Below, piece by piece: positions 1-64,000 of a stretch of DNA of 64,000 bases. The stretch's first letter is position 1; the number at the start of each line of letters is the position of its first letter. The stretch lies in contig JALLLT010000001.1 in the NCBI GenBank assembly GCA_025266875.1, positions 992,001 to 1,056,000 on the forward strand, given 5' to 3'. This DNA comes from Fennellomyces sp. T-0311 (Eukaryota; Mucoromycota; Mucoromycetes; Mucorales; Lichtheimiaceae). Under the pieces are notes generated by a model. It worked only from the letters and a program-made list of their open reading frames with translations. It was not told the origin of the DNA and did no database searches. The translations under genes and the position numbers were made by a program.

Positions 1-546
1 TGTTTCAGTGCAGCATTTATCTTTAAACGTAGCACGGGACTGATTATTGACGCTCGGAAGATACCACTTTCGTTGTATGCATGGTGATATTGGTAGAATT
101 AGGTAGCTACTATTTGAGATAAGACAAGCGCTTTCATTGTTTATTCGCCGTTTAAAGAGGCATAGTTAAGAAGTGAAAATAGATAGTAATTTAGCATGTG
201 ACCATGGGCGACGTACTTTGTAAGCAAGGCAGGCTGGCATGTCAACAAGTCCTGGCCATCAAGGTTGAATGCCCGATCTCTCATATTAAATGGCGAGAAA
301 AGATCTACTGGTTGCTTGCCATGACAAGTGGATGGAGCGTGCTGCGTGTGTCAGGAGGCAGATGATGCAGGTACGACGGCGGCGAATTTCACCTTCTGAT
401 GGACTGCTGCATCGTTTGCCGTCTTGGTTCGAATCCATGTGAAAATCCCGCTCACGCTTTTTCATGTGATATTTTACTCCACACTTTTTGTGCTCTTTTC
501 CAGCCTCTCGTTTTCTTTCTTCGCTCGTGCTTTTTACCGGCTCACT
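1..546. other. Upstream region, no gene supported
   Basis: I see no supportable gene in this stretch. It presumably holds the promoter and 5' leader of the ABC transporter that follows. An in-frame upstream ATG at 424 would add 41 mostly hydrophobic residues to that protein, so a longer N-terminus is possible. Confidence 0.5.
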
Positions 547-3210
547 ATGCCACTCTTTTCACAGCCGCTGGACCACCGGCAGTGGCTCCAATCGAAGAAT
601 AACCTTCTTATATACTCTTCTCTTGCCGCAGCAACCGTTGCCCTGGCATACCGACGCTCGCGCCATTCGTCATCGAAGGGATTGTCTGCCGATCTACTCA
701 ACAGCACCAAGCGAGCGCTTTTCAAAGAAACGGAGCCAGAGACATTCAAGCAGCATAAGCCATTGTTCCCTGTAGTCGATGTCGTGAAAAAAGTCGGTGT
801 CAATGACGAGTTCATTCGACAGCTGCGTGCCATTGCAAAGATTATCTTTCCTCATTACCACACCAAAGAGGTGTTCCTGCTTATTCTGCATTCGGTGTTC
901 CTTGTTCTGCGCACGTATCTCAGCGTGGTTGTCGCAAGGATTGATGGTCGTATTGTCAGAGACCTGGTATGTGAATATCCGCGTGTCCTGCGTTTTCCAG
1001 CTCATGCCAGTTCGCCTTAGGTCAGTGGCCGTGGTAAACGCTTCCTCACAGGTTTGGGATATTGGTTTGCAATCGCCATTCCAGCAACGTACACGAACAG
1101 CATGGTATGTGTGGCAATAGATGAGGGTTAGCGACCATGTGTCTAAACCGACTGCTCTTCCTCCAGATTCGCTATCTGCAGTCCAAGCTTGCAATCGGCT
1201 TCCGCACACGGCTGACGCGCTACGTCCACGATCTCTACCTAGACGACGAGAAAACGTTCTACAAATCCATCAACCTGGACGGAAGAATACAGGGTGCCGA
1301 CCAGTAAGCATTCGGCATGAATCATGCAGTGCGGGAATGGGTTACAATTAACTGGGTCTGTTTATGCCGACAGGTTCATTACGACCGATATTACCAAGTT
1401 TTGCGACACTCTGGCCTCGCTGTACTCCAACCTGGCCAAGCCTTTGCTGGACACGGTGATCTTCAACTACCAGCTGCTGCAGTCCATCGGCTTCATGGGC
1501 ATGGTTGGCCTCACAGTCAACTATATGGTAACTGCCAGATTGTTGCGTGCCGTGACTCCGTCGTTTGGCAAGCTGGCCGCCATCGAAGCCAAACTCGAGG
1601 GTGATTTCCGAGCCGCGCATACCAGACTAATCACGAATGCAGAGGAAATTGCGTTCTATAACGGTGGCGAGCTGGAACACTCGATCCTCAACCGCGCCTA
1701 CCAGCGCCTGGTCAAGCACATCAATTCCATTTACAAAATCCGTATCAGCTACAACATGTTTGAAGACTTTTTGATCAAGTACTCCTGGAGTGCGTTTGGT
1801 CTCATCCTCTGCGCCATCCCTGTGTTTGCTCCCGATATGGTAGGCAGCATGGCCAACAAGGTTACCAAGAACATGGACGAGGACGCCCAGGTGGGATCAC
1901 GCACGCGTGGTTTCATTACAAACAAGCGGTAAGGCCGATTTTGCTCCTTCTGTGGCGCACCGTTTCTAATCGAAGATAATAATCTAGATTGATGATGTCA
2001 TTGGCCGATGCAGGTGGTCGCATGATGTACTCGTACAAGGAACTGGCCGAACTGGCTGGATACACAACCCGTGTCTACAGTCTGCTCTCCGTTCTTCATT
2101 CCTTGAAGGCTGGCGAATACGATGGCCCGAACGAAGCTGTCCGATTCGCCTTGACCAATATCCGGGGCAAGATTCATCTTGGCGAGGATGGTATCAAGTT
2201 TGAAAACGTACCCATCGTAACGCCCGCCCCAGGTCAAGATCGTCAGGGTGAAATGTTGGTGGAGAACTTGAACGTTCATGTTCGTGCTGGTGAGCACATG
2301 CTTATCACCGGTCCAAATGGTGTGGGCAAAACAGCAGTTGCACGTGTTATCGCCACCTTATGGCCAACATTCGGTAAGCTAAGGCCTTCTTCTTTTGTTC
2401 GAAAACATGATCCTCACGAATCTGGGTTCTTAGAGGGCACATTGTCACGACCTGAGGACAAGAACATTTTCTATATTCCACAGAGACCCTATTTGAGCTT
2501 GGGTACCCTTAGAGACCAGTTAGTGCAATGCAAAGCTTTGATCTGTGGACCTTGCTGACCGATTTTATTCTACCCATCAGAGTTATCTACCCTCACACTC
2601 ACGAAGACATGAAGAAAGCTGGTCGAACGGATGATGAGCTTATGAAGATCTTGGATGTTGTGCGTTTGGCATACATTCCTGACCGTGAAGGTGGTTGGGA
2701 AACCAAAAAGGAGTGGAAGGATGTGTTCTCCGGTGGAGAGAAGCAAAGAGTAAGTAACTGGATGGAGGCAACGACGTTACAGTTATTAACCAAGTAATAT
2801 TATGGATAGATTGGTATGGCACGTTTGTTCTACCACCATCCCAAGTACGCTGTTCTGGACGAATGTACCAGCGCAGTTTCTGCCGACGTTGAAGGCCTTA
2901 TGTATGCGCATGCAAAAGATATGGGTATTAGTAAGTGCCAAAAGTTCATGGATCTCTGCGTGGCACGAGCTTACATCTTTCTATAGCACTCATGACGATT
3001 TCTCACCGACCGGCACTGTTCAAGTATCACCAATACCTCCTAAGACTTACTGGAAACCATGGCCAATGGGAGTTGGAACAGATCGGCACGAAGCAACAAC
3101 AGCAGTCCTTAGAAAAAGAAATGCAAACACTCGAGACCAAGTTGCAAACTGTAGAGGCCCTGAAATCACGACTTGGTGAAATTGACGCCGAGCTCAGTTT
3201 GAAGCTGTAA
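547..3210 (+). CDS. Peroxisomal ABC half-transporter, ABCD (ALDP/PXA) family
   Basis: Nine exons fit (547-966, 1021-1104, 1167-1303, 1374-1928, 1988-2373, 2434-2518, 2581-2749, 2810-2930, 2987-3210), giving about 726 residues, normal for a half-transporter. The N-terminal half is the membrane domain and contains the ABCD-type EAA-like motif [14 protein letters not shown]. The C-terminal nucleotide-binding domain has Walker [10 protein letters not shown] (about residue 507), the signature FSGGEKQR (about 605), Walker [11 protein letters not shown] and the switch histidine in TISHR. Family members dimerise in the peroxisomal membrane and import very-long-chain acyl-CoAs for beta-oxidation. Walker A ends in GKT where GKS is common, and the signature starts with F rather than L; both are tolerated. 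The start at 547 is preferred because the extra residues from 424 look unlike family N-termini. Whether it is the PXA1 or PXA2 partner cannot be decided here. Confidence 0.93.
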
Positions 3211-3502
3211 TTTCTTGAGCTACCATGTTGATCATGAAGCTTGTAGCAGTAGTCATTCGATATCCATGGGCTATCCTTAATTCGTTATGGTACGCTCCTT
3301 ACACTTTGCCAGTTTTATTCCACGCCGTATCTTAAACTTCGATGTACCGATTGAATACATACAACACACATATACCAGCACAGTATGGACGCTATAATAA
3401 TAGAAAGTATATATACACTATCTTTTGATGTTTCCTACCGATGTTGTTTATAATTTCAGTAAACGTATGTATTACAATTTGTTACTATCCTCGGAACTAT
3501 GA

Positions 3503-4698
3503 TTAATGCTCGATACCGCCGTTGATGACGCCCACCACAATGCAGAGACCGCACACACCAAAACCAACAATGCCCACCAATATTTCCTTGACATAATCGA
3601 CCTTATAAAAGCTGACTCGACTTGCATTGGGCTCGGCCACGATATAATAAGCGTACATCGGGAAGGAGACGGCATACATGAATTGAAAGATCACCCACCT
3701 TTTGTGGGAAGAATAGATTAATTGACTGACCTTGAAAAAATACCAAGAAAACTTACATCATAAAATTATTACTCACGGTAACCAAGGCATTGCCAAACGT
3801 ATGTAAGTTGGCAGCTACGGCAATCACCAGCAAATTAACATGAACGGGTGCCAGTCGATACAGTTTTCCCCGAGTCTCGCCGTTCATGGGTCGTTCAATA
3901 ACACCAGCATTAATACCATCATTGACCCCGTCGTCGTTGGGGTCTTGAATAACTGTCACCATGTTAACCTTGCTGGATAAGGTATAGTTATGCCAGTAAA
4001 GCCGGATCAAATCTACACCCAGAGCAAAATCGGTAGTGAGGCCTTGAAATTTGAAAAACAGAGCATCCAATGGCCAGGGTGCACAGATGACTACAAAGGT
4101 CGTAAACAAAAGATACCCAAAGCATACTGGAACAAACAAAAGGTCGCTATAAGAAGGTTAGTCCATCACTCGTTTTACAAACAATTCTCGATAGCAAACC
4201 TGGTGGTGGACCGTCGAACAAAAATGCCCGTCAGCAAAGCGATTTCAAAGAGATTGTGGAAAACGCCAAATGAAGCCCAGATTCTCCCGGCGTTCATAAA
4301 CATAAACGAAGAGCTGGCCAGAACAGTAGAAACAAGATATCCCAGGATGAGCCTATTGAAACGACCAATGGTTCGTCTTCCAGTTGGCTGAGAGGGAAGG
4401 TAGTTGACAATGATATTGTACAGAGCATAGCATGTCGCAAACGCCATTGTGATAACCGAGAACAGGGTAACAGTGTTAAACGCATCATCATCGTAGTCTA
4501 AAAGACAGAAGATTAGAGTTCGTTTCGTATGTTTGTTACTCCCTTGTGGCTACCTTTAATGGGAATGATCCATGTAGGGATGTCAAATAGTTTACTTTTC
4601 CAACGCGGTGGAGCATTGGGGATTTCAGTCATCCACGCGCCGTGAACATTAGACGCCGCCATTAAACTAAATAGCATTATACTCTTCATATAGCACAT
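3503..4698 (-). CDS. Polytopic membrane protein, unknown function
   Basis: Four exons on the minus strand (4554-4698, 4200-4497, 3757-4146, 3503-3698) join in frame to give about 342 residues. About seven or eight hydrophobic segments are visible, for example around VITMAFATCYALYNIIV, LILGYLVSTVLASSSF, FVPVCFGYLLFTTFVVIC and ILVGIVGFGVCGLCIVVGV. The first hydrophobic stretch, just after the start, could be a signal anchor. The order of segments resembles a seven-helix receptor or transporter-like fold, but I recognise no family motif. The start chosen is the ATG at 4698; an upstream open stretch reaching 4791 has no ATG and is probably 5' UTR with its own intron. Its 3' end lies about 290 bp from the 3' end of the convergent ABC transporter. 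Confidence 0.7.
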
Positions 4699-5174
4699 GT
4701 TCTGGGGTGAAGTTTCCTGGAGAAAAAGATCAATGCATTCTATTGCTTTAAGTACCTGGAAACCTTCGGGATCTTCGGTAATTATTTCCAAGCAAGCATA
4801 CGCTCTATTTTTTTTCTTTTCTCGACCAATATCGCCCCTAATTCATGCTGCTATCCGATAGTTCGGTATCCATCCGGCTATAGGTTCTAATCGTCTGTCG
4901 TAGTTGCGCTGTTTTAACAACCAGGATCGGGTAATTCAAGTACCTGCATGTATAGGTGACTCATAATACGGCTCATGCTCTTTACCTTAAAAGGCTTCGT
5001 TGTTTCTGTTTTGGTGAGTCTACCTATAGCGGTGAGATCATCTTTGATATGCCTTCCGATCAATTTTTTTTCTCATCGGGACCCAGGTAAATTATAAAAG
5101 GAAACGCGAAAGCACGCATTGTTTTTCTCTAGTACACTTTTCCTCCCTCACATCGATACTTTTTTCTTGCAAGA
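4699..5174. promoter_or_regulatory. Divergent intergenic region and THI5 promoter
   Basis: This stretch separates the minus-strand membrane protein from THI5. A TATA box (TATAAA, 5093-5098) lies 77 nt upstream of the THI5 ATG and is followed by a pyrimidine-rich tract (5118-5166), which is typical of strong fungal promoters. No coding sequence is supported between about 4800 and 5170. Confidence 0.5.
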
Positions 5175-6400
5175 ATGTCCACAGATAAGATCACCTGCTT
5201 GTTGAACTGGTATGTTTTTTTTGTCAATGCAAATCCCTCAATATTGTGAAAACTTACGCGTTTTTATCAAGGCATGCGACTCCCTACCATCTTCCCTTGT
5301 TCCTTGCAGAGAAGCTCAACTACTTTGCGGAGGAAGGTATCAAGATAGCCATCTTGGAGCCCAACAACCCCTCTGATGTTACCGAAATCATCGGGTCTGG
5401 CAAGGTTGATCTTGGTTGCAAGGTATACTTTTATTTTTCTCCATTTAAATTTTTTCCCATAATATTTTCTTATTGATAATCGTTAGGCCATGATTCATAC
5501 CATTGCTGGCAAGGCACGCGGTTTCCCCATCAAGTCCATTGGTACTCTTTTGGACGAACCTTTCACTGGTGTTGTGTACCTCCGCTCCAAGAGTGGCATC
5601 ACCACCGATTTCGAAAGCTTGCGTGGCAAGCGTATCGGCTATGTTGGTGAATTTGGCAAGATCCAGTTGGATGAGTTGACGCGCCAATATGGCATGACAC
5701 CCGAGGATTACACTGCCGTACGCGTCGGCATGAACGTCACTGGTGCCATTATTCGTGGTGAAATCGATGCGGGTATCGGTCTTGAAAACGTTCAGATGGT
5801 TGAATTGGAAGAATGGTCCGTTCAGCAAGGTCGCCCAGCGGATGACGTTGCTATGCTTCGAATTGATGAGCTTGCTCATCTCGGATGCTGCTGCTTCTGT
5901 TCAGTAAGTTACACACGCGGCCTTTTTTTTATTTTAGAACAAAAAACGACTCACCTGTGTTACTATAGATTCTGTTCATTGGTAACGAAGCATTCATCAA
6001 CAATAACCCTGAGAAGGTGAAGGCGTTTATGAAGGCTATCAAGCGTGCTTCCGAAGTCATGTTTGAGGATCCCGTCAAGGCTTATGAGCTGTTTGTCGAA
6101 ATGAAGCCTCATATGAACAGCATTGTCAACCGCAAGATTTTCCAGCGTTCCTTCCGCTACTTTTCCCGCGATTACAAGAATGTCCAGCGCGACTGGGATA
6201 AGGTTACCAACTACTGCAAGCGTTTGGAGATCATTGATCAATCCTTTGAACAAAACATGACCAACTCGTTCTTGTCGTGGCCTTTGTTGCCCGAATCTAC
6301 CCCTGGTGTTGAACCTCCTACTGTGGATACCGGTGTCGTAAGCTGCGGTTGCCGTAACCTTCAAGGTCCAGTTCCCGACCTTGTTTCCGCCAAGGTTTAA
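5175..6400 (+). CDS. THI5: HMP-P synthase, thiamine pyrimidine biosynthesis (THI5/NMT1 type)
   Basis: Four exons (5175-5209, 5272-5422, 5487-5903, 5969-6400) encode 344 residues, close to the 340 of yeast Thi5. The enzyme makes 4-amino-5-hydroxymethyl-2-methylpyrimidine phosphate, the pyrimidine half of thiamine, from PLP and a histidine in its own active site, so it is single-turnover. Lys62, which binds PLP, and His66, the sacrificial histidine, fall at exactly these numbers in the conceptual protein (GCKAMIH). The iron-binding CCCFC motif is at residues 196-200, within one residue of yeast. The gene is followed 13 nt after its stop by a GTAAGT splice donor and then by a TPP aptamer, which points to feedback control by thiamine pyrophosphate at the level of mRNA 3'-end structure. 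Confidence 0.97.
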
Positions 6401-6413
6401 TTTTTTCGCATAC

Positions 6414-6567
6414 GTAAGTTCTTTCACTATTTTAAAGTAGCGTTCTATGCATATCGCACGGATTTGCATACATGCATGTCTCACTCTACATTGTTACTAA
6501 CCGACTGCATGCACATCCCTTCCAAATCAAATTCTTGGTTTGGTTGGGAATTTGTTTATTTCATTTA
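6414..6567 (+). promoter_or_regulatory. Putative 3'-UTR intron of THI5
   Basis: A perfect donor GTAAGT starts 13 nt after the THI5 stop codon. A perfect branch-point motif TACTAAC lies at 6495-6501 and an acceptor (TTTCATTTAG) ends at 6567, only 2 nt before helix P1 of the TPP aptamer. A second possible acceptor, GTGTGCAG, ends at 6695, just past the aptamer. Choice between the two, or retention, would decide whether the aptamer stays in the mature mRNA. The splice signals are read directly; their use is inferred. Confidence 0.6.
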
Positions 6568-6569
6568 GT

Positions 6570-6677
6570 GGTCGAACCTAGGGGTGCTCGTGTTTGCGTT
6601 TCAAGCAAGCCAATGGGCTGAGATCATTACCCTCAGAACCTGATCAGGATAATACCTGCGAAGGGAAGGTGTCGACC
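6570..6677 (+). promoter_or_regulatory. TPP riboswitch (THI-box) aptamer in the THI5 3' region
   Basis: All conserved parts of the TPP aptamer are present in order. P1 is GGTCGAACCT (6570-6579) paired with AGGTGTCGACC (6667-6677), ten base pairs with one bulged G. The P2 5' strand is GGGGT (6581-6585), paired with ACCC (6629-6632). A variable P3 arm (GTTTGC at 6591-6597, GCAAGC at 6604-6609) follows, then the pyrimidine-binding CTGAGA (6618-6623). J2-4 is CAGAACCTGAT, and P4/P5 with L5 is CAGGATAATACCTG, followed by GAAGGGAA, the pyrophosphate sensor half. An AATAAA polyadenylation signal sits at 6699-6704, 22 nt beyond P1. Known fungal examples sit mainly in 5' introns, while plant THIC carries it in the 3' UTR. 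It could alternatively serve an undetected downstream gene. Confidence 0.95.
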
Positions 6678-8903
6678 GCATTAGTTAGTGTGCAGATTAA
6701 TAAAAAAAAATTTAAAAAAGAGCTTTGTTGCTTTGCATAACTCTGCTTCGTCATATCACTTGCAAAGGTGGGAAGTGATCACGCTTATATTGGGTCATCT
6801 ATGGCTGCAAATCAGCGAATTTGCCTTGTATTTCAGTGTTCACTCATTCAAATTACATATGTACTAGTTCACATTATTCTCATTCTTAATTGGTCAATGA
6901 TAGCCAGGGCATACTTTCGTTGATTCGATTTATTCATATATTTGGAAACACGGAAAGGAATCTTTGGTCGTGTACCACATTTGTCCTACAAGACAACACT
7001 CAAACAATGATGTGCATAAGGCTTGTTGGAACAGTTGATATTAATATGAATGTGAGATTAACTATATCTTATGTTACAGCTTTTCAATGAGTAAACTGTC
7101 AGTATTGTACCTGGGGCAGATAGTAATGATAGTACGTAGGTTACAAAGAAATAGTACAAATAGAAATATTTGCCCGCAGCGGTTCCTCCACCATTATTTT
7201 CGTAGACAGATCGAATACTACATAAAAAGAATCCAAAAACAAAAGAAGAAAAAAAAGTGGAGGAAGAAAAAGCGCATGATCACTGTTATTAATAAAAAGC
7301 GAGGTGTATGTTTAAATGTGGGATGTGATATGTAGAACTCGCAGATTTTGTTGCTCACAAGGATGAGAGAAAGCTTGAGCGCCTTATCCCCTGGCACTGG
7401 CCACCATGTTGGGCGTCGCCATGGCTTATAAATGGATGACAGAGAATCGCTCCGCCCCTTGAAGCTTTTCTCACGAGAATTACGCGACTCATTGACCACT
7501 GCCTTGCACAGGTCGATACATTGTATAACTCGTACTTTAAACGCAAAAAGACAGGCACCATGTACCCAAGGTCGCTCAGTCAATGAGTGCCTTTTGATAG
7601 TGATATGTGTAGAAACCGGTTTGGCAACGTACATTTCATTTTTTTCCCGGTCGCAACATGATGAAACACCGCATGTTCCTGTAAAGATATTATATTACTT
7701 GAGCTTTCAGCAAACCTTACCACATATTCCCAAGCACAGAAAGGTTAAGTCGATCCCACCGATAGCTTGTTAAGACCGTGGCGGACTTTTTGCTATTGAA
7801 AGTATCTAACGAACTCCACAACACTCAAATTGTGTATGTACCCACTGTTATCCGCTATCATCCGGGAATCTACTTTAAAGTATGTGCGCTGTTTTGGATT
7901 CTGCACTCTGTCACCGTTGCCATTATAGCGTGGCTGGATTATATAGCCTTTATACGGATGGTGTCTTTCGTGTTGACGCCAGAGATCCTTCTAATCCTAT
8001 GCATGCGAGCTTATCAAATAAATGTAATGTCAGCATCTTCGAATAATGGTTCAAAAAAGAAGGGCTACACCTTGATGATTTGTCCGTATTCCATCATTTT
8101 CGCAACATTATTCATAAGGTTATCCTTGGCGAGAAAAAGATTCAAGCTATGATACCTTCATAAGTATATGGAAACGGTCCTTTATCACCGTTAACTTCTT
8201 ACCAGCGTACATCCCAACATTGACTGCAGAGCGTGCTTGGGTGCTGAATTCAATCATCTAGTCCAGCCAAATGTGCTCCTTCGTACGTTTGCTGTTTACT
8301 ACTTTTTGCTGTCTAATAAGATCGAAAAAAACCAATTAATACTGAAATACGCCTCTTCAGTGCACTTACACCTAATGATTCCGTCGTGTCTCTTGTAGAG
8401 CGTTATAGCCAAGAGGAAGAATTTTGATTGAATTTGTGAAGTTTTACTCGAGGTGGGCTCACCTAATACCTTCATTTGGCTGTTGCTGTTACATACAGTT
8501 CACCAGATCCCACCTCAAAATCAAGTTTGTTTTAGTGGTACGCAAAGTAAGCAATGATGAGCAACGCTTTTCATCGGTGTGCTCTGTATACTAGTCCGCT
8601 TATTCGCAGTGCAGTGAGCTACTGTTCGTATTTCCGTGCACTGCCACATCGTTCAGAATTCCGTTTGTTACATTAACTACTTTTACTGAAGATTTGATAT
8701 GCAGTATTAGTAGTCTTTTGACTATTTTTGAGTTACTATCGCGTGCAACCAGCATACCTTAACCTGTTGGTCATCATAGCGTTTTTGAATAAAAAAAGCG
8801 TGCAGTACTATTTCTTGTGAAACTCATAATGTATAAGTCTGTGCTGATATTAGGGAATAAATGGTCCGTACGAGGATCCCTAGAAGCAAGTGCACCCAAC
8901 GTA

Positions 8904-9182
8904 TTACGGGAAACTTATGCTACGTGTTATTCGGTTTGAACAGAGCGGATGGCATACGAAATTTTTGATTCCCTCAATCACAGTGATAAGTAACACTAAA
9001 TATTGACGTTGTGATAGCATCTGTCCACGTTTGAGCAAGCGATCACTGCTTGTTTGTTCTTTGAATAGATCCACATGACCTGCACAGCCAGACTCCCGTT
9101 TTTTGAGCAAAGGTACTAGTTTTTGTTCGTTAAACCCAAACAGGTGCGCAAAAAAATGGACATGGGAGATAAAGTCATCCAT
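8904..9182 (-). CDS. Orphan ORF, 92 codons, doubtful
   Basis: An ATG-initiated minus-strand frame begins directly downstream of a TATA-like TATATA, and opens MDDFISHVHFFAHLFGFNE. It has no recognised domain and no convincing splice partners. It lies head to head with the open frame at 9244-9657, so the two could be remnants of one decayed locus. It may be chance. Confidence 0.2.
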   Translation of the reverse strand: MDDFISHVHFFAHLFGFNEQKLVPLLKKRESGCAGHVDLFKEQTSSDRLLKRGQMLSQRQYLVLLITVIEGIKNFVCHPLCSNRITRSISFP

Positions 9183-9243
9183 ATATAAAAGGGCTTAGCT
9201 TTTTCCGTTCTGGATAACTCTTGTTGATGTGTCAAAAGTTTGA

Positions 9244-9657
9244 GTGACGTACGTATTAGAGCAAGATGCCCCTGAGTACGACTTTGAAGCGTATATAGCT
9301 GGTGTAAGGGGCGCACCGTTAGTAATTAACCACAACATTGACTGTCTATTATTAACACACAAAAGCACCATCAGTTTAGATTATGCGTTCAGAAAGAATA
9401 GTTTAACCAGCTTGTTTATCGACCCTACTGACGACATACTTAGTGGTACTATTTATGGGAAGTTCGGTTACTTAGTAACGCGTAAATTGCAGATTGAGGA
9501 ACTGTTAAGCAGTGAGATTACTAATAATGCTGATGTGGAGGCAGGTGATCACCTTGAGCATTGCTCCACTCGAACCAAACGTGAAGCCGATAGAATTCAC
9601 ACCAAAGCACACCATATGTTTGAATCAGCAAAGATTTCAAACAGTGATATAACCTGA
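9244..9657 (+). CDS. Orphan open frame or exon fragment, about 137 codons
   Basis: This plus-strand frame has balanced amino acid composition (DAPEYDFEAYIAGVRGAPLV near its start) and runs 414 nt, longer than its neighbours. There is no ATG at the 5' end; it would need an upstream exon or a GTG start, and an in-frame stop lies immediately before it. No family is recognised. It could be a gene fragment. Confidence 0.25.
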   Translation: MTYVLEQDAPEYDFEAYIAGVRGAPLVINHNIDCLLLTHKSTISLDYAFRKNSLTSLFIDPTDDILSGTIYGKFGYLVTRKLQIEELLSSEITNNADVEAGDHLEHCSTRTKREADRIHTKAHHMFESAKISNSDIT

Positions 9658-9911
9658 AGATATTGATTAGTTTTTGTCGCAACACGTATCCATACGCATA
9701 AGTGATGCTTTGGCTCCAAATCAGCTAGAAAATAAAGGGATAAATCAGTGTACGAAGAGCGCATGGAAAGAAGAAAGCCAGGCATAAACAGACATAAAGT
9801 GTACTCTACGCGTTAAAAATGTCTGAAGGACGGGAGCACAAAAATAGTGCTGCGTACACTCCGTTTTCTCACGACTTTTGAGACTCTATCTCCATATACT
9901 ACTTGAACGTT

Positions 9912-11099
9912 ATGGTGCATACCCCACACGTGGAACTTGAACCCTGCTTCCAGGAAGTAGTAAAAAAGGAGGCACCTCCTGACTTTAAACGAACGCCAGA
10001 GACACAGCGTGCTGGGTACACTACAGAATCACTTGATCCGCAATGGATAAAACGCCTACCGCCCGTCCTCGAGGAACGATTGACCATTCCAAATCGAAAT
10101 GGCAATGGGACGATCGACTTGACCATTAATAGACCCTTGGGCACGGAAAACGAGATCTTGCCCGTCATTGTGTATATGTAAGCTGGAATAGATAAGACTT
10201 TTTGCAAAGTTATGCAAACGCCACTCTCGGTTCCCTAGACACGGTGGCGGGTGGGTTGTAGGTGATGAATCGACACACCGACGCCCTCGGACACAAGTGA
10301 GCTGCTGCAGGTACGATCGATAAAGGCTAATGCGCTCTATAGCTAGCTGTGGATACACATGCTGCGGTGGTTTTTGTGCATTATAGTCGTAGTCCAGAAC
10401 ATAGGTATACTTGCCGCACATAAGTGTGTTAAGGCGTCTCACAGTAACCGCAGGGATTGTGCTTTTTTAGATACCCAGTTGCACTAGAGGAATGCTACGA
10501 CACAGTTGTCTGGGTAGCCAGCAACGCTGTATCTATCCGGGTAGATCCAGCCAAACTCGTTATTGCTGGGGATTCAGCAGGGGGAAACTTGACTATTGCA
10601 GTTACCTGTGAGTCATATGCGTTGTCCCTTTATAGTATACTGAAGCAGAATCTTAGTACTTGCCAAGCAACGTGGACTTTCTGCCATCCGTGCCCAAGTT
10701 CTATTCTACCCCGTGACAGACTCCAACTTTAATACGGACTCATACAACGCATTCGCTACCGGTTATGATTTAACGCGGGAACTTATGATATGGTTTTGGG
10801 ACCATTATGTACCCGAGGAGAAGGATCGCCAACAAATCACAGTATCGCCACTAAAAGCTTGCTTGGAGGATTTGCAGGGCTTACCCCCTGCACTCGTCAT
10901 CTCGTGTGAAGCCGACGTGCTTCGCGACGAAGCGGAGGCATATGCGCGCAAACTGTTGGCGGCCGGTGTTCAAGTGTCAGCGGTGCGCATCTTGGGCACG
11001 ATCCACGGGTTCTTGGATATGCCGTTCTACGATAGTCATGCTGCAAGATTAGGCATGGATCAGGCAATCGCCGCAATTCGTAAAGTTTGGGACAAGTGA
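9912..11099 (+). CDS. Alpha/beta-hydrolase, hormone-sensitive-lipase-type esterase
   Basis: Five exons (9912-10177, 10239-10296, 10343-10404, 10471-10607, 10657-11099) give 321 residues, typical of the family. The oxyanion-hole motif HGGGWVVGD spans the start of exon 2. The short third exon supplies the strand before VHYSRSPEHRYP, the nucleophile elbow is GDSAGG, the acidic residue is probably the Asp in SCEADVLRDEA, and the catalytic His is in GTIHGF. Members hydrolyse short-chain acyl esters, some being carboxylesterases or lipases; the natural substrate is unknown. No signal peptide is seen, so it is probably cytosolic. The first two exons alone would read as a broken gene; exon 3 (62 nt) is needed to complete the fold, and its junctions (caa/cta and ag/a) keep frame. 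Confidence 0.92.
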
Positions 11100-12536
11100 T
11101 CGTATTTAGGGCAATAAATGTCAATTGTTATGGAGTACAGCAATTTAAAGTGAAGGATTGATCGACAAAAGCATGTATTTAGACAAGGCCATGTTGCTTT
11201 AATTGGATAACCGGTATGGGTATATTGTCCTTCCCCTTTCCTTGCCCGGCACACGCCTAGCTTTCAAAAGAGAAAGAAGGAAGGATCCGATGGAATAAAG
11301 CGCAGCAAATGTGGTAAATAATGCACTCACTCTCCCTAGCAAATAGATCTGTAAATTAATAATACGACCTAGATGAACAAACAAATCCCGAACGCCGGAA
11401 TGCAAATATGCTCCCCCCCTTGCCTCTTTCTCTCAGCCCACTCTCTCGGATTGATGATCTTGCCTTGCCAACAAGTTGCGGGGGAGGAGCAACCGTTCCT
11501 GATTCGTCGTCACTAAGCACCCTCCCGTTCATCGCGAACTGATAACGGGTTCCGGGTCTTCCCTTGGAGCGCACTACCCACAGCCGCAACGCATCACATC
11601 ATAGCGACGCAATGTGCGTTCTCGACGGAAACGGATGGCACGGCGTTTACGTATGCAACATACACGGCAGGCTCCATGTTGACAGAATTTGTCAATATGG
11701 CAGCAGACACCCAATTTAAAAAAAGCTTGAGTAACGTCATGCATAGCGTGTCTCACCAGACCTGGGGCTCGGGGAGGGGCAGGTGCATATCGTCGGCATA
11801 ACAAGGCAAAGCCAACAAAAAAAAGAGGAGGCCAAGTATAATGGGATAAGATCCCTTTTGGGCGGGCTCGTACATGAGGGTTCAAGGCAATAGCATGGGT
11901 TTGACAAGCGTCCTGCACAGCGCAGAGGTGAAGTATGGGACAATTGGGCATGGCGACTTTTTTTTAAAAAAAAGCAGGATGCAAGTGCTGCAGTCAAAAG
12001 TTTTTCTCTGTTTCAATTGGCCCTTCCTCTCTTTGGAGAGAGCGAGACAGCCAGAGAAGCCCCTTCCCCTTCCTTCCTCTTTCCCCTTTAAACGGTGGTT
12101 CGCTTGCGGCCCCCCCCCCTTTATTCTATCTTCTTTCTTTTTCTTCCTTGCTTGACAGCGAGCCCTTCACCCAACGACAAGCGCGAAGGGCGTTTCTGAA
12201 CCGAAGCTCCGCAGCCAAGATACAACAAGAGCGAGAGGCGCACGGGTCAGCTTCCACCGACAGGACGCGTTTTGCCTGTTTCTTTGTCTTGCTCGCCCTC
12301 TCTTTGTTGTTCCAGTCTCCATATAAGCAACCGACCAGCAACCGCATGTGAATAGCCCTCTTTTTCTGAAAACACCCTTTTTCCCTTACTCTTCGAAGCC
12401 CTCTTCGCGGTGGTAGCGAGTTAACCTGCCAGATTCCAGTCAATCTAATACTCTTTCGTAATTGTGATCAGCTCTTCTTCATTCTCATTCTCCTTGCCCA
12501 CTCAGCTCCCCTTTTTTTAATATCAAGCACCAAGCC
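11100..12536. promoter_or_regulatory. Long leader/promoter of the FAR1-type gene
   Basis: About 1.4 kb separates the esterase from the FAR1-type gene. From about 12000 it is rich in pyrimidine tracts (12012-12145, 12480-12520), as in fungal promoters of regulatory genes. Open frames here on both strands (such as 11574-11951 minus) are Cys- and Arg-rich without family features and look like chance. Confidence 0.45.
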
Positions 12537-14357
12537 ATGGGAAAACGACCACAAGATCAACTCAATAGCGCCTTTATCCCCCCAGCGACGCTCGGCCTGA
12601 CGAGCCAGACGACAGCAGCACCAGCAGCGCCTGCACGTCATTTATCGGGAAGCCGTGAGGCGGTGAGTGATTTTGGATCGGAGACGGCATCGGCTTTGCT
12701 TCCGTTTCCGTACGGTGGTACTAAACTCGTCCATGGCGTTGTAGATGAAGCCGCTGTACGATCGGTTGCTGGAACGTTCGTTCCCTGACAGCGCATCCGC
12801 CGTGGAGTTTTGCCGGAGCGCATGTGCGGGGCACGGCTTCACTGTCAAACAAGAGGCTAGTGCAAATAAGGTATCGTTTTGTCCAAGCTTGCTTGCTTTT
12901 TTCTGCCTTGAATTTTATGCATTCCCATTTGCTGAGTACCAACCTTACAGCACATTTACGTTTACTGTTCTCGCGAAGGCCTGCCTGATTCCCTGCGCAA
13001 GCCCCGCTCGTCGCCGCAACGAAAAAGACCCTCCAAGCGCTGCGACTGTCGCTGGCGTGTCGTTTTATCCGAGACCGAGCCCGGCCACTGGGAGTTTCGT
13101 CGTTCGCTCAACCCAAATGCCGCAGAGCATAATCACGAAATGATGTCACCTGATGAAATGATTCAGAACTGGCCCAACGAAGTCAACGAGTTCATAATTC
13201 GACTGGCCCGCCAGCGGATGCAAACGCATGAAATCCGCGATATGGTCAAGCAGCAGTTCCCAACCATCGCATGGAACGAGCGCCGCTTTTATAATCGATT
13301 GACCGAGGAGCGCAAAAGGATACGACAGCGTGACGTGATGGATCGAAGCCAAAGGTTGCTGACTGTGTCCGCCAGGGTCTGCTCCCTGGTTGCTGCGAAT
13401 GAGGACTGGTCGACCTTTGTGGAATCCGAGTTTACGCGCTTGCTCAACCATTATTGTCAACTGGCACGCAGCGACGGTGACGGTCTGGTCAGCTTTGATA
13501 CCGACGCAATCCACATCGACGACTCGCAAGGCTCCAATAGTGATGATAGCTCTCAGCCCGATGACGCTGAACCCACGGTTAAAAGACGTAAATCAACCGC
13601 GTCGTCGGTGAGCGGTTTGCCGAAAGGCACACAAACGGTGCATGTTCCTGGGTACACTTTGTTCGTACGACTGCAATCGCAGCGTGGGGTGTCAGAAGCA
13701 ACATCATCATCTTCATCATCGATGTACAGGGTCGGGCGACGTAACACCGCATCGACCACTGATCAGCTGGATGTCAATACCACTCAATCGTTTCCTTTGG
13801 CATCACCGGGCGCGTCATCCTCATCCTCGTCGTCGTCGCTCATGTTTCATCAATATGCAATGCATCATCAACAGTGCTCGCCCAGCTCTCCGCAACAACA
13901 ATCTGTGCCTGAAACAGTGTTGGCAAGCACGCCGTATCATCCAATACCACAGCATGGATTCCCGGCTATGCAATCGACAACAACCAGCGGTCCAGGATTC
14001 CCACCGTACTCAGTCCCGCAAGCCAACTCGTTCTCATCACCTTCGTCAGAGCTATCGTTTGCACTGGAAAGTACTGCTCAGCAACAGTCATGGGAACATC
14101 ATCAACAGCAGCAGCAAAGAATAGCGGATATGCCAATGCACCCGCACCAGTTTGAATCCATGGTGATGGACGCTAAGCAACAAGCTGCACTCTTTGGGTA
14201 CATGCCCGACAACCAACAGTTGCCGCAGCATCAGCAGAGGACGATGCGGTTAAACGACCCGCCAATGATACGCCACCCGCTGTCACTTCAAGTAGGCAGC
14301 ACGCCCGACTCGATGAACAACTCGGTGCATACAGGAGATCAGGCACACTGGGGTTAG
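12537..14357 (+). CDS. FAR1-type zinc DNA-binding protein without transposase domain
   Basis: Three exons (12537-12662, 12745-12870, 12951-14357) give about 552 residues. Residues about 43-145 match the FAR1 DNA-binding domain (WRKY-GCM1 fold) found in Mutator-like transposases and in plant FHY3/FAR1. It opens with a SFPDSASAVEFCRS stretch, has YCSREG, a basic RKRPSKRCDCRWRV segment, GHWEF, and ends in EHNHEM, supplying the two Cys and HxH zinc ligands. A helical region of about 110 residues follows, then a long disordered tail rich in Ser, Gln, His and Pro, typical of a transcription factor. There is no DDE transposase core or SWIM zinc finger, so it looks like a domesticated MULE-derived regulator. 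Nuclear location is inferred. Exon 1 is the least certain part. Confidence 0.85.
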
Positions 14358-14717
14358 ATCCGTTCGTGCCATGGTTCTCGTTGCTCTCTTCTCTCTCATT
14401 GATATATATATTTATATTCTTAGTAGTAGTAGTAGTAGTAGTTTTACCCCCCCCCTCCCCACTTATTATTTATAGCTACCTGTAAAAATAATATGGTAAC
14501 CTGAGGCGACCCTCGCCAAACCAAACTCACATAAACTTTATGGCAAAAAAAAGAGAGTGGTTCCAATGTGTTTCTTTTATTGTAAGAAAGAAAAGCATCC
14601 CCTCCAAAGGAGCGAAAAGGCGAAAATTACGTTAGGAAACGGCTGTATAGATGGGGACAAACTAATAAAAAAGAGAGAATGCAGGGTATCTGTGTTTATG
14701 GGGGATTTTTTTATGGT
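14358..14717. repeat. Intergenic 3' region with (TAG)n and C-run
   Basis: The short spacer between convergent genes contains a (TAG)7 microsatellite at 14421-14442 and a run of nine C at 14447-14455. Nothing coding is seen. Confidence 0.7.
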
Positions 14718-16148
14718 TTATGCCATTGGTATATGGGCAAATGACACCAGATCGGACAGTGGCGGGTGCAGTGACGATGTCGCTCGCATGGCTGTTGCTG
14801 AGGGCGACGACTGTTGATCACACCGTTCAATCTCTGTCCGTACCCAGCGACACAGCTCGCTCGCTACCAATCCGCGTTTTATTGTTAACCAGCCTTCCAA
14901 CAAATCCACCAGCAGCGCGCGTTTGACTGGCCGTAGGTAGCTGTCTGACAAGAGCTCGCATGCCCGCTGCACGGCGCATTCCACATGATTTTCACTCAGG
15001 ATCTTGCCAATAAACGCCGCTCCCATCAGATCAAAGCATGCGGATATACTGTGTAGCGTGACCAGCAGGTTGTGCGGTAGTGGTGATGATGCTGATGATG
15101 ATGATGATGACTGTGGTATGGATGGTCGTTCTTCGTTGTTGCAGATAGCGGCGGATTGGCATGCCGGGCCAAACACCATGGCATAGAGCGCCTCGCCTTG
15201 TTGCTGGGACATCTTCGGGTGGTTGGCGGAAATGGAGATGAGCTTGTAGCCCGTGTATTCCAGAAACGCCTTGATGTTGTCGGCCAGAGTGAAGGTGATT
15301 TCGCGACAACAGGCCGGAAAGGCCACGTCAAGACGAGTCAATAGGCGGACCATCATGGCAGCCAGAGCACGGTTGTTGGAGCTTGCGTGGGTGCATGCCA
15401 AGCGGACGGGTGCGCGCGACACGGCAGCGACAAATACGGCGTGGTGGAAGATGACATCGACTGCAGAGCGTATGCGGTTGCGGATGTCAATATCCTCAAT
15501 CAGGACATATTTATGTTTGTACGACGAGATGCCCAAAACAATGCGCTGGTGCAACCGCTCCTCGCGGCGCATCAGGTGGTGAAAGAGCTTGTTGCTGTTG
15601 TTGTTGTTGTTGTTATCGCGCTGTTCGTCGTCCATGGGCGAGGTGGGGCTCCCCAATAAGAGCAGCTGCTGCGGGTGGATATCATCATCGTCATCCTCTT
15701 CTTCTTCGTCGTCGTAGTATGGTGAAGATGAGCGTTGCGATGCTGATCGTCTTTGATCCAACAAACCAATGGCGGCGGCGGCGGCAGGATCGGGCATTCC
15801 CGACGCGGAGGCAGAAGACGATGCAGCGGGGTTGGTGTTGGCGGAGAGATAACTGGTTTGATATGCAAAGGGCGTCACTCTGGTTTGGCTGGAGAGCTGA
15901 CAGGACAAAGTCTCCAGAGCAACCAGCGCCGCTCGGCATTGCACCTTCATGACCGTGTCTGGTGACAATTCTATCTTCCACCCGCGATGAATAGTGTGCA
16001 TGGCAAAGTGCCGGAACGCTCTCGACACCTGTAACAACCGCCATAAGTCGTCCAGCCCCAAGAACTGTTTGAGAATGTACAGGAGTAACTCATTCGGAAG
16101 CCCCAACAGGGCGCTGCTCGACTGGTCTGAAAGCTGAAGTGAGTGCAT
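14718..16148 (-). CDS. F-box domain protein
   Basis: A single exon encodes 476 residues. An F-box occupies about residues 12-55 (LGLPNELLLYILKQFLGLDD, then LWRLLQVSRAFRHFA), which would bind Skp1 in an SCF ubiquitin ligase. A low-complexity linker (about 105-190) is rich in Ser, Ala, acidic runs and Asn; the Asn run is encoded by a GTT/AAC microsatellite (15590-15616). The C-terminal half (190-476) is folded-looking but matches no substrate-binding repeat that I recognise. The target is unknown. The gene is convergent with the FAR1-type gene. Confidence 0.85.
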   Translation of the reverse strand: MHSLQLSDQSSSALLGLPNELLLYILKQFLGLDDLWRLLQVSRAFRHFAMHTIHRGWKIELSPDTVMKVQCRAALVALETLSCQLSSQTRVTPFAYQTSYLSANTNPAASSSASASGMPDPAAAAAIGLLDQRRSASQRSSSPYYDDEEEEDDDDDIHPQQLLLLGSPTSPMDDEQRDNNNNNNSNKLFHHLMRREERLHQRIVLGISSYKHKYVLIEDIDIRNRIRSAVDVIFHHAVFVAAVSRAPVRLACTHASSNNRALAAMMVRLLTRLDVAFPACCREITFTLADNIKAFLEYTGYKLISISANHPKMSQQQGEALYAMVFGPACQSAAICNNEERPSIPQSSSSSSASSPLPHNLLVTLHSISACFDLMGAAFIGKILSENHVECAVQRACELLSDSYLRPVKRALLVDLLEGWLTIKRGLVASELCRWVRTEIERCDQQSSPSATAMRATSSLHPPLSDLVSFAHIPMA

Positions 16149-16495
16149 TGCTTGGGCAACTGATCGTCTCTTTTTAATGGGGAAAGTGTAAGCTTCTGGC
16201 TGATTCTTTTGCGAGCGCTGTTCCCTTTTTTGGTCTCGTCGTTCTCTCTATGCTTTATGGGCTGTGGTCGGTCAAGCTGGCAGTGACAAGCGGACGTGTG
16301 GATGGATGGGTGGGTGGTGAGTGTATGTGCAAGCACGGGTGTGAGAAGAAAGAGAGAAAGAGAAAGAAAAAAGGCAAGATCGGGGGTGGGGTGGGGGGCA
16401 GACCGACCCCTTTATTGCGAGCATTTTCTCTCTCTCTGTGTTGTTGAACACGGGGTCCTATCTCACATGCATATTATAATCAATGAATGCATTTT
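16149..16495. other. Promoter of the F-box gene and PPR 3' flank
   Basis: No gene is supported. The half next to the F-box start is purine-rich on the plus strand (16339-16400), that is, pyrimidine-rich in the sense of the F-box gene. Confidence 0.5.
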
Positions 16496-18388
16496 CTACG
16501 CAGTACGGTCCTTTATTGTCGTGTACGCACGTCGCAGCGTGCCTGACTGTATTGCAAACCCACTCGCCTCCAACTCCCTCGCCACAACCGCGCCCGTCCG
16601 CCAATCGCGCCGCCGGATGCATTCGTCCAGCATAATCAGCCAGGTGTCCTTGGTAGGCGACACCTTCTCCTTGCGCATCCGCACCAGGCATGTCATCGCG
16701 TCATCCAGCCGGTCGTGGTTTAGAAATGCGCAGATAATGAAATGGTACGACGCTCGATCCGGTCGCAGGTCATTCTTCAGTATACTCTGGAACGTCCACA
16801 TGGCCTTGGCCAGGTCATTCGCTGCCACGTACCCTTGGATCAGGTTCGTGTAGGTGTGGATCGTAGGCTTGAGGTTGTACGGTGGCTTGCGCAGAAGCTC
16901 AATGGCTCGCTCAGCTTCGCCAAGTTGTTGCTTTTGGATAAATTTGCTAATCACCGCATTAAACGTGTAGATATTTGGCTGCATTCCAGTTCGGTGAAGA
17001 TATTCCAGCATCTCTTCCGCCGTCCGTGGCTGCTTGTTTGCGAATAACCCGTCCAACAGCGTCGTAAACGTCACCGTGTCCGGCTCGCATTTGTATTTGT
17101 ACATGTCCGAAATCACCTCCAACGCTGCCGGATAGTCTTCGACGCGCACATATCCCTTCAGCAGAGTGTTGAACGTCACCATATCAGGCCGAATATGTGA
17201 CTCGGCCATTTGTCGATACAGTGCCTTGGCTGCGTCAATCTCTTTGTTCATCACCAGACCGTCGATCATGGTGTTTAGAATGACATCGTTGACCTTTAGC
17301 TTTGGGTCCTGTTGGATCACATCGAATACTTGGAACGCCTTTCGAACATTGCGCGACTTGAGATATACCCGGATAAGTTGGTTGTAGATCAGTTCGTCCA
17401 GCGGGTATCCACTTGAAACGGTATCCTTCACAATCTGCTCTGCATGGGCCACGTCGCGACGGGAGGCATATATAGCGAGCATACTGACGCATACACCACC
17501 GTTTGGTTTGATTCCGGCCTTGACCATATCTTCATAGACACTCGAGGCGTCCCGCGGGGACTTGGCATCCAAATAGCCTTTGATCAGCACCTGATAGACT
17601 GAAATATCCACTTCTGAAGCTCTGGGCTTAATCGTCTGTGCATAAATCCAACGGGCATCGCCTAGTTGTCGCTTGCGGAACAGATGGGCCAAATTACTCT
17701 TGAGTGTTTCTGGATTATCGAATGCATGCAAACTAATCAATTTGCGCGCCTTCTTGCCAATCGTTGTGTCGCGCGGCATGCATCGATGCATTGTGCGTTG
17801 AAAATCACGGATATCCGGATGCACGCCCCATCGACTATATGCTGTCCGAATCAGTTCAACGGCTTCTTGCTCCAGGTTGAGTTGCAGATACGTTGCGAGC
17901 AAAACATTGAACGAACCAATGCTTAGTCGCAGTTTGGAGTGCTTCTGAAACTCTTGATAGGCGTCGAGGATATCCTGATGTTTCGCCTGGTACAGTTTGA
18001 CCATAAAGTACTCGTTGTATTCAAGAATAGTCCAGTCGTACCCGAGTTGCTCCATGTCATGGAGCACCTGGAGCACGCGATCTTCCGCGCCCCATTTGTT
18101 TTTGCTACTCCACAGGTTCGACCGAAGCTGTACGAAATCTTGTCGATGTAGCTGGCTCGTCAGTCCCTGCTTCGCAAGGTGTTCGTAGCGATTCCATACG
18201 TCGTCGCTGCCTTGTTGGAGTTTTTCTCGGTAGGCATTGATGGTTGGTTCATGTGTTGCTGAGGCGGGAGACGACGCACTCACAGTGTAATGTCGAGGAG
18301 GATGGTAGTGAGTGAGGGCAGGTTTCGTGTGATGCCGTACAGGTGTGAGGTTGGTACGTATTAATCGTGTTATTAATGATCTATGCAT
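16496..18388 (-). CDS. Mitochondrial pentatricopeptide repeat (PPR) protein
   Basis: A single exon encodes 630 residues from the ATG at 18388; an in-frame ATG at 18505 would add 39 residues, but MHRSLITRLIRTNLTPVRHH gives the better mitochondrial targeting peptide (basic, no acids). From about residue 150 to 610 the protein is made of 35-residue PPR helical repeats, with typical turns such as MVTFNTLLKGYVRVEDYPAA, DTVTFTTLLDGL, NIYTFNAVISKF and TIHTYTNLIQGYV. PPR proteins bind organellar RNA sequence-specifically for stability, processing or translation. The RNA target is unknown. I count roughly ten repeats. Confidence 0.93.
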   Translation of the reverse strand: MHRSLITRLIRTNLTPVRHHTKPALTHYHPPRHYTVSASSPASATHEPTINAYREKLQQGSDDVWNRYEHLAKQGLTSQLHRQDFVQLRSNLWSSKNKWGAEDRVLQVLHDMEQLGYDWTILEYNEYFMVKLYQAKHQDILDAYQEFQKHSKLRLSIGSFNVLLATYLQLNLEQEAVELIRTAYSRWGVHPDIRDFQRTMHRCMPRDTTIGKKARKLISLHAFDNPETLKSNLAHLFRKRQLGDARWIYAQTIKPRASEVDISVYQVLIKGYLDAKSPRDASSVYEDMVKAGIKPNGGVCVSMLAIYASRRDVAHAEQIVKDTVSSGYPLDELIYNQLIRVYLKSRNVRKAFQVFDVIQQDPKLKVNDVILNTMIDGLVMNKEIDAAKALYRQMAESHIRPDMVTFNTLLKGYVRVEDYPAALEVISDMYKYKCEPDTVTFTTLLDGLFANKQPRTAEEMLEYLHRTGMQPNIYTFNAVISKFIQKQQLGEAERAIELLRKPPYNLKPTIHTYTNLIQGYVAANDLAKAMWTFQSILKNDLRPDRASYHFIICAFLNHDRLDDAMTCLVRMRKEKVSPTKDTWLIMLDECIRRRDWRTGAVVARELEASGFAIQSGTLRRAYTTIKDRTA

Positions 18389-19323
18389 AGTTGGTGTTTT
18401 CTGGAGTATAAGGGAGGGTCGGGGAGGCCAGCAATTGGAAGGGTGGCTTAGGATTCGATTTCCATGAATTTTATAAGTGAGAGACGACAGTTGATATGAC
18501 AACAACCATTTTGCTTCTTCTACTTACTATGGATACAAAAAAGTGTTACCACGGGAATGTCCTGTGGCACCAATAAAAATCGGTCCTTTCTTGGTCTTTA
18601 TTGAAATCGATCTCACAGGCAACACCAGTGCAATGGATTTGCACGGATACAGATTAAGTCTTACCAAATGCAGATCGTTTACTTGCGCCTGAGCGCTGTC
18701 TCACCGTTGGGCGAAATTAATAAAGGCGTCAATCGTCGCACCGGCATATGCGCCTCGCATGCGTGAGACTTTCTTGCGCGATATGTAATCTTCATATGGC
18801 TGTTGCCTTTGTAAAACATATGTGGAGAGAGCGAACGAGTGAAAGAAAAAACGATGAGACGCATACACTTTCTGCGTTTGGTTCCTGCAGGAACTCGAGC
18901 GCCCCTGATATTCAAGTCTTTAAACTTTTGGGCTGTCATACCCCAAGTCCGCAAGGGCTGAACCGTGTGCGTTACACAGATGAAGGCACCTGTCACCAAC
19001 ATGTCACACCTCCTTTGTTACGAGAGCAAGCAATAGCGATCGGTTTTCCGACAAGTCGAGGGCAAAACGATGTGGAAGGAGGGGCTTAAACGGGACTGTT
19101 TCAAAAGAGCGTTGGAAAGGAAGGGGGAAGCGGAAACATGGCAACAGACAGGAACTAAATAGGATTTCTTTGTATGGACTGCATGAGCCCGTTCATGCGT
19201 TGCTGCTCTTGAAGAGAGAAATCCCGCGACTTTCGTTTTCACACACACTCTGCAAGCACCCAGCTTTCCTTTTCTCTTTTTCTTCTTTTCTTCTTTTACT
19301 TTCTGCATTCACTTTTTGTTAAT
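18389..19323. other. Divergent promoter region, PPR and Vts1-like genes
   Basis: The 0.9-kb spacer lies between divergently transcribed genes. A pyrimidine-rich stretch at 19240-19320 immediately precedes the Vts1-like ATG. The open frames present are short and unrecognised. Confidence 0.5.
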
Positions 19324-20702
19324 ATGCCCCCCATGGACTTTATGTCGGCTGGTTCCTACACTAATTCAAATCTCATGAGACCGAGAAGCCATGGTATGCG
19401 TTCTTATTGTCTGTCCTCTCCTCTCTGCCTGCTGACCAACCTGCTGCCCATCGCGTTGGCATAGTCAATAGCATTACTGGAATTAGCGAATTACAAGACT
19501 ACGAACAAAAGTTGTCCGATATCGCGACAGCCACCTTGGAGCAGGTAAGAGGAATAAAAAGAAAGAGAGAGATAGCGGGCCTTTTTTGATCTGCTTCCCC
19601 CTTTTTGCTGATTGATATATGTCATAGGGCTTCCGGGGTGACCTGAATCATGTGGATCATTGGTTTGGGCTGTTAAGCGATACCGAGCAAATGGCAGTGC
19701 TATACACATTACTGCAGCATTGCTCGCAGAATAATGCCCGATTCTTTATCACCGTCTTACAGCAGATGGCAGACAGGCGTCCTCGTTCCAGGACATCCGA
19801 TCTCGGTAAGGAGAAAAAGCGCGCCAGGCATAGCGAGCGCGAGAGAGAGAGAGACATAACGAGGGAGAGGGGGGGAATAGTTCAAGAAACTAAAACGGTT
19901 TGGGGGGTTGATTTTAGACCGCCCCTATCCCATTACGCGGTCATCCGCCGCATTAAATAATCGTCACTCCATCGCATTTGGTGACAGCCCGCCCAGCATA
20001 TTCTCTCCCCTATTTGGATCCATTGATCAACAAAGACCTCGATCTGTTATTGACAATAACAGCACATTCTTGACTCCGGCCTGGAACCAAATCACTCCCA
20101 AATCGGTCATCGGCGATCGCAGGACGATAACACGCCCCAAATCCGCAGACGTGTCGACGTGGTGGGATCCAACGAAGCAACCGACCAATATCCCTGGAAC
20201 CGTTCCCGAAGCCGATGAACAGGAAAAAAAGCCCTCGTCTTCCGATCGCGAATCGACGATAAGCACCAGCAGTGGTGGTGGTCAGAGTGAACCACCCCAA
20301 GTGCCATCCGCATCCGTCTCATCGTCCCGCAAAGTACCCAAAACGGCCAAAGAAAAACGGCCTACGGATACGGTTGACATGGAGTTATTGAATGGTAACC
20401 ATGGAGAGTCAGTGGATCGAGCGATGTGCTCACCGTGTTGCCTAGATATCCCGGCATGGTTCCGGAGCCTCCGTTTACACAAGTATACCAATCATTTTGA
20501 GTCCATGAAGTGGCAGGATATTCTCAAAATGTCTGACGAACAACTCGAAAAGAAAGGCGTGGCTGCACTGGGCGCAAGACGTAAAATGCTGAAGGTGTTT
20601 GAAAATGTCCGTGCTCACTGCGGTGCCAATGTAAGTGTTCGCCCGTTCTATCTTTCCACATGTACTCATATCCCTGTTCCCTTCTAGCATATCCCGTACT
20701 GA
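19324..20702 (+). CDS. SAM-domain RNA-binding protein, Vts1/Smaug-like
   Basis: Five exons (19324-19393, 19465-19544, 19628-19805, 19918-20630, 20688-20702) give 351 residues. The SAM domain is at about residues 289-345 ([16 protein letters not shown], then [17 protein letters not shown]). The basic, alanine-rich GARRK loop is the surface that in Vts1/Smaug binds the CNGG pentaloop hairpin (Smaug recognition element). In yeast, Vts1 recruits the Ccr4-Not deadenylase to such mRNAs. An N-terminal helical segment ([18 protein letters not shown], then [20 protein letters not shown]) resembles the conserved N-terminal region of Vts1 proteins. The middle is disordered and Ser/Pro-rich. The final exon is only 15 nt and adds HIPY. 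At 351 residues it is shorter than yeast Vts1. Confidence 0.92.
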
Positions 20703-20801
20703 TGCATATCCACTCGAATATTCATTTTTCTCTTTTGCGCTGTTGTTGTTGAACATTATAAAACGTTAAATCGTTTTATTTCTCTTTTTGAACATGAAAG
20801 T

Positions 20802-21110
20802 TTAGGCCTTGCCAGCCTTCTTTGCCAGAGCCTGCTGGGTGCCCTTCTTAGCGAAGCGCTGGTTGCGGAGGAACTTGGCATCCACCTACAAAAAAAGTAA
20901 TGAGTCCTATTTTTCGACAATTTAAATGTTATTTTCAACATACACCCTTCAGCGAAGGATAACGTTGGGCCTTGGGCTTCTTGATACCGTTGCGGTGAGC
21001 CTTGCTGTCTAAAAGTGTAATTGAAGACGTCAATAATTGTATCTTAAAACGTTGCGGGAATTCGTCATTTTACTTTGGTTGTGGTTGGTGTGGTTCTTGG
21101 ACTTGGCCAT
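20802..21110 (-). CDS. RPL29: Ribosomal protein eL29
   Basis: Three exons (21074-21110, 20944-21008, 20802-20885) give 61 residues, matching the very short eL29 family. It begins MAKSKNHTNHNQNSKAHRNG and continues IKKPKAQRYPSLKG, then VDAKFLRNQRFAKKG. It is a component of the 60S subunit. The first exon is 37 nt, a common layout for fungal ribosomal protein genes, with the intron close to the start. Its 3' end is only 100 bp from the convergent Vts1-like gene. Confidence 0.97.
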
Positions 21111-23955
21111 TTCCTATCGAAACAAATCAGTTCATCCATCCATCAATCCATCGATCCATCGGTCCATCCTATGGATACATACTCTTGATCAACGGATGAA
21201 GGGAGGGAAGGAGCCTTACTGTGGCACCCAAGTCGACAACTTGGCCCATCTGCTTGCTGGAATTCAATTTTGGTCCGTATGCATGGATGCACGTCTCTCC
21301 GGGGACACACTAATGCTTTCTACCTCCCAAAATCCATGCTACCTAAGGATTTTGGTTCTGACTGTACATTCGTCTTAGGAATGGATTTTTATGACATCAT
21401 GTATGGTAGCACATGAGTGTCATGGTCGGAAACTGCCAGTCAGTCGTATCATGATTATAAAGCAGTATGAGCCCATATTATTCTCACTCTTATGAACCTT
21501 AAATATGGCCAGATAGTTTCAAGATAATCTTTTTGAAATGTGAGCTATAGTTATACCGTACATACTCAGAAGGAGAAATCTTACTTCAGTTCACGATGAT
21601 CACAAGCGTACTATCCTCAAGATGGCCAGCATGCTTGATGTTGGGAAATTATCTCACATGGACCAGTTTCTTCAGGGCGGCTCTTATGATATTTTTTGCC
21701 GAAACTTAATATGCTTCTCATCGCACGATTACATAACGAGGCATGTTACCCTTTCTTAAAGTTTAAATAAGAACATTCTTCAAAGAGAACAAATCGGCAT
21801 TTAGGAATAATTCAACCGATGTGAATCTATTTACTACGACACCGAGTGTGTTACAAAGCAGAAATTGTTGGGAGATTATTTCAGTGAGATACGGCCTTAA
21901 GCACCTTTTTCCATTCGGTTATGGTCACCAGTTCTTATTTTGAATAAGATGCAGCAGGACTTCCTTTCGATATCATTCTTATTTTCAATGTCCTATGTAA
22001 ATCTGTACATAGACCAACTTGTGTCGCGTAGTGTTTGTACGATGATCAAAAAAGTTGTGTCAGCAATGTGGGAACTGGTATTGCTAAGGATGAGACTGGC
22101 AATATCCAGGAAAAAAAAGAAAGCATGAACTATGTAGAAGTGATTGGAGTCGATGACTTGATCATAAGGCTTATTAATTTGGTCCTCTACCTTCCTATAC
22201 TACATAGTGCGTTTACTTCTAAAAATATACCATTTCTTTATACACCTTTGGAGTCCATCTCCGGCTACTTTATAAAATACTCGTCAATTCTGTAAAATAA
22301 ATGTGTTTGGCCTGTAGTCGTAATGTATATGTATGTCTTAGGTGTGGTAAAATCTAGAGTCTGTAGGACAAATATTTGAAGGAAGCGGGTAAATATGTAG
22401 TAGAGGACATGTTCTTTTAGAATTTCAACAACAGTACTGTAGACCGCACGAGGACTTTCTAACTTGACTAGTACCTTCAAAGCATCATCTTTGAGCTTTC
22501 CAGTGTCGACTATACCCCCTTCCTCTCCTTTAGCTGCCAATATGAATGGCGTTCAATACCTGACCAGAAATGACAGCTGGGCGGCGAGGGTTAAGCTGTC
22601 TTAGTAATAATGCACGTTTGCCAACATTATTGGGAAGGGGGGGGGGAGCCGGGTCATCGTTGGCTTAACAGTTTACATAATTGCTACCCATCATCGACGA
22701 AAGCTACTTGTATTGATAGTATGGCTTCTGGAATATAAACAGAAGCGTCCCGTTAGTACGTATTGGTCCAAAATTGCATTTTAACTTCTGGCTGAACCAT
22801 CTAATTTTCAGTGCCATTCATGGTAACCACGTTCGTTGTTTTGGAGCTTGCGAATACAATGTAAGTTTAATAATAAATAGGGTCACCTAACATTTTATCA
22901 TCATAGAAAGCGGCGATAATCTAGAGCTGATAATTTTGAGATTGACCTCTCGTTTGTTAGAGTGAGAGCCGTTGCTGTGCACATCAACAGTGATGGATCC
23001 ACTTCTTAACATTCACAGTAGCATTCACGCTAATATTAAAGATAGTTGAGGTTAATGAATTTGCTTTGTAATAGCATATGTGATGCTGTAAACGCCCTCT
23101 TCTTCAACTTTTAAGTTTTGGATTGATTATGTTTATTTGCGCGTATGTACATATGCACGACGCATACCTCGATTTTTATGACGGTTTCGTAGTTGTTCAC
23201 GTACAGCAGTATGATGACTCATATTGAAAGCACTTACGAAAGCATTTATGGATACGTAAGTGCGTAAATTATCTTTGGAGTATGCGATACTCCTCTAACA
23301 GAATATCAGGGTTTTTATTACATCTTGTTCGCAAACATATTATTTTAATAAGGATAAAGAAGTAATTCGGGTGAAACCTCTTCAGACGATTACGTGTCGT
23401 CGACTTGTTGCTCTGTTATTGTCCGACAAACTGTAGCGGCAATTGGTACCTGATGATACGATATGGTCCAAGCGAATGAAATGCATGAATTATCGAATAC
23501 TCCTTTCTGGACTCGTGACCCCGTATTTCTATCGTTATTGTAGCGCACATTCTGTTCGTTTAATTTTTGTTGCCTTTTATGTATTAAATTCCCAGTTAAT
23601 CCTCTTGAATATCAAAACGAAAAAGTAATAAACGCATAGATTCATTTCTAAGATGACCTTCAATACCGTTTATGTTTGACTATTATATATGCTCTAGTAG
23701 CTGCAGAGAATCACTATGGCAAGAATCCATAGTCCTATCAGCTGCTTTACTGCATCGTATAATGATTGTATTTTCGGCAGTTGTCTGTGACGGTGTCCAG
23801 CAGCATTGTGATGTCAAATCATGTGCTCCGAGCCATTTGGTTTTAAGCGCTCCACGACTCCAAATATAAATTGTGATAATATATTAGGAAGTCTGAAAAG
23901 AAAGAAAAAAGCATCTTCTCATATGGGTGATTCCATAAAATAGGAGAAGCGGCTC
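21111..23955. other. Gene-poor accessory region with gene debris
   Basis: About 2.8 kb without an intact gene. It contains a degenerate (CATC)n tract (21132-21170) and a run of ten G (22637-22646). A clean open stretch at about 21589-21758 (plus; HDDHKRTILKMASMLDVGKL) and a minus-strand frame at 22265-22540 look like decayed coding fragments, but match nothing I know. Confidence 0.45.
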
Positions 23956-23988
23956 CACCATGGAAAAAATAAATTCAGGATATATTCA
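23956..23988 (+). repeat. Left terminal inverted repeat
   Basis: This 33-bp repeat pairs with 26603-26635 with two mismatches (positions 7 and 23). It is preceded by CTC, the same triplet that follows the right end. Confidence 0.85.
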
Positions 23989-24527
23989 AGTTTTTAAATT
24001 ATATTTTCAGAAAATTCATGTATTCACAAATATTCAAAATATATTAAGCAGATATTCAGATATTTAGAAAATATTCGCGAGATATATATATGTCGGAGGC
24101 ATTTCAAAACAGCTGTTATGCTACTGATGCGAACAGTAGAAATATTCCGTGGTGCCTATACCTTTTGCGCGTCCTGTAAATCCAATTAAGTCGTTAGCCG
24201 CAACTACTACGTGTCGCTTGGGGCTACTACCTGTCTTGTACGGCCAAGGTCCGTTGCCTCTCGTTAGCTCTGTAATTCTGCAAATGCCAGGAACTTTTCG
24301 CCAATATATTGTCGCTGCTCTTTCGTAAGCCCTCTCTTACCCGGATCACCTGTGTCTACTCAGATATTCATTCTGACAATAGATTCTCGGCCCGTTCCTC
24401 CGTAGGTAACACCTTCCTTAAACATCCTACTGCCTATTCCTAAATTTCCGTCGTCGTCTGTCACTACCAGAAACAAATTCGCGCAGCTGTTATTTTTTGT
24501 ACTTTTTCTGCTACAACATTCAAACCG

Positions 24528-25858
24528 ATGGCTGACGACACAACGACAAGGCTTTTATCAACGTTTCTCCAAACCATTGGCGAATTCAAGAAGTGCGTTA
24601 CCGACGGATTTGCTGCGGTTGATCAGCGACTCATCCGCTTGGAACTAGCCGTGTCAACCGATCGGGAGGAAGTAAAAACAGGTACGAGTAAACTCAAGGA
24701 CAAGGGTTCAGGTTTCGCGTTACAATTTGCTGATGCGTTGGCCACAACTACAACCACGCAAGGACCGCTTCCATCTTACCCACAATCTTCTCCTGCGCAA
24801 AATCCTTTCGCAGATGTAGAGATCCCTCGCGATGTTAGGCAACCACTCGTCCGAGAAGGAACATCGCTCCAATTTCGCTGGTCTCAATACGAGTACCTAT
24901 GCGAAGACATCTTAAGGAAGCAGAATATCCCTTACCATGATCGGTATTACGCAACTTTTAAAGGTAATGCACTCATGTATACAGCAGGTCTTGTTCTTGA
25001 TATTCGAGCGCATCACAATTTGAGTCCATCAAATACTTGGGAGCATCTTTCAAGACAAGTACGGCTGGAAGCCGAAGGAATGTATGAAAAACTGGTTGGT
25101 AAGGAGTACCCTCTTGTTGCGTGCATTGAAAGCTGGGGCGCGATGCTGATGATGCGTAAAGCATTCTGGGGTGTAAAGGATAAAGAAAGTAAGCACGGCA
25201 AAACACTAATTATCAAAACTAACACCTTTTCTACTGTTTGCTTTAGCCCCAGGTGCGATGGCTGGCAATCGGTGTGTGTAGGTTGTCGTACATCCATGAG
25301 TTACTATTAATACAACTTTATCACTAGTACTACCGAAGCTCCTTCCAACACCAGAGCAACCCCCGCTGAAAGGTATTATCTGTCCACTTTTTGACTTTTT
25401 TGATTGAAAAACAATATTATAGTTCCAGTGACACTTATGCAAACCCTCAGTCGCGTTCATCAAGTTATGCTTCTAAGGAGATGTCAAGTGATGATGAAGA
25501 CGATGAGCTAAGGGATTTTCAGAACGGCGACTCCAGTAGTGACGGCGATAGTGACAGTATTTCTTGCGACGACGACGACGACGATAGTGTGCGTCTGCAC
25601 GGAGATGGACGAACTTTACGAACCCCTGGTCTGCTTGAAGTAGATGATTTACTTTGTGATGATCATCTTCCGGAGTTAGTTGAGGGCAACCTTAAAAAGC
25701 TACCTACCTTGGACACTAAACTCTCTAGTGAACGCGATGGAAGGGAACCTGAATCTAACACACAAGAACTATCAAAAAGTCACAAAAAGGCTACAGTCGC
25801 GAGATCGACGGCAGAAAACAGGCAAAGGTATACAACAGGAGTCGCCGGTCAAGGGTAA
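24528..25858 (+). CDS. Cargo gene of the TIR element: unknown, acidic protein
   Basis: Four exons (24528-25188, 25247-25271, 25328-25372, 25423-25858) join in frame to 388 residues. The N-terminus (1-65) is helical and may form a coiled coil (LLSTFLQTIGEFKKCVTDGF). Residues about 115-215 look globular (FRWSQYEYLCEDILRKQNI, HNLSPSNTWEHLSRQVRLEA). From about 265 the protein is disordered with strongly acidic runs (SSDDEDDELRDFQNGDSSSD and six Asp). I recognise no transposase, nuclease or integrase motif. After about 25800 a second frame continues Lys/Ser-rich and leads to an AT-hook exon, so the annotated C-terminus may be wrong or the gene may carry a frameshift. Exon 2 is only 25 nt. Confidence 0.55.
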
Positions 25859-26020
25859 CAAGCAAAAGTCAGCTGCCACGAGTATACCACAGCAGCGAGC
25901 CACACCATCTGAAGCAAGCAGCAGTACAAGGGTGGTCCATAAGCATAAGTCATTCTAAAACGTTGACATATATTATCTTTTTAAGACGCGTGGTACTGAT
26001 ATTTATTTCACTTCAGCGAA

Positions 26021-26346
26021 GTCAGCTTCTATCACTGAGGCGCAAAACTATAGTCAAGGTATTGGGGCGATTGAAGTGAACGATGACACAAGTTTAGATG
26101 GAGGTAAGAAATTTAAACATTGACTTCAAAATTTTAGGATCCAAGAAACTGGGAAGCCAAAAAAGTCCCAAGTTATTAAGAACACAAACAACGATTACTC
26201 ACCCCAAAAAACGACGTGGTAGACCGCCCAAGAAAGTTACAAAGGATGCGGATGAAGAAACCACGCTCAAAGGAAAAAACTGTAAAGAAGCGCAGGTATA
26301 CGAAGGCGTCGGAATGAAGGGTTCAAAACACGATATGATGGGATAA
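26021..26346 (+). CDS. AT-hook exon(s) of the TIR-element gene
   Basis: An exon (about 26021-26101) joined to 26135-26346 reads in frame and ends at a stop, giving SLDGGSKKLGSQKSPKLL followed by the AT-hook HPKKRRGRPPKKVTKD (26197-26247). AT-hooks bind the minor groove of AT-rich DNA. It probably belongs to the preceding acidic gene, since a Lys/Ser-rich frame (about 25800-25958) lies between them, but I could not make one uninterrupted splice model. The AT-rich subterminal repeats just downstream are plausible binding targets. Confidence 0.45.
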
Positions 26347-26602
26347 ATGGAGGTAAGTGATGTGTCTAGCAATAGTAGTATATGTAGCAATACGATAGTA
26401 CTATAAGAATTAGTAATAAACAGTTATTGCGCACCATAAGGATTTAAGCATATGCGCAACCGTATTAATATGTTTGAAAAATATTCGTTTCTTTTTACAT
26501 ATTCAAAATATATTAAGAAATATTCGAACACGATATTCAAAATATATTCAAAATATATTCAAAATAATCCAAAAAAAAATATGTAAAAATCTTAATATGC
26601 TA

Positions 26603-26635
26603 TGAATATATCTTGAATTTATTTTTTCTATGGTG
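26603..26635 (-). repeat. Right terminal inverted repeat
   Basis: Reverse complement of the left terminal repeat at 31 of 33 positions, followed by CTC. Subterminal AT-rich motifs lie just inside it. Confidence 0.85.
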
Positions 26636-26920
26636 CTCGGTACTATATTGAATGTAGTAGTTTCATGGATTGTGTAATATGACACTATGGAAATGACTCT
26701 TAAGACAGTAGCATTATAAACGCAACCAAAAGAACTTCTTTTCGGATATGTTTTTTAACCTTGAACTTCCCCATGTTTTGTTCAACAAGAAAAACAGCAA
26801 ATGTTGTCATGGCAAAACGACATGCTCGTGTAACATAGATACGTGATTACCAGTCTTGTATTACTTGGAGTGTCAAACTCACCTGCTGAAGATTTTCTTT
26901 ACTTTTATCATCTTAGAAAA
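26636..26920. other. Spacer upstream of the SCCPDH-like gene
   Basis: This short spacer lies between the right end of the TIR element and the oxidoreductase start. No separate gene is seen. The element's edge lies about 285 bp upstream of the ATG, close enough to affect this promoter. Confidence 0.5.
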
Positions 26921-28398
26921 ATGGCAGCAAAGCACGACATTACTGTCTTTGGAGCAACCGGCTTGACGGGAAGACACATTGTTGAGCATGTCTTTGAACT
27001 TTCGGTGTCCCACCCGGAAATGTACGGCAATGACTTCCAATGGGCCATTGCTGGTCGCAACGTGGAATATATGAACGAGTTAATCGACACATACATGAGC
27101 AAATATCCCGGCTCCAAAATACCCAAACCAGCCGTGATTCAGGCCAACGTCATGCGACGCGACACGATTGACGCCATGACTAAACAGTCCAAGGTCATTA
27201 TCAACGCGGTTGGGCCGTTTCGGTTTATGGGCGAATATGTCGTCCGATCGTGCGTTGAAAATGGCTGTGATTATGTCGATGTAACCGGTAAGAGAGGAAT
27301 GAGATCAGCTGTTTGAAATACGGGCGAACTAAGCGGGTTATTATAAAAGGTGAACCTGAATTCGTCGAACGGATGCAGCGCACATACCATGAACAAGCAC
27401 GGAAAAACAATACCACTATCATCCATTGCTGCGGTTTCGACAGTGTAAAACCTAGTGTGAGAAGCAGCTGGCAACAGAAGCTGAGATGTTGTCATTTAGG
27501 TACCTGCAGATATGGGAACGCTATATGTGAAGCAACTTTACGAGGCACGCGGTTGGACGCCAGTACATATCGAAATGTACATCAGGATTCATTGTGGAGA
27601 AGCAGGGCTACATGCTGGATATGCGACCTATGAATCGGCCGGTGAGATGGACGAAAAAAGGAAATTGATAGAAAACTGACGCCACATCAAGTTCATGGTG
27701 TTGGTAGCGCCGAGTTGCTTAAGGAGATCCGCAAGGTATCTGCACTGGAGCCATTGCCACGCCCAGGCCCACCACTGAAGCTCCGTAAGGGAGTCAACTA
27801 CAACAACGACATGCAAGGATACACTTTCCCTTTTCCAGGATCAGATGCTAGCATAGTTCGGCTTTCCCAACAATTATTTCTGACCGGCTATGCTCAGCCG
27901 CCGAAACCGTCGTCAAAGCCAATGCCGCCCACTGTCCAATTTGCCGCGTATATGGTGATGCCCACCTTTTCCATCATGCTTTTGGTGTGCTTTTATGGCA
28001 TCATCTTCTCGTTTCTAGCAGGAACCCCATGGGGTCGTAATTTTCTGTTGAAGCATCCCGAACGTTTTACGCACGGAGTGTTTTCCAAACAAGAGCCGAC
28101 GGACGAACAGCTGCAACAAACCAGCTTTGAAATTGTGCTTCAGTCCAAGGGTTACAAGTCCAACGCCATTTTAGCTGGTGAACCCGATTGTGCCGCCAAG
28201 GTGATCATACGAGGTCCCGAGTTGGGTTATATTGCTACCCCACGTATGGTTCTACAGTGCGCTTTCACTTTATTGAATGGTAAATCGAGCGACCAGGTTC
28301 CTCTCGGTGTCTTGACGCCGAGTGTGGCGTTCTGGAACACCGATCTGCTCAAACGTCTGGAAACCGTGGGGATCACATTTGAACAAAGTCTAGAATAA
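26921..28398 (+). CDS. Saccharopine dehydrogenase-like oxidoreductase (SCCPDH family)
   Basis: Four exons (26921-27287, 27350-27444, 27500-27641, 27692-28398) give 436 residues, matching the family. The N-terminus is a Rossmann NAD(P)-binding fold (ITVFGATGLTGRHIVEHV). It is followed by VIINAVGPFRFMGEYVV, CDYVDVTG and CCGFDSVPADMGTLY, all family hallmarks, and ESAVHGVGSAELL at the exon 3/4 junction. A hydrophobic segment (YMVMPTFSIMLLVCFYGIIF) indicates the membrane or lipid-droplet anchoring typical of SCCPDH. The C-terminal QSKGYKSNAILAGEPD region is also conserved. The reaction is unproven in fungi; relatives act as trans-acting enoyl reductases. It is not the lysine-pathway Lys9. Confidence 0.92.
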
Positions 28399-29216
28399 AA
28401 GCGCCGTTTGCATATTTATTGGATATAAGAGCACCCCCAAGAAAATTGTGAACTTGTATCCGCATGTCGACTAGCAAAGCCCAATGAAAAGGCATTACTA
28501 ATGGTGTTGGCATAGTCAATTTGACTGGTTCGCATTGTACTATTTGACGGCAGTATTGCATGCCCGACTATATGGGAACGACCTCTTTGTCCACCATCTA
28601 TTGTTAGAAAACAGAATGTCAAGAAAGAAAGAAACAGGAGTGATTGTTGCTTGACGATAAAAAGAAAAACGTATCATGGGAACCGAGAAAAAACATTTGG
28701 AATCATTGTACCATCGTGCGATGTGAGCAAGCGATGATCAACTGTATTCGTCTCCGTGTACACGCAAGCAGATATATTATCTAGCAGAAGGTTTAATCAT
28801 AAAAGCATGGAAAATCATATCGAGTGGACAAAAAGCAGTTGTGCAGTCAGAGGATGCATCTCGATGTTTGGATCTTTCCTGGATTTCCAAGGGTTGCCTA
28901 ATAAGCTAATACGCCTGTTAATTATGATGCCAACCATAACAATCTTTGTGCAAGAAAAAGAAAGGTGTGTGCCTGACCGCCCTTTATCGGCGTGTGTGAA
29001 ATGCAATGCATACAGCGGGTACCCATTGTGGTCACTGGCATAATACTTGCTGTACCATCACCTGCAACACATACACGTTCCGTAGGGGCCATTTTTTGCT
29101 GTCAGACTATGTTAGTATAAATTCACTACTCACATTCCTTTTTTTTACTGCATTGACTTTTTTCCTCTTACTTTTTCTTAATAAGCTCTTGTACGCTTTC
29201 CTCGTATATACATACA
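28399..29216. other. Intergenic region, no gene supported
   Basis: Nothing convincing is seen. The longest open frame (28756-29043) has no recognisable feature. A T-rich tract at 29136-29180 lies just upstream of the small RVxF gene and is consistent with a fungal promoter. Confidence 0.5.
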
Positions 29217-29501
29217 ATGTTGAGCTTCCTTAATCCACGTCAATTCCAAGACCAAACCAACTATGACCCCCCAACGTTTTCAACATTCACCAAAGGGCGA
29301 CACCTGTTACAAAAGAAGTCCACATCGTCATCATCCGAGACCGAGCCTCGACAGCGCCGAGTCACATTCTCTCGTGTTGTCATCGTCAATGATCCCGCCA
29401 CGTTTCTCATCGTCAAGGACGACCATAGCAATCCCAATAGCCTAGGTCGTCGCCCGAGCAAACAACGAATTGATCAATGGTTACGCCAAAGTTCCATCTA
29501 A
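29217..29501 (+). CDS. Small basic protein with RVxF motif, unknown
   Basis: One exon encodes 94 residues from an ATG preceded by a T-rich promoter stretch and followed about 40 nt later by an AT-rich 3' end. The sequence is Ser- and Arg-rich and mostly disordered. At about residues 46-51 it contains RRVTFS, a textbook RVxF docking motif for protein phosphatase 1, followed by a hydrophobic RVVIVND strand. That suggests a small PP1 regulator, but four-residue motifs arise by chance and no other evidence supports it. A conserved C-terminal-looking segment (RRPSKQRIDQWLRQ) could be a short helix. Confidence 0.55.
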   Translation: MLSFLNPRQFQDQTNYDPPTFSTFTKGRHLLQKKSTSSSSETEPRQRRVTFSRVVIVNDPATFLIVKDDHSNPNSLGRRPSKQRIDQWLRQSSI

Positions 29502-30204
29502 AAAAAGGAGACCCATTCCAAGTTACCATGTTCAAAAAAATATATATAACGAATGCTGTGCGTTCCGAACCATTTCCTTGTAGCTATAGTCATTTTTTCT
29601 CTTTTGTGTTGTTATTACCATTAAAATTATCTTTTTCATTGGGGGTTAACTGATAAATGTATGCTCACATCATCATGCTGTCAGTTAAAAAGTCGTGCTT
29701 CTATAAAGGGTCCGATGACAATGTTTGGATAAGGGTTAAAAAAAATGGCCTGATATGCAAACTAGAAATGTATGATCTTTGCGCGATATCCCACCATCTT
29801 ATCGGAAGCTTGGTTTGATAAAGGCACGATAGTTGATAACATATCGGCCTCTCATGTACTGTCAGTTGACACAGAAGCGGCAGATATGAAGGGAGGTGCA
29901 TTCGGATTATACTCGATTTGGGCAAAATGACTGTAAATGTGAAGTTAAAGTTCGCGTGCAGCACACATGAAGCACATCAGTTTTAGATATGAAAGAAAAC
30001 AATCTCTTCAGGGCTTAAACGTCCAAATGGTAACGCATTGCTACTTCTGTTATTGTAGCTACAATCCCAATCGGTGTAAACAAAACGATACGTTCTCTTT
30101 GCTTGTTTTTTAACCAAGAAACGTTGTATTATACAGTAGAAGGTAAAGAAAGTAATGTACAAAAGTGTAAATGAATGCATATTATACAAATGCAACGGGA
30201 AAAA
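29502..30204. other. Intergenic region, no gene supported
   Basis: The 3' flanks of two convergent genes. I see no coding frame with family features; the composition is AT-rich. Confidence 0.5.
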
Positions 30205-32387
30205 CTACGGACAGTTTTCACTGAGTTGTTCAATACAGGACACCGCCGTAACATTACCCTCGACACCTGAGAGTTGGAAGACTGCTTTGAGAATCGCAGA
30301 TACGCCCTGTCCAGCGATCATGCCGCCTGCAGCACTGTACATATACAGATGATAAGACTCTGGCTTTATGCGCTTCCAAATCTTGCCCGATGCCCAACCG
30401 ATAAACATGGATAGGGGTACGTCTGGTGTACTGTTAACCATAGCGAGACCAACCACACTGAGCGACGGGAAGTAACGATGATATTTTTGAGGTAACAAGA
30501 AATGCCGCAGCACGGGTCCCAGGGCACCGACCACCGCAAAGACACTGGTGACAATGATGCAGGTATGGGACAGCGTGGCTCCTCCCGTTAATAGTTTGGT
30601 CACACTCATCCAAGCCCATACGCCCACCAGCCCAAACTCGCATTCAGCATTCACATCCAAGGAGACAATGCAAGGGTAGGCGTCTGTAAATAGGATGAAC
30701 AACGCAACCGCGATACCGACGGCGACAAACGACGCGATGATCTGGGTAATGAACTGAGCACGTGGAGCAGCACCCACAAGCTGGCCAGTTTTGAGATCGC
30801 CCACCATATCGACTGATTGAGCCGCCGCAGAAGCAGTGATGTTGCCCGCCATCAGGTTGTTTTTTTGGATTTGCTCGATGTTGGGCCCTGGCATACCTGC
30901 AAAGATCAGCTGCGACATCTTTGCTACACTGCCCGTGGGATTGATATCAGTTTCGCCTGCTGCTTGGATGCCAACAAACGCCATAATAAATGCCAAGATA
31001 ACCGATACGATTGTCTGGTATACTGGCATGCCGAAATACACGCCCATGATGGCGCAGGTGAATACGATCGACAACACAAGACCAGTCATCCACCACCACG
31101 CTGGAACAAGTTCTTCTGGTCCATACGATTCGTCGTCATGTGTCGTAGGTCGTGTTACCGAATAGCTCGTCTTTTTGCCAAGCACCAGGCTTGAAATGTG
31201 CCCAAACGCACGCTTGGTGACAAATACTATCTCAAGGACACCGCCCTTGATGCCTCGATACAATGTGTCGTAGCGAACAAATAGTTCAGCGAATGACGCC
31301 AGCACAAGCAATGCAATGCCTGGCCATAAAAAGAACGAACGTGCCGTGTCACCAGTATCCACAAATCCATATGCTTTCACAAAGAAGCCGCTCGATACGA
31401 GACATGGGCCAATGATACCGTATACGATAATAGTGGTGACTAGGAAAGGAATCACAACAGAGCCAGGTGTCATCAGTCCAGCACCGTAGAAGGGAAAGTC
31501 GAATCGCAGGTGCCATGCCCATGTTGCGTCGGCCGCCATCATGTTTCCGTATCCTGCCGCATGTCCGATCCACCACAAGATATGAACTACACAGCCGTGA
31601 GAAATTTGATTTCATTGATACATATCAGAAACTTACTTGTATCGAAGAATGGAACAAAATAACCGATGATGCCCCATATAAAAGTAACGCAGAACCAGAT
31701 GGCCATCCACTTTGCCTTTTTCATGCCGCCTTGATGACCTTCTTTCGAGCCGTGCAATGAAAGGATAGTATTGGCAGAAGCACGCGGAGTGGGAAACGTC
31801 AGATCTTGCTTTACGACAAAGTGGCGTCGGAGCGGTACGGCAAAAAACAGACCGTAGAATGCAGCAGCGATTGTGAAAAGAGTCAGTGCGGCGATATCTT
31901 GGCGAGGTGTAGTCATGAGATCGAGTTTATACAAAGCTGGGATGGCAGAGATGAATCCGCTGAATAATCCACCTGATGTCGTTGCTGCTGTTTGGGCGGT
32001 AACGTTTTCCTTAGGTCCAAAGTAGCCGCCACCCCAAGCAAGCGGAAGTCGGGTGGACAATGGTTTGATAATAGCGAATGAAAAAATTGCGCCAAATATA
32101 CCGGCTCCAAAAGTGAATCCGACTTTGAGTCCGAGGTACATGTTTGATGCCGCTATCCATCAGGGGTCAGAAATGTCGTGTAACTAGTCAATTGTAGAAC
32201 AGTTGTATTTACCAACAAAGCAACCGAGCACAGACCCTAATATAGCTGCACGCCATGTGAATTGATATTCATCCTCTATCGTTTCTGGTGCCATGCTAAT
32301 ATCTCTATCGCGTTCATCGAGTTCGATCTCGGCTTGTTTGCCCGACTTGACGGATGATTGCTTTGGGGTATCAAGTGCTTGTTTCAT
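30205..32387 (-). CDS. OPT-family oligopeptide / metal-chelate transporter
   Basis: Three exons (32213-32387, 31637-32152, 30205-31586) give 690 residues with many transmembrane helices. The first helix region ends ASNMYLGLKVGFTFGAGIFG, which is the N-terminal OPT signature. Further hallmarks are AATTSGGLFSGFISAIPAL, GETDINPTGSVAKMSQLIF (the family NPxG motif) and GLAMVNSTPDVPLSMFIGWA. OPT proteins are proton-coupled importers of peptides, glutathione or metal-nicotianamine-like chelates; this layout is closer to the YSL-like branch than to yeast OPT1, but the substrate cannot be read from sequence. The N-terminal 45 residues are polar and cytosolic. Plasma-membrane location is inferred. Confidence 0.94.
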
Positions 32388-33663
32388 GGTGAAAGAAACA
32401 AGGCAAGAGAAAAGAGTGGGGAGTTTAAGAAAGAAAAAGTAGAGAGTAAGAAAGAGAGGGTATAATCACACGGGTTCCTATCGTTATCGACTTTATATTT
32501 TATCTGTATTTTTCCCCATCCACAGAAGAGAGGGACGTCGTCGCGGATAGAACTCCGGTGACGGTAACTTCCCGCTCAGCTAAGAAAACTTTAATATTGA
32601 TCTATCAAATGCTGGGATCCACTCTTCTATTGGTTGCACTGGTATGATCTTCAAGCACGCTATGTCGTTTTCAATGTAAATTACGTTCACGGAAAGAAAT
32701 TTTTGTCGAAAATTTTTTTGCTTGCGAGAATCACTAGAAACAAGTAGAGCAGTAACGGTGACACAAAGATGATCTGGCTTCGTGGGGACCAAGGTTCAAT
32801 GGTGCGCTCTGACGAAAAAAATAATAATAAAAAGTAGTATTATATCTCAGTGCCGAACATCCGACTAAAGCGATTTAAGATGATGCATATATATTCTCGC
32901 TACTCTAAAATAGGTTGCACCCGATTCGATCATGACAACCGAACAGAGCACCTGTGTCATGCATTGGTAATACTGTGTGACGCTGATACCTGGGCCATTC
33001 ATTATATTACATCCTGCTTTGTAGATATTTTCCGTGTGATCGAGTCCCAAGAGCCAGAAGAACACATAAATAGGAGATATGAATCGTCATACAACCATTT
33101 CATGAACTCTATTTATTTTCCTTTGAAAAATCTTGCTTACAACAAGATCAATCCAGATTAATTGCGATTGCTATAACCTAGCAATTGACAGCACCGTCCA
33201 ATTTCCGAATCAGTCCAACAGCTTGGAGTGCAGCCCTGATTTTTCTTTGGTAGTTGCTATCTACTAGAAGGCAACTGTTGCCAGGGGTGCATTACGTTTT
33301 TGCTATGCAACGAAGTACTTTCGAGATGCCCTGAAGAGCAAGGACACTCTTGTCCGGGGCCAAGATCACAAGAAATGCAGGTGTGTAGGAGAGCGAGGGA
33401 GAGAAGCTCGGTAGCGGGGGTAATTATATATTTTTTTTACTCTTTTTTGACTCCTGTAACACCAGACTTTTGTAATATTGTTGGGTATTGTGTTGTGTGC
33501 GTGCGCCTGTGCTGCGTATGTGTGTTTTTTGTGTGCTTTTCGCTCCCTCATCAATCCGAGATCTCCTGCTTCCCCTTCATCGCTTCCACCGGCCAATGGC
33601 ATTCGCTCACTTAACATTTACACAATAAAGCAAGCAGGTCCCTCCCTTTCTTTTTCAATATAT
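32388..33663. other. Divergent promoter region, OPT and DHHC genes
   Basis: A 1.3-kb spacer between divergent genes. Open frames here (such as 32850-33161) show no family features. A 5' leader of the DHHC gene rich in T and C (33430-33660) is visible. The DHHC coding frame is open upstream to 33478 without family similarity. Confidence 0.5.
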
Positions 33664-35535
33664 ATGATTCTACGAATACCCTTCACACGGTCGGCATACA
33701 CAGGAAATACCACCCCACCATGGGAGCATAATGACTGGTTCCGATCGAACGGTTACGAATTACCTCTCGATACCTATCTCATGCTGCAATGGATCGCAGG
33801 CTTAACGGTCGATGTCGGCTTCTTTGGCTTCTTGTATTACTTTATCAATGGTCAACCCATTGCAGACACCACAAATGAACTTGTTACCGCTTGGAATCCG
33901 GAAGCCGAGGCAGGCGAAGCAGTGACTTGGCCATGGTCGGCCTGGAGCTGGAAAATATCCTTTTTATATATATTCTTACAAATCGGAACTCAATTGTATA
34001 TCAGTTTCCTTGACGATAGCCCAAGTACATCATGGTAGTGTTCAGTATCGGTGTCAAAGCCCTCAGCATCATTACGTCATTCATTCCTACCGAAGAACCG
34101 ATCGTAGCCACCCAGCGGGATGAAGTTCCTCGAAGCAAAACCTATGTCCGCAAGTATGGAATCCCGGTGGTGGATTCGGTAACGGGTATCTGCGGCATAT
34201 GTCGCATTAAAGTGTAAGTGTTAAGGAGAGAGAAAATAGTGTGTGGATAGTGTGTAACCGCTCTCCTGACAGACCACGATCGACGCGCCATTGTAAATTG
34301 TGCAACAAGTGTGTCGCCGGGATGGATCATCACTGCCGTTGGCTTAATTGCTGCATAGGCCAACGCAATTACCGGTAACCGCCAAAAAGGAGGAGAAAAA
34401 CAGGGCATTTCATTAATGGCTTCACTGGCTGTAGGCTTTTTATGGTGCTAATCACGCACACCTTTTTGGCGCTGGTCTGGTACTCCAGTGTCACCATCTT
34501 TACACTATGGTCAAGTATATACCAAAAGAATGTCTTTGCTGGACAGGGTATGTTGCTGCATCAAAAGGGAGTGGCAGGTGGACTGAGGCATTTATACGGT
34601 ATAGCTTGGGAACTTTTCCATCCGAACTATGCGCTGAAAGCGGAATCAACCGATGCTAGTACCACCGTTAGTCGCACATACTACTTCAGTGTTATCAGTG
34701 TGGTAATTCTAACAGGGCTATCCCTCGTTGGCACGGTTGCCATGCTGCGGTTGCTCTGTTTCCACATTCGACTAGGTAAGCCATTTATCAAGACTCGGAC
34801 AACTGGCACTGACAGCATAAAACAGCTTGCATGAACACAACCACGGTGGAATACATCAACCGAATGAGCAATTATCGCTCATTGTACGACGACACCGACG
34901 ATGAGGATGACTATTCTGATGATTACTATGACGACTTCTCCGAGCCTGATTCAGAGATAGAGGATGACGAGTGGCGATCAGCTGTGTCTTCAACCAACAA
35001 ACCTGCAGCATCGATGATGCCCAGCCAGTACATTGTACAGAGCTGGCGGGTTTTCCGAAAATTGGGACGGCCATGGCGACGTCTAGTACGGCGTTATCTA
35101 CCAGGCTATAATCGCTATCAACAACTTCACCGTCGAAGGTCTCGACAAAGTAGCACAAGCTTCTTTTGGTACGCACTATCGTTTATACTGTGCAGCGATA
35201 CAAAACGCAAAAGACCGCGGAGGCACCCTGCAGCAACGACTGTGCGGCACCGGGATGTTCACATGGAAGAGATCTTGGCGACACAGACGATTCGGCCGAC
35301 GCTGACGCTGGATGAGGACGGACCTGATTATAACGATGATATGGGTTTGGATACATCCATATTGGACGAAAAGTTCACACCGCCAATGAACAAGCGCCTC
35401 AGCAAGAATAAAGCGGCGCGGATATTGGACATTACAGATGAGGAGGCTGTACGTTACCAGCAGTCGCATCAGGATCAGCGGGTATTGCTGCAAGAGCGGA
35501 AACAGCAGGAGAAGACGGATGACAATATTGTTTAA
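33664..35535 (+). CDS. DHHC palmitoyltransferase (protein S-acyltransferase)
   Basis: Five exons (33664-33995, 34046-34213, 34273-34374, 34435-34775, 34826-35535) give 550 residues. Two transmembrane helices ([33 protein letters not shown] into [12 protein letters not shown]) precede the cysteine-rich domain [16 protein letters not shown], then [16 protein letters not shown]. Two more helices follow ([27 protein letters not shown]), then the family TTxE-type motif [10 protein letters not shown]. The catalytic Cys is that of DHHC; the enzyme transfers palmitate to cytosolic cysteines of membrane-associated proteins. The long tail (about 200 residues) is acidic then basic and disordered. The first intron (33996-34045) is 50 nt and was placed by frame and helix continuity. 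The substrate is unknown. Confidence 0.93.
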
Positions 35536-35832
35536 TAATAAATATATAATGCATTACATATAAAAACATATCGAGTTTCGTAGATCAGCAAGTGGGCAAG
35601 CGTCTTTTTCGCTGGTGATAGAGTAATTTTGCACAGTTACGGTAGTTGCAAATGACTTCTTTGAACATGTTTAGCTGTTGCGGTATTTAGAGGTGTCACA
35701 CATACATCAAACGGGTGTTCCAGATGAATATAAGCGGCGGATACTCAAACATTTCCCTCTCTTTTTTTCTTTTCTTTTTCCCCTACACTCTCCGGCTCTC
35801 TTTCTCCTCGTCATTATCCTTTTTCTCTGGTA
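35536..35832. other. Promoter of arrestin-like gene
   Basis: A CT-rich tract (35755-35828) runs directly up to the ATG at 35833, as in many fungal promoters. No gene is seen. Confidence 0.5.
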
Positions 35833-36879
35833 ATGATATCGTCGCTTTCAATTGATCTGGACGAAACATGCTTTACACTCTGTGACAAACCGACACCGAT
35901 TGCTGGCATTTTACGCGCGCAGTGCGACGAGGATATGCGCGCAGTTTACAGCCAATTACATTTCGTTGGGCATGAACACGTGGGCTCAAGAAATGAACAA
36001 GATGAATACAGCGTTTTATTCAAAGATCAACATACTGTCGACAAGTGGACGTACGATGCCCAAGATAACTGCTACGTAGCTCCTTTCCTGTTTCATGTAC
36101 CCGGTTGTTTGCCGCCCACGGTGTCGCTGCTGACAAACAAATCATCATCCGCCATCGAATACCACATCAGCGCAACGCTACCTGCATATGGGATCCGTGC
36201 CACCCGTCCGGTTGAATTCTTCCGTTCTTGCGACTTGCTCCGTCGCCAGCCGAGGATTTATTGGGGTACAACGAACACGAGACGTTGGCGATACGAACTC
36301 GAAGTCCCCGCTACCATTCCTATCGATAACGCATCTGCCTTGTCTGTCAGGATCCGCTCTTCCTGGAAAACGGTGAATCAGTCCAAACTGGAATCTTGTC
36401 TCGTTGCATGTCAGCTGCTCGAGACGCTTGAAACCAAACATCATCCCACGGGGTATTTAAGCTTTGAAGCGCGAAAAAAGAAAACGAAAAGAATCCGTTT
36501 AACTCACATATAGTCCTTTTCGCTCTTTAGATATACCGAATCACGCATGACAGCTACACATGTATTGATGACACCTTCTCAGTCGTGGAATCAGCCTTGT
36601 CGCTTACCTATTTCGTTTCCGTCGGACGCGCGGCAGCCGCATCCAAATGTCTCAACCGAACTTATCAAAATCCGACACACTCTTTGTGTCACACTTGCTT
36701 TTAGCAGCACACAGGGACACAACGACAAGCTGCAATTCCGGATCCCCGTCGATTTGGTGCATACAATGGAACCCAAAGTACCGAAGCATGTGTCTAGACC
36801 CTCCTCCTCGTTCTATTATTACACAGACAGCAGCGATGATTGCGAAAGCAAGGACAGCGCCGTATTCCTATCCTGCTGA
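35833..36879 (+). CDS. Arrestin-fold protein (alpha-arrestin-like)
   Basis: Two exons (35833-36452, 36531-36879) give 322 residues. Residues 1-165 read as an arrestin N-domain: SIDLDETCFTLCDKPTPIAG, then a beta-rich region with FLFHVPGCLPPTVSL and SAIEYHISATLP. The C-domain follows, with HPNVSTELIKIRHTLCVTLAF and LQFRIPVDLV, which are typical of the arrestin C strand order. Alpha-arrestins act as adaptors that bring ubiquitin ligases to membrane cargo. No PPxY motif for a Rsp5-type ligase is visible and the tail after the fold is short, so it may be a divergent or partner-dependent member. The intron was placed by frame (gg/a), joining HHPTG to YTESRM. Confidence 0.85.
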
Positions 36880-38516
36880 ATAAGAAAATAACAACATATC
36901 CCAGTGGCGAAAAAACAACATCAAGTCTATCTACCCTCCGCCCCATTCAAGCGATTCCCTTTTACTATTATCCACTGTACATAGATTAGTTGCATTTTAT
37001 TCCTCGTCCCATTCACTGTACAAACACTTATGTATGCAATTCATTTGGTTATTTACCATAATCTTGTAATATTACTACTTTATAATTGCAGAAAAATACG
37101 TTGTTGTATATGGTAAGTTTGTTACTTGATCTTGGCTTTAATTAGAAAGGCACACGGTTGATCAAAATGAATATTTGGGATCACGCGATCTTCCAAACAA
37201 GTATTCATTGTGTCCTATAAACTGTTCAAGGTTGAAGCCCAGTTGTTCAGTTCATTTGGCTTTCTCTTCGTAAAAAGTACGCCAAGATAACCTACCGACC
37301 CGTCCGATTAGCCTTGGGCATAAACGGAAATAGCGCGTCCTTCCGAATTAGCCCTCATTTTTTGAACGTAACATTAGTAAAAAGCAAGTACTAAAAAAAT
37401 ACTTGTTCTTCTTGGAACACTCAGGGACATTTGCTATCAACAACCATGAAACTCGAATTATAGCAACTGCGTCTTTCCATAAACAAATACGCTGTCGACA
37501 ATGCTATCGTGAGAAATACGCCGGAATTGGATTCCATCGATCTAATCGTATAAGCATGCGCTTTGTTGCTTATTCGTTCTATTAGCGATGGCCATGCTAA
37601 GCTGTTGCCTTGTGTATAAGTCGCAATGACAGTTGGTATCCGTAGATCTGATATATATTTAGATAAAGCTACTGGGAGATATTGTTTTCGATCGAAATAA
37701 TGTGAGTATACAAACAATATCGACGAATTTTCTTCCTGCCATACCTTGTATCTGGATCGGCGGGGACTTGGAAATCCTCCTGTTAACTCACCGTGGATCG
37801 GCAATAAGATCGCCTTGTTTCGGGGAAATGTAATAAAAAGGTACCGAAACACAAATACGTATCAAACTGTTTGTATAATTAGCGCACTAAAGTACACTGT
37901 ATATCATGCACAGACGAATAGAATGTTTTACTAGCCATATTCTTCTTTAGGAATGGTATGTGAACTGTAATACGTACGTAGCCAAAAAGATGCACAGATC
38001 GTTTCAACCGCGACTGCTTCTTCATGATGAATACTTGAATTAAAATGATATACTAGTTTTTCTCTTGCTAAGTACAACAATTTCGTATTACATATGACTG
38101 GTTCAAGCTGTTTGATCTCAACAATTGAGATGATTAGCAGATCCAGATACTCCCATGACATGTAGAGAAACTTTAACCACGTAGGAACATGGCCCAAAGA
38201 CGCCAAACTTGTTGCGATAGTGTATTACCCGCGTACCTGAAACTCACGTTGGCTTCTTCCTTTGGAAACATACAGGTTTTCTATTTCGTCTTAAATCTTC
38301 TAATGCTATTTGGTTCTATATTAGTTTCAGCCTTTATTTACGTCTTTACGATTCTGATCCTTCCGTAGCAAAACGAGGCTTGGAAAAATAAAGTGCAGTT
38401 GGCAGGTTACACAGCCGTTGCTAGTTTGCCATGCACAAGAATCAGTCTTTTTTCTTTGTAAACTTTTACCCAACAGATCACCATCTGGTAAATCAACGAT
38501 ATCCCTGAAGCAAACA
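36880..38516. other. Gene-poor region, 1.6 kb
   Basis: No supported gene. A 143-codon minus frame (37421-37852) lacks recognisable features. A small hairpin (AAGTA at 37386, TACTT at 37400) lies inside. The last 200 bp before 38517 would hold the promoter of the next gene. Confidence 0.45.
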
Positions 38517-39447
38517 ATGCCCGCGAGTAAAGTACTGTGCTGCATTCCAGTGCGTGTGGGTGCTCTCGCCATTGCCTGTGTTCTCTGTGTAAGTGCTGTT
38601 CATCGTTCTGTTCTCAATGACACCATTTCAAACCGTCAAATGACAGATGCTCTATCTTGCTCTTGCCATTGCTTTGCTTGTTCAACGCCAAGGTAACTGT
38701 ACAAACTGTATTTCCAAGAAAGAAAGCTGACGGTATTTTCGATAGGAATGAAAGATTGGGCTACCTTGGTACAAGCAGTCGATGTCCCACTCACGGCAGG
38801 TGCTTTTGATGGCGTGTTTGCTGGCATGATTACGATCGTTATTGTATATACACTAGTATCTGCCTACGGAATTGCCGCTATTGTGTTGGTAAGTTAGGAA
38901 TGATGCTTACGGTTGCGAGATCAAGATATTCAATTTCCTACAGCAAAAGCGAAAACTGGTTAAAATATACCATGTTGCCAATTGGTTCTTTGTCCTGTTG
39001 ATCATGACTATATCCTTAGCCTACTGGTTCTACTTTAAGGTCAAACGTGATGTATACGTCAATGACTGCCAGGATTTAAGAAACAATGGTGTGATGCCCA
39101 ACGGCGATATCTACAAACCCGTCGTGGTTCCTGGAAAAAACATGATCGCCGGTGGAAGCGATAAGAGCTATTGCATTAACCTAATCCATACACTTGTTAT
39201 CGTTTCGGGCGTTGTTGTTTTCATCGGGAACTTTATACATGTAAGCACTGCGGCCAAAAGACTATAGCGCCGATAACACTGATGGATTCTTCCCCTACGT
39301 GTACAGCTGTACTTTGCTAGTTGCATCGGAACATACGCGTCGAGCTTAAACTGGGAGTATCTGCACCAGCGATTGCAAACACAAGATATCGACGAGCTTG
39401 CCGACCGCAAGCCAAGCACCGATATTCTCACTACACGAGCAGACTAA
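38517..39447 (+). CDS. Four-helix membrane protein, unknown
   Basis: Five exons (38517-38588, 38647-38692, 38746-38888, 38944-39240, 39307-39447) join in frame to 232 residues. Four hydrophobic segments are seen: VGALAIACVLCMLYLALAIA, AGMITIVIVYTLVSAYGIAA, WFFVLLIMTISLAYWFYF and LVIVSGVVVFIGNFIHLYFA. A polar loop of about 50 residues with two Cys (DCQDLRNNG and SYCINL) lies between helices three and four, as in a tetraspan topology with an extracytosolic loop. The tail is short and acidic. I recognise no named family. Exon 2 is 46 nt; the splice model rests on frame and helix continuity. Confidence 0.75.
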
Positions 39448-39556
39448 TCGTTTTTGTAAATAGGCTGTAAATTGTTTACTTTTGAATATATCACACACAA
39501 AGAAAAGGGTAGTCATGGTCTATACAGTACGGGTGTTCTATGAGGTTGGTTTGTTC

Positions 39557-40660
39557 TTAGTTGCCTTGGGCAGCCTTTTGGACTTCGCTTGCAAAGTCAT
39601 TCTCCTTCTTTTCAATGCCTTCACCGACTTCCCATCGAACATAGCCGGCGATCACGGCGCCGTCTTGAATGCCAGCATCCTGCGCAGCCTTTGAAACGTG
39701 TTGGGCAACGGTCAGATCAGGGTTCAAAAGGTAGGGTTGCTGAGTCAAGACAGATTCAGAGATATACTGCTTTTGATCCGCCTGAGCATTCAATTCATCC
39801 GCTGGCACATCCTCAGCATTCAAGTAGCTTGGCTTGAATCCGACAGCTTGACGCGCCACCTGTCGTGCAACCTTGGAAAGGGCGGTGACCGTGGTCTCGT
39901 TCAAGCTCGATACCTTGAGTGGTTGCAGAGCTGCCAAACCTCCGATCTTTCCGGTTGCAGCATCACCACCGTGCACGTAACCAGCCGTAGCACCATCAGT
40001 CACAGCAATTGCCGCACGACGCAAAGTAATGTTCTCTCCCAACTTGCCGATCGTCTCCACAATGATCTCCTGAACTGTCTTACCGCTCATCACATCTGGA
40101 TCCTCGGCCGCCTGTTCGGGATGCGGCATCAACGGTGACTGTAACAAGCTTTCGATAGGAATTTGTTCGACGGCAGCACCCGATGGATCATGCAAAAGCA
40201 ACGATGTTGCGGCAATACGCGAAGCCAAGTTTTTGAATACATCGTTACGCGACACAAAATCAGTTTCACAGTTGAGCTTTGTAAGAAGGCCTGTTTAAGT
40301 GATCCTTTGCTTAAATTATGCGCGTTCCGAGTTTGTTACCTCAATAATCGTGCTTCTGCTCTGTGAACCCTCAGCACTGACGGACGCAATGCTAATAAGA
40401 CCTTCACCGGCAGTACGACCAGCAACCTTTTGGGCCTTCTTGGCACCGGCGACTTGGGCGTCTTGTTCAAGCCATTCCAACGCCTTTTGGTAATCGTTAC
40501 CGTTCTTGACAAGTGCTTCCTTTGCCTTTGTCATGGAAACCTCAGTCTCTTGACGCAGCTGCTTTAGCAGCTTAATGTCGGGCTTGATAGTGGAAGCAGC
40601 AGCATAGTTGCGGCAGAACACACGCCGTGCCTGGAATGTCAATGGTGTCCAGCGGTTCAT
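39557..40660 (-). CDS. Mitochondrial translation elongation factor Ts
   Basis: Two exons (40340-40660, 39557-40276) give 346 residues. A mitochondrial presequence (MNRWTPLTFQARRVFCRNYA) is followed by the UBA-like domain (IKLLKQLRQETEVSMTKAKE), the signature EALVKNGNDYQKALEWL, and after the intron LNCETDFVSRNDVFKNLA, which carries the TDFV motif that contacts EF-Tu. The two dimerisation-type core subdomains follow. It regenerates EF-Tu-GTP in the mitochondrial matrix. It is divergently transcribed from eL30, with only 232 bp between the start codons. Confidence 0.96.
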
Positions 40661-40892
40661 TGTTGTAAAAAAAAGTCAGCAGGTAACCCCGGAGCAACGA
40701 CGGTTAGGTTGTCAAAGAGGAAGCTCCGCGCATTGGGTGGCTTTGCCCAAAATTTTTCTTTTTACAGGCAGACGAGCACGTCCAAAGACCTTCCTCTTTT
40801 TTTCCTTCTCTGCATTATAATCGGTAAAATGACTGATTCAGTTTTACGCAACTGGTCATCGATTAACATTGGATTGCAAAAAACAGTGAGAC
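40661..40892. promoter_or_regulatory. Shared divergent promoter, EF-Ts and eL30
   Basis: The 232-bp gap between start codons must hold both promoters and both 5' leaders. A pyrimidine-rich stretch (40784-40812), typical of fungal ribosomal protein promoters, lies on the eL30 side. Confidence 0.55.
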
Positions 40893-41420
40893 ATGGCTCC
40901 TGCTAACAAGTTGAAGAAGAACTCCGAGAACATCAACTCGCGCCTCCAGCTTGTCACCAAGTCTGGCAAGTACACCTTGGGTTACAAGTCGACCTTGAAG
41001 ACTCTTCGTCAGGGAAAGTGTAAGTAATCGAATTGGGAAAGACTACTTGGGGGACAGGAGCCCATGAGAGACAGACAAGTAGTCGCCCTGGGTTGTGCGG
41101 GCTGAGATCGTCCCCCCTCTCGTTTGCTAACTATTATTTTTTTTTTTGTTATTTTAAATAGCCAAGTTGATCATTATCGCCGGTAACTGCCCTCCTCTTC
41201 GCAAGTCTGAGCTTGAGTACTACGCCATGTTGTCCAAGACCGGTGTCCACCACTACAACGGCAGTATGTCGTCTTTTTTTGGAGTTACCTGATCGAATAT
41301 GTACTCAAAAAATTTTTTATAGACAACATCGACCTCGGTACTGCCTGCGGTAAGCTTTTCCGCACCACCGTTCTCTCGATCACCGATGCTGGTGACTCCG
41401 ATATCTTGAACACCCAATAA
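40893..41420 (+). CDS. RPL30: Ribosomal protein eL30
   Basis: Three exons (40893-41019, 41162-41263, 41323-41420) give 108 residues, normal for eL30. It starts [18 protein letters not shown], has [37 protein letters not shown] and [20 protein letters not shown], all family hallmarks. It is a 60S subunit protein of the L7Ae-like fold. Intron 1 (142 nt) is one of the longer introns here; in yeast, eL30 binds its own pre-mRNA to control splicing, but I did not find a clear kink-turn that would support this here. Confidence 0.98.
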
Positions 41421-41635
41421 GTGCACGGTTAAGCATGTCTGGACACTTTTAGCAATAAAAGAGGCATTGTATGATCTACTTGGACACTTTTTATTTCGTT
41501 TATCGAATGCTGTTGGAATCAATGAAAGTTGCTGTGATTTTTAGATTAACGGTACTAAGATATAGTACCTAAGTTGCTATGGCAACTATTTGACAGAATC
41601 TTCAATAGCTCTCTTCCAAGCAACAAGCCAAGCTT

Positions 41636-43733
41636 TTATGTTATAAAATGATGGGCGTTAGATAAAACTTTCCTATACAAATACTTTGTTGCTTTATCGT
41701 TTACTCCACTGCAATGTATAATGCTGACATCCCGAAGTGTGCTTGAAGCATTATCTGCTAATGCACGTACACCAGAAGATGTTATTCCACCCATGTCGCA
41801 AAGGTATAGCGCTCGCAATCCATCAATTTTCGCTATTTGAACGATCATATCATTGTTGATTTCATCTAATTCTCTCAGTCGAATCGTTTCCAATTGCGGG
41901 AGTCGATGTAGCTGCTCTATAAAAGCGACAATGCCTTTATATGTTGTGCTTTCCAAGGCTTCGATCAAGTCAATCCTTCGTAGCGTTGTTATATTTGCAA
42001 GTGAGGTCAGGACTTTGTCTGTAATGACACCTTCTTCGCACTCCAACAGCGAAATGGATTGTAACGCGCAACTTTGATACTGGCTTGCACAGTGATCAAA
42101 GAACAGCTGGAAGTCTTGCGAGTTCATATCAAATTCGATTAAGGAGAGATCTCGTAGTCTTGCACGTGTTTCCAAACACATGAGAAAGTGATCAGGCGCT
42201 CTTGAGGCGCGAAAATTGAGAGATACGACTTCCAGCATGGGGCTTTGTCGTATTATTGACTCTGCAGTCCCGAATCGGCCTTCGTTAATGCGTAAGCGTA
42301 ATGTCGTCAGCTGGCTCAATCCAAAGCGTAGTTGCTGATCGTCTACAGTATCGTACAGCTTAAGTCCCAGCATCCTCAGCGTATCCTTGCTCTTATTCAG
42401 GGTAGACAAGCAATCCCGCATAGGTGTGTCACTGTACGTGTTGAAATTCAATGTATATAGCCCGGGCGGATGTGGACTGTCATAAGCATCATCAGGGCCC
42501 CAGTGTGGTGGATCTTCGTAAGAATTGGCGTTGAGGTACCGGAGTAATGGACAACAGCGATCAATCAGGTCTAGAATATCTGCATTGATGTCTATTGCAG
42601 CTAGCGCCTCTAGCCGTGGACAATGTGATAGCAAATCTTCCAGTATATCCTCGTCGTTCTCTGATTGAAGATAAAGTCGTCTCAGCCGGTAACCACTCGG
42701 AGGTGGTGATTGCAGTGGTTGAAATGTAATGTCATGACTATTGCTTAGGTGGAAGTATTCCAGATTCGGGCACAAGGATAGGACTGTGCCTAGTGTGTCC
42801 TTGGTTAAGTTCCACGAGACCGTAAGCTTCGTCAAGTTATCCCGGAACAAACGTATCAGAGACATGTACACTGTGATGTCTTGAAGCGGTATTTCATTGC
42901 TCTCTACAGATTGCTGCGTAAGGTTACTGGTTGTAGCAAATGCACTTCCTTTATCTACCTATTTCCAATGACTTTATTGACGAGAGTTTACCGTCTTCTG
43001 CCAAGGCGATCAGATACTCTAGGTTGGCATTTGTCGCAGTACTTATTGTGAGGTTTTGAACTTGATTGCTGATAAATCGTATCACCTGACCCGCAGCATT
43101 ACTACACGGTTTATATGCCTTTTTGATGAAGACAGACTTCCATAACGTTGAGCATCGGTATAGCAAGCAATCTCGCCAACTTTTTGAGATCTGGAGACAG
43201 TTGGTAAGCGTAAGGTCTCGGCCATGGGCTGCCTGGGCAAAGATGGTTTCAAGGATTTCAGTTGGTAGCCTTGCAACAAAGTCCACGCCTTGATCCAACC
43301 GCTGCTTGGCTCGTTCACGCCCTTCGTAAAGCAAAGCCCATTCGGACGGAACCAAGGCGCATAAACCTCGTTCATAAATATCAATAGCGAGTTGTTGTTT
43401 GCCCTGGTTGGCGTAGACCTGGCCTGCCGTAAGGTAACCGTCTACACGCGTTGGGTCACTCTCCATAACCTTTAGCGCGTCAGCGACGGCGTCTGCACTC
43501 CTTGACTTCTTCTCCAGTAGATTAGCACGCGCAATAAGTAGAGACGTACGCGCATCGTCAAAGCAATCAAGTGCAGTGGTTAATCGAGTGATCGCATCGT
43601 CATCATTGCTTGCGGTAGTGCATTGTTGAAGTAACAAGTCAACCAAGCTATACACAGCGCCAAGATGCTCTTCGTGATTAGATCGTTTGGCAGGTTCGCT
43701 TCGAGATTCAATCGCTGAGAGTCGTCGCTTCAT
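41636..43733 (-). CDS. TPR / F-box / LRR protein, Pof3/Dia2-like
   Basis: Two exons (42959-43733, 41636-42903) give 680 residues. The N-terminal 30-150 are TPR-like helices (ARTSLLIARANLLEKKSRSA, VDGYLTAGQVYANQGKQQLA, IDIYERGLCAL). An F-box follows at about 165-215 (FVARLPTEILETIFAQAA, then NCLQISKSWRDCLLY). The C-terminal 430 residues are leucine-rich repeats (LTKLTVSWN, CPNLEYFHLSNS, LRALYLCDMGGITSSGVRAL). This TPR, F-box, LRR order is that of fission yeast Pof3 and budding yeast Dia2, SCF subunits that act at replication forks in genome stability. I infer the same role. The junction (ata g/ag agc) keeps frame. Confidence 0.88.
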
Positions 43734-44302
43734 GGCCAGAGAACGAAAGCCGCGATAATTTCAACAGGGCCAAAATATAATATTGGGACTAGTTGGATTT
43801 AATGCTATACTTGCAAATGAGGTACCTGCAGAACTGAGGGTTTATCATTAAAAAGACTGTAACGTGATGCTGTGCACTGAAATACGTATAGAACCTCTTG
43901 CGGCGTACTTCTCCAGTGTCATTATCCGAATAGAACATAACCATTTGGTATCCACAATTGCTTTTACGAACTGAAATGCTTTCCAGCGTCTGGGACAAGG
44001 TATCGTTCGAATGTCAAAGTGTTGTGCACATTTCTGACCACGGTGTACTTCTGATGTATAAGTCAAAACCTGTGAGGTATATAAATTGGTCTTCGCCAGT
44101 TCTTCTAACTTTGTCAAATTGTGTAAAACGTATCAAACCCATTTATAGCCATTACCACCCGAAAATCCCCTTTTCTTCCTTACATACGTTATTTCATACT
44201 TCTGCGAAGAGTAAGCCTATAGTCAGTCATTTCAATAAGAACCCCAACTCACAAGATAACTTCATTCCTTAATAAACAGCCGCTTATTTCTAAGAGCATC
44301 AG
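43734..44302. other. Upstream region of the Pof3-like gene
   Basis: No supported gene. Frames at 43848-44117 and 43958-44272 overlap on opposite strands and show no family features. Confidence 0.45.
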
Positions 44303-44606
44303 TCACGCCCAAATTACTTCGTGTCTGATGTCTTCCAGTGCAACCAAGTCGCACACGATGAGGTTGTCCCACGCACAGTTCTCCTGGTTTCTGTCTTTGT
44401 GGTAGATGTAGTGCTTGCTCTTACCAAACTCTTGCTTGTACGTAGAATGGGTACACAATGATTTCATCCAATTTGAAAGCAGCTCGCTTCTTGTCAACAC
44501 AAAGGAAATGGTAGCCCACAATTGTTTGCTTCATACGCTTCAATTGTTTGAGTTTTTCAGTAGTGAAAAATACGGGAGTGGTGATTGGCGGCATTGGAAG
44601 ATCCAT
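44303..44606 (-). pseudogene. Broken HNH-endonuclease-like ORF
   Basis: Two overlapping minus-strand frames make one sensible protein only if shifted by one base near 44455. Frame 1 starts at the ATG at 44606 and includes TIVGYHFLCVDKKRAAFKLD; the other frame continues STYKQEFGKSKHYIYHKDRN, then CAWDNLIVCDLVALEDIRHE, and ends at 44303. The HKDRNQENCAWDNL part resembles the His/Asn pattern of HNH-type nuclease folds. No intron long enough to be spliced fits between the frames, so either the gene is frameshifted or a base is wrong. The family assignment is tentative. Confidence 0.35.
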
Positions 44607-44711
44607 TTATGCCACTAGGGTTCTTCAGTGGAGTTTGTCGCGTGCACGTCTAAAGATCGCGTCAGTTGTAATCTGACGTGCTTTAATCGCATTCTCTTTC
44701 TCTCGCCAGTC

Positions 44712-46665
44712 ATGACTAACGACGGCTACTTTTTTCATACATCTCCAAAGGAGTGGAATTTGGCGAAACTTTTTATACTCCAAGACAAGCAAAACACGTT
44801 CCAATCATTTGAAGAGCTACTTGATGCCGTCGCGAAGGATCTACTCCGCATTGAAAAGAAACAAAGCAGTTTGAAGGAGTACATCCAGACAAACATGCAA
44901 CTGATCCAGGTACGTAACTCCTTCATCGCTTATAATTATAGCAGTGACTATATTCTCTTTTGCTTACCGTTGTTGTAATTGATTTTATAGGAACTAAAGC
45001 GAATGAGTTGCCTGCATCGAAGAGATCCGCGGATTACGAATAACGTTTCAGTCAAAAAAATTGCAGACACGCTTAACAACAATGGTGAATTCAACGTTGT
45101 CAAGAATGCCGAGGTAATAATGACTCATACAAAATATACAGAATAATCGACTAATTGTGTTATATGTCAGTCTTCTACAAAGAGAAAGGAACGTGAATAT
45201 GAAAGCGACGACAATCCATACATGCGCTCGCCAACACATGTAAGTTTAAAAGAATGAAATATATTTCGCTAGAACTTACTCTAAATAAATTTTAGCATCC
45301 AACAACCGAGGAGGCCCCAGTGCCATATGAAGAGTATAAACGCGCGGCTGAATTACCAGTAAGTTGTTTACTGTCATCGTGGTTCTGTTGACTCCACAAT
45401 ACTTATTCCGTGCGTATATTCTATAATAGAATCAGCTGGTGTTAACGCACGGCAAAAAACAATACATTATCAACACGCCGTCAAGAAGCAAGGGAAGCCC
45501 ACATCGACCGAAGTTCACCAAATCACACGTTGAGTCTCTGCAAAACTATGTCATATTTGCGACAAACGCGTTGGTTACCGCCGAAAATCCTATCAAGGCA
45601 ATTTACGAGTCAAACCAGGAACAAGAAAAAGGTTATAGGTCCCTCAAAACTCTCGGCCTTTATAATGAAACAAAAGACATCCTGGAGCATATACCCTTTG
45701 ACAACTTTCCCGCATTTCTATGGGGACGACAGTCTCAGGCAACCGGCAAGAAAGCTATAATCTTCACGCGCATCGTCAAATACGCACTCACGTCATTCCA
45801 TCTACTTTGCTCGAGTGAGCAGTCGGTGTCAACAAATCATGAACGAACATTTTTTGTTGAGTATTGCATTCCTGGGTTGCTTGCCTTATCAAAAACCACA
45901 AACTTTCTCCGGTTCCACTGGTGCGAATTTGAGCTCCAAGCCATGAAAGACGTTTTTATGTTCGAGAACGACTTCAATATGTTGAAAGCTCCAAGACGTT
46001 ACCTTGATGCCCTAGGAAAGATGCATTCGTTGTCGTCAATGGAGTCGGTATTAGTGGAAGCCTCAAGGTATGTGCTGCATGGTATACAGCTGAACATACT
46101 TCTAACGTGCGGTACTCTTTTTCATCAGTGGAGGACTTCAGGAGGACGTTGTGCATACGATTGAGGATTCGATCAAATCGATCGAGTGTGCCACTGCTTC
46201 TCTCCAAACCCAAGCGATGCGATACAAGCGCGCATCTATAAGTACTTTTAAGAAACTCCAAGTGTTTTCAATTCATATCATAAAGAACAAAATGACATTG
46301 AGCACTACAATGTTGAACGACCCGTTCACCTGGAGCCGGATCGATCTGCGGAGTGCGACGATCCCCACGGACTGGGACGATCGTATCTGTCTGATGCAAT
46401 ACTTCGAGCTGCTTGCAGCACTGATGGTACGTAACGATATGTAACAAGGGCAAATATAGTACGCTAAATTTAATGTTTCTTTAGGACGGGTTGGAACAGG
46501 ACAAAATTATTGAAGATAGGCTGAAACGAGAAAATATACATATTGACGAGTACGAAGGGCAGTCAATCGAAGAATATCTTGGTATGTATGCAACTGATGC
46601 GTGTGTGTTTTTTTGGCGCAATGCTAACCTTAAAGCTTTTCATTTTTGTTCCAGCTTTGAAGTGA
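44712..46665 (+). CDS. Unknown multi-exon gene, lineage-specific
   Basis: Eight exons (44712-44909, 44991-45113, 45171-45239, 45296-45358, 45430-46067, 46129-46426, 46485-46581, 46655-46665) join in frame to 498 residues. The N-terminus is helical and may be coiled coil (FQSFEELLDAVAKDLLRIEK). A basic, polar linker encoded by exons 2-4 follows (SSTKRKEREYESDDNPY). A larger folded part (about 160-490) has no recognised motif (NYVIFATNALVTAENPIKAI; FLRFHWCEFELQAMKDVFMF). The 3' end is uncertain: exon 7 also stays open to 46745 unspliced, and a coding-looking stretch at 46745-46857 (YDIHSEAIIPLYDHILIKYP) suggests more exons or a family member with alternative ends. It resembles rapidly evolving fungal orphan genes. 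Confidence 0.6.
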
Positions 46666-47630
46666 TTCCCCAGGACACTACCATCCCAGCTATCTGGCTA
46701 CATCTGTACTTCCATCTCCATGTTAATATTGTGATTGCCACTTAGCACTTATGACATTCATTCGGAAGCCATCATCCCACTATACGATCATATTTTGATC
46801 AAGTATCCCATGTCAAGCTATTTTGATCAATCCTTCGATACCAAATTCTTAATAAAGGTACGTACACCAAGTAAATATGCTTGGCGATCAAAAAAATGAA
46901 ATCAAGTTGCTTTACAGTTACTATTTCTCATCATCGGATATACAGGTTTTGCAATGTACGTACCCTGACACCTTCTTTTGTAATGCGTTACGTAAATCTA
47001 GCCGCATAGCAATACCATGAAGCCGAGATATGTGCATCTGAAAACTTTCTAATTTGATTAGTTTTGAAGGGGAGACGACAACTTGGAAACAACAGTGATC
47101 AGAAGATGTCATGTCAACCCTAAATTCGCTTGACTTTACGTACGTAATACAAAAAAAAATTCTGTCAAAATGTTTACTTTATACGTATAACAAAAGGAGG
47201 GTTCAGAAAATGCGATGGTCTTCTGAGATTGTCTCCTCACATCCTGCATTCCAACCATTGAAAAATCTGCAAGAAACTTCACTTGTCAGCACATTGTTTT
47301 TTTTTATCGATGACTCCGTTCGCGGAATTTTATTTATGCTTTATGAGTATACGCCAATGTGCGTGTCAGGTGTTGAAAAAAGAATAAAAGGCCACTATAT
47401 TAAGTAACCAAACTGTCTAGCTTATGTAAAACTTTCTGCGTATCTTTTTAATATACGGATCATGGTAGACTATGTATACTCCGGTATATAGATACAGAAA
47501 CAACTTGCATACAAGAGAGGGTGAACAAATCTTCGTTGTAACACCAGTCGAGAAACCCGTATACCATCAGTGACTCGTAAAACAATGACCATTTGGCATC
47601 TGAAAAAAAATGAGAAATGAGGCATCTTTG
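46666..47630. other. Possible extra 3' exons, then non-coding
   Basis: 46745-46857 reads like an exon ending at a GTACGT donor, and 46919-46957 like a short hydrophobic exon (LLFLIIGYTGFAM). These may extend the preceding gene. Beyond about 47000 nothing coding is supported. Confidence 0.35.
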
Positions 47631-48558
47631 TTGCATGGTATAGTATAATCCATCAAATCACAGACTTTACCTGGTATGCAGGCTGGGCAACGATGCATCT
47701 GGAGGCAGCCATTCGAATCTGCACGAACACCGTACTGGCTGAACAGTCTGTGGTACGAAAGGTGAATGGTTTGTAACCCAAGTACCCCATCATAACAATG
47801 GAAGACCTGCAATCCCATACTTCTCGCAGCTTGATCCACAAAAGGTTCGTTCCAGAGTGGTAACAGAGGTCAATGGTTTGTTACCCGAGTACCGCACCAT
47901 AACGATGAGAGACCCGCAATCCCACACTTCCATTATGCACTTGGAAAGGCCAGAAAATGGTATCGTAAAGATTACAAATGGGTAAGAGCTTCCATAATGC
48001 ATCACTACGCAGCAATGAAGCAAGAAATATCCTCTTATAAAGCTGTTTGCATCTAAAAAGAAGGGAAATGAGGCACCTTGTTGCATGGTATAGTATAATC
48101 CATCAAATCACAGACTTTACCTGGTATGCAGGCTGGGCAACGATGCATCTGGAGGCAGCCATTCGAATCTGCACGAACACCGTACTGGCTGAACAGTCTG
48201 TGGTACGAAAGGTGAATGGTTTGTAACCCAAGTACCCCATCATAACAATGGAAGACCTGCAATCCCATACTTCTCGCAGCTTGATCCACAAAAGGTTCGT
48301 TCCAGAGTGGTAACAGAGGTCAATGGTTTGTTACCCGAGTACCGCACCATAACGATGAGAGACCCGCAATCCCACACTTCCATTATGCACTTGGAAAGAC
48401 CAGAAAATGGTATCGTAAAGATTACAAATGGGTAAGAGCTTCCATAATGCATCGCTACGCAGCAATGAAGCAAGAAATATCCTCTTATAAAGCTGTTTGC
48501 ATCTAAAAAGAAGGGAAATGAGGCACCTTGTTGCATGGTAATAGTATAATCCATCAAA
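47631..48558. repeat. 450-bp tandem duplication, 2.06 copies
   Basis: The unit 47631-48080 recurs at 48081-48530, followed by 28 bp of a third copy (48531-48558) with one inserted base. The copies differ at only about two places that I see (GGAAAGGCC versus GGAAAGACC at 47947/48397; CATCACTACG versus CATCGCTACG at 48000/48450), so the duplication is recent. Within each unit, two segments (for example 47769-47831 and 47869-47930) are themselves about 80% similar, which shows an older internal duplication. The short frames in it (MDQAARSMGLQVFHCYDGVL) repeat because the DNA does, and are not convincing genes. Confidence 0.92.
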
Positions 48559-48688
48559 CGTCACAAGAAAAATAATGGCAGCCAATCAAAAAGACTGCGG
48601 GTCTAAAACAAGACTAAACTGCGTAAAGTCTCTACTTGATCTCTTCCGCCACCGCAGTCCCTTGTTCTGTTCTCACCGATACTTATAT

Positions 48689-48776
48689 TACAGTGAAGCC
48701 CCGTTTTTTGCACAAGCGGTTTTTCTTAGGAAATGTAGTGCAAAAACTGTGGGTGTGCAAAAACTGGGGTGAATTG
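48689..48776. mobile_element. Short inverted-repeat element, pogo-like ends (tentative)
   Basis: A TA followed by CAGTGAAGCCCCGTTTTTTG (48691-48710) is answered about 45 bp later by GTGCAAAAACTGGGGTGAATTG (48755-48776), an imperfect inverted repeat. The CAGTGAA...CCCC start after TA resembles pogo/Tigger-type transposon ends. It could be a tiny internal-deletion derivative. Confidence 0.35.
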
Positions 48777-48924
48777 GCAGAGAAGCTGAGCGGGTTGAGC
48801 AAGGTCTTTGATGCCAACAGAGGGAGTCCAAAGCTGTGGCTGATTCTCCATCCTACAATTGGCTGGAATCAAAATTCGCCATTTGCCTGGTGTGCAGGTA
48901 GCTACATAGATGGATAGGTATGTA

Positions 48925-49043
48925 TACAGCATTTCCAAAAAGTAATGTCGCTCCAGAAAAGGAAGTTGCTGTATATTTTGTATTATAAAAATCTTGCCTT
49001 GGCGACACTAATTTTTATGGATAGCGACATTGGAAATACTGTA
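48925..49043. mobile_element. Tc1/mariner-type MITE, 119 bp
   Basis: Flanked by TA on both sides. The left end, TACAGCATTTCC followed by AAAAAGTAATGTCGCT, matches the reverse complement of the right end AGCGACATTGGAAATACTGTA, apart from one mismatch and a 7-nt gap. A further internal copy of the GGCGACA... part lies at 49002-49012. Ends beginning CAGTATTTCC plus TA duplication are typical of Tc1/mariner elements. There is no transposase, so it is non-autonomous. Confidence 0.65.
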
Positions 49044-49316
49044 ATATTAAGTGCACTTTACGCATAAACCGGATCCCGGGACATCTGTCCGAAGGCCAAT
49101 GAGCTTTCATGATACATAGGTGCTTGCTTTGTTTTTTTATTCTGATATTTACGATGAATACGTTGCTATATGTATACTTTTTTTTAACAAGGCGAATCCC
49201 TGCTTTAACAAAAACGAAAACACGCGTAGGATTTTTTACATGACAAACGGGTGGGAACGAGAGAGAGGATGAGAGGATGTAGATAGAAAGTATGCCGCAG
49301 AGAAAGATAGAAAATT

Positions 49317-50798
<1,482 letters not shown>

Positions 50799-51136
50799 GG
50801 TAAGTTAGTGCAAGAGGAGTGGAAAGAGAAGAGAAAGATGGAATTCAAGCGGTTCCAAACAAGCGACTTTTGAAGCGCGATGGTTTGCCCGCCCAAAACG
50901 ATTATCTCAGAATCTAGATCAAAAGTCACAGCAGTGGTTGAGACACACGGAGAATGAAAGCTGACTCATGGCGCGCTTGACGTAACATGGCGAAAAGAGA
51001 AACGCATCCGGAAATTAAGCTTGATTTGGGCAACGCATCCAGATGCTGGATACAGTAACTATTATTATTATGTGAAAACGAGGAGGGAGGGAAAAGGCGG
51101 TAGATGTCAATTCATACAATGGTTTCTATGAGTCTT
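50799..51136. other. Intergenic, homocitrate synthase promoter
   Basis: The minus-strand promoter of homocitrate synthase lies here and is pyrimidine-rich in that sense (50815-50845). No other gene is seen. Confidence 0.45.
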
Positions 51137-51723
51137 CTAGCAGCGAGGGAAAGTGCCGTTGTTGACTTGAATGTTGATCGGTATAGTGAGCACGCCTTGC
51201 TCCGTACCAGGCGCAACCTGGTTCACTCCCAAAGCCGGATATTGCGGTGTAACAATGAGCGAAAAGCTGTAGTCACTTGTTCGGTAACGCGTGAAAAAGT
51301 GGCAGTTGGGTGTCTTCCACGTTTGCGAGTACTGCTTGTCAGAAATACCTGCAGGCGCGGGGTCTGCTGGCAGGGAGCTGATTGCGTTGAACTTTAAGAC
51401 GTTGGACTCATCGCTTTTTTGGATCCATTGGAAATCAAGGGAAAACGAATTGGGGTAATAAGCGTCCGTGATACCGTCTGCAAAAAAAAATCGGTTAGTT
51501 GTTATGACAACGGTTTCACTTCCGTTGTCCCAAACGTCTTTTACTACTTACTGGCTTGCGCACCCAGAATTGTGTAGGTGAAGGCATTATCGGCATTGCT
51601 GGGTACCTCCTGGCCAGAAGTGGGCGAATCAACTCTGATAATATCGGCCAGGACGCCGAAAACACATGCCAAAACGACGAACAACGTCACTACTAAGCGG
51701 GAATGAAGACAGTAATGGGCCAT
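51137..51723 (-). CDS. Small secreted protein, unknown
   Basis: Two exons (51552-51723, 51137-51477) give 170 residues. The N-terminus is a clear signal peptide (MAHYCLHSRLVVTLFVVLAC, then VFGVLA before DIIRVDSP), with likely cleavage near residue 27. The mature part is beta-rich (SPTSGQEVPSNADNAFTYTI; FSLDFQWIQKSDESNVLKF; FTRYRTSDYSFSLIVTPQYP) and ends with an NGT glycosylation sequon and a terminal Cys, pairing possibly with the single Cys in TPNCHFF. It has no lipid anchor or GPI signal. I know no family; an immunoglobulin-like secreted fold is possible. The intron junction (a/ac) keeps frame. Confidence 0.75.
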
Positions 51724-52037
51724 GATGATGGAGGGGATGGTGAACGAGTCTTTGAAGGGGGAGGCTTATTTTTGCAGCACACCACCGAAAAAACGAATAT
51801 ATCCTGAACCTAAAAATAGCGAGCTGTGTTACTTTGACAATATAGTCGTCCCTGGATGGTTACAATGTGGCAAAGTGGGTGCGATAACGCCCAGTAACTT
51901 TCCCAGATTCAGCCCACGCTCTGCAGCAAGATGAGACGATCAAACGAGCTATGCATATTTTAGGTTCACAAATTCAACTTTTTTTATGCATCTAAGAGTA
52001 GCCGATTACTTTTTTTTTCTTTTAAAAAACACCTTTC
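51724..52037. other. Spacer between secreted-protein gene and CCT3
   Basis: No gene is seen. It holds the promoter of the secreted protein and the 3' end of the chaperonin gene, with T-rich runs at 51979-52031. Confidence 0.45.
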
Positions 52038-54239
52038 TTATTGCTGCATTTCAGCCATTTCCTATCGGGCAAACTTGTGGTTAGCGTCATTTCCAATAAT
52101 AATTTTACACCCTTACCTGAGCAGCCTCGGCGCTCATGCCACCGCCTTGTTGGCCCTTGTTCTTTGAGAGACCCGAAACGATATCATCGACACGCAGTAA
52201 CAGGCATGCAGACTGGTTGCTATGGTTAGACTTCTGTAACCTTGGCAACATAAAATGTTGTCATACCTCGATAGCCGTCTTAATGGTTTGGACCTTGACA
52301 GCACTTGGCTCCCAGATACCGTAATCCTTCATGTCGACCACCTTGCCCGACTCGCCGTCAATACCGAAAGTGTGTTCGCCGTTTGCGTGCTTGGCGCGCA
52401 ACTGTGTGAGCGTCTTGATGGCGTTGCCACCACAGTTCTGCACAAGCGTCCGGGGAATAACTTCCATAGCCTCAGCTACCGAGCGGTAGGGCCATTGCTC
52501 AACACCTTCCAACAGCTTGGCCTTTTCTTCCAACTTGACAGACACAGCCATCTCGGTGGCACCACCGCCGGGTGCGAGCTTGGCGTTGAAAAAGACGTTG
52601 CGGGCAACGCACATGGCATCTTGCAAGTTACGCTCGACTTCGGCAATGATGTCTTTGCTGGGACCACGTAAAATGATAGAGCAGGCCTTGGGGTCCTTGC
52701 ACTTGGTCAAGAAAGTGAAGTATCTGAAGACATAAAGTTAATTCACGTCAACTCAGTGTAATTACGCAACATACTCGTCACCAATCTTCTCAATGTTGAA
52801 GAGACCGCAACCAGTGCCCACATCAGAATCCTTGAGGTCATCGACACGATTGACGATGGTGGCACCGGTGGCACGGGCGATACGGTTGTTATCGGTTTTA
52901 CGCACACGACGGATGGCGGTGATGTTTGCCTTCACAAAATAGTGCTGAGCCAAATCTGTTGACAGATGGGTTTAGTTTGATCATGCACGGTGCATCGGAA
53001 AAGAAAACTTACCAGAGACACCCTTCTCAGTGAACACCATATCAGGCTTCAATGCGACAATCTTGTCGCACATGGCCTTGATCTGCTCTTCTTCAATCTG
53101 CAATATCCTGTTCCAGTCGGCCTCCTTGCTGATTTCAATGTTGGTCTGGGATTCACCCTTCTTGTATTCGAGAGGGCAATCCAACAGAATGATGCGGGGA
53201 TTCTCGATACGTCGACGCATCTTGGGATGAGTGACGTCCTTGTTCAAAATAACACCATCCAATACGCGCGACTCTTCAATCTCGCCGCCAGGGATCTGCC
53301 ACAAGAAAACAGCTTAGTTGCCCTGCCATTTAGGCATGCATCATGCTTACCTTTTCGACACGGGCATATCGCTTGATATCAACTTCGCGACGACCATTAT
53401 CTCCCTCCTTTGCGACCGTTCTGACGGAATCCAATGCAAGCTTGCACATCAAGTCGCTCCAGGTGCTAACGAACTTTGTGCCAATGGACGATTTGATAAG
53501 CGCCAACATTTCCTCGGTGTTATTGATATCCACCGGTGTCGAAATCTCCTCAACGATTTGTAACGCGTCCTCCAGGGCCTTCTTGAATGCACTGATGATG
53601 ATGATGGGGTGGATATTGTTCTGAATGTGGGGCAAAGCTTGCGCAAGCACTTCACCAGCTGAATGCACAGCCGTTAGCAATTCGTCCCATGGAACACGAT
53701 TATAGACTTACCAAGAATAATAACGCTGGTGGTGCCATCACCCACCTCTTCATCTTGTGTCCGGGAAAGTTCAATCATACTTTTGGCGGCAGGGTGATCT
53801 ACTTCGATCTCACGAAGAATGGAGTTGCCGTCGTTCGTCAATAGAATACCACCCATGGGATCAAGCAACATCTTGAGCATGGACCGCGGACCGAGCGATG
53901 TGCGAATGACATCTGCAACAGTCTAGATGACACATGTCCAGGTTAGCTCAAATCTTGTTGATCAAAAAATCGTGTTCATGGACAACAGCTGTTTTGCTAC
54001 GGGTACGCATTGACGAGTATGTCAACCATAAGCATACAACGAGTCCATGAGTGATTTTTCAAGTATGCATGTATATACCTTGGCTGCAGTAATGTTCGAG
54101 AGTTGGGCCTTGCGACCCGATTCTCTCTCCATGTTGGTGTCTATGAAAAACGTGGATTCGGGTTAGCATTGTTTTCCATGGGTATACGGTGCTTGGCCTT
54201 TATAAACTGCGTACTCATAACCAGGACTGGCGCTTGCAT
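52038..54239 (-). CDS. CCT3: Chaperonin CCT/TRiC subunit gamma
   Basis: Nine exons (54215-54239, 54079-54140, 53712-53922, 53351-53658, 53013-53295, 52775-52955, 52267-52723, 52117-52212, 52038-52061) give 548 residues, as expected. It starts [20 protein letters not shown], a gamma-subunit hallmark. The ATPase motifs are [19 protein letters not shown], then TNDGNSIL and [15 protein letters not shown], with [14 protein letters not shown] in the C-terminal equatorial part and [17 protein letters not shown] near the end. The complex folds actin, tubulin and other cytosolic proteins. The first exon is 25 nt and the last only 24 nt (EMAEMQQ), both recovered from frame and consensus. The gamma assignment rests on the N-terminus. 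Confidence 0.95.
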
Positions 54240-56529
54240 TTTGGTATCAGTGGTAACGATGGGTGCGAGATGTCAAGTTGCTAGGAGCACGCGTTCGCAA
54301 TTTTTATTTTCTGGGTTCAGGTCCCGCCGCCACTGTGCTTCCGCCTGCTTTTGATCCGCACTACTGTTCGTTGCAACGGCTTCTTTGATAAAGTAGCGAT
54401 CCAAATATGCAAAAGCTATTACTCAAAGCACACAGTGATTAGCATTAGTAATAGCCCTTCAAGATATAGCGGTTATCCTTCCTTAAAGCATAGCATATGT
54501 ACGGAATAGCGTGGCAAACAAAATCGAATGTGCTTATTCGTAAAGCCAAAAAATCGATCCCTATCCTTATTCACGTACGCATATAATATCCTATCCGTTT
54601 AATCTGACATTACTATGTTCAAATTTCAATTAAACAGTTACGTTAGCAACATTCTGTAGTTATATGGTAAGCATAATTCTCGAACCACCCTAACAGCCAA
54701 GCTTAATCACTTCTCAGATTTACAGGTCAAAGAAGCTTCTACGACGATTTACACTTCTCTAGGTGCGTACCATATCAAGTTCTAGTTTTTAGATACACAC
54801 CTGTTCGATCCTGGAGTACATCTTTGCTTCCATAGCAGTTATTGCTCTAGAGACTTAAACTCAGTATCGATGATATTTTACGCTTCTCTCTATGTAGTTA
54901 TTGTTACAATTCCTATGTGTCATAGATCATCTTCTCATATGAACTACTCTACTGACCACTATCTTCTAGGAGAACCTAAAGACACTGCGCACGCAAATGC
55001 AAGCCAATACTTTTCTCAGTGAGCACCCGAAACTTTTTAGATTAAAATGCCGAACTTATTAGACCATGTCACTTTATATGTCTATTGGCTGAATCGACTC
55101 GGTATCTAACAGTAGCAAGCCGATGAGATCAAGTGGTTTATTGAAGAATGCGTTAAACGTGCCAAAGCTGTTTGCCTTTTTGATGATGGTGGTGGCTGTT
55201 TACATTGGGCAAAAATGGGGTTGAGGGCAATGGAATTTTGAAGCTACAGGTTCGCTTATTGACATTTGTTTGCTTTTCTCTCGCAAGCACTGGATTTATT
55301 GCCACCAAAGCGCAACTTTATATTTTGTGGTCTTTAACCATGTTCAGTATGAGCGATCTTGATCTGGATTAGTTATTACGCCATTGAAATCTCCACGTCA
55401 GACACAGTCGTATCAGTCGATTCGCGTGCCTGAATTTTCGGACACAGGACGGTAACCTTGGTCGTTTCTAGGTCTATACATAGAGTACCACTGTTTAATG
55501 CACATGACGATGGTACGGCACTCCATGGACGAAGTGGAACACGACACTTCGCGTTGTATGTACGCAATACGTACACCAAAGTGTATGTATTGTTTCATGA
55601 TTGTGTAATGCGTGATACCATTTTTTTGCAGAAAAGTTGTCAGTATAAATGCGCCATAGACGCTCTTTTAACCAGCATAAAGCGCTATTTATATCTGGAT
55701 GATGATATATCCTCTCTCTTTCACACTTCTATATCATTGAGATTGGTATGCGTATTCGAAACGGTCATCGTAACAGGAAGCTCAAACCAACGAGAAATTT
55801 TGTGGACACCCCTTTCACAGGCTGGAGCCAGTTAAGCAACACGCTTGAATAAGAATATTGGCCACCTGATTAAAGAAATACGGAAAGCCGAGTTGAAAAG
55901 GTTAGAAGCTGACCCAAGCTTTCAGCAATCCTTCCAACGCGGAACGGCAAACGGGTGCATCTATTTCTCAGTCTGTATGCTCAGTCAAACACTTACGCTA
56001 CCATAGAATACTTTATATTTATGGAGGACTCCCAAGAACTTCCAATCAACCCACTATATTCGCACTGGAAGTCATTACTCTGCTATGCATATACGTATCA
56101 CTTTTACTTTTTTTAGGGTGGGACACCGTTCTAAAAAAAAGTGGGAAGCTGGAATAAAACGTTCACGAGATACATTGAAAGGGGCGCTGAATATCGAGAT
56201 CACTTTCGCGAGGTTACATTTTGATCGCTCGCCCGTGTGTTTGCTTCGTTATAGGACCATATGAATGTTGTTGAACAGGCTTTTCTCGCGCAGGATCGAG
56301 GTAATTGTTACCCAAGAGAACAAGGCAACGGGTCCGAATACCACGATCGCTGAAACGGTCGTCAGCAGTTGAGCATATGTAGATATTCCCAGCAGGCGAC
56401 TTCACAATGCGGATAAGATATCAATATCGTTGTTTTGAACAAATACGTTCGTGGCTGGTTGCTTTTTCTGTACGAAAATATTATGTATTTAAATTACTTA
56501 TAGTCCCTCCTCCTAGCTCTGGTCTGTCA
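54240..56529. other. Gene-poor region, 2.3 kb
   Basis: No supported gene. A 125-codon plus frame at 55458-55835 shows no family features, and an open stretch near 55870-55990 (IRKAELKRLEADPSFQQSF) looks like a decayed coding fragment. The promoter of CCT3 would lie in the first few hundred bases. Confidence 0.4.
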
Positions 56530-57886
<1,357 letters not shown>

Positions 57887-59666
57887 GTCTAGTGGAAAAC
57901 AGTAGAGTCAGCCGCCGATTATTGAGTTACAATGTGTGCGTGTCCCTTAATTCTGTCGATCCATCTTTTTTGAACGAACCCCGATTGCCCAAATCCGCTT
58001 TGTAAGTGGCAATCCCGATTCAATCCGTCCATCCTTTCACACCCCCAGAACAACCCCAAAATCGCACGCAGCCGTTGAAAAAGATCTAAATATACATACA
58101 ATAAGCGCGATGATGAATGGCAAAAAGTGGTCAGAGAGAGATGAGAAGAGATCTCGCTAATCAGTTGTGTCCGAGACCTTCAGTGCGGTGCGAAACTGCA
58201 GTCACCCTGCGATCCGTACCAATGATAAACGGCGAGTATCGCGATTGGAGCTTGGCGACGTAGATCAACGTCAACGACGTCTCTCTGATCATCTGCCCCT
58301 ACCACCTTATTGTTCATTGTGATGATTAAACACTGGTTACCAAGGAACTACTGTAATATGCACGTTACTGCACGGGGAGCCCTATACAACCCTATGCACA
58401 GAGTACCATCACTATCCATCAGGATTTGCTGGGATTCGCTGTCCTACTTTCCATACGTACGAAGTTGGGGTTTGCTTATTCATCTTGCATGCATGTATAC
58501 TGACTGTTCACTAGCTTTACCATAAAGTGGTTCCTATAAAGTAAATTCTTTGGAATTAAGCCGTTCGCGAGCCGCTCCGCGTATCCATCACATGGATGTG
58601 CCTCGCCAATCATGCACGTCATATCATTCTGTGTCTATTAACAGGACAGATGAAGCGGTAGATTAAAGGTTGCTAGCTTAGTAAAGTGAACATATATAGC
58701 TCGATCCAGTTAACTATTCCCTCCTTTTTTACCGCTTTTGAAGAAAGTAAGCATCGTCCTCCTGGGCTACCTTGGTTGGCAGTGCGAGCTGCATAAGAAA
58801 AATAGTAGCACCTATGCCCACTTGGCCGGCAGTGCTCTTCAGTTGGTGAATAACGCCCTCGATAGCCTGTTGGCGTCAAAACGCCTTGCTTATAAATTAT
58901 GTTCAAGAATTAACAAATAAGATACTAACACCAGACATCTAACTATCTTTGAGTAATCTGGAAAGATTGCTTCCAGAAGATCCAAGATAGTTGCAAGATA
59001 ATCCGTTTCGTGCTGCAAACATGACAGCCAAATATCCCGAACAGCATACATTTTATCATTTAGGTATGTAGCTCGAGACCACATGATGTGATAAAGAGCA
59101 CGCGATGGTCTATAAATGTGGCTTTCAGTTAAATATATGCCACTGCTTTGTAATGTTCGGGATCGTTCTTGACATCTCGGTCGGATGCGCTGTATGCCGT
59201 GTTGGCGGAGAAAGATTACTTTTGTTTTCTAAACCAGCAACATTCAATGTATACTATAGCCAAAAAGATGTTTCTCTTATACATACGATCCATTTTGCGA
59301 AAACGTGTTTTCACTATGTGGACAGAACATGCGACATTTGCATTACAGTGTCGAACAGCCGATTAATTATTATCTAAATCAGCTTTTATCGCGTGTAGTC
59401 ATCATGCAATACAGAAAACCAGTGCTGTCGTTGCCTGCTTTTCTACTTGGCGCTTTATCTGTGATCATCAGCTGAAAGTTAGGCGACACGAGTTACACGA
59501 TGGCATACGTTTAGCTCATTGCCTGGCAAACGTGGTTGGACAATGACCGCGCAGCCTCGGCACAATATTTGTCGCGTCTCCGGAAAAAATAAGCCCCTTG
59601 CTGTGTGTCACCCTTTCGCGCTATATATTGCTTTTTTCAGCGCAATAAACCGGTCAAAGGCTTAGT
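57887..59666. other. Gene-poor region between PP1 and alkaline ceramidase
   Basis: No supported gene. The divergent promoters of PP1 and alkaline ceramidase lie at the two ends. Open frames at 58738-58920 and 59105-59377 show no family features. Confidence 0.45.
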
Positions 59667-61013
59667 ATGCTAGAAGAAGACTATTATTGGGGAGCACCGT
59701 AAGTAGTGGCCTATTCGCTTCTTACATGAGCTAATTATCATGCATTAGAACGTCGACGATTGACTGGTGCGAGGTAATGACAGGAATTGTCAAAGGAAAC
59801 AATAACAGCGTGCCCTAACTGCACTTTCCCGCTTCTCAGGAAAACTATGTCGTCTCGCGATATATTGCCGAATTTTTCAATGTGAGTGTAGATACCCTCT
59901 GCGATGCCATGGTAACTGACCTTTTGCCTAAAAGACAACCACCAATTTGGGTTTCCGTAAGATTATCCGCCGTGGACAGACGCTGTACTTAACCAGAAAT
60001 GTTGTCATAGTACTCTTGGGTATCTTTGGCATCTACAACACGATCGCAAACAAGTTTAGCAAGTCATTCGTGATTGCGCATTTGGCTGTTATGTTTGTTG
60101 GAATTGGCTCGTGCGTATTTATTTATTTGTCTTGTGCTTTTTTTCGCGCAGAAAGGAAGGATTAATCTCCCAATTTAATCGGCAGATGGCTTTTTCACAT
60201 GACACTCCAGTACGAGATGCAGTTGCTCGACGAGCTTCCCAGTAAGTCATTATTTCGGCTTTTGTGCTGTGTGACCTGACTGTTTTCCAAACAGTGATTT
60301 ATGCGGCAAGCGTCATGGTGTATGAGATGTAAGGGGATGCTGCGCAAAAAGGTGGTTGAGTAATCGGTGTAACAACGTGCATCATAGCTTTGAAATCCAT
60401 CCTCAAAAGCGCTATGGTATCAAACTGCCAATATTCCTGGTTGCATATTCGGCATTTGTCACCTACTCGTATATCATCATCAACAATCCACTGTATCACC
60501 AAGTATGCTACGGTCTGCTGGTCTTCACTGTGGTTTTCCGATCGGTCTATGTGGGTCGAAAAATTCCGTCTGCTTACAGCGCATATGAGAAAGTCTGGAT
60601 GACGCGGCTTCTGTGGATTGCTGCATCTTGTTTCGGAGGAGCTTTCGCGGTGTGGAACGTAGACAATGCATTCTGTGCTTCTTTGCGCGGATGGAGAGCT
60701 ATTGTCGGCTTACCACTTGCCGCTATTAGCGAGGTAAGTTCAACTTCGGTGAAGCAAAAAAAGTATTGATGTTCCTTTTTTGGTTACTTAGTTACACGGT
60801 TGGTGGCATATTGGAACAGGTACAATATACTTTTACTGTACACTAGACAGTGATATCTAAGTAAGAAATGTAGGTCTGGGTGTCTATTACTTTGTGGTCT
60901 ACTGCGAGTGGGTTCATCAGGTTATGAACGGAAAGGCGCCACGCTACGAAATTAAATGGATCGGACCACTTTGCTACTTGAGACCTGCTCAAGGGCAACT
61001 CAAGAAACAATAA
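59667..61013 (+). CDS. Alkaline ceramidase
   Basis: Nine exons (59667-59698, 59749-59773, 59840-59881, 59935-60110, 60186-60241, 60295-60328, 60388-60733, 60792-60819, 60874-61013) give 292 residues. It hydrolyses ceramide to sphingoid base and fatty acid in ER or Golgi membranes. [20 protein letters not shown] followed by YIAEF carries the calcium-site residues (Asp, Trp, Glu, Asn, Glu) known from human ACER3. The zinc-site histidines are in SWLFHMTLQYEMQLLDELPM and in ELHGWWHIGTGLG. About seven transmembrane helices are seen. Exons 2 and 8 are only 25 and 28 nt; without them the motifs fall apart, so the splice model is well supported. The yeast counterparts are YPC1 and YDC1. Confidence 0.95.
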
Positions 61014-64000
61014 GTCGTTAAAGAGCGACATTATGGGTCCCTGTTATAGCCCAAGGAATTATGAGCAATAGCATATAGCATAGATACATACGATGCTACA
61101 GGCCTCTGATTCGTATAGATTATACAATCCATTTAAATCAAATTATACAATGTTCCAGGTCTACTGACGTGTTTGTATCCCATCGAAAGTGTTTTGAAAA
61201 TGCAAGCGCGTATGGAGGTCATGAATTTCAACTCATATAAAGTATAGCTTTTTGTAAAGTAGCAGCACCACAAAAAAGAACGTACGAAAGAATTAAATGA
61301 GTTTGTGGGACTCCTATTTACTAAGTATGAGTAGCTTTAAATACATATATTCACGCAACATTAAACGAAGTCCTTGGTGCCGAGCAACTACTATATAATC
61401 CTGTAGGTGGTTCTGATGGATTCAGGGTTGTAATATGAAATCTGTGGATATGTGAATAGGAAAAAAGGTATGAACAGATTATATCTGTGATTGGGACAGA
61501 AGTGGTAGTCATTCATAAACTATCGATCCGTTTCGTGCTTTTCCATTTATTGCAATATATATACCCAAAGATACATTGTCGCATCCGTTCTTAGATTACC
61601 GGTTTACATCCATAAAGTCTCATCTGTAATATAGTACATTTCGCTTATTAACGAACACTACACCATAAATATTCAGCGCTCAGTAATAACCGGGTACATT
61701 GTTAAATTATATGTGTGTACGTAGTACTGTATGACACAATGCAAAGCGCTTACCTTTCTTTATACCTTGGATGCTCGAATATCGTGGTTCAGGAGGTCAA
61801 TCTGCCTAATCTATAGTGTTCCGCGTGAGGGAATATGCAAATCAAATAGACCTTGTTGATGGCTCTGTTTCTAGAATCAAAGTGATTGAGCATTTATTTC
61901 AATAGTTCCTCTATACATACGTACACTCGAAATTTTATAAGTAGGCAAGTGTTTATCTGATGGGAATCTATATACACATACACTTAGACCCGTGATTAAG
62001 TAACACGCCAAAAATGAGTACCTCAATGGAGTGTACGTATGATAGATACAGTTAATCCATTCTGAGTTTTACCTTCTCAAAAGACTTTTTCATTTCCAAG
62101 TTGATATCTGACGTCTATAGAAAGTGTTGTGCGTATGTGAGTTTTCGTCACGTGAGGAATGGGAAAAAATCTTGCTGTATGTATAACTTATAACGATAGC
62201 TACTCACGCTGTCATAAAGATCGAAATGACATCGTCTATTGCGTTGTTATAACGTTTTACGTTTATTGTTCATGAAGCCACGCGGAATTAAAGCCATCCG
62301 ATAGTAGTCATCTTGGCTATATAAATGTGTGCATAATGACGAAGGATTTTATACTAGCATATTATTGTCTCGGTACCTATGTATAATAATAAATGGTATC
62401 GAGAGATATATTTGCATTATCAATGTAAGTACTGCGACTTCGCGCAGGCCAGCTGTTCGATGACATTTTGAGTCATCATATGGACAATGCTTCACTTTGA
62501 GGTACATACAGCATGTTATACACAGCAATCCTGTATTTTCAAAATTTTTTTCTGGTTGCGCAAGCTATTTCAAATTTAAAGTAAACTTGATTGACAAATA
62601 AAATAATTCTGAACCAATTGCTATATCATTACCGATTACCCAAGGCTACTTATTATAGTCACAGTTCAAGAAACATATCTGACTCGCTTTTATGTACATA
62701 ACAATAATTTTTAAATTGATAAAGGCTTGCGTACATAGCATTGCCAATATATACCGGCTTTAGCGGTGTATACACATAATAATTTTGAGGGTGTATATAC
62801 ACCGTCTGTCAATGCATAGAGGCGACAAACTTGATTTCTATTACCGAGCCATCCAAAGTTTCACATACCATTAATTCCATTGGAGATAACCAGTTGATAC
62901 GAGATAAGCAATTACGCTGTTTTCGGGTTTGCCACATTATGTACTCGCTCCATGCATCCATGCATTTACCATTCAGATGCATCGGCAGCTGAATACTAGA
63001 CCAATTTCAAGGAGGAGCAGCGTAACACATACTTTTCCAAAGTCGTTTTAATTTGATAATAAAATGGCTACATTTGCAGCACTTACTTGATAAAAAAAAT
63101 GTTCAGGAACTTGTGTGAAGGGAGCATATTGCCAGACATACACTATCGCGTAATTACTAACGTTAATGCATAATATGGTTGAACGGGTAAAGCAGCATTA
63201 ATACTCCCTTTTTGGTCGTAGTCGCACCAATGGTGGCATATCAGAACATAGAGAACTTATTTTCCGCGAACACGCTGTTGTCATTTGTATGACTTTAGTA
63301 GAGTCGGGTTATACATTGTTTTATCGTTTGCTGCGAAGCGGCTCATCAAGACATACGTAAAGGCGCACGGCATAGTGAAATTAATTGGCTTGGTCACTTT
63401 GAGAACTTGCACAAGTGGAAGGTCAACTCAAGTTATTGATGAGGTCATGAAGAAGGTCACTGGATTTATATTAAGGCTAAGTAAAGTATAAAAAGCATGC
63501 ACCTCAAATTTAGATGATGCTGTTTTACTGATAGGTACGTATAAGTCCGTAAGAATCGAATTATTGTTATACAGAAATCTTGTTTGTTCGCTATATCGAG
63601 CGGATTCGCAGTTATGCCTTCTGCATATCCGCATAAGTTGCTATATCTCAAGATCCCATAATAGTGCTGGCTTTGGGACATTTTAAAGTGAGCTACAGTG
63701 GCTATCGACTGCACCTAATGTTTACGTATGCTGGTTTCTTATTGCAGATCACGAACGAAATTCATGCCTTGGCGAGGGAAAATAGTCTAAGCTACGGAAA
63801 TCCATTCTAAATCTGGTCTCGTCGGTTTATTTTGGGGGAGTTCGTGTGACAAAGCCAAGCTTTGAAGGCAAGGACGAAATTTGTTTAGCAAAGGGCTATG
63901 CAGAGCTACAAACACTGAACTAGTGCCAAAGCACGCGCAAAAAAATGTGAGTGTGTGTGTGTGTGCGACGTAATATCGTTTATGGTAAGAAAAACTCTAT
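61014..64000. other. AT-rich gene-poor region
   Basis: Three kilobases with no supported coding sequence. A near-palindrome of GTGTATACAC and GTGTATATACACC (62766-62805) and a (GT)n tract at 63951-63965 are the only structured features noticed. The short open frames near 63285-63714 look like chance. Confidence 0.5.

Follow-up and report, generated by a model that had tools for sequence, protein, structure and literature searches.

The THI5 locus and its downstream TPP aptamer

The 64-kb window, which is the whole stretch of DNA analysed here, carries a THI5/NMT1 gene that was modelled with four coding exons and a product of 344 aa (Table 1). Fennellomyces is placed in the Mucorales, family Lichtheimiaceae, by the NCBI taxonomy, and the named ones among the five best protein matches to the THI5 product (4 of 5) all come from Mucoromycota. 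These five matches, at 84–89% identity, and a Pfam NMT1 match (E 4.8e-33, obtained from one exon) substantiate the THI5 identity given to the gene by a first-pass annotation of this DNA; a genome search found it as a single copy. Intron 1 (window 5210–5271), as placed by protein homology, apparently ends in an unusual acceptor, TCAAG. Upstream of THI5, parts of an ABC transporter gene were identified at about window positions 1324–2555 (PF06472, ABC_membrane_2; PF00005, ABC_tran).

A covariance search with Rfam identified a TPP riboswitch aptamer (RF00059) on the same strand as THI5, with an E-value of 3.6e-10 and a bit score above the gathering cut-off of 54.3 bits. The match spans model positions 1–105 of 105, that is, the full length, and is the sole Rfam family at the gathering threshold within the window. 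CTGAGA, CAGGATAATACCTG and GAAGGGAA were all found in the aptamer, and its P1 stem folds with ten pairs, which become twelve when G6568 and T6569 are added. Only 1 of 200 shuffles folded as well as the region itself. The complete THI-box aptamer, the conserved elements and the ten-pair P1 described in the first-pass annotation are thus all present. The stop codon of THI5 ends at 6400 and the aptamer begins at 6570, so the gap between them is 169 nt, the distance that had been claimed; the AATAAA reported 22 nt after the aptamer was located at 6699, 21 nt past 6677, as the nearest such signal. From its position, the aptamer probably lies inside the THI5 3' UTR, where it would bind TPP.

Table 1. 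Features of the THI5 locus (window coordinates)
Feature	Position	Strand	Basis
THI5/NMT1 gene	5175..6400; exons 5175-5209, 5272-5422, 5487-5903, 5969-6400; stop 6398-6400	+	Gene model, Pfam NMT1, protein identity
Candidate 5' splice site GTAAGT, 13 nt past stop	6414..6419	+	Sole GTA[ACT]GT within 300 nt of stop
TACTAAC, candidate branch site; hairpin and AG-free run of 65 nt behind it	6495..6501	+	Motif, fold
Candidate acceptor TTTAG at foot of P1, intron 155 nt	6567..6568	+	G6568 is outermost P1 base in fold
TPP riboswitch aptamer, RF00059	6570..6683	+	63.7 bits; fold z -3.34
AG in stem P2, second candidate acceptor, intron 168 nt	6580..6581	+	Plant/green-algal analogy
Third candidate acceptor TGCAG, past aptamer, intron 282 nt	6694..6695	+	Sequence
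AATAAA, candidate polyadenylation signal	6699..6704	+	Sole AATAAA in 6300-7000

Three TPP aptamers, all 3' of genes

When the 45.6-Mb genome was scanned with the covariance model and the best candidates were scored, three TPP matches were obtained at E-values up to 0.001; a motif scan allowing one mismatch returned the same three aptamers, and its reversed control returned none. The second aptamer scores 62.3 bits, above the cut-off, and lies 64 nt past the stop codon of a THI4 gene (Pfam Thi4, E 8.4e-108; product of 303 aa). The third, at 45.9 bits (E 8.1e-7), falls below the cut-off and starts 32 nt past the stop codon of a gene for a sugar-type MFS transporter (PF00083, E 1.5e-77), whose product matches a Fennellomyces sp. 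T-0311 protein with 100% identity over 488 aa. Coordinates for THI4 and the transporter are given on the sense strand of their locus sequences, L002 and L003, respectively. A cytochrome c gene (PF00034; locus sequence L005, 1946–2197) is convergent to the aptamer-bearing transporter gene.

Each of the three aptamers is located downstream of a stop codon and on the strand of its gene, and none of the three is found upstream of or between coding exons. Because every TPP aptamer that the genome scans found, three in all, lies 3' of its gene, the case made in the first-pass annotation for the THI5 locus is strengthened. By these criteria of sequence and fold, we regard as confirmed that the element is a true TPP aptamer and that the three loci detected in the genome share its 3' placement.

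The three copies share the ligand-binding motifs CUGAGA and GCG together with stems P1, P2, P4 and P5. All 12 of the P2/P4/P5 pairs that were checked form in all three copies, four of them having changed on both sides between copies, and for each copy 1 of 200 shuffles folded as well (z -3.34, -2.56 and -3.50). Intact binding motifs in every copy, pairs kept through two-sided changes and folds of this quality argue against the proposal that the aptamers are remnants, or that they bind TPP without regulating these genes. We hold that proposal to be unlikely; the transporter copy, lying under the Rfam cut-off, would suit it, as would the predicted 3'-UTR TPP aptamers of diatoms that gave no thiamine response (PMC9544697).

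The first-pass annotation had itself raised the alternative that the aptamer is the leader of a separate transcript starting between 6400 and 6570. The aptamer does lie outside the THI5 coding sequence, and a start in that interval would be compatible with the sequence, but it would then be hard to account for an aptamer occurring behind each of THI5, THI4 and the transporter gene. Nor did the same-strand open reading frames listed downstream have a Pfam match, whether those after THI5 (2 of 2; ATG-initiated, at least 80 aa, before 9900) or those after THI4 and the transporter (7 of 7 each; read from stop to stop with a minimum of 70 aa, over roughly 3–4 kb, two of the seven at THI4 and one of the seven at the transporter overlapping the aptamer or the gene end). 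On the THI5 strand, the first Pfam domain detected past the gene is part of an alpha/beta hydrolase at 10785. We consider a separate transcript highly improbable.

Candidate 5' splice sites at the stop codons

Exactly one GTA[ACT]GT occurs within 300 nt of the stop codon in each of THI5, THI4 and the transporter gene. Measured from the first base of the stop codon, these candidate donors are positioned at +16 in THI5, +14 in THI4 (1448 in L002 numbering) and -19 in the transporter gene; the first two follow the stop by 13 nt and 11 nt, and the third precedes it by 19 nt. Of the aptamer genes, 3 of 3 therefore have a consensus donor no more than 25 nt from the stop, compared with 0 of 22 genes for mitochondrial carriers in this genome. 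The carrier control comprised 22 of the 23 genes in the loci, one having been left out for an incomplete last match, and for a few of the 22 the gene end is uncertain, the reading frame running on for up to 53 codons. Fisher's test puts the difference at about 1 in 2300, a figure whose true weight is lower because the donors were seen before the interval was chosen. For comparison, GTA[ACT]GT is contained in 4.3% of 50-nt windows, and a donor was found at 0 of 34 stops of long open reading frames in the window, some of which are not real genes. We infer from this placement that the donors at the stop codons may be used for splicing.

The same contrast between aptamer genes and carrier genes stands against a riboswitch that operates without splicing, in which an aptamer stabilised by TPP beside AATAAA would help or hinder cleavage and polyadenylation, or alter the stability or export of the mRNA, the donors being incidental. 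An AATAAA is indeed close to P1 in all three genes, 20 nt after it in THI5, 29 nt after it in THI4 and 18 nt before it in the transporter gene, and intron-less 3'-UTR TPP aptamers are reported from algae (PMC4260697). The eukaryotic mechanisms described in the excerpted text of PMC5882874 and PMC10226581, on the other hand, all work through splicing, and we judge a mechanism without splicing to be rather unlikely.

Relative to the would-be introns, the polyadenylation signals fall into two arrangements. There is no canonical AATAAA between the donor and the aptamer in THI5 or THI4. In the transporter gene, the AATAAA (1470) is located at the stop codon, and both the stop codon and this signal lie between the donor and the AG of stem P2; the next AATAAA follows at 1916.

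Candidate acceptors and branch sites

The eight homology-supported introns of THI5, THI4 and the transporter gene are 54–78 nt long; these homology-placed introns alone were used for the length range, the 17 candidates of an automatic search having been left out as too noisy. The distance from the donor to the P2 AG is 65 nt in THI4 and 66 nt in the transporter gene, both inside this range, and 168 nt in THI5, which is outside it. Because the AG belongs to the aptamer consensus, its presence is uninformative and only the distance carries information. The context of the P2 AG in the transporter gene is TCAAG, as at the end of THI5 intron 1. If the transporter transcript were spliced from the donor to the P2 AG, the predicted product would end in ...LEEMEGACSFV before a stop.

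In THI5, the candidate branch site TACTAAC is followed by a hairpin, whose fold (z -2.91) was equalled by 3 of 200 shuffles, and by an AG-free run whose length is matched at 2.8% of window positions. The distance from TACTAAC to the acceptor is 68 nt, which exceeds the distances in the homology-supported introns. A branch motif 10–25 nt ahead of the P2 AG is present in THI5 only among the three genes. The TGCAG acceptor beyond the THI5 aptamer has a weak pyrimidine tract (10 of 20 positions) and is without a branch motif 10–25 nt before it, and a further candidate acceptor of THI4, a TAG at 1638, has pyrimidines at 17 of 20 positions and is situated directly ahead of AATAAA. In the 240 homologous proteins listed, we also looked through the first and last 120 residues for peptides such as RIIPA, which would betray a gene model extending across the aptamer, and found none.

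Splicing of THI5 to 6568 would bring the aptamer to about 14 nt past the stop; the distance is 32 nt in the transporter gene and 64 nt in THI4. Such proximity would suit an action of TPP on how the final codons are translated or how translation terminates, with the ribosome or mRNA surveillance being affected by a rigid aptamer so near the stop. We deem this very unlikely: the distance in unspliced THI5 is 169 nt, and no such mechanism was found in the literature searched, which was available in part.

Pairing between the donors and the aptamers

In the model described for plants and Neurospora, the donor pairs with the P4/P5 region of the aptamer. This pairing received no support here, as fractions of 0.36, 0.60 and 0.37 of genomic stretches were as good for the three genes. 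In THI4, positions +5 to +17 of the would-be intron pair instead with the 5' strand of P1 over 13 bp, with an energy of -14.9 kcal/mol, and only 0.3% of background windows and 2 of 2000 shuffles were as good. This 13-bp helix uses the 5' strand of P1, and P1 is therefore excluded while it exists; in THI4, the switch would be this helix of the donor region, formed in place of P1.

When the THI4 aptamer was forced to form in the folding model, the predicted probability that the donor is unpaired rose from 0.37 to 0.55 in two shorter stretches and from 0.16 to 0.28 in two longer ones. The aptamer fold of THI4 costs 7–10 kcal/mol in the model, with a probability of 0 for unforced P1 without ligand; this cost would have to be covered by ligand binding or by co-transcriptional folding. 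Forcing the aptamer in THI5 or the transporter gene shifted the modelled access to the donor by at most 0.07.

As a general rule the donor/P1 pairing was rejected, since it is supported in THI4 only, the fraction of background that was as good being 0.70 and 0.61 for THI5 and 0.29 and 0.33 for the transporter gene. We also considered a pairing of the 3' strand of the THI5 P1 with coding sequence in the last exon, at 6340–6363 (-18.9 kcal/mol; 0.12% of background windows as good); it may be due to chance and was not relied on, because it is the best of many positions.

A proposed model for control from the 3' end

Taken together, we slightly favour a TPP-dependent processing of the RNA 3' end at THI5, as one of three such genes, most likely by way of an intron whose donor is at the stop codon. 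Control through 3'-end processing is plausible as such; the element that switches and the direction in which it does so are what we infer. The donor would be joined to an acceptor that lies within the aptamer or next to it, and binding of TPP would re-pair P1 and P2, thereby altering the use of the stop-proximal intron and giving the mRNA a different 3' end. At high TPP the poorly expressed form of the mRNA would result, which would amount to end-product feedback.

The riboswitch in the 3' UTR of plant THIC was reportedly described by Wachter and by Bocobza in 2007. In plants, a 5' splice site of the 3' UTR is covered by the aptamer when TPP is low, and a processing site in the retained intron yields an mRNA that is short and well expressed. 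When TPP is high, this donor becomes accessible, the intron is spliced out together with the processing site, and a longer mRNA results that decays (PMC10226581). An acceptor AG in P2 is described for plants and green algae (PMC9544697).

As far as the excerpted sources allow a comparison, the likeness to plant THIC that had been proposed in the first-pass annotation holds in part. The aptamer follows the gene that supplies the thiamine pyrimidine (THI5), an AG is present in P2, and a candidate donor lies between the stop and the aptamer (THI5 and THI4) or just before the stop (transporter). A polyadenylation signal within the would-be intron, which would fit the plant logic closely, is shared by the transporter gene only; THI5 and THI4 suit that logic less, because their AATAAA is beyond the aptamer. 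The system described here further differs from plant THIC in that it belongs to a fungus, in the genes concerned (THI5, THI4 and a transporter), in a P4/P5-donor pairing that is not above background, and in the donor/P1 pairing of THI4. Convergence with plants, as the first-pass annotation had put it, is not shown, given that 3'-UTR TPP aptamers are also reported from prasinophytes and stramenopiles, including at THI5-like genes (PMC4260697), and from diatoms (PMC9544697). Scans of viral contigs with a THI5 exon and with THI4, and of genome contigs with THI5, returned no relative in which the 3' position could be compared. Two of the THI5-like genes with 3'-UTR aptamers are intron-free (PMC4260697), and the 3'-UTR aptamer of diatom THIC did not respond to thiamine (PMC9544697). 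The loci described here resemble the algal and diatom cases in the 3'-UTR placement, at some THI5-like genes among others, and differ from them, in the excerpted accounts, by the consensus donors at the stop codons.

The TPP riboswitch has been noted across all basal fungi (PMC4133162), and the fungal examples have been sorted into types I–IV, which are located in 5' UTRs or in introns between exons; the sole 3'-UTR case in that 2018 survey, as excerpted, is eIF5B in Postia (PMC5882874). The present aptamers share with these types the aptamer class, NMT1 and THI4 as targets and the proximity of splice sites, and are unlike them in following the stop codon, with 0 of 3 in a 5' UTR or between coding exons. 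A sugar-transporter group, TPPsw-SUGAR, found mainly in Mucoromycota, was placed consistently in the 5' UTR in a 2024 survey (PMC11683625). Likened by gene type, our third aptamer resembles this group as a TPP aptamer at a sugar-type MFS transporter of the Mucoromycota, and conflicts with it in lying 32 nt past the stop. In the literature searched, which was available in part and beyond which an earlier case may be in print, we came across no earlier description of TPP riboswitches placed 3' of fungal thiamine genes.

More tentatively, and as a possibility that we would rate well below an even chance, the three loci may represent a fungal lineage with TPP riboswitches at the 3' ends of genes, in which an intron at the stop codon is governed by competition for P1, as seen in THI4, rather than by P4/P5, the intron of the transporter gene removes the stop codon and the polyadenylation signal together, and the published 5'-UTR placement of the Mucoromycota transporter group is in part mis-assigned.

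If confirmed, the arrangement would mean that thiamine genes are controlled from the 3' end in fungi as well as in plants, and would offer three natural versions of one device, at three types of gene in one species, with which the wiring of a single aptamer class to splicing and polyadenylation becomes testable. The 5'-UTR assignments in surveys of the Mucoromycota, whose TPP riboswitches have been proposed as antifungal targets (PMC11683625), would also need to be rechecked.

A minor observation concerns the C-terminus of the transporter. Among its 39 listed homologues (P0121–P0159), 13 carry E-Y-V or E-Y-I ahead of F-G-A at the end of the protein. With the codons GAG TAY GT, E-Y-V would spell a GTAYGT donor, and the C-terminus of the transporter may thus be under constraint from the RNA.
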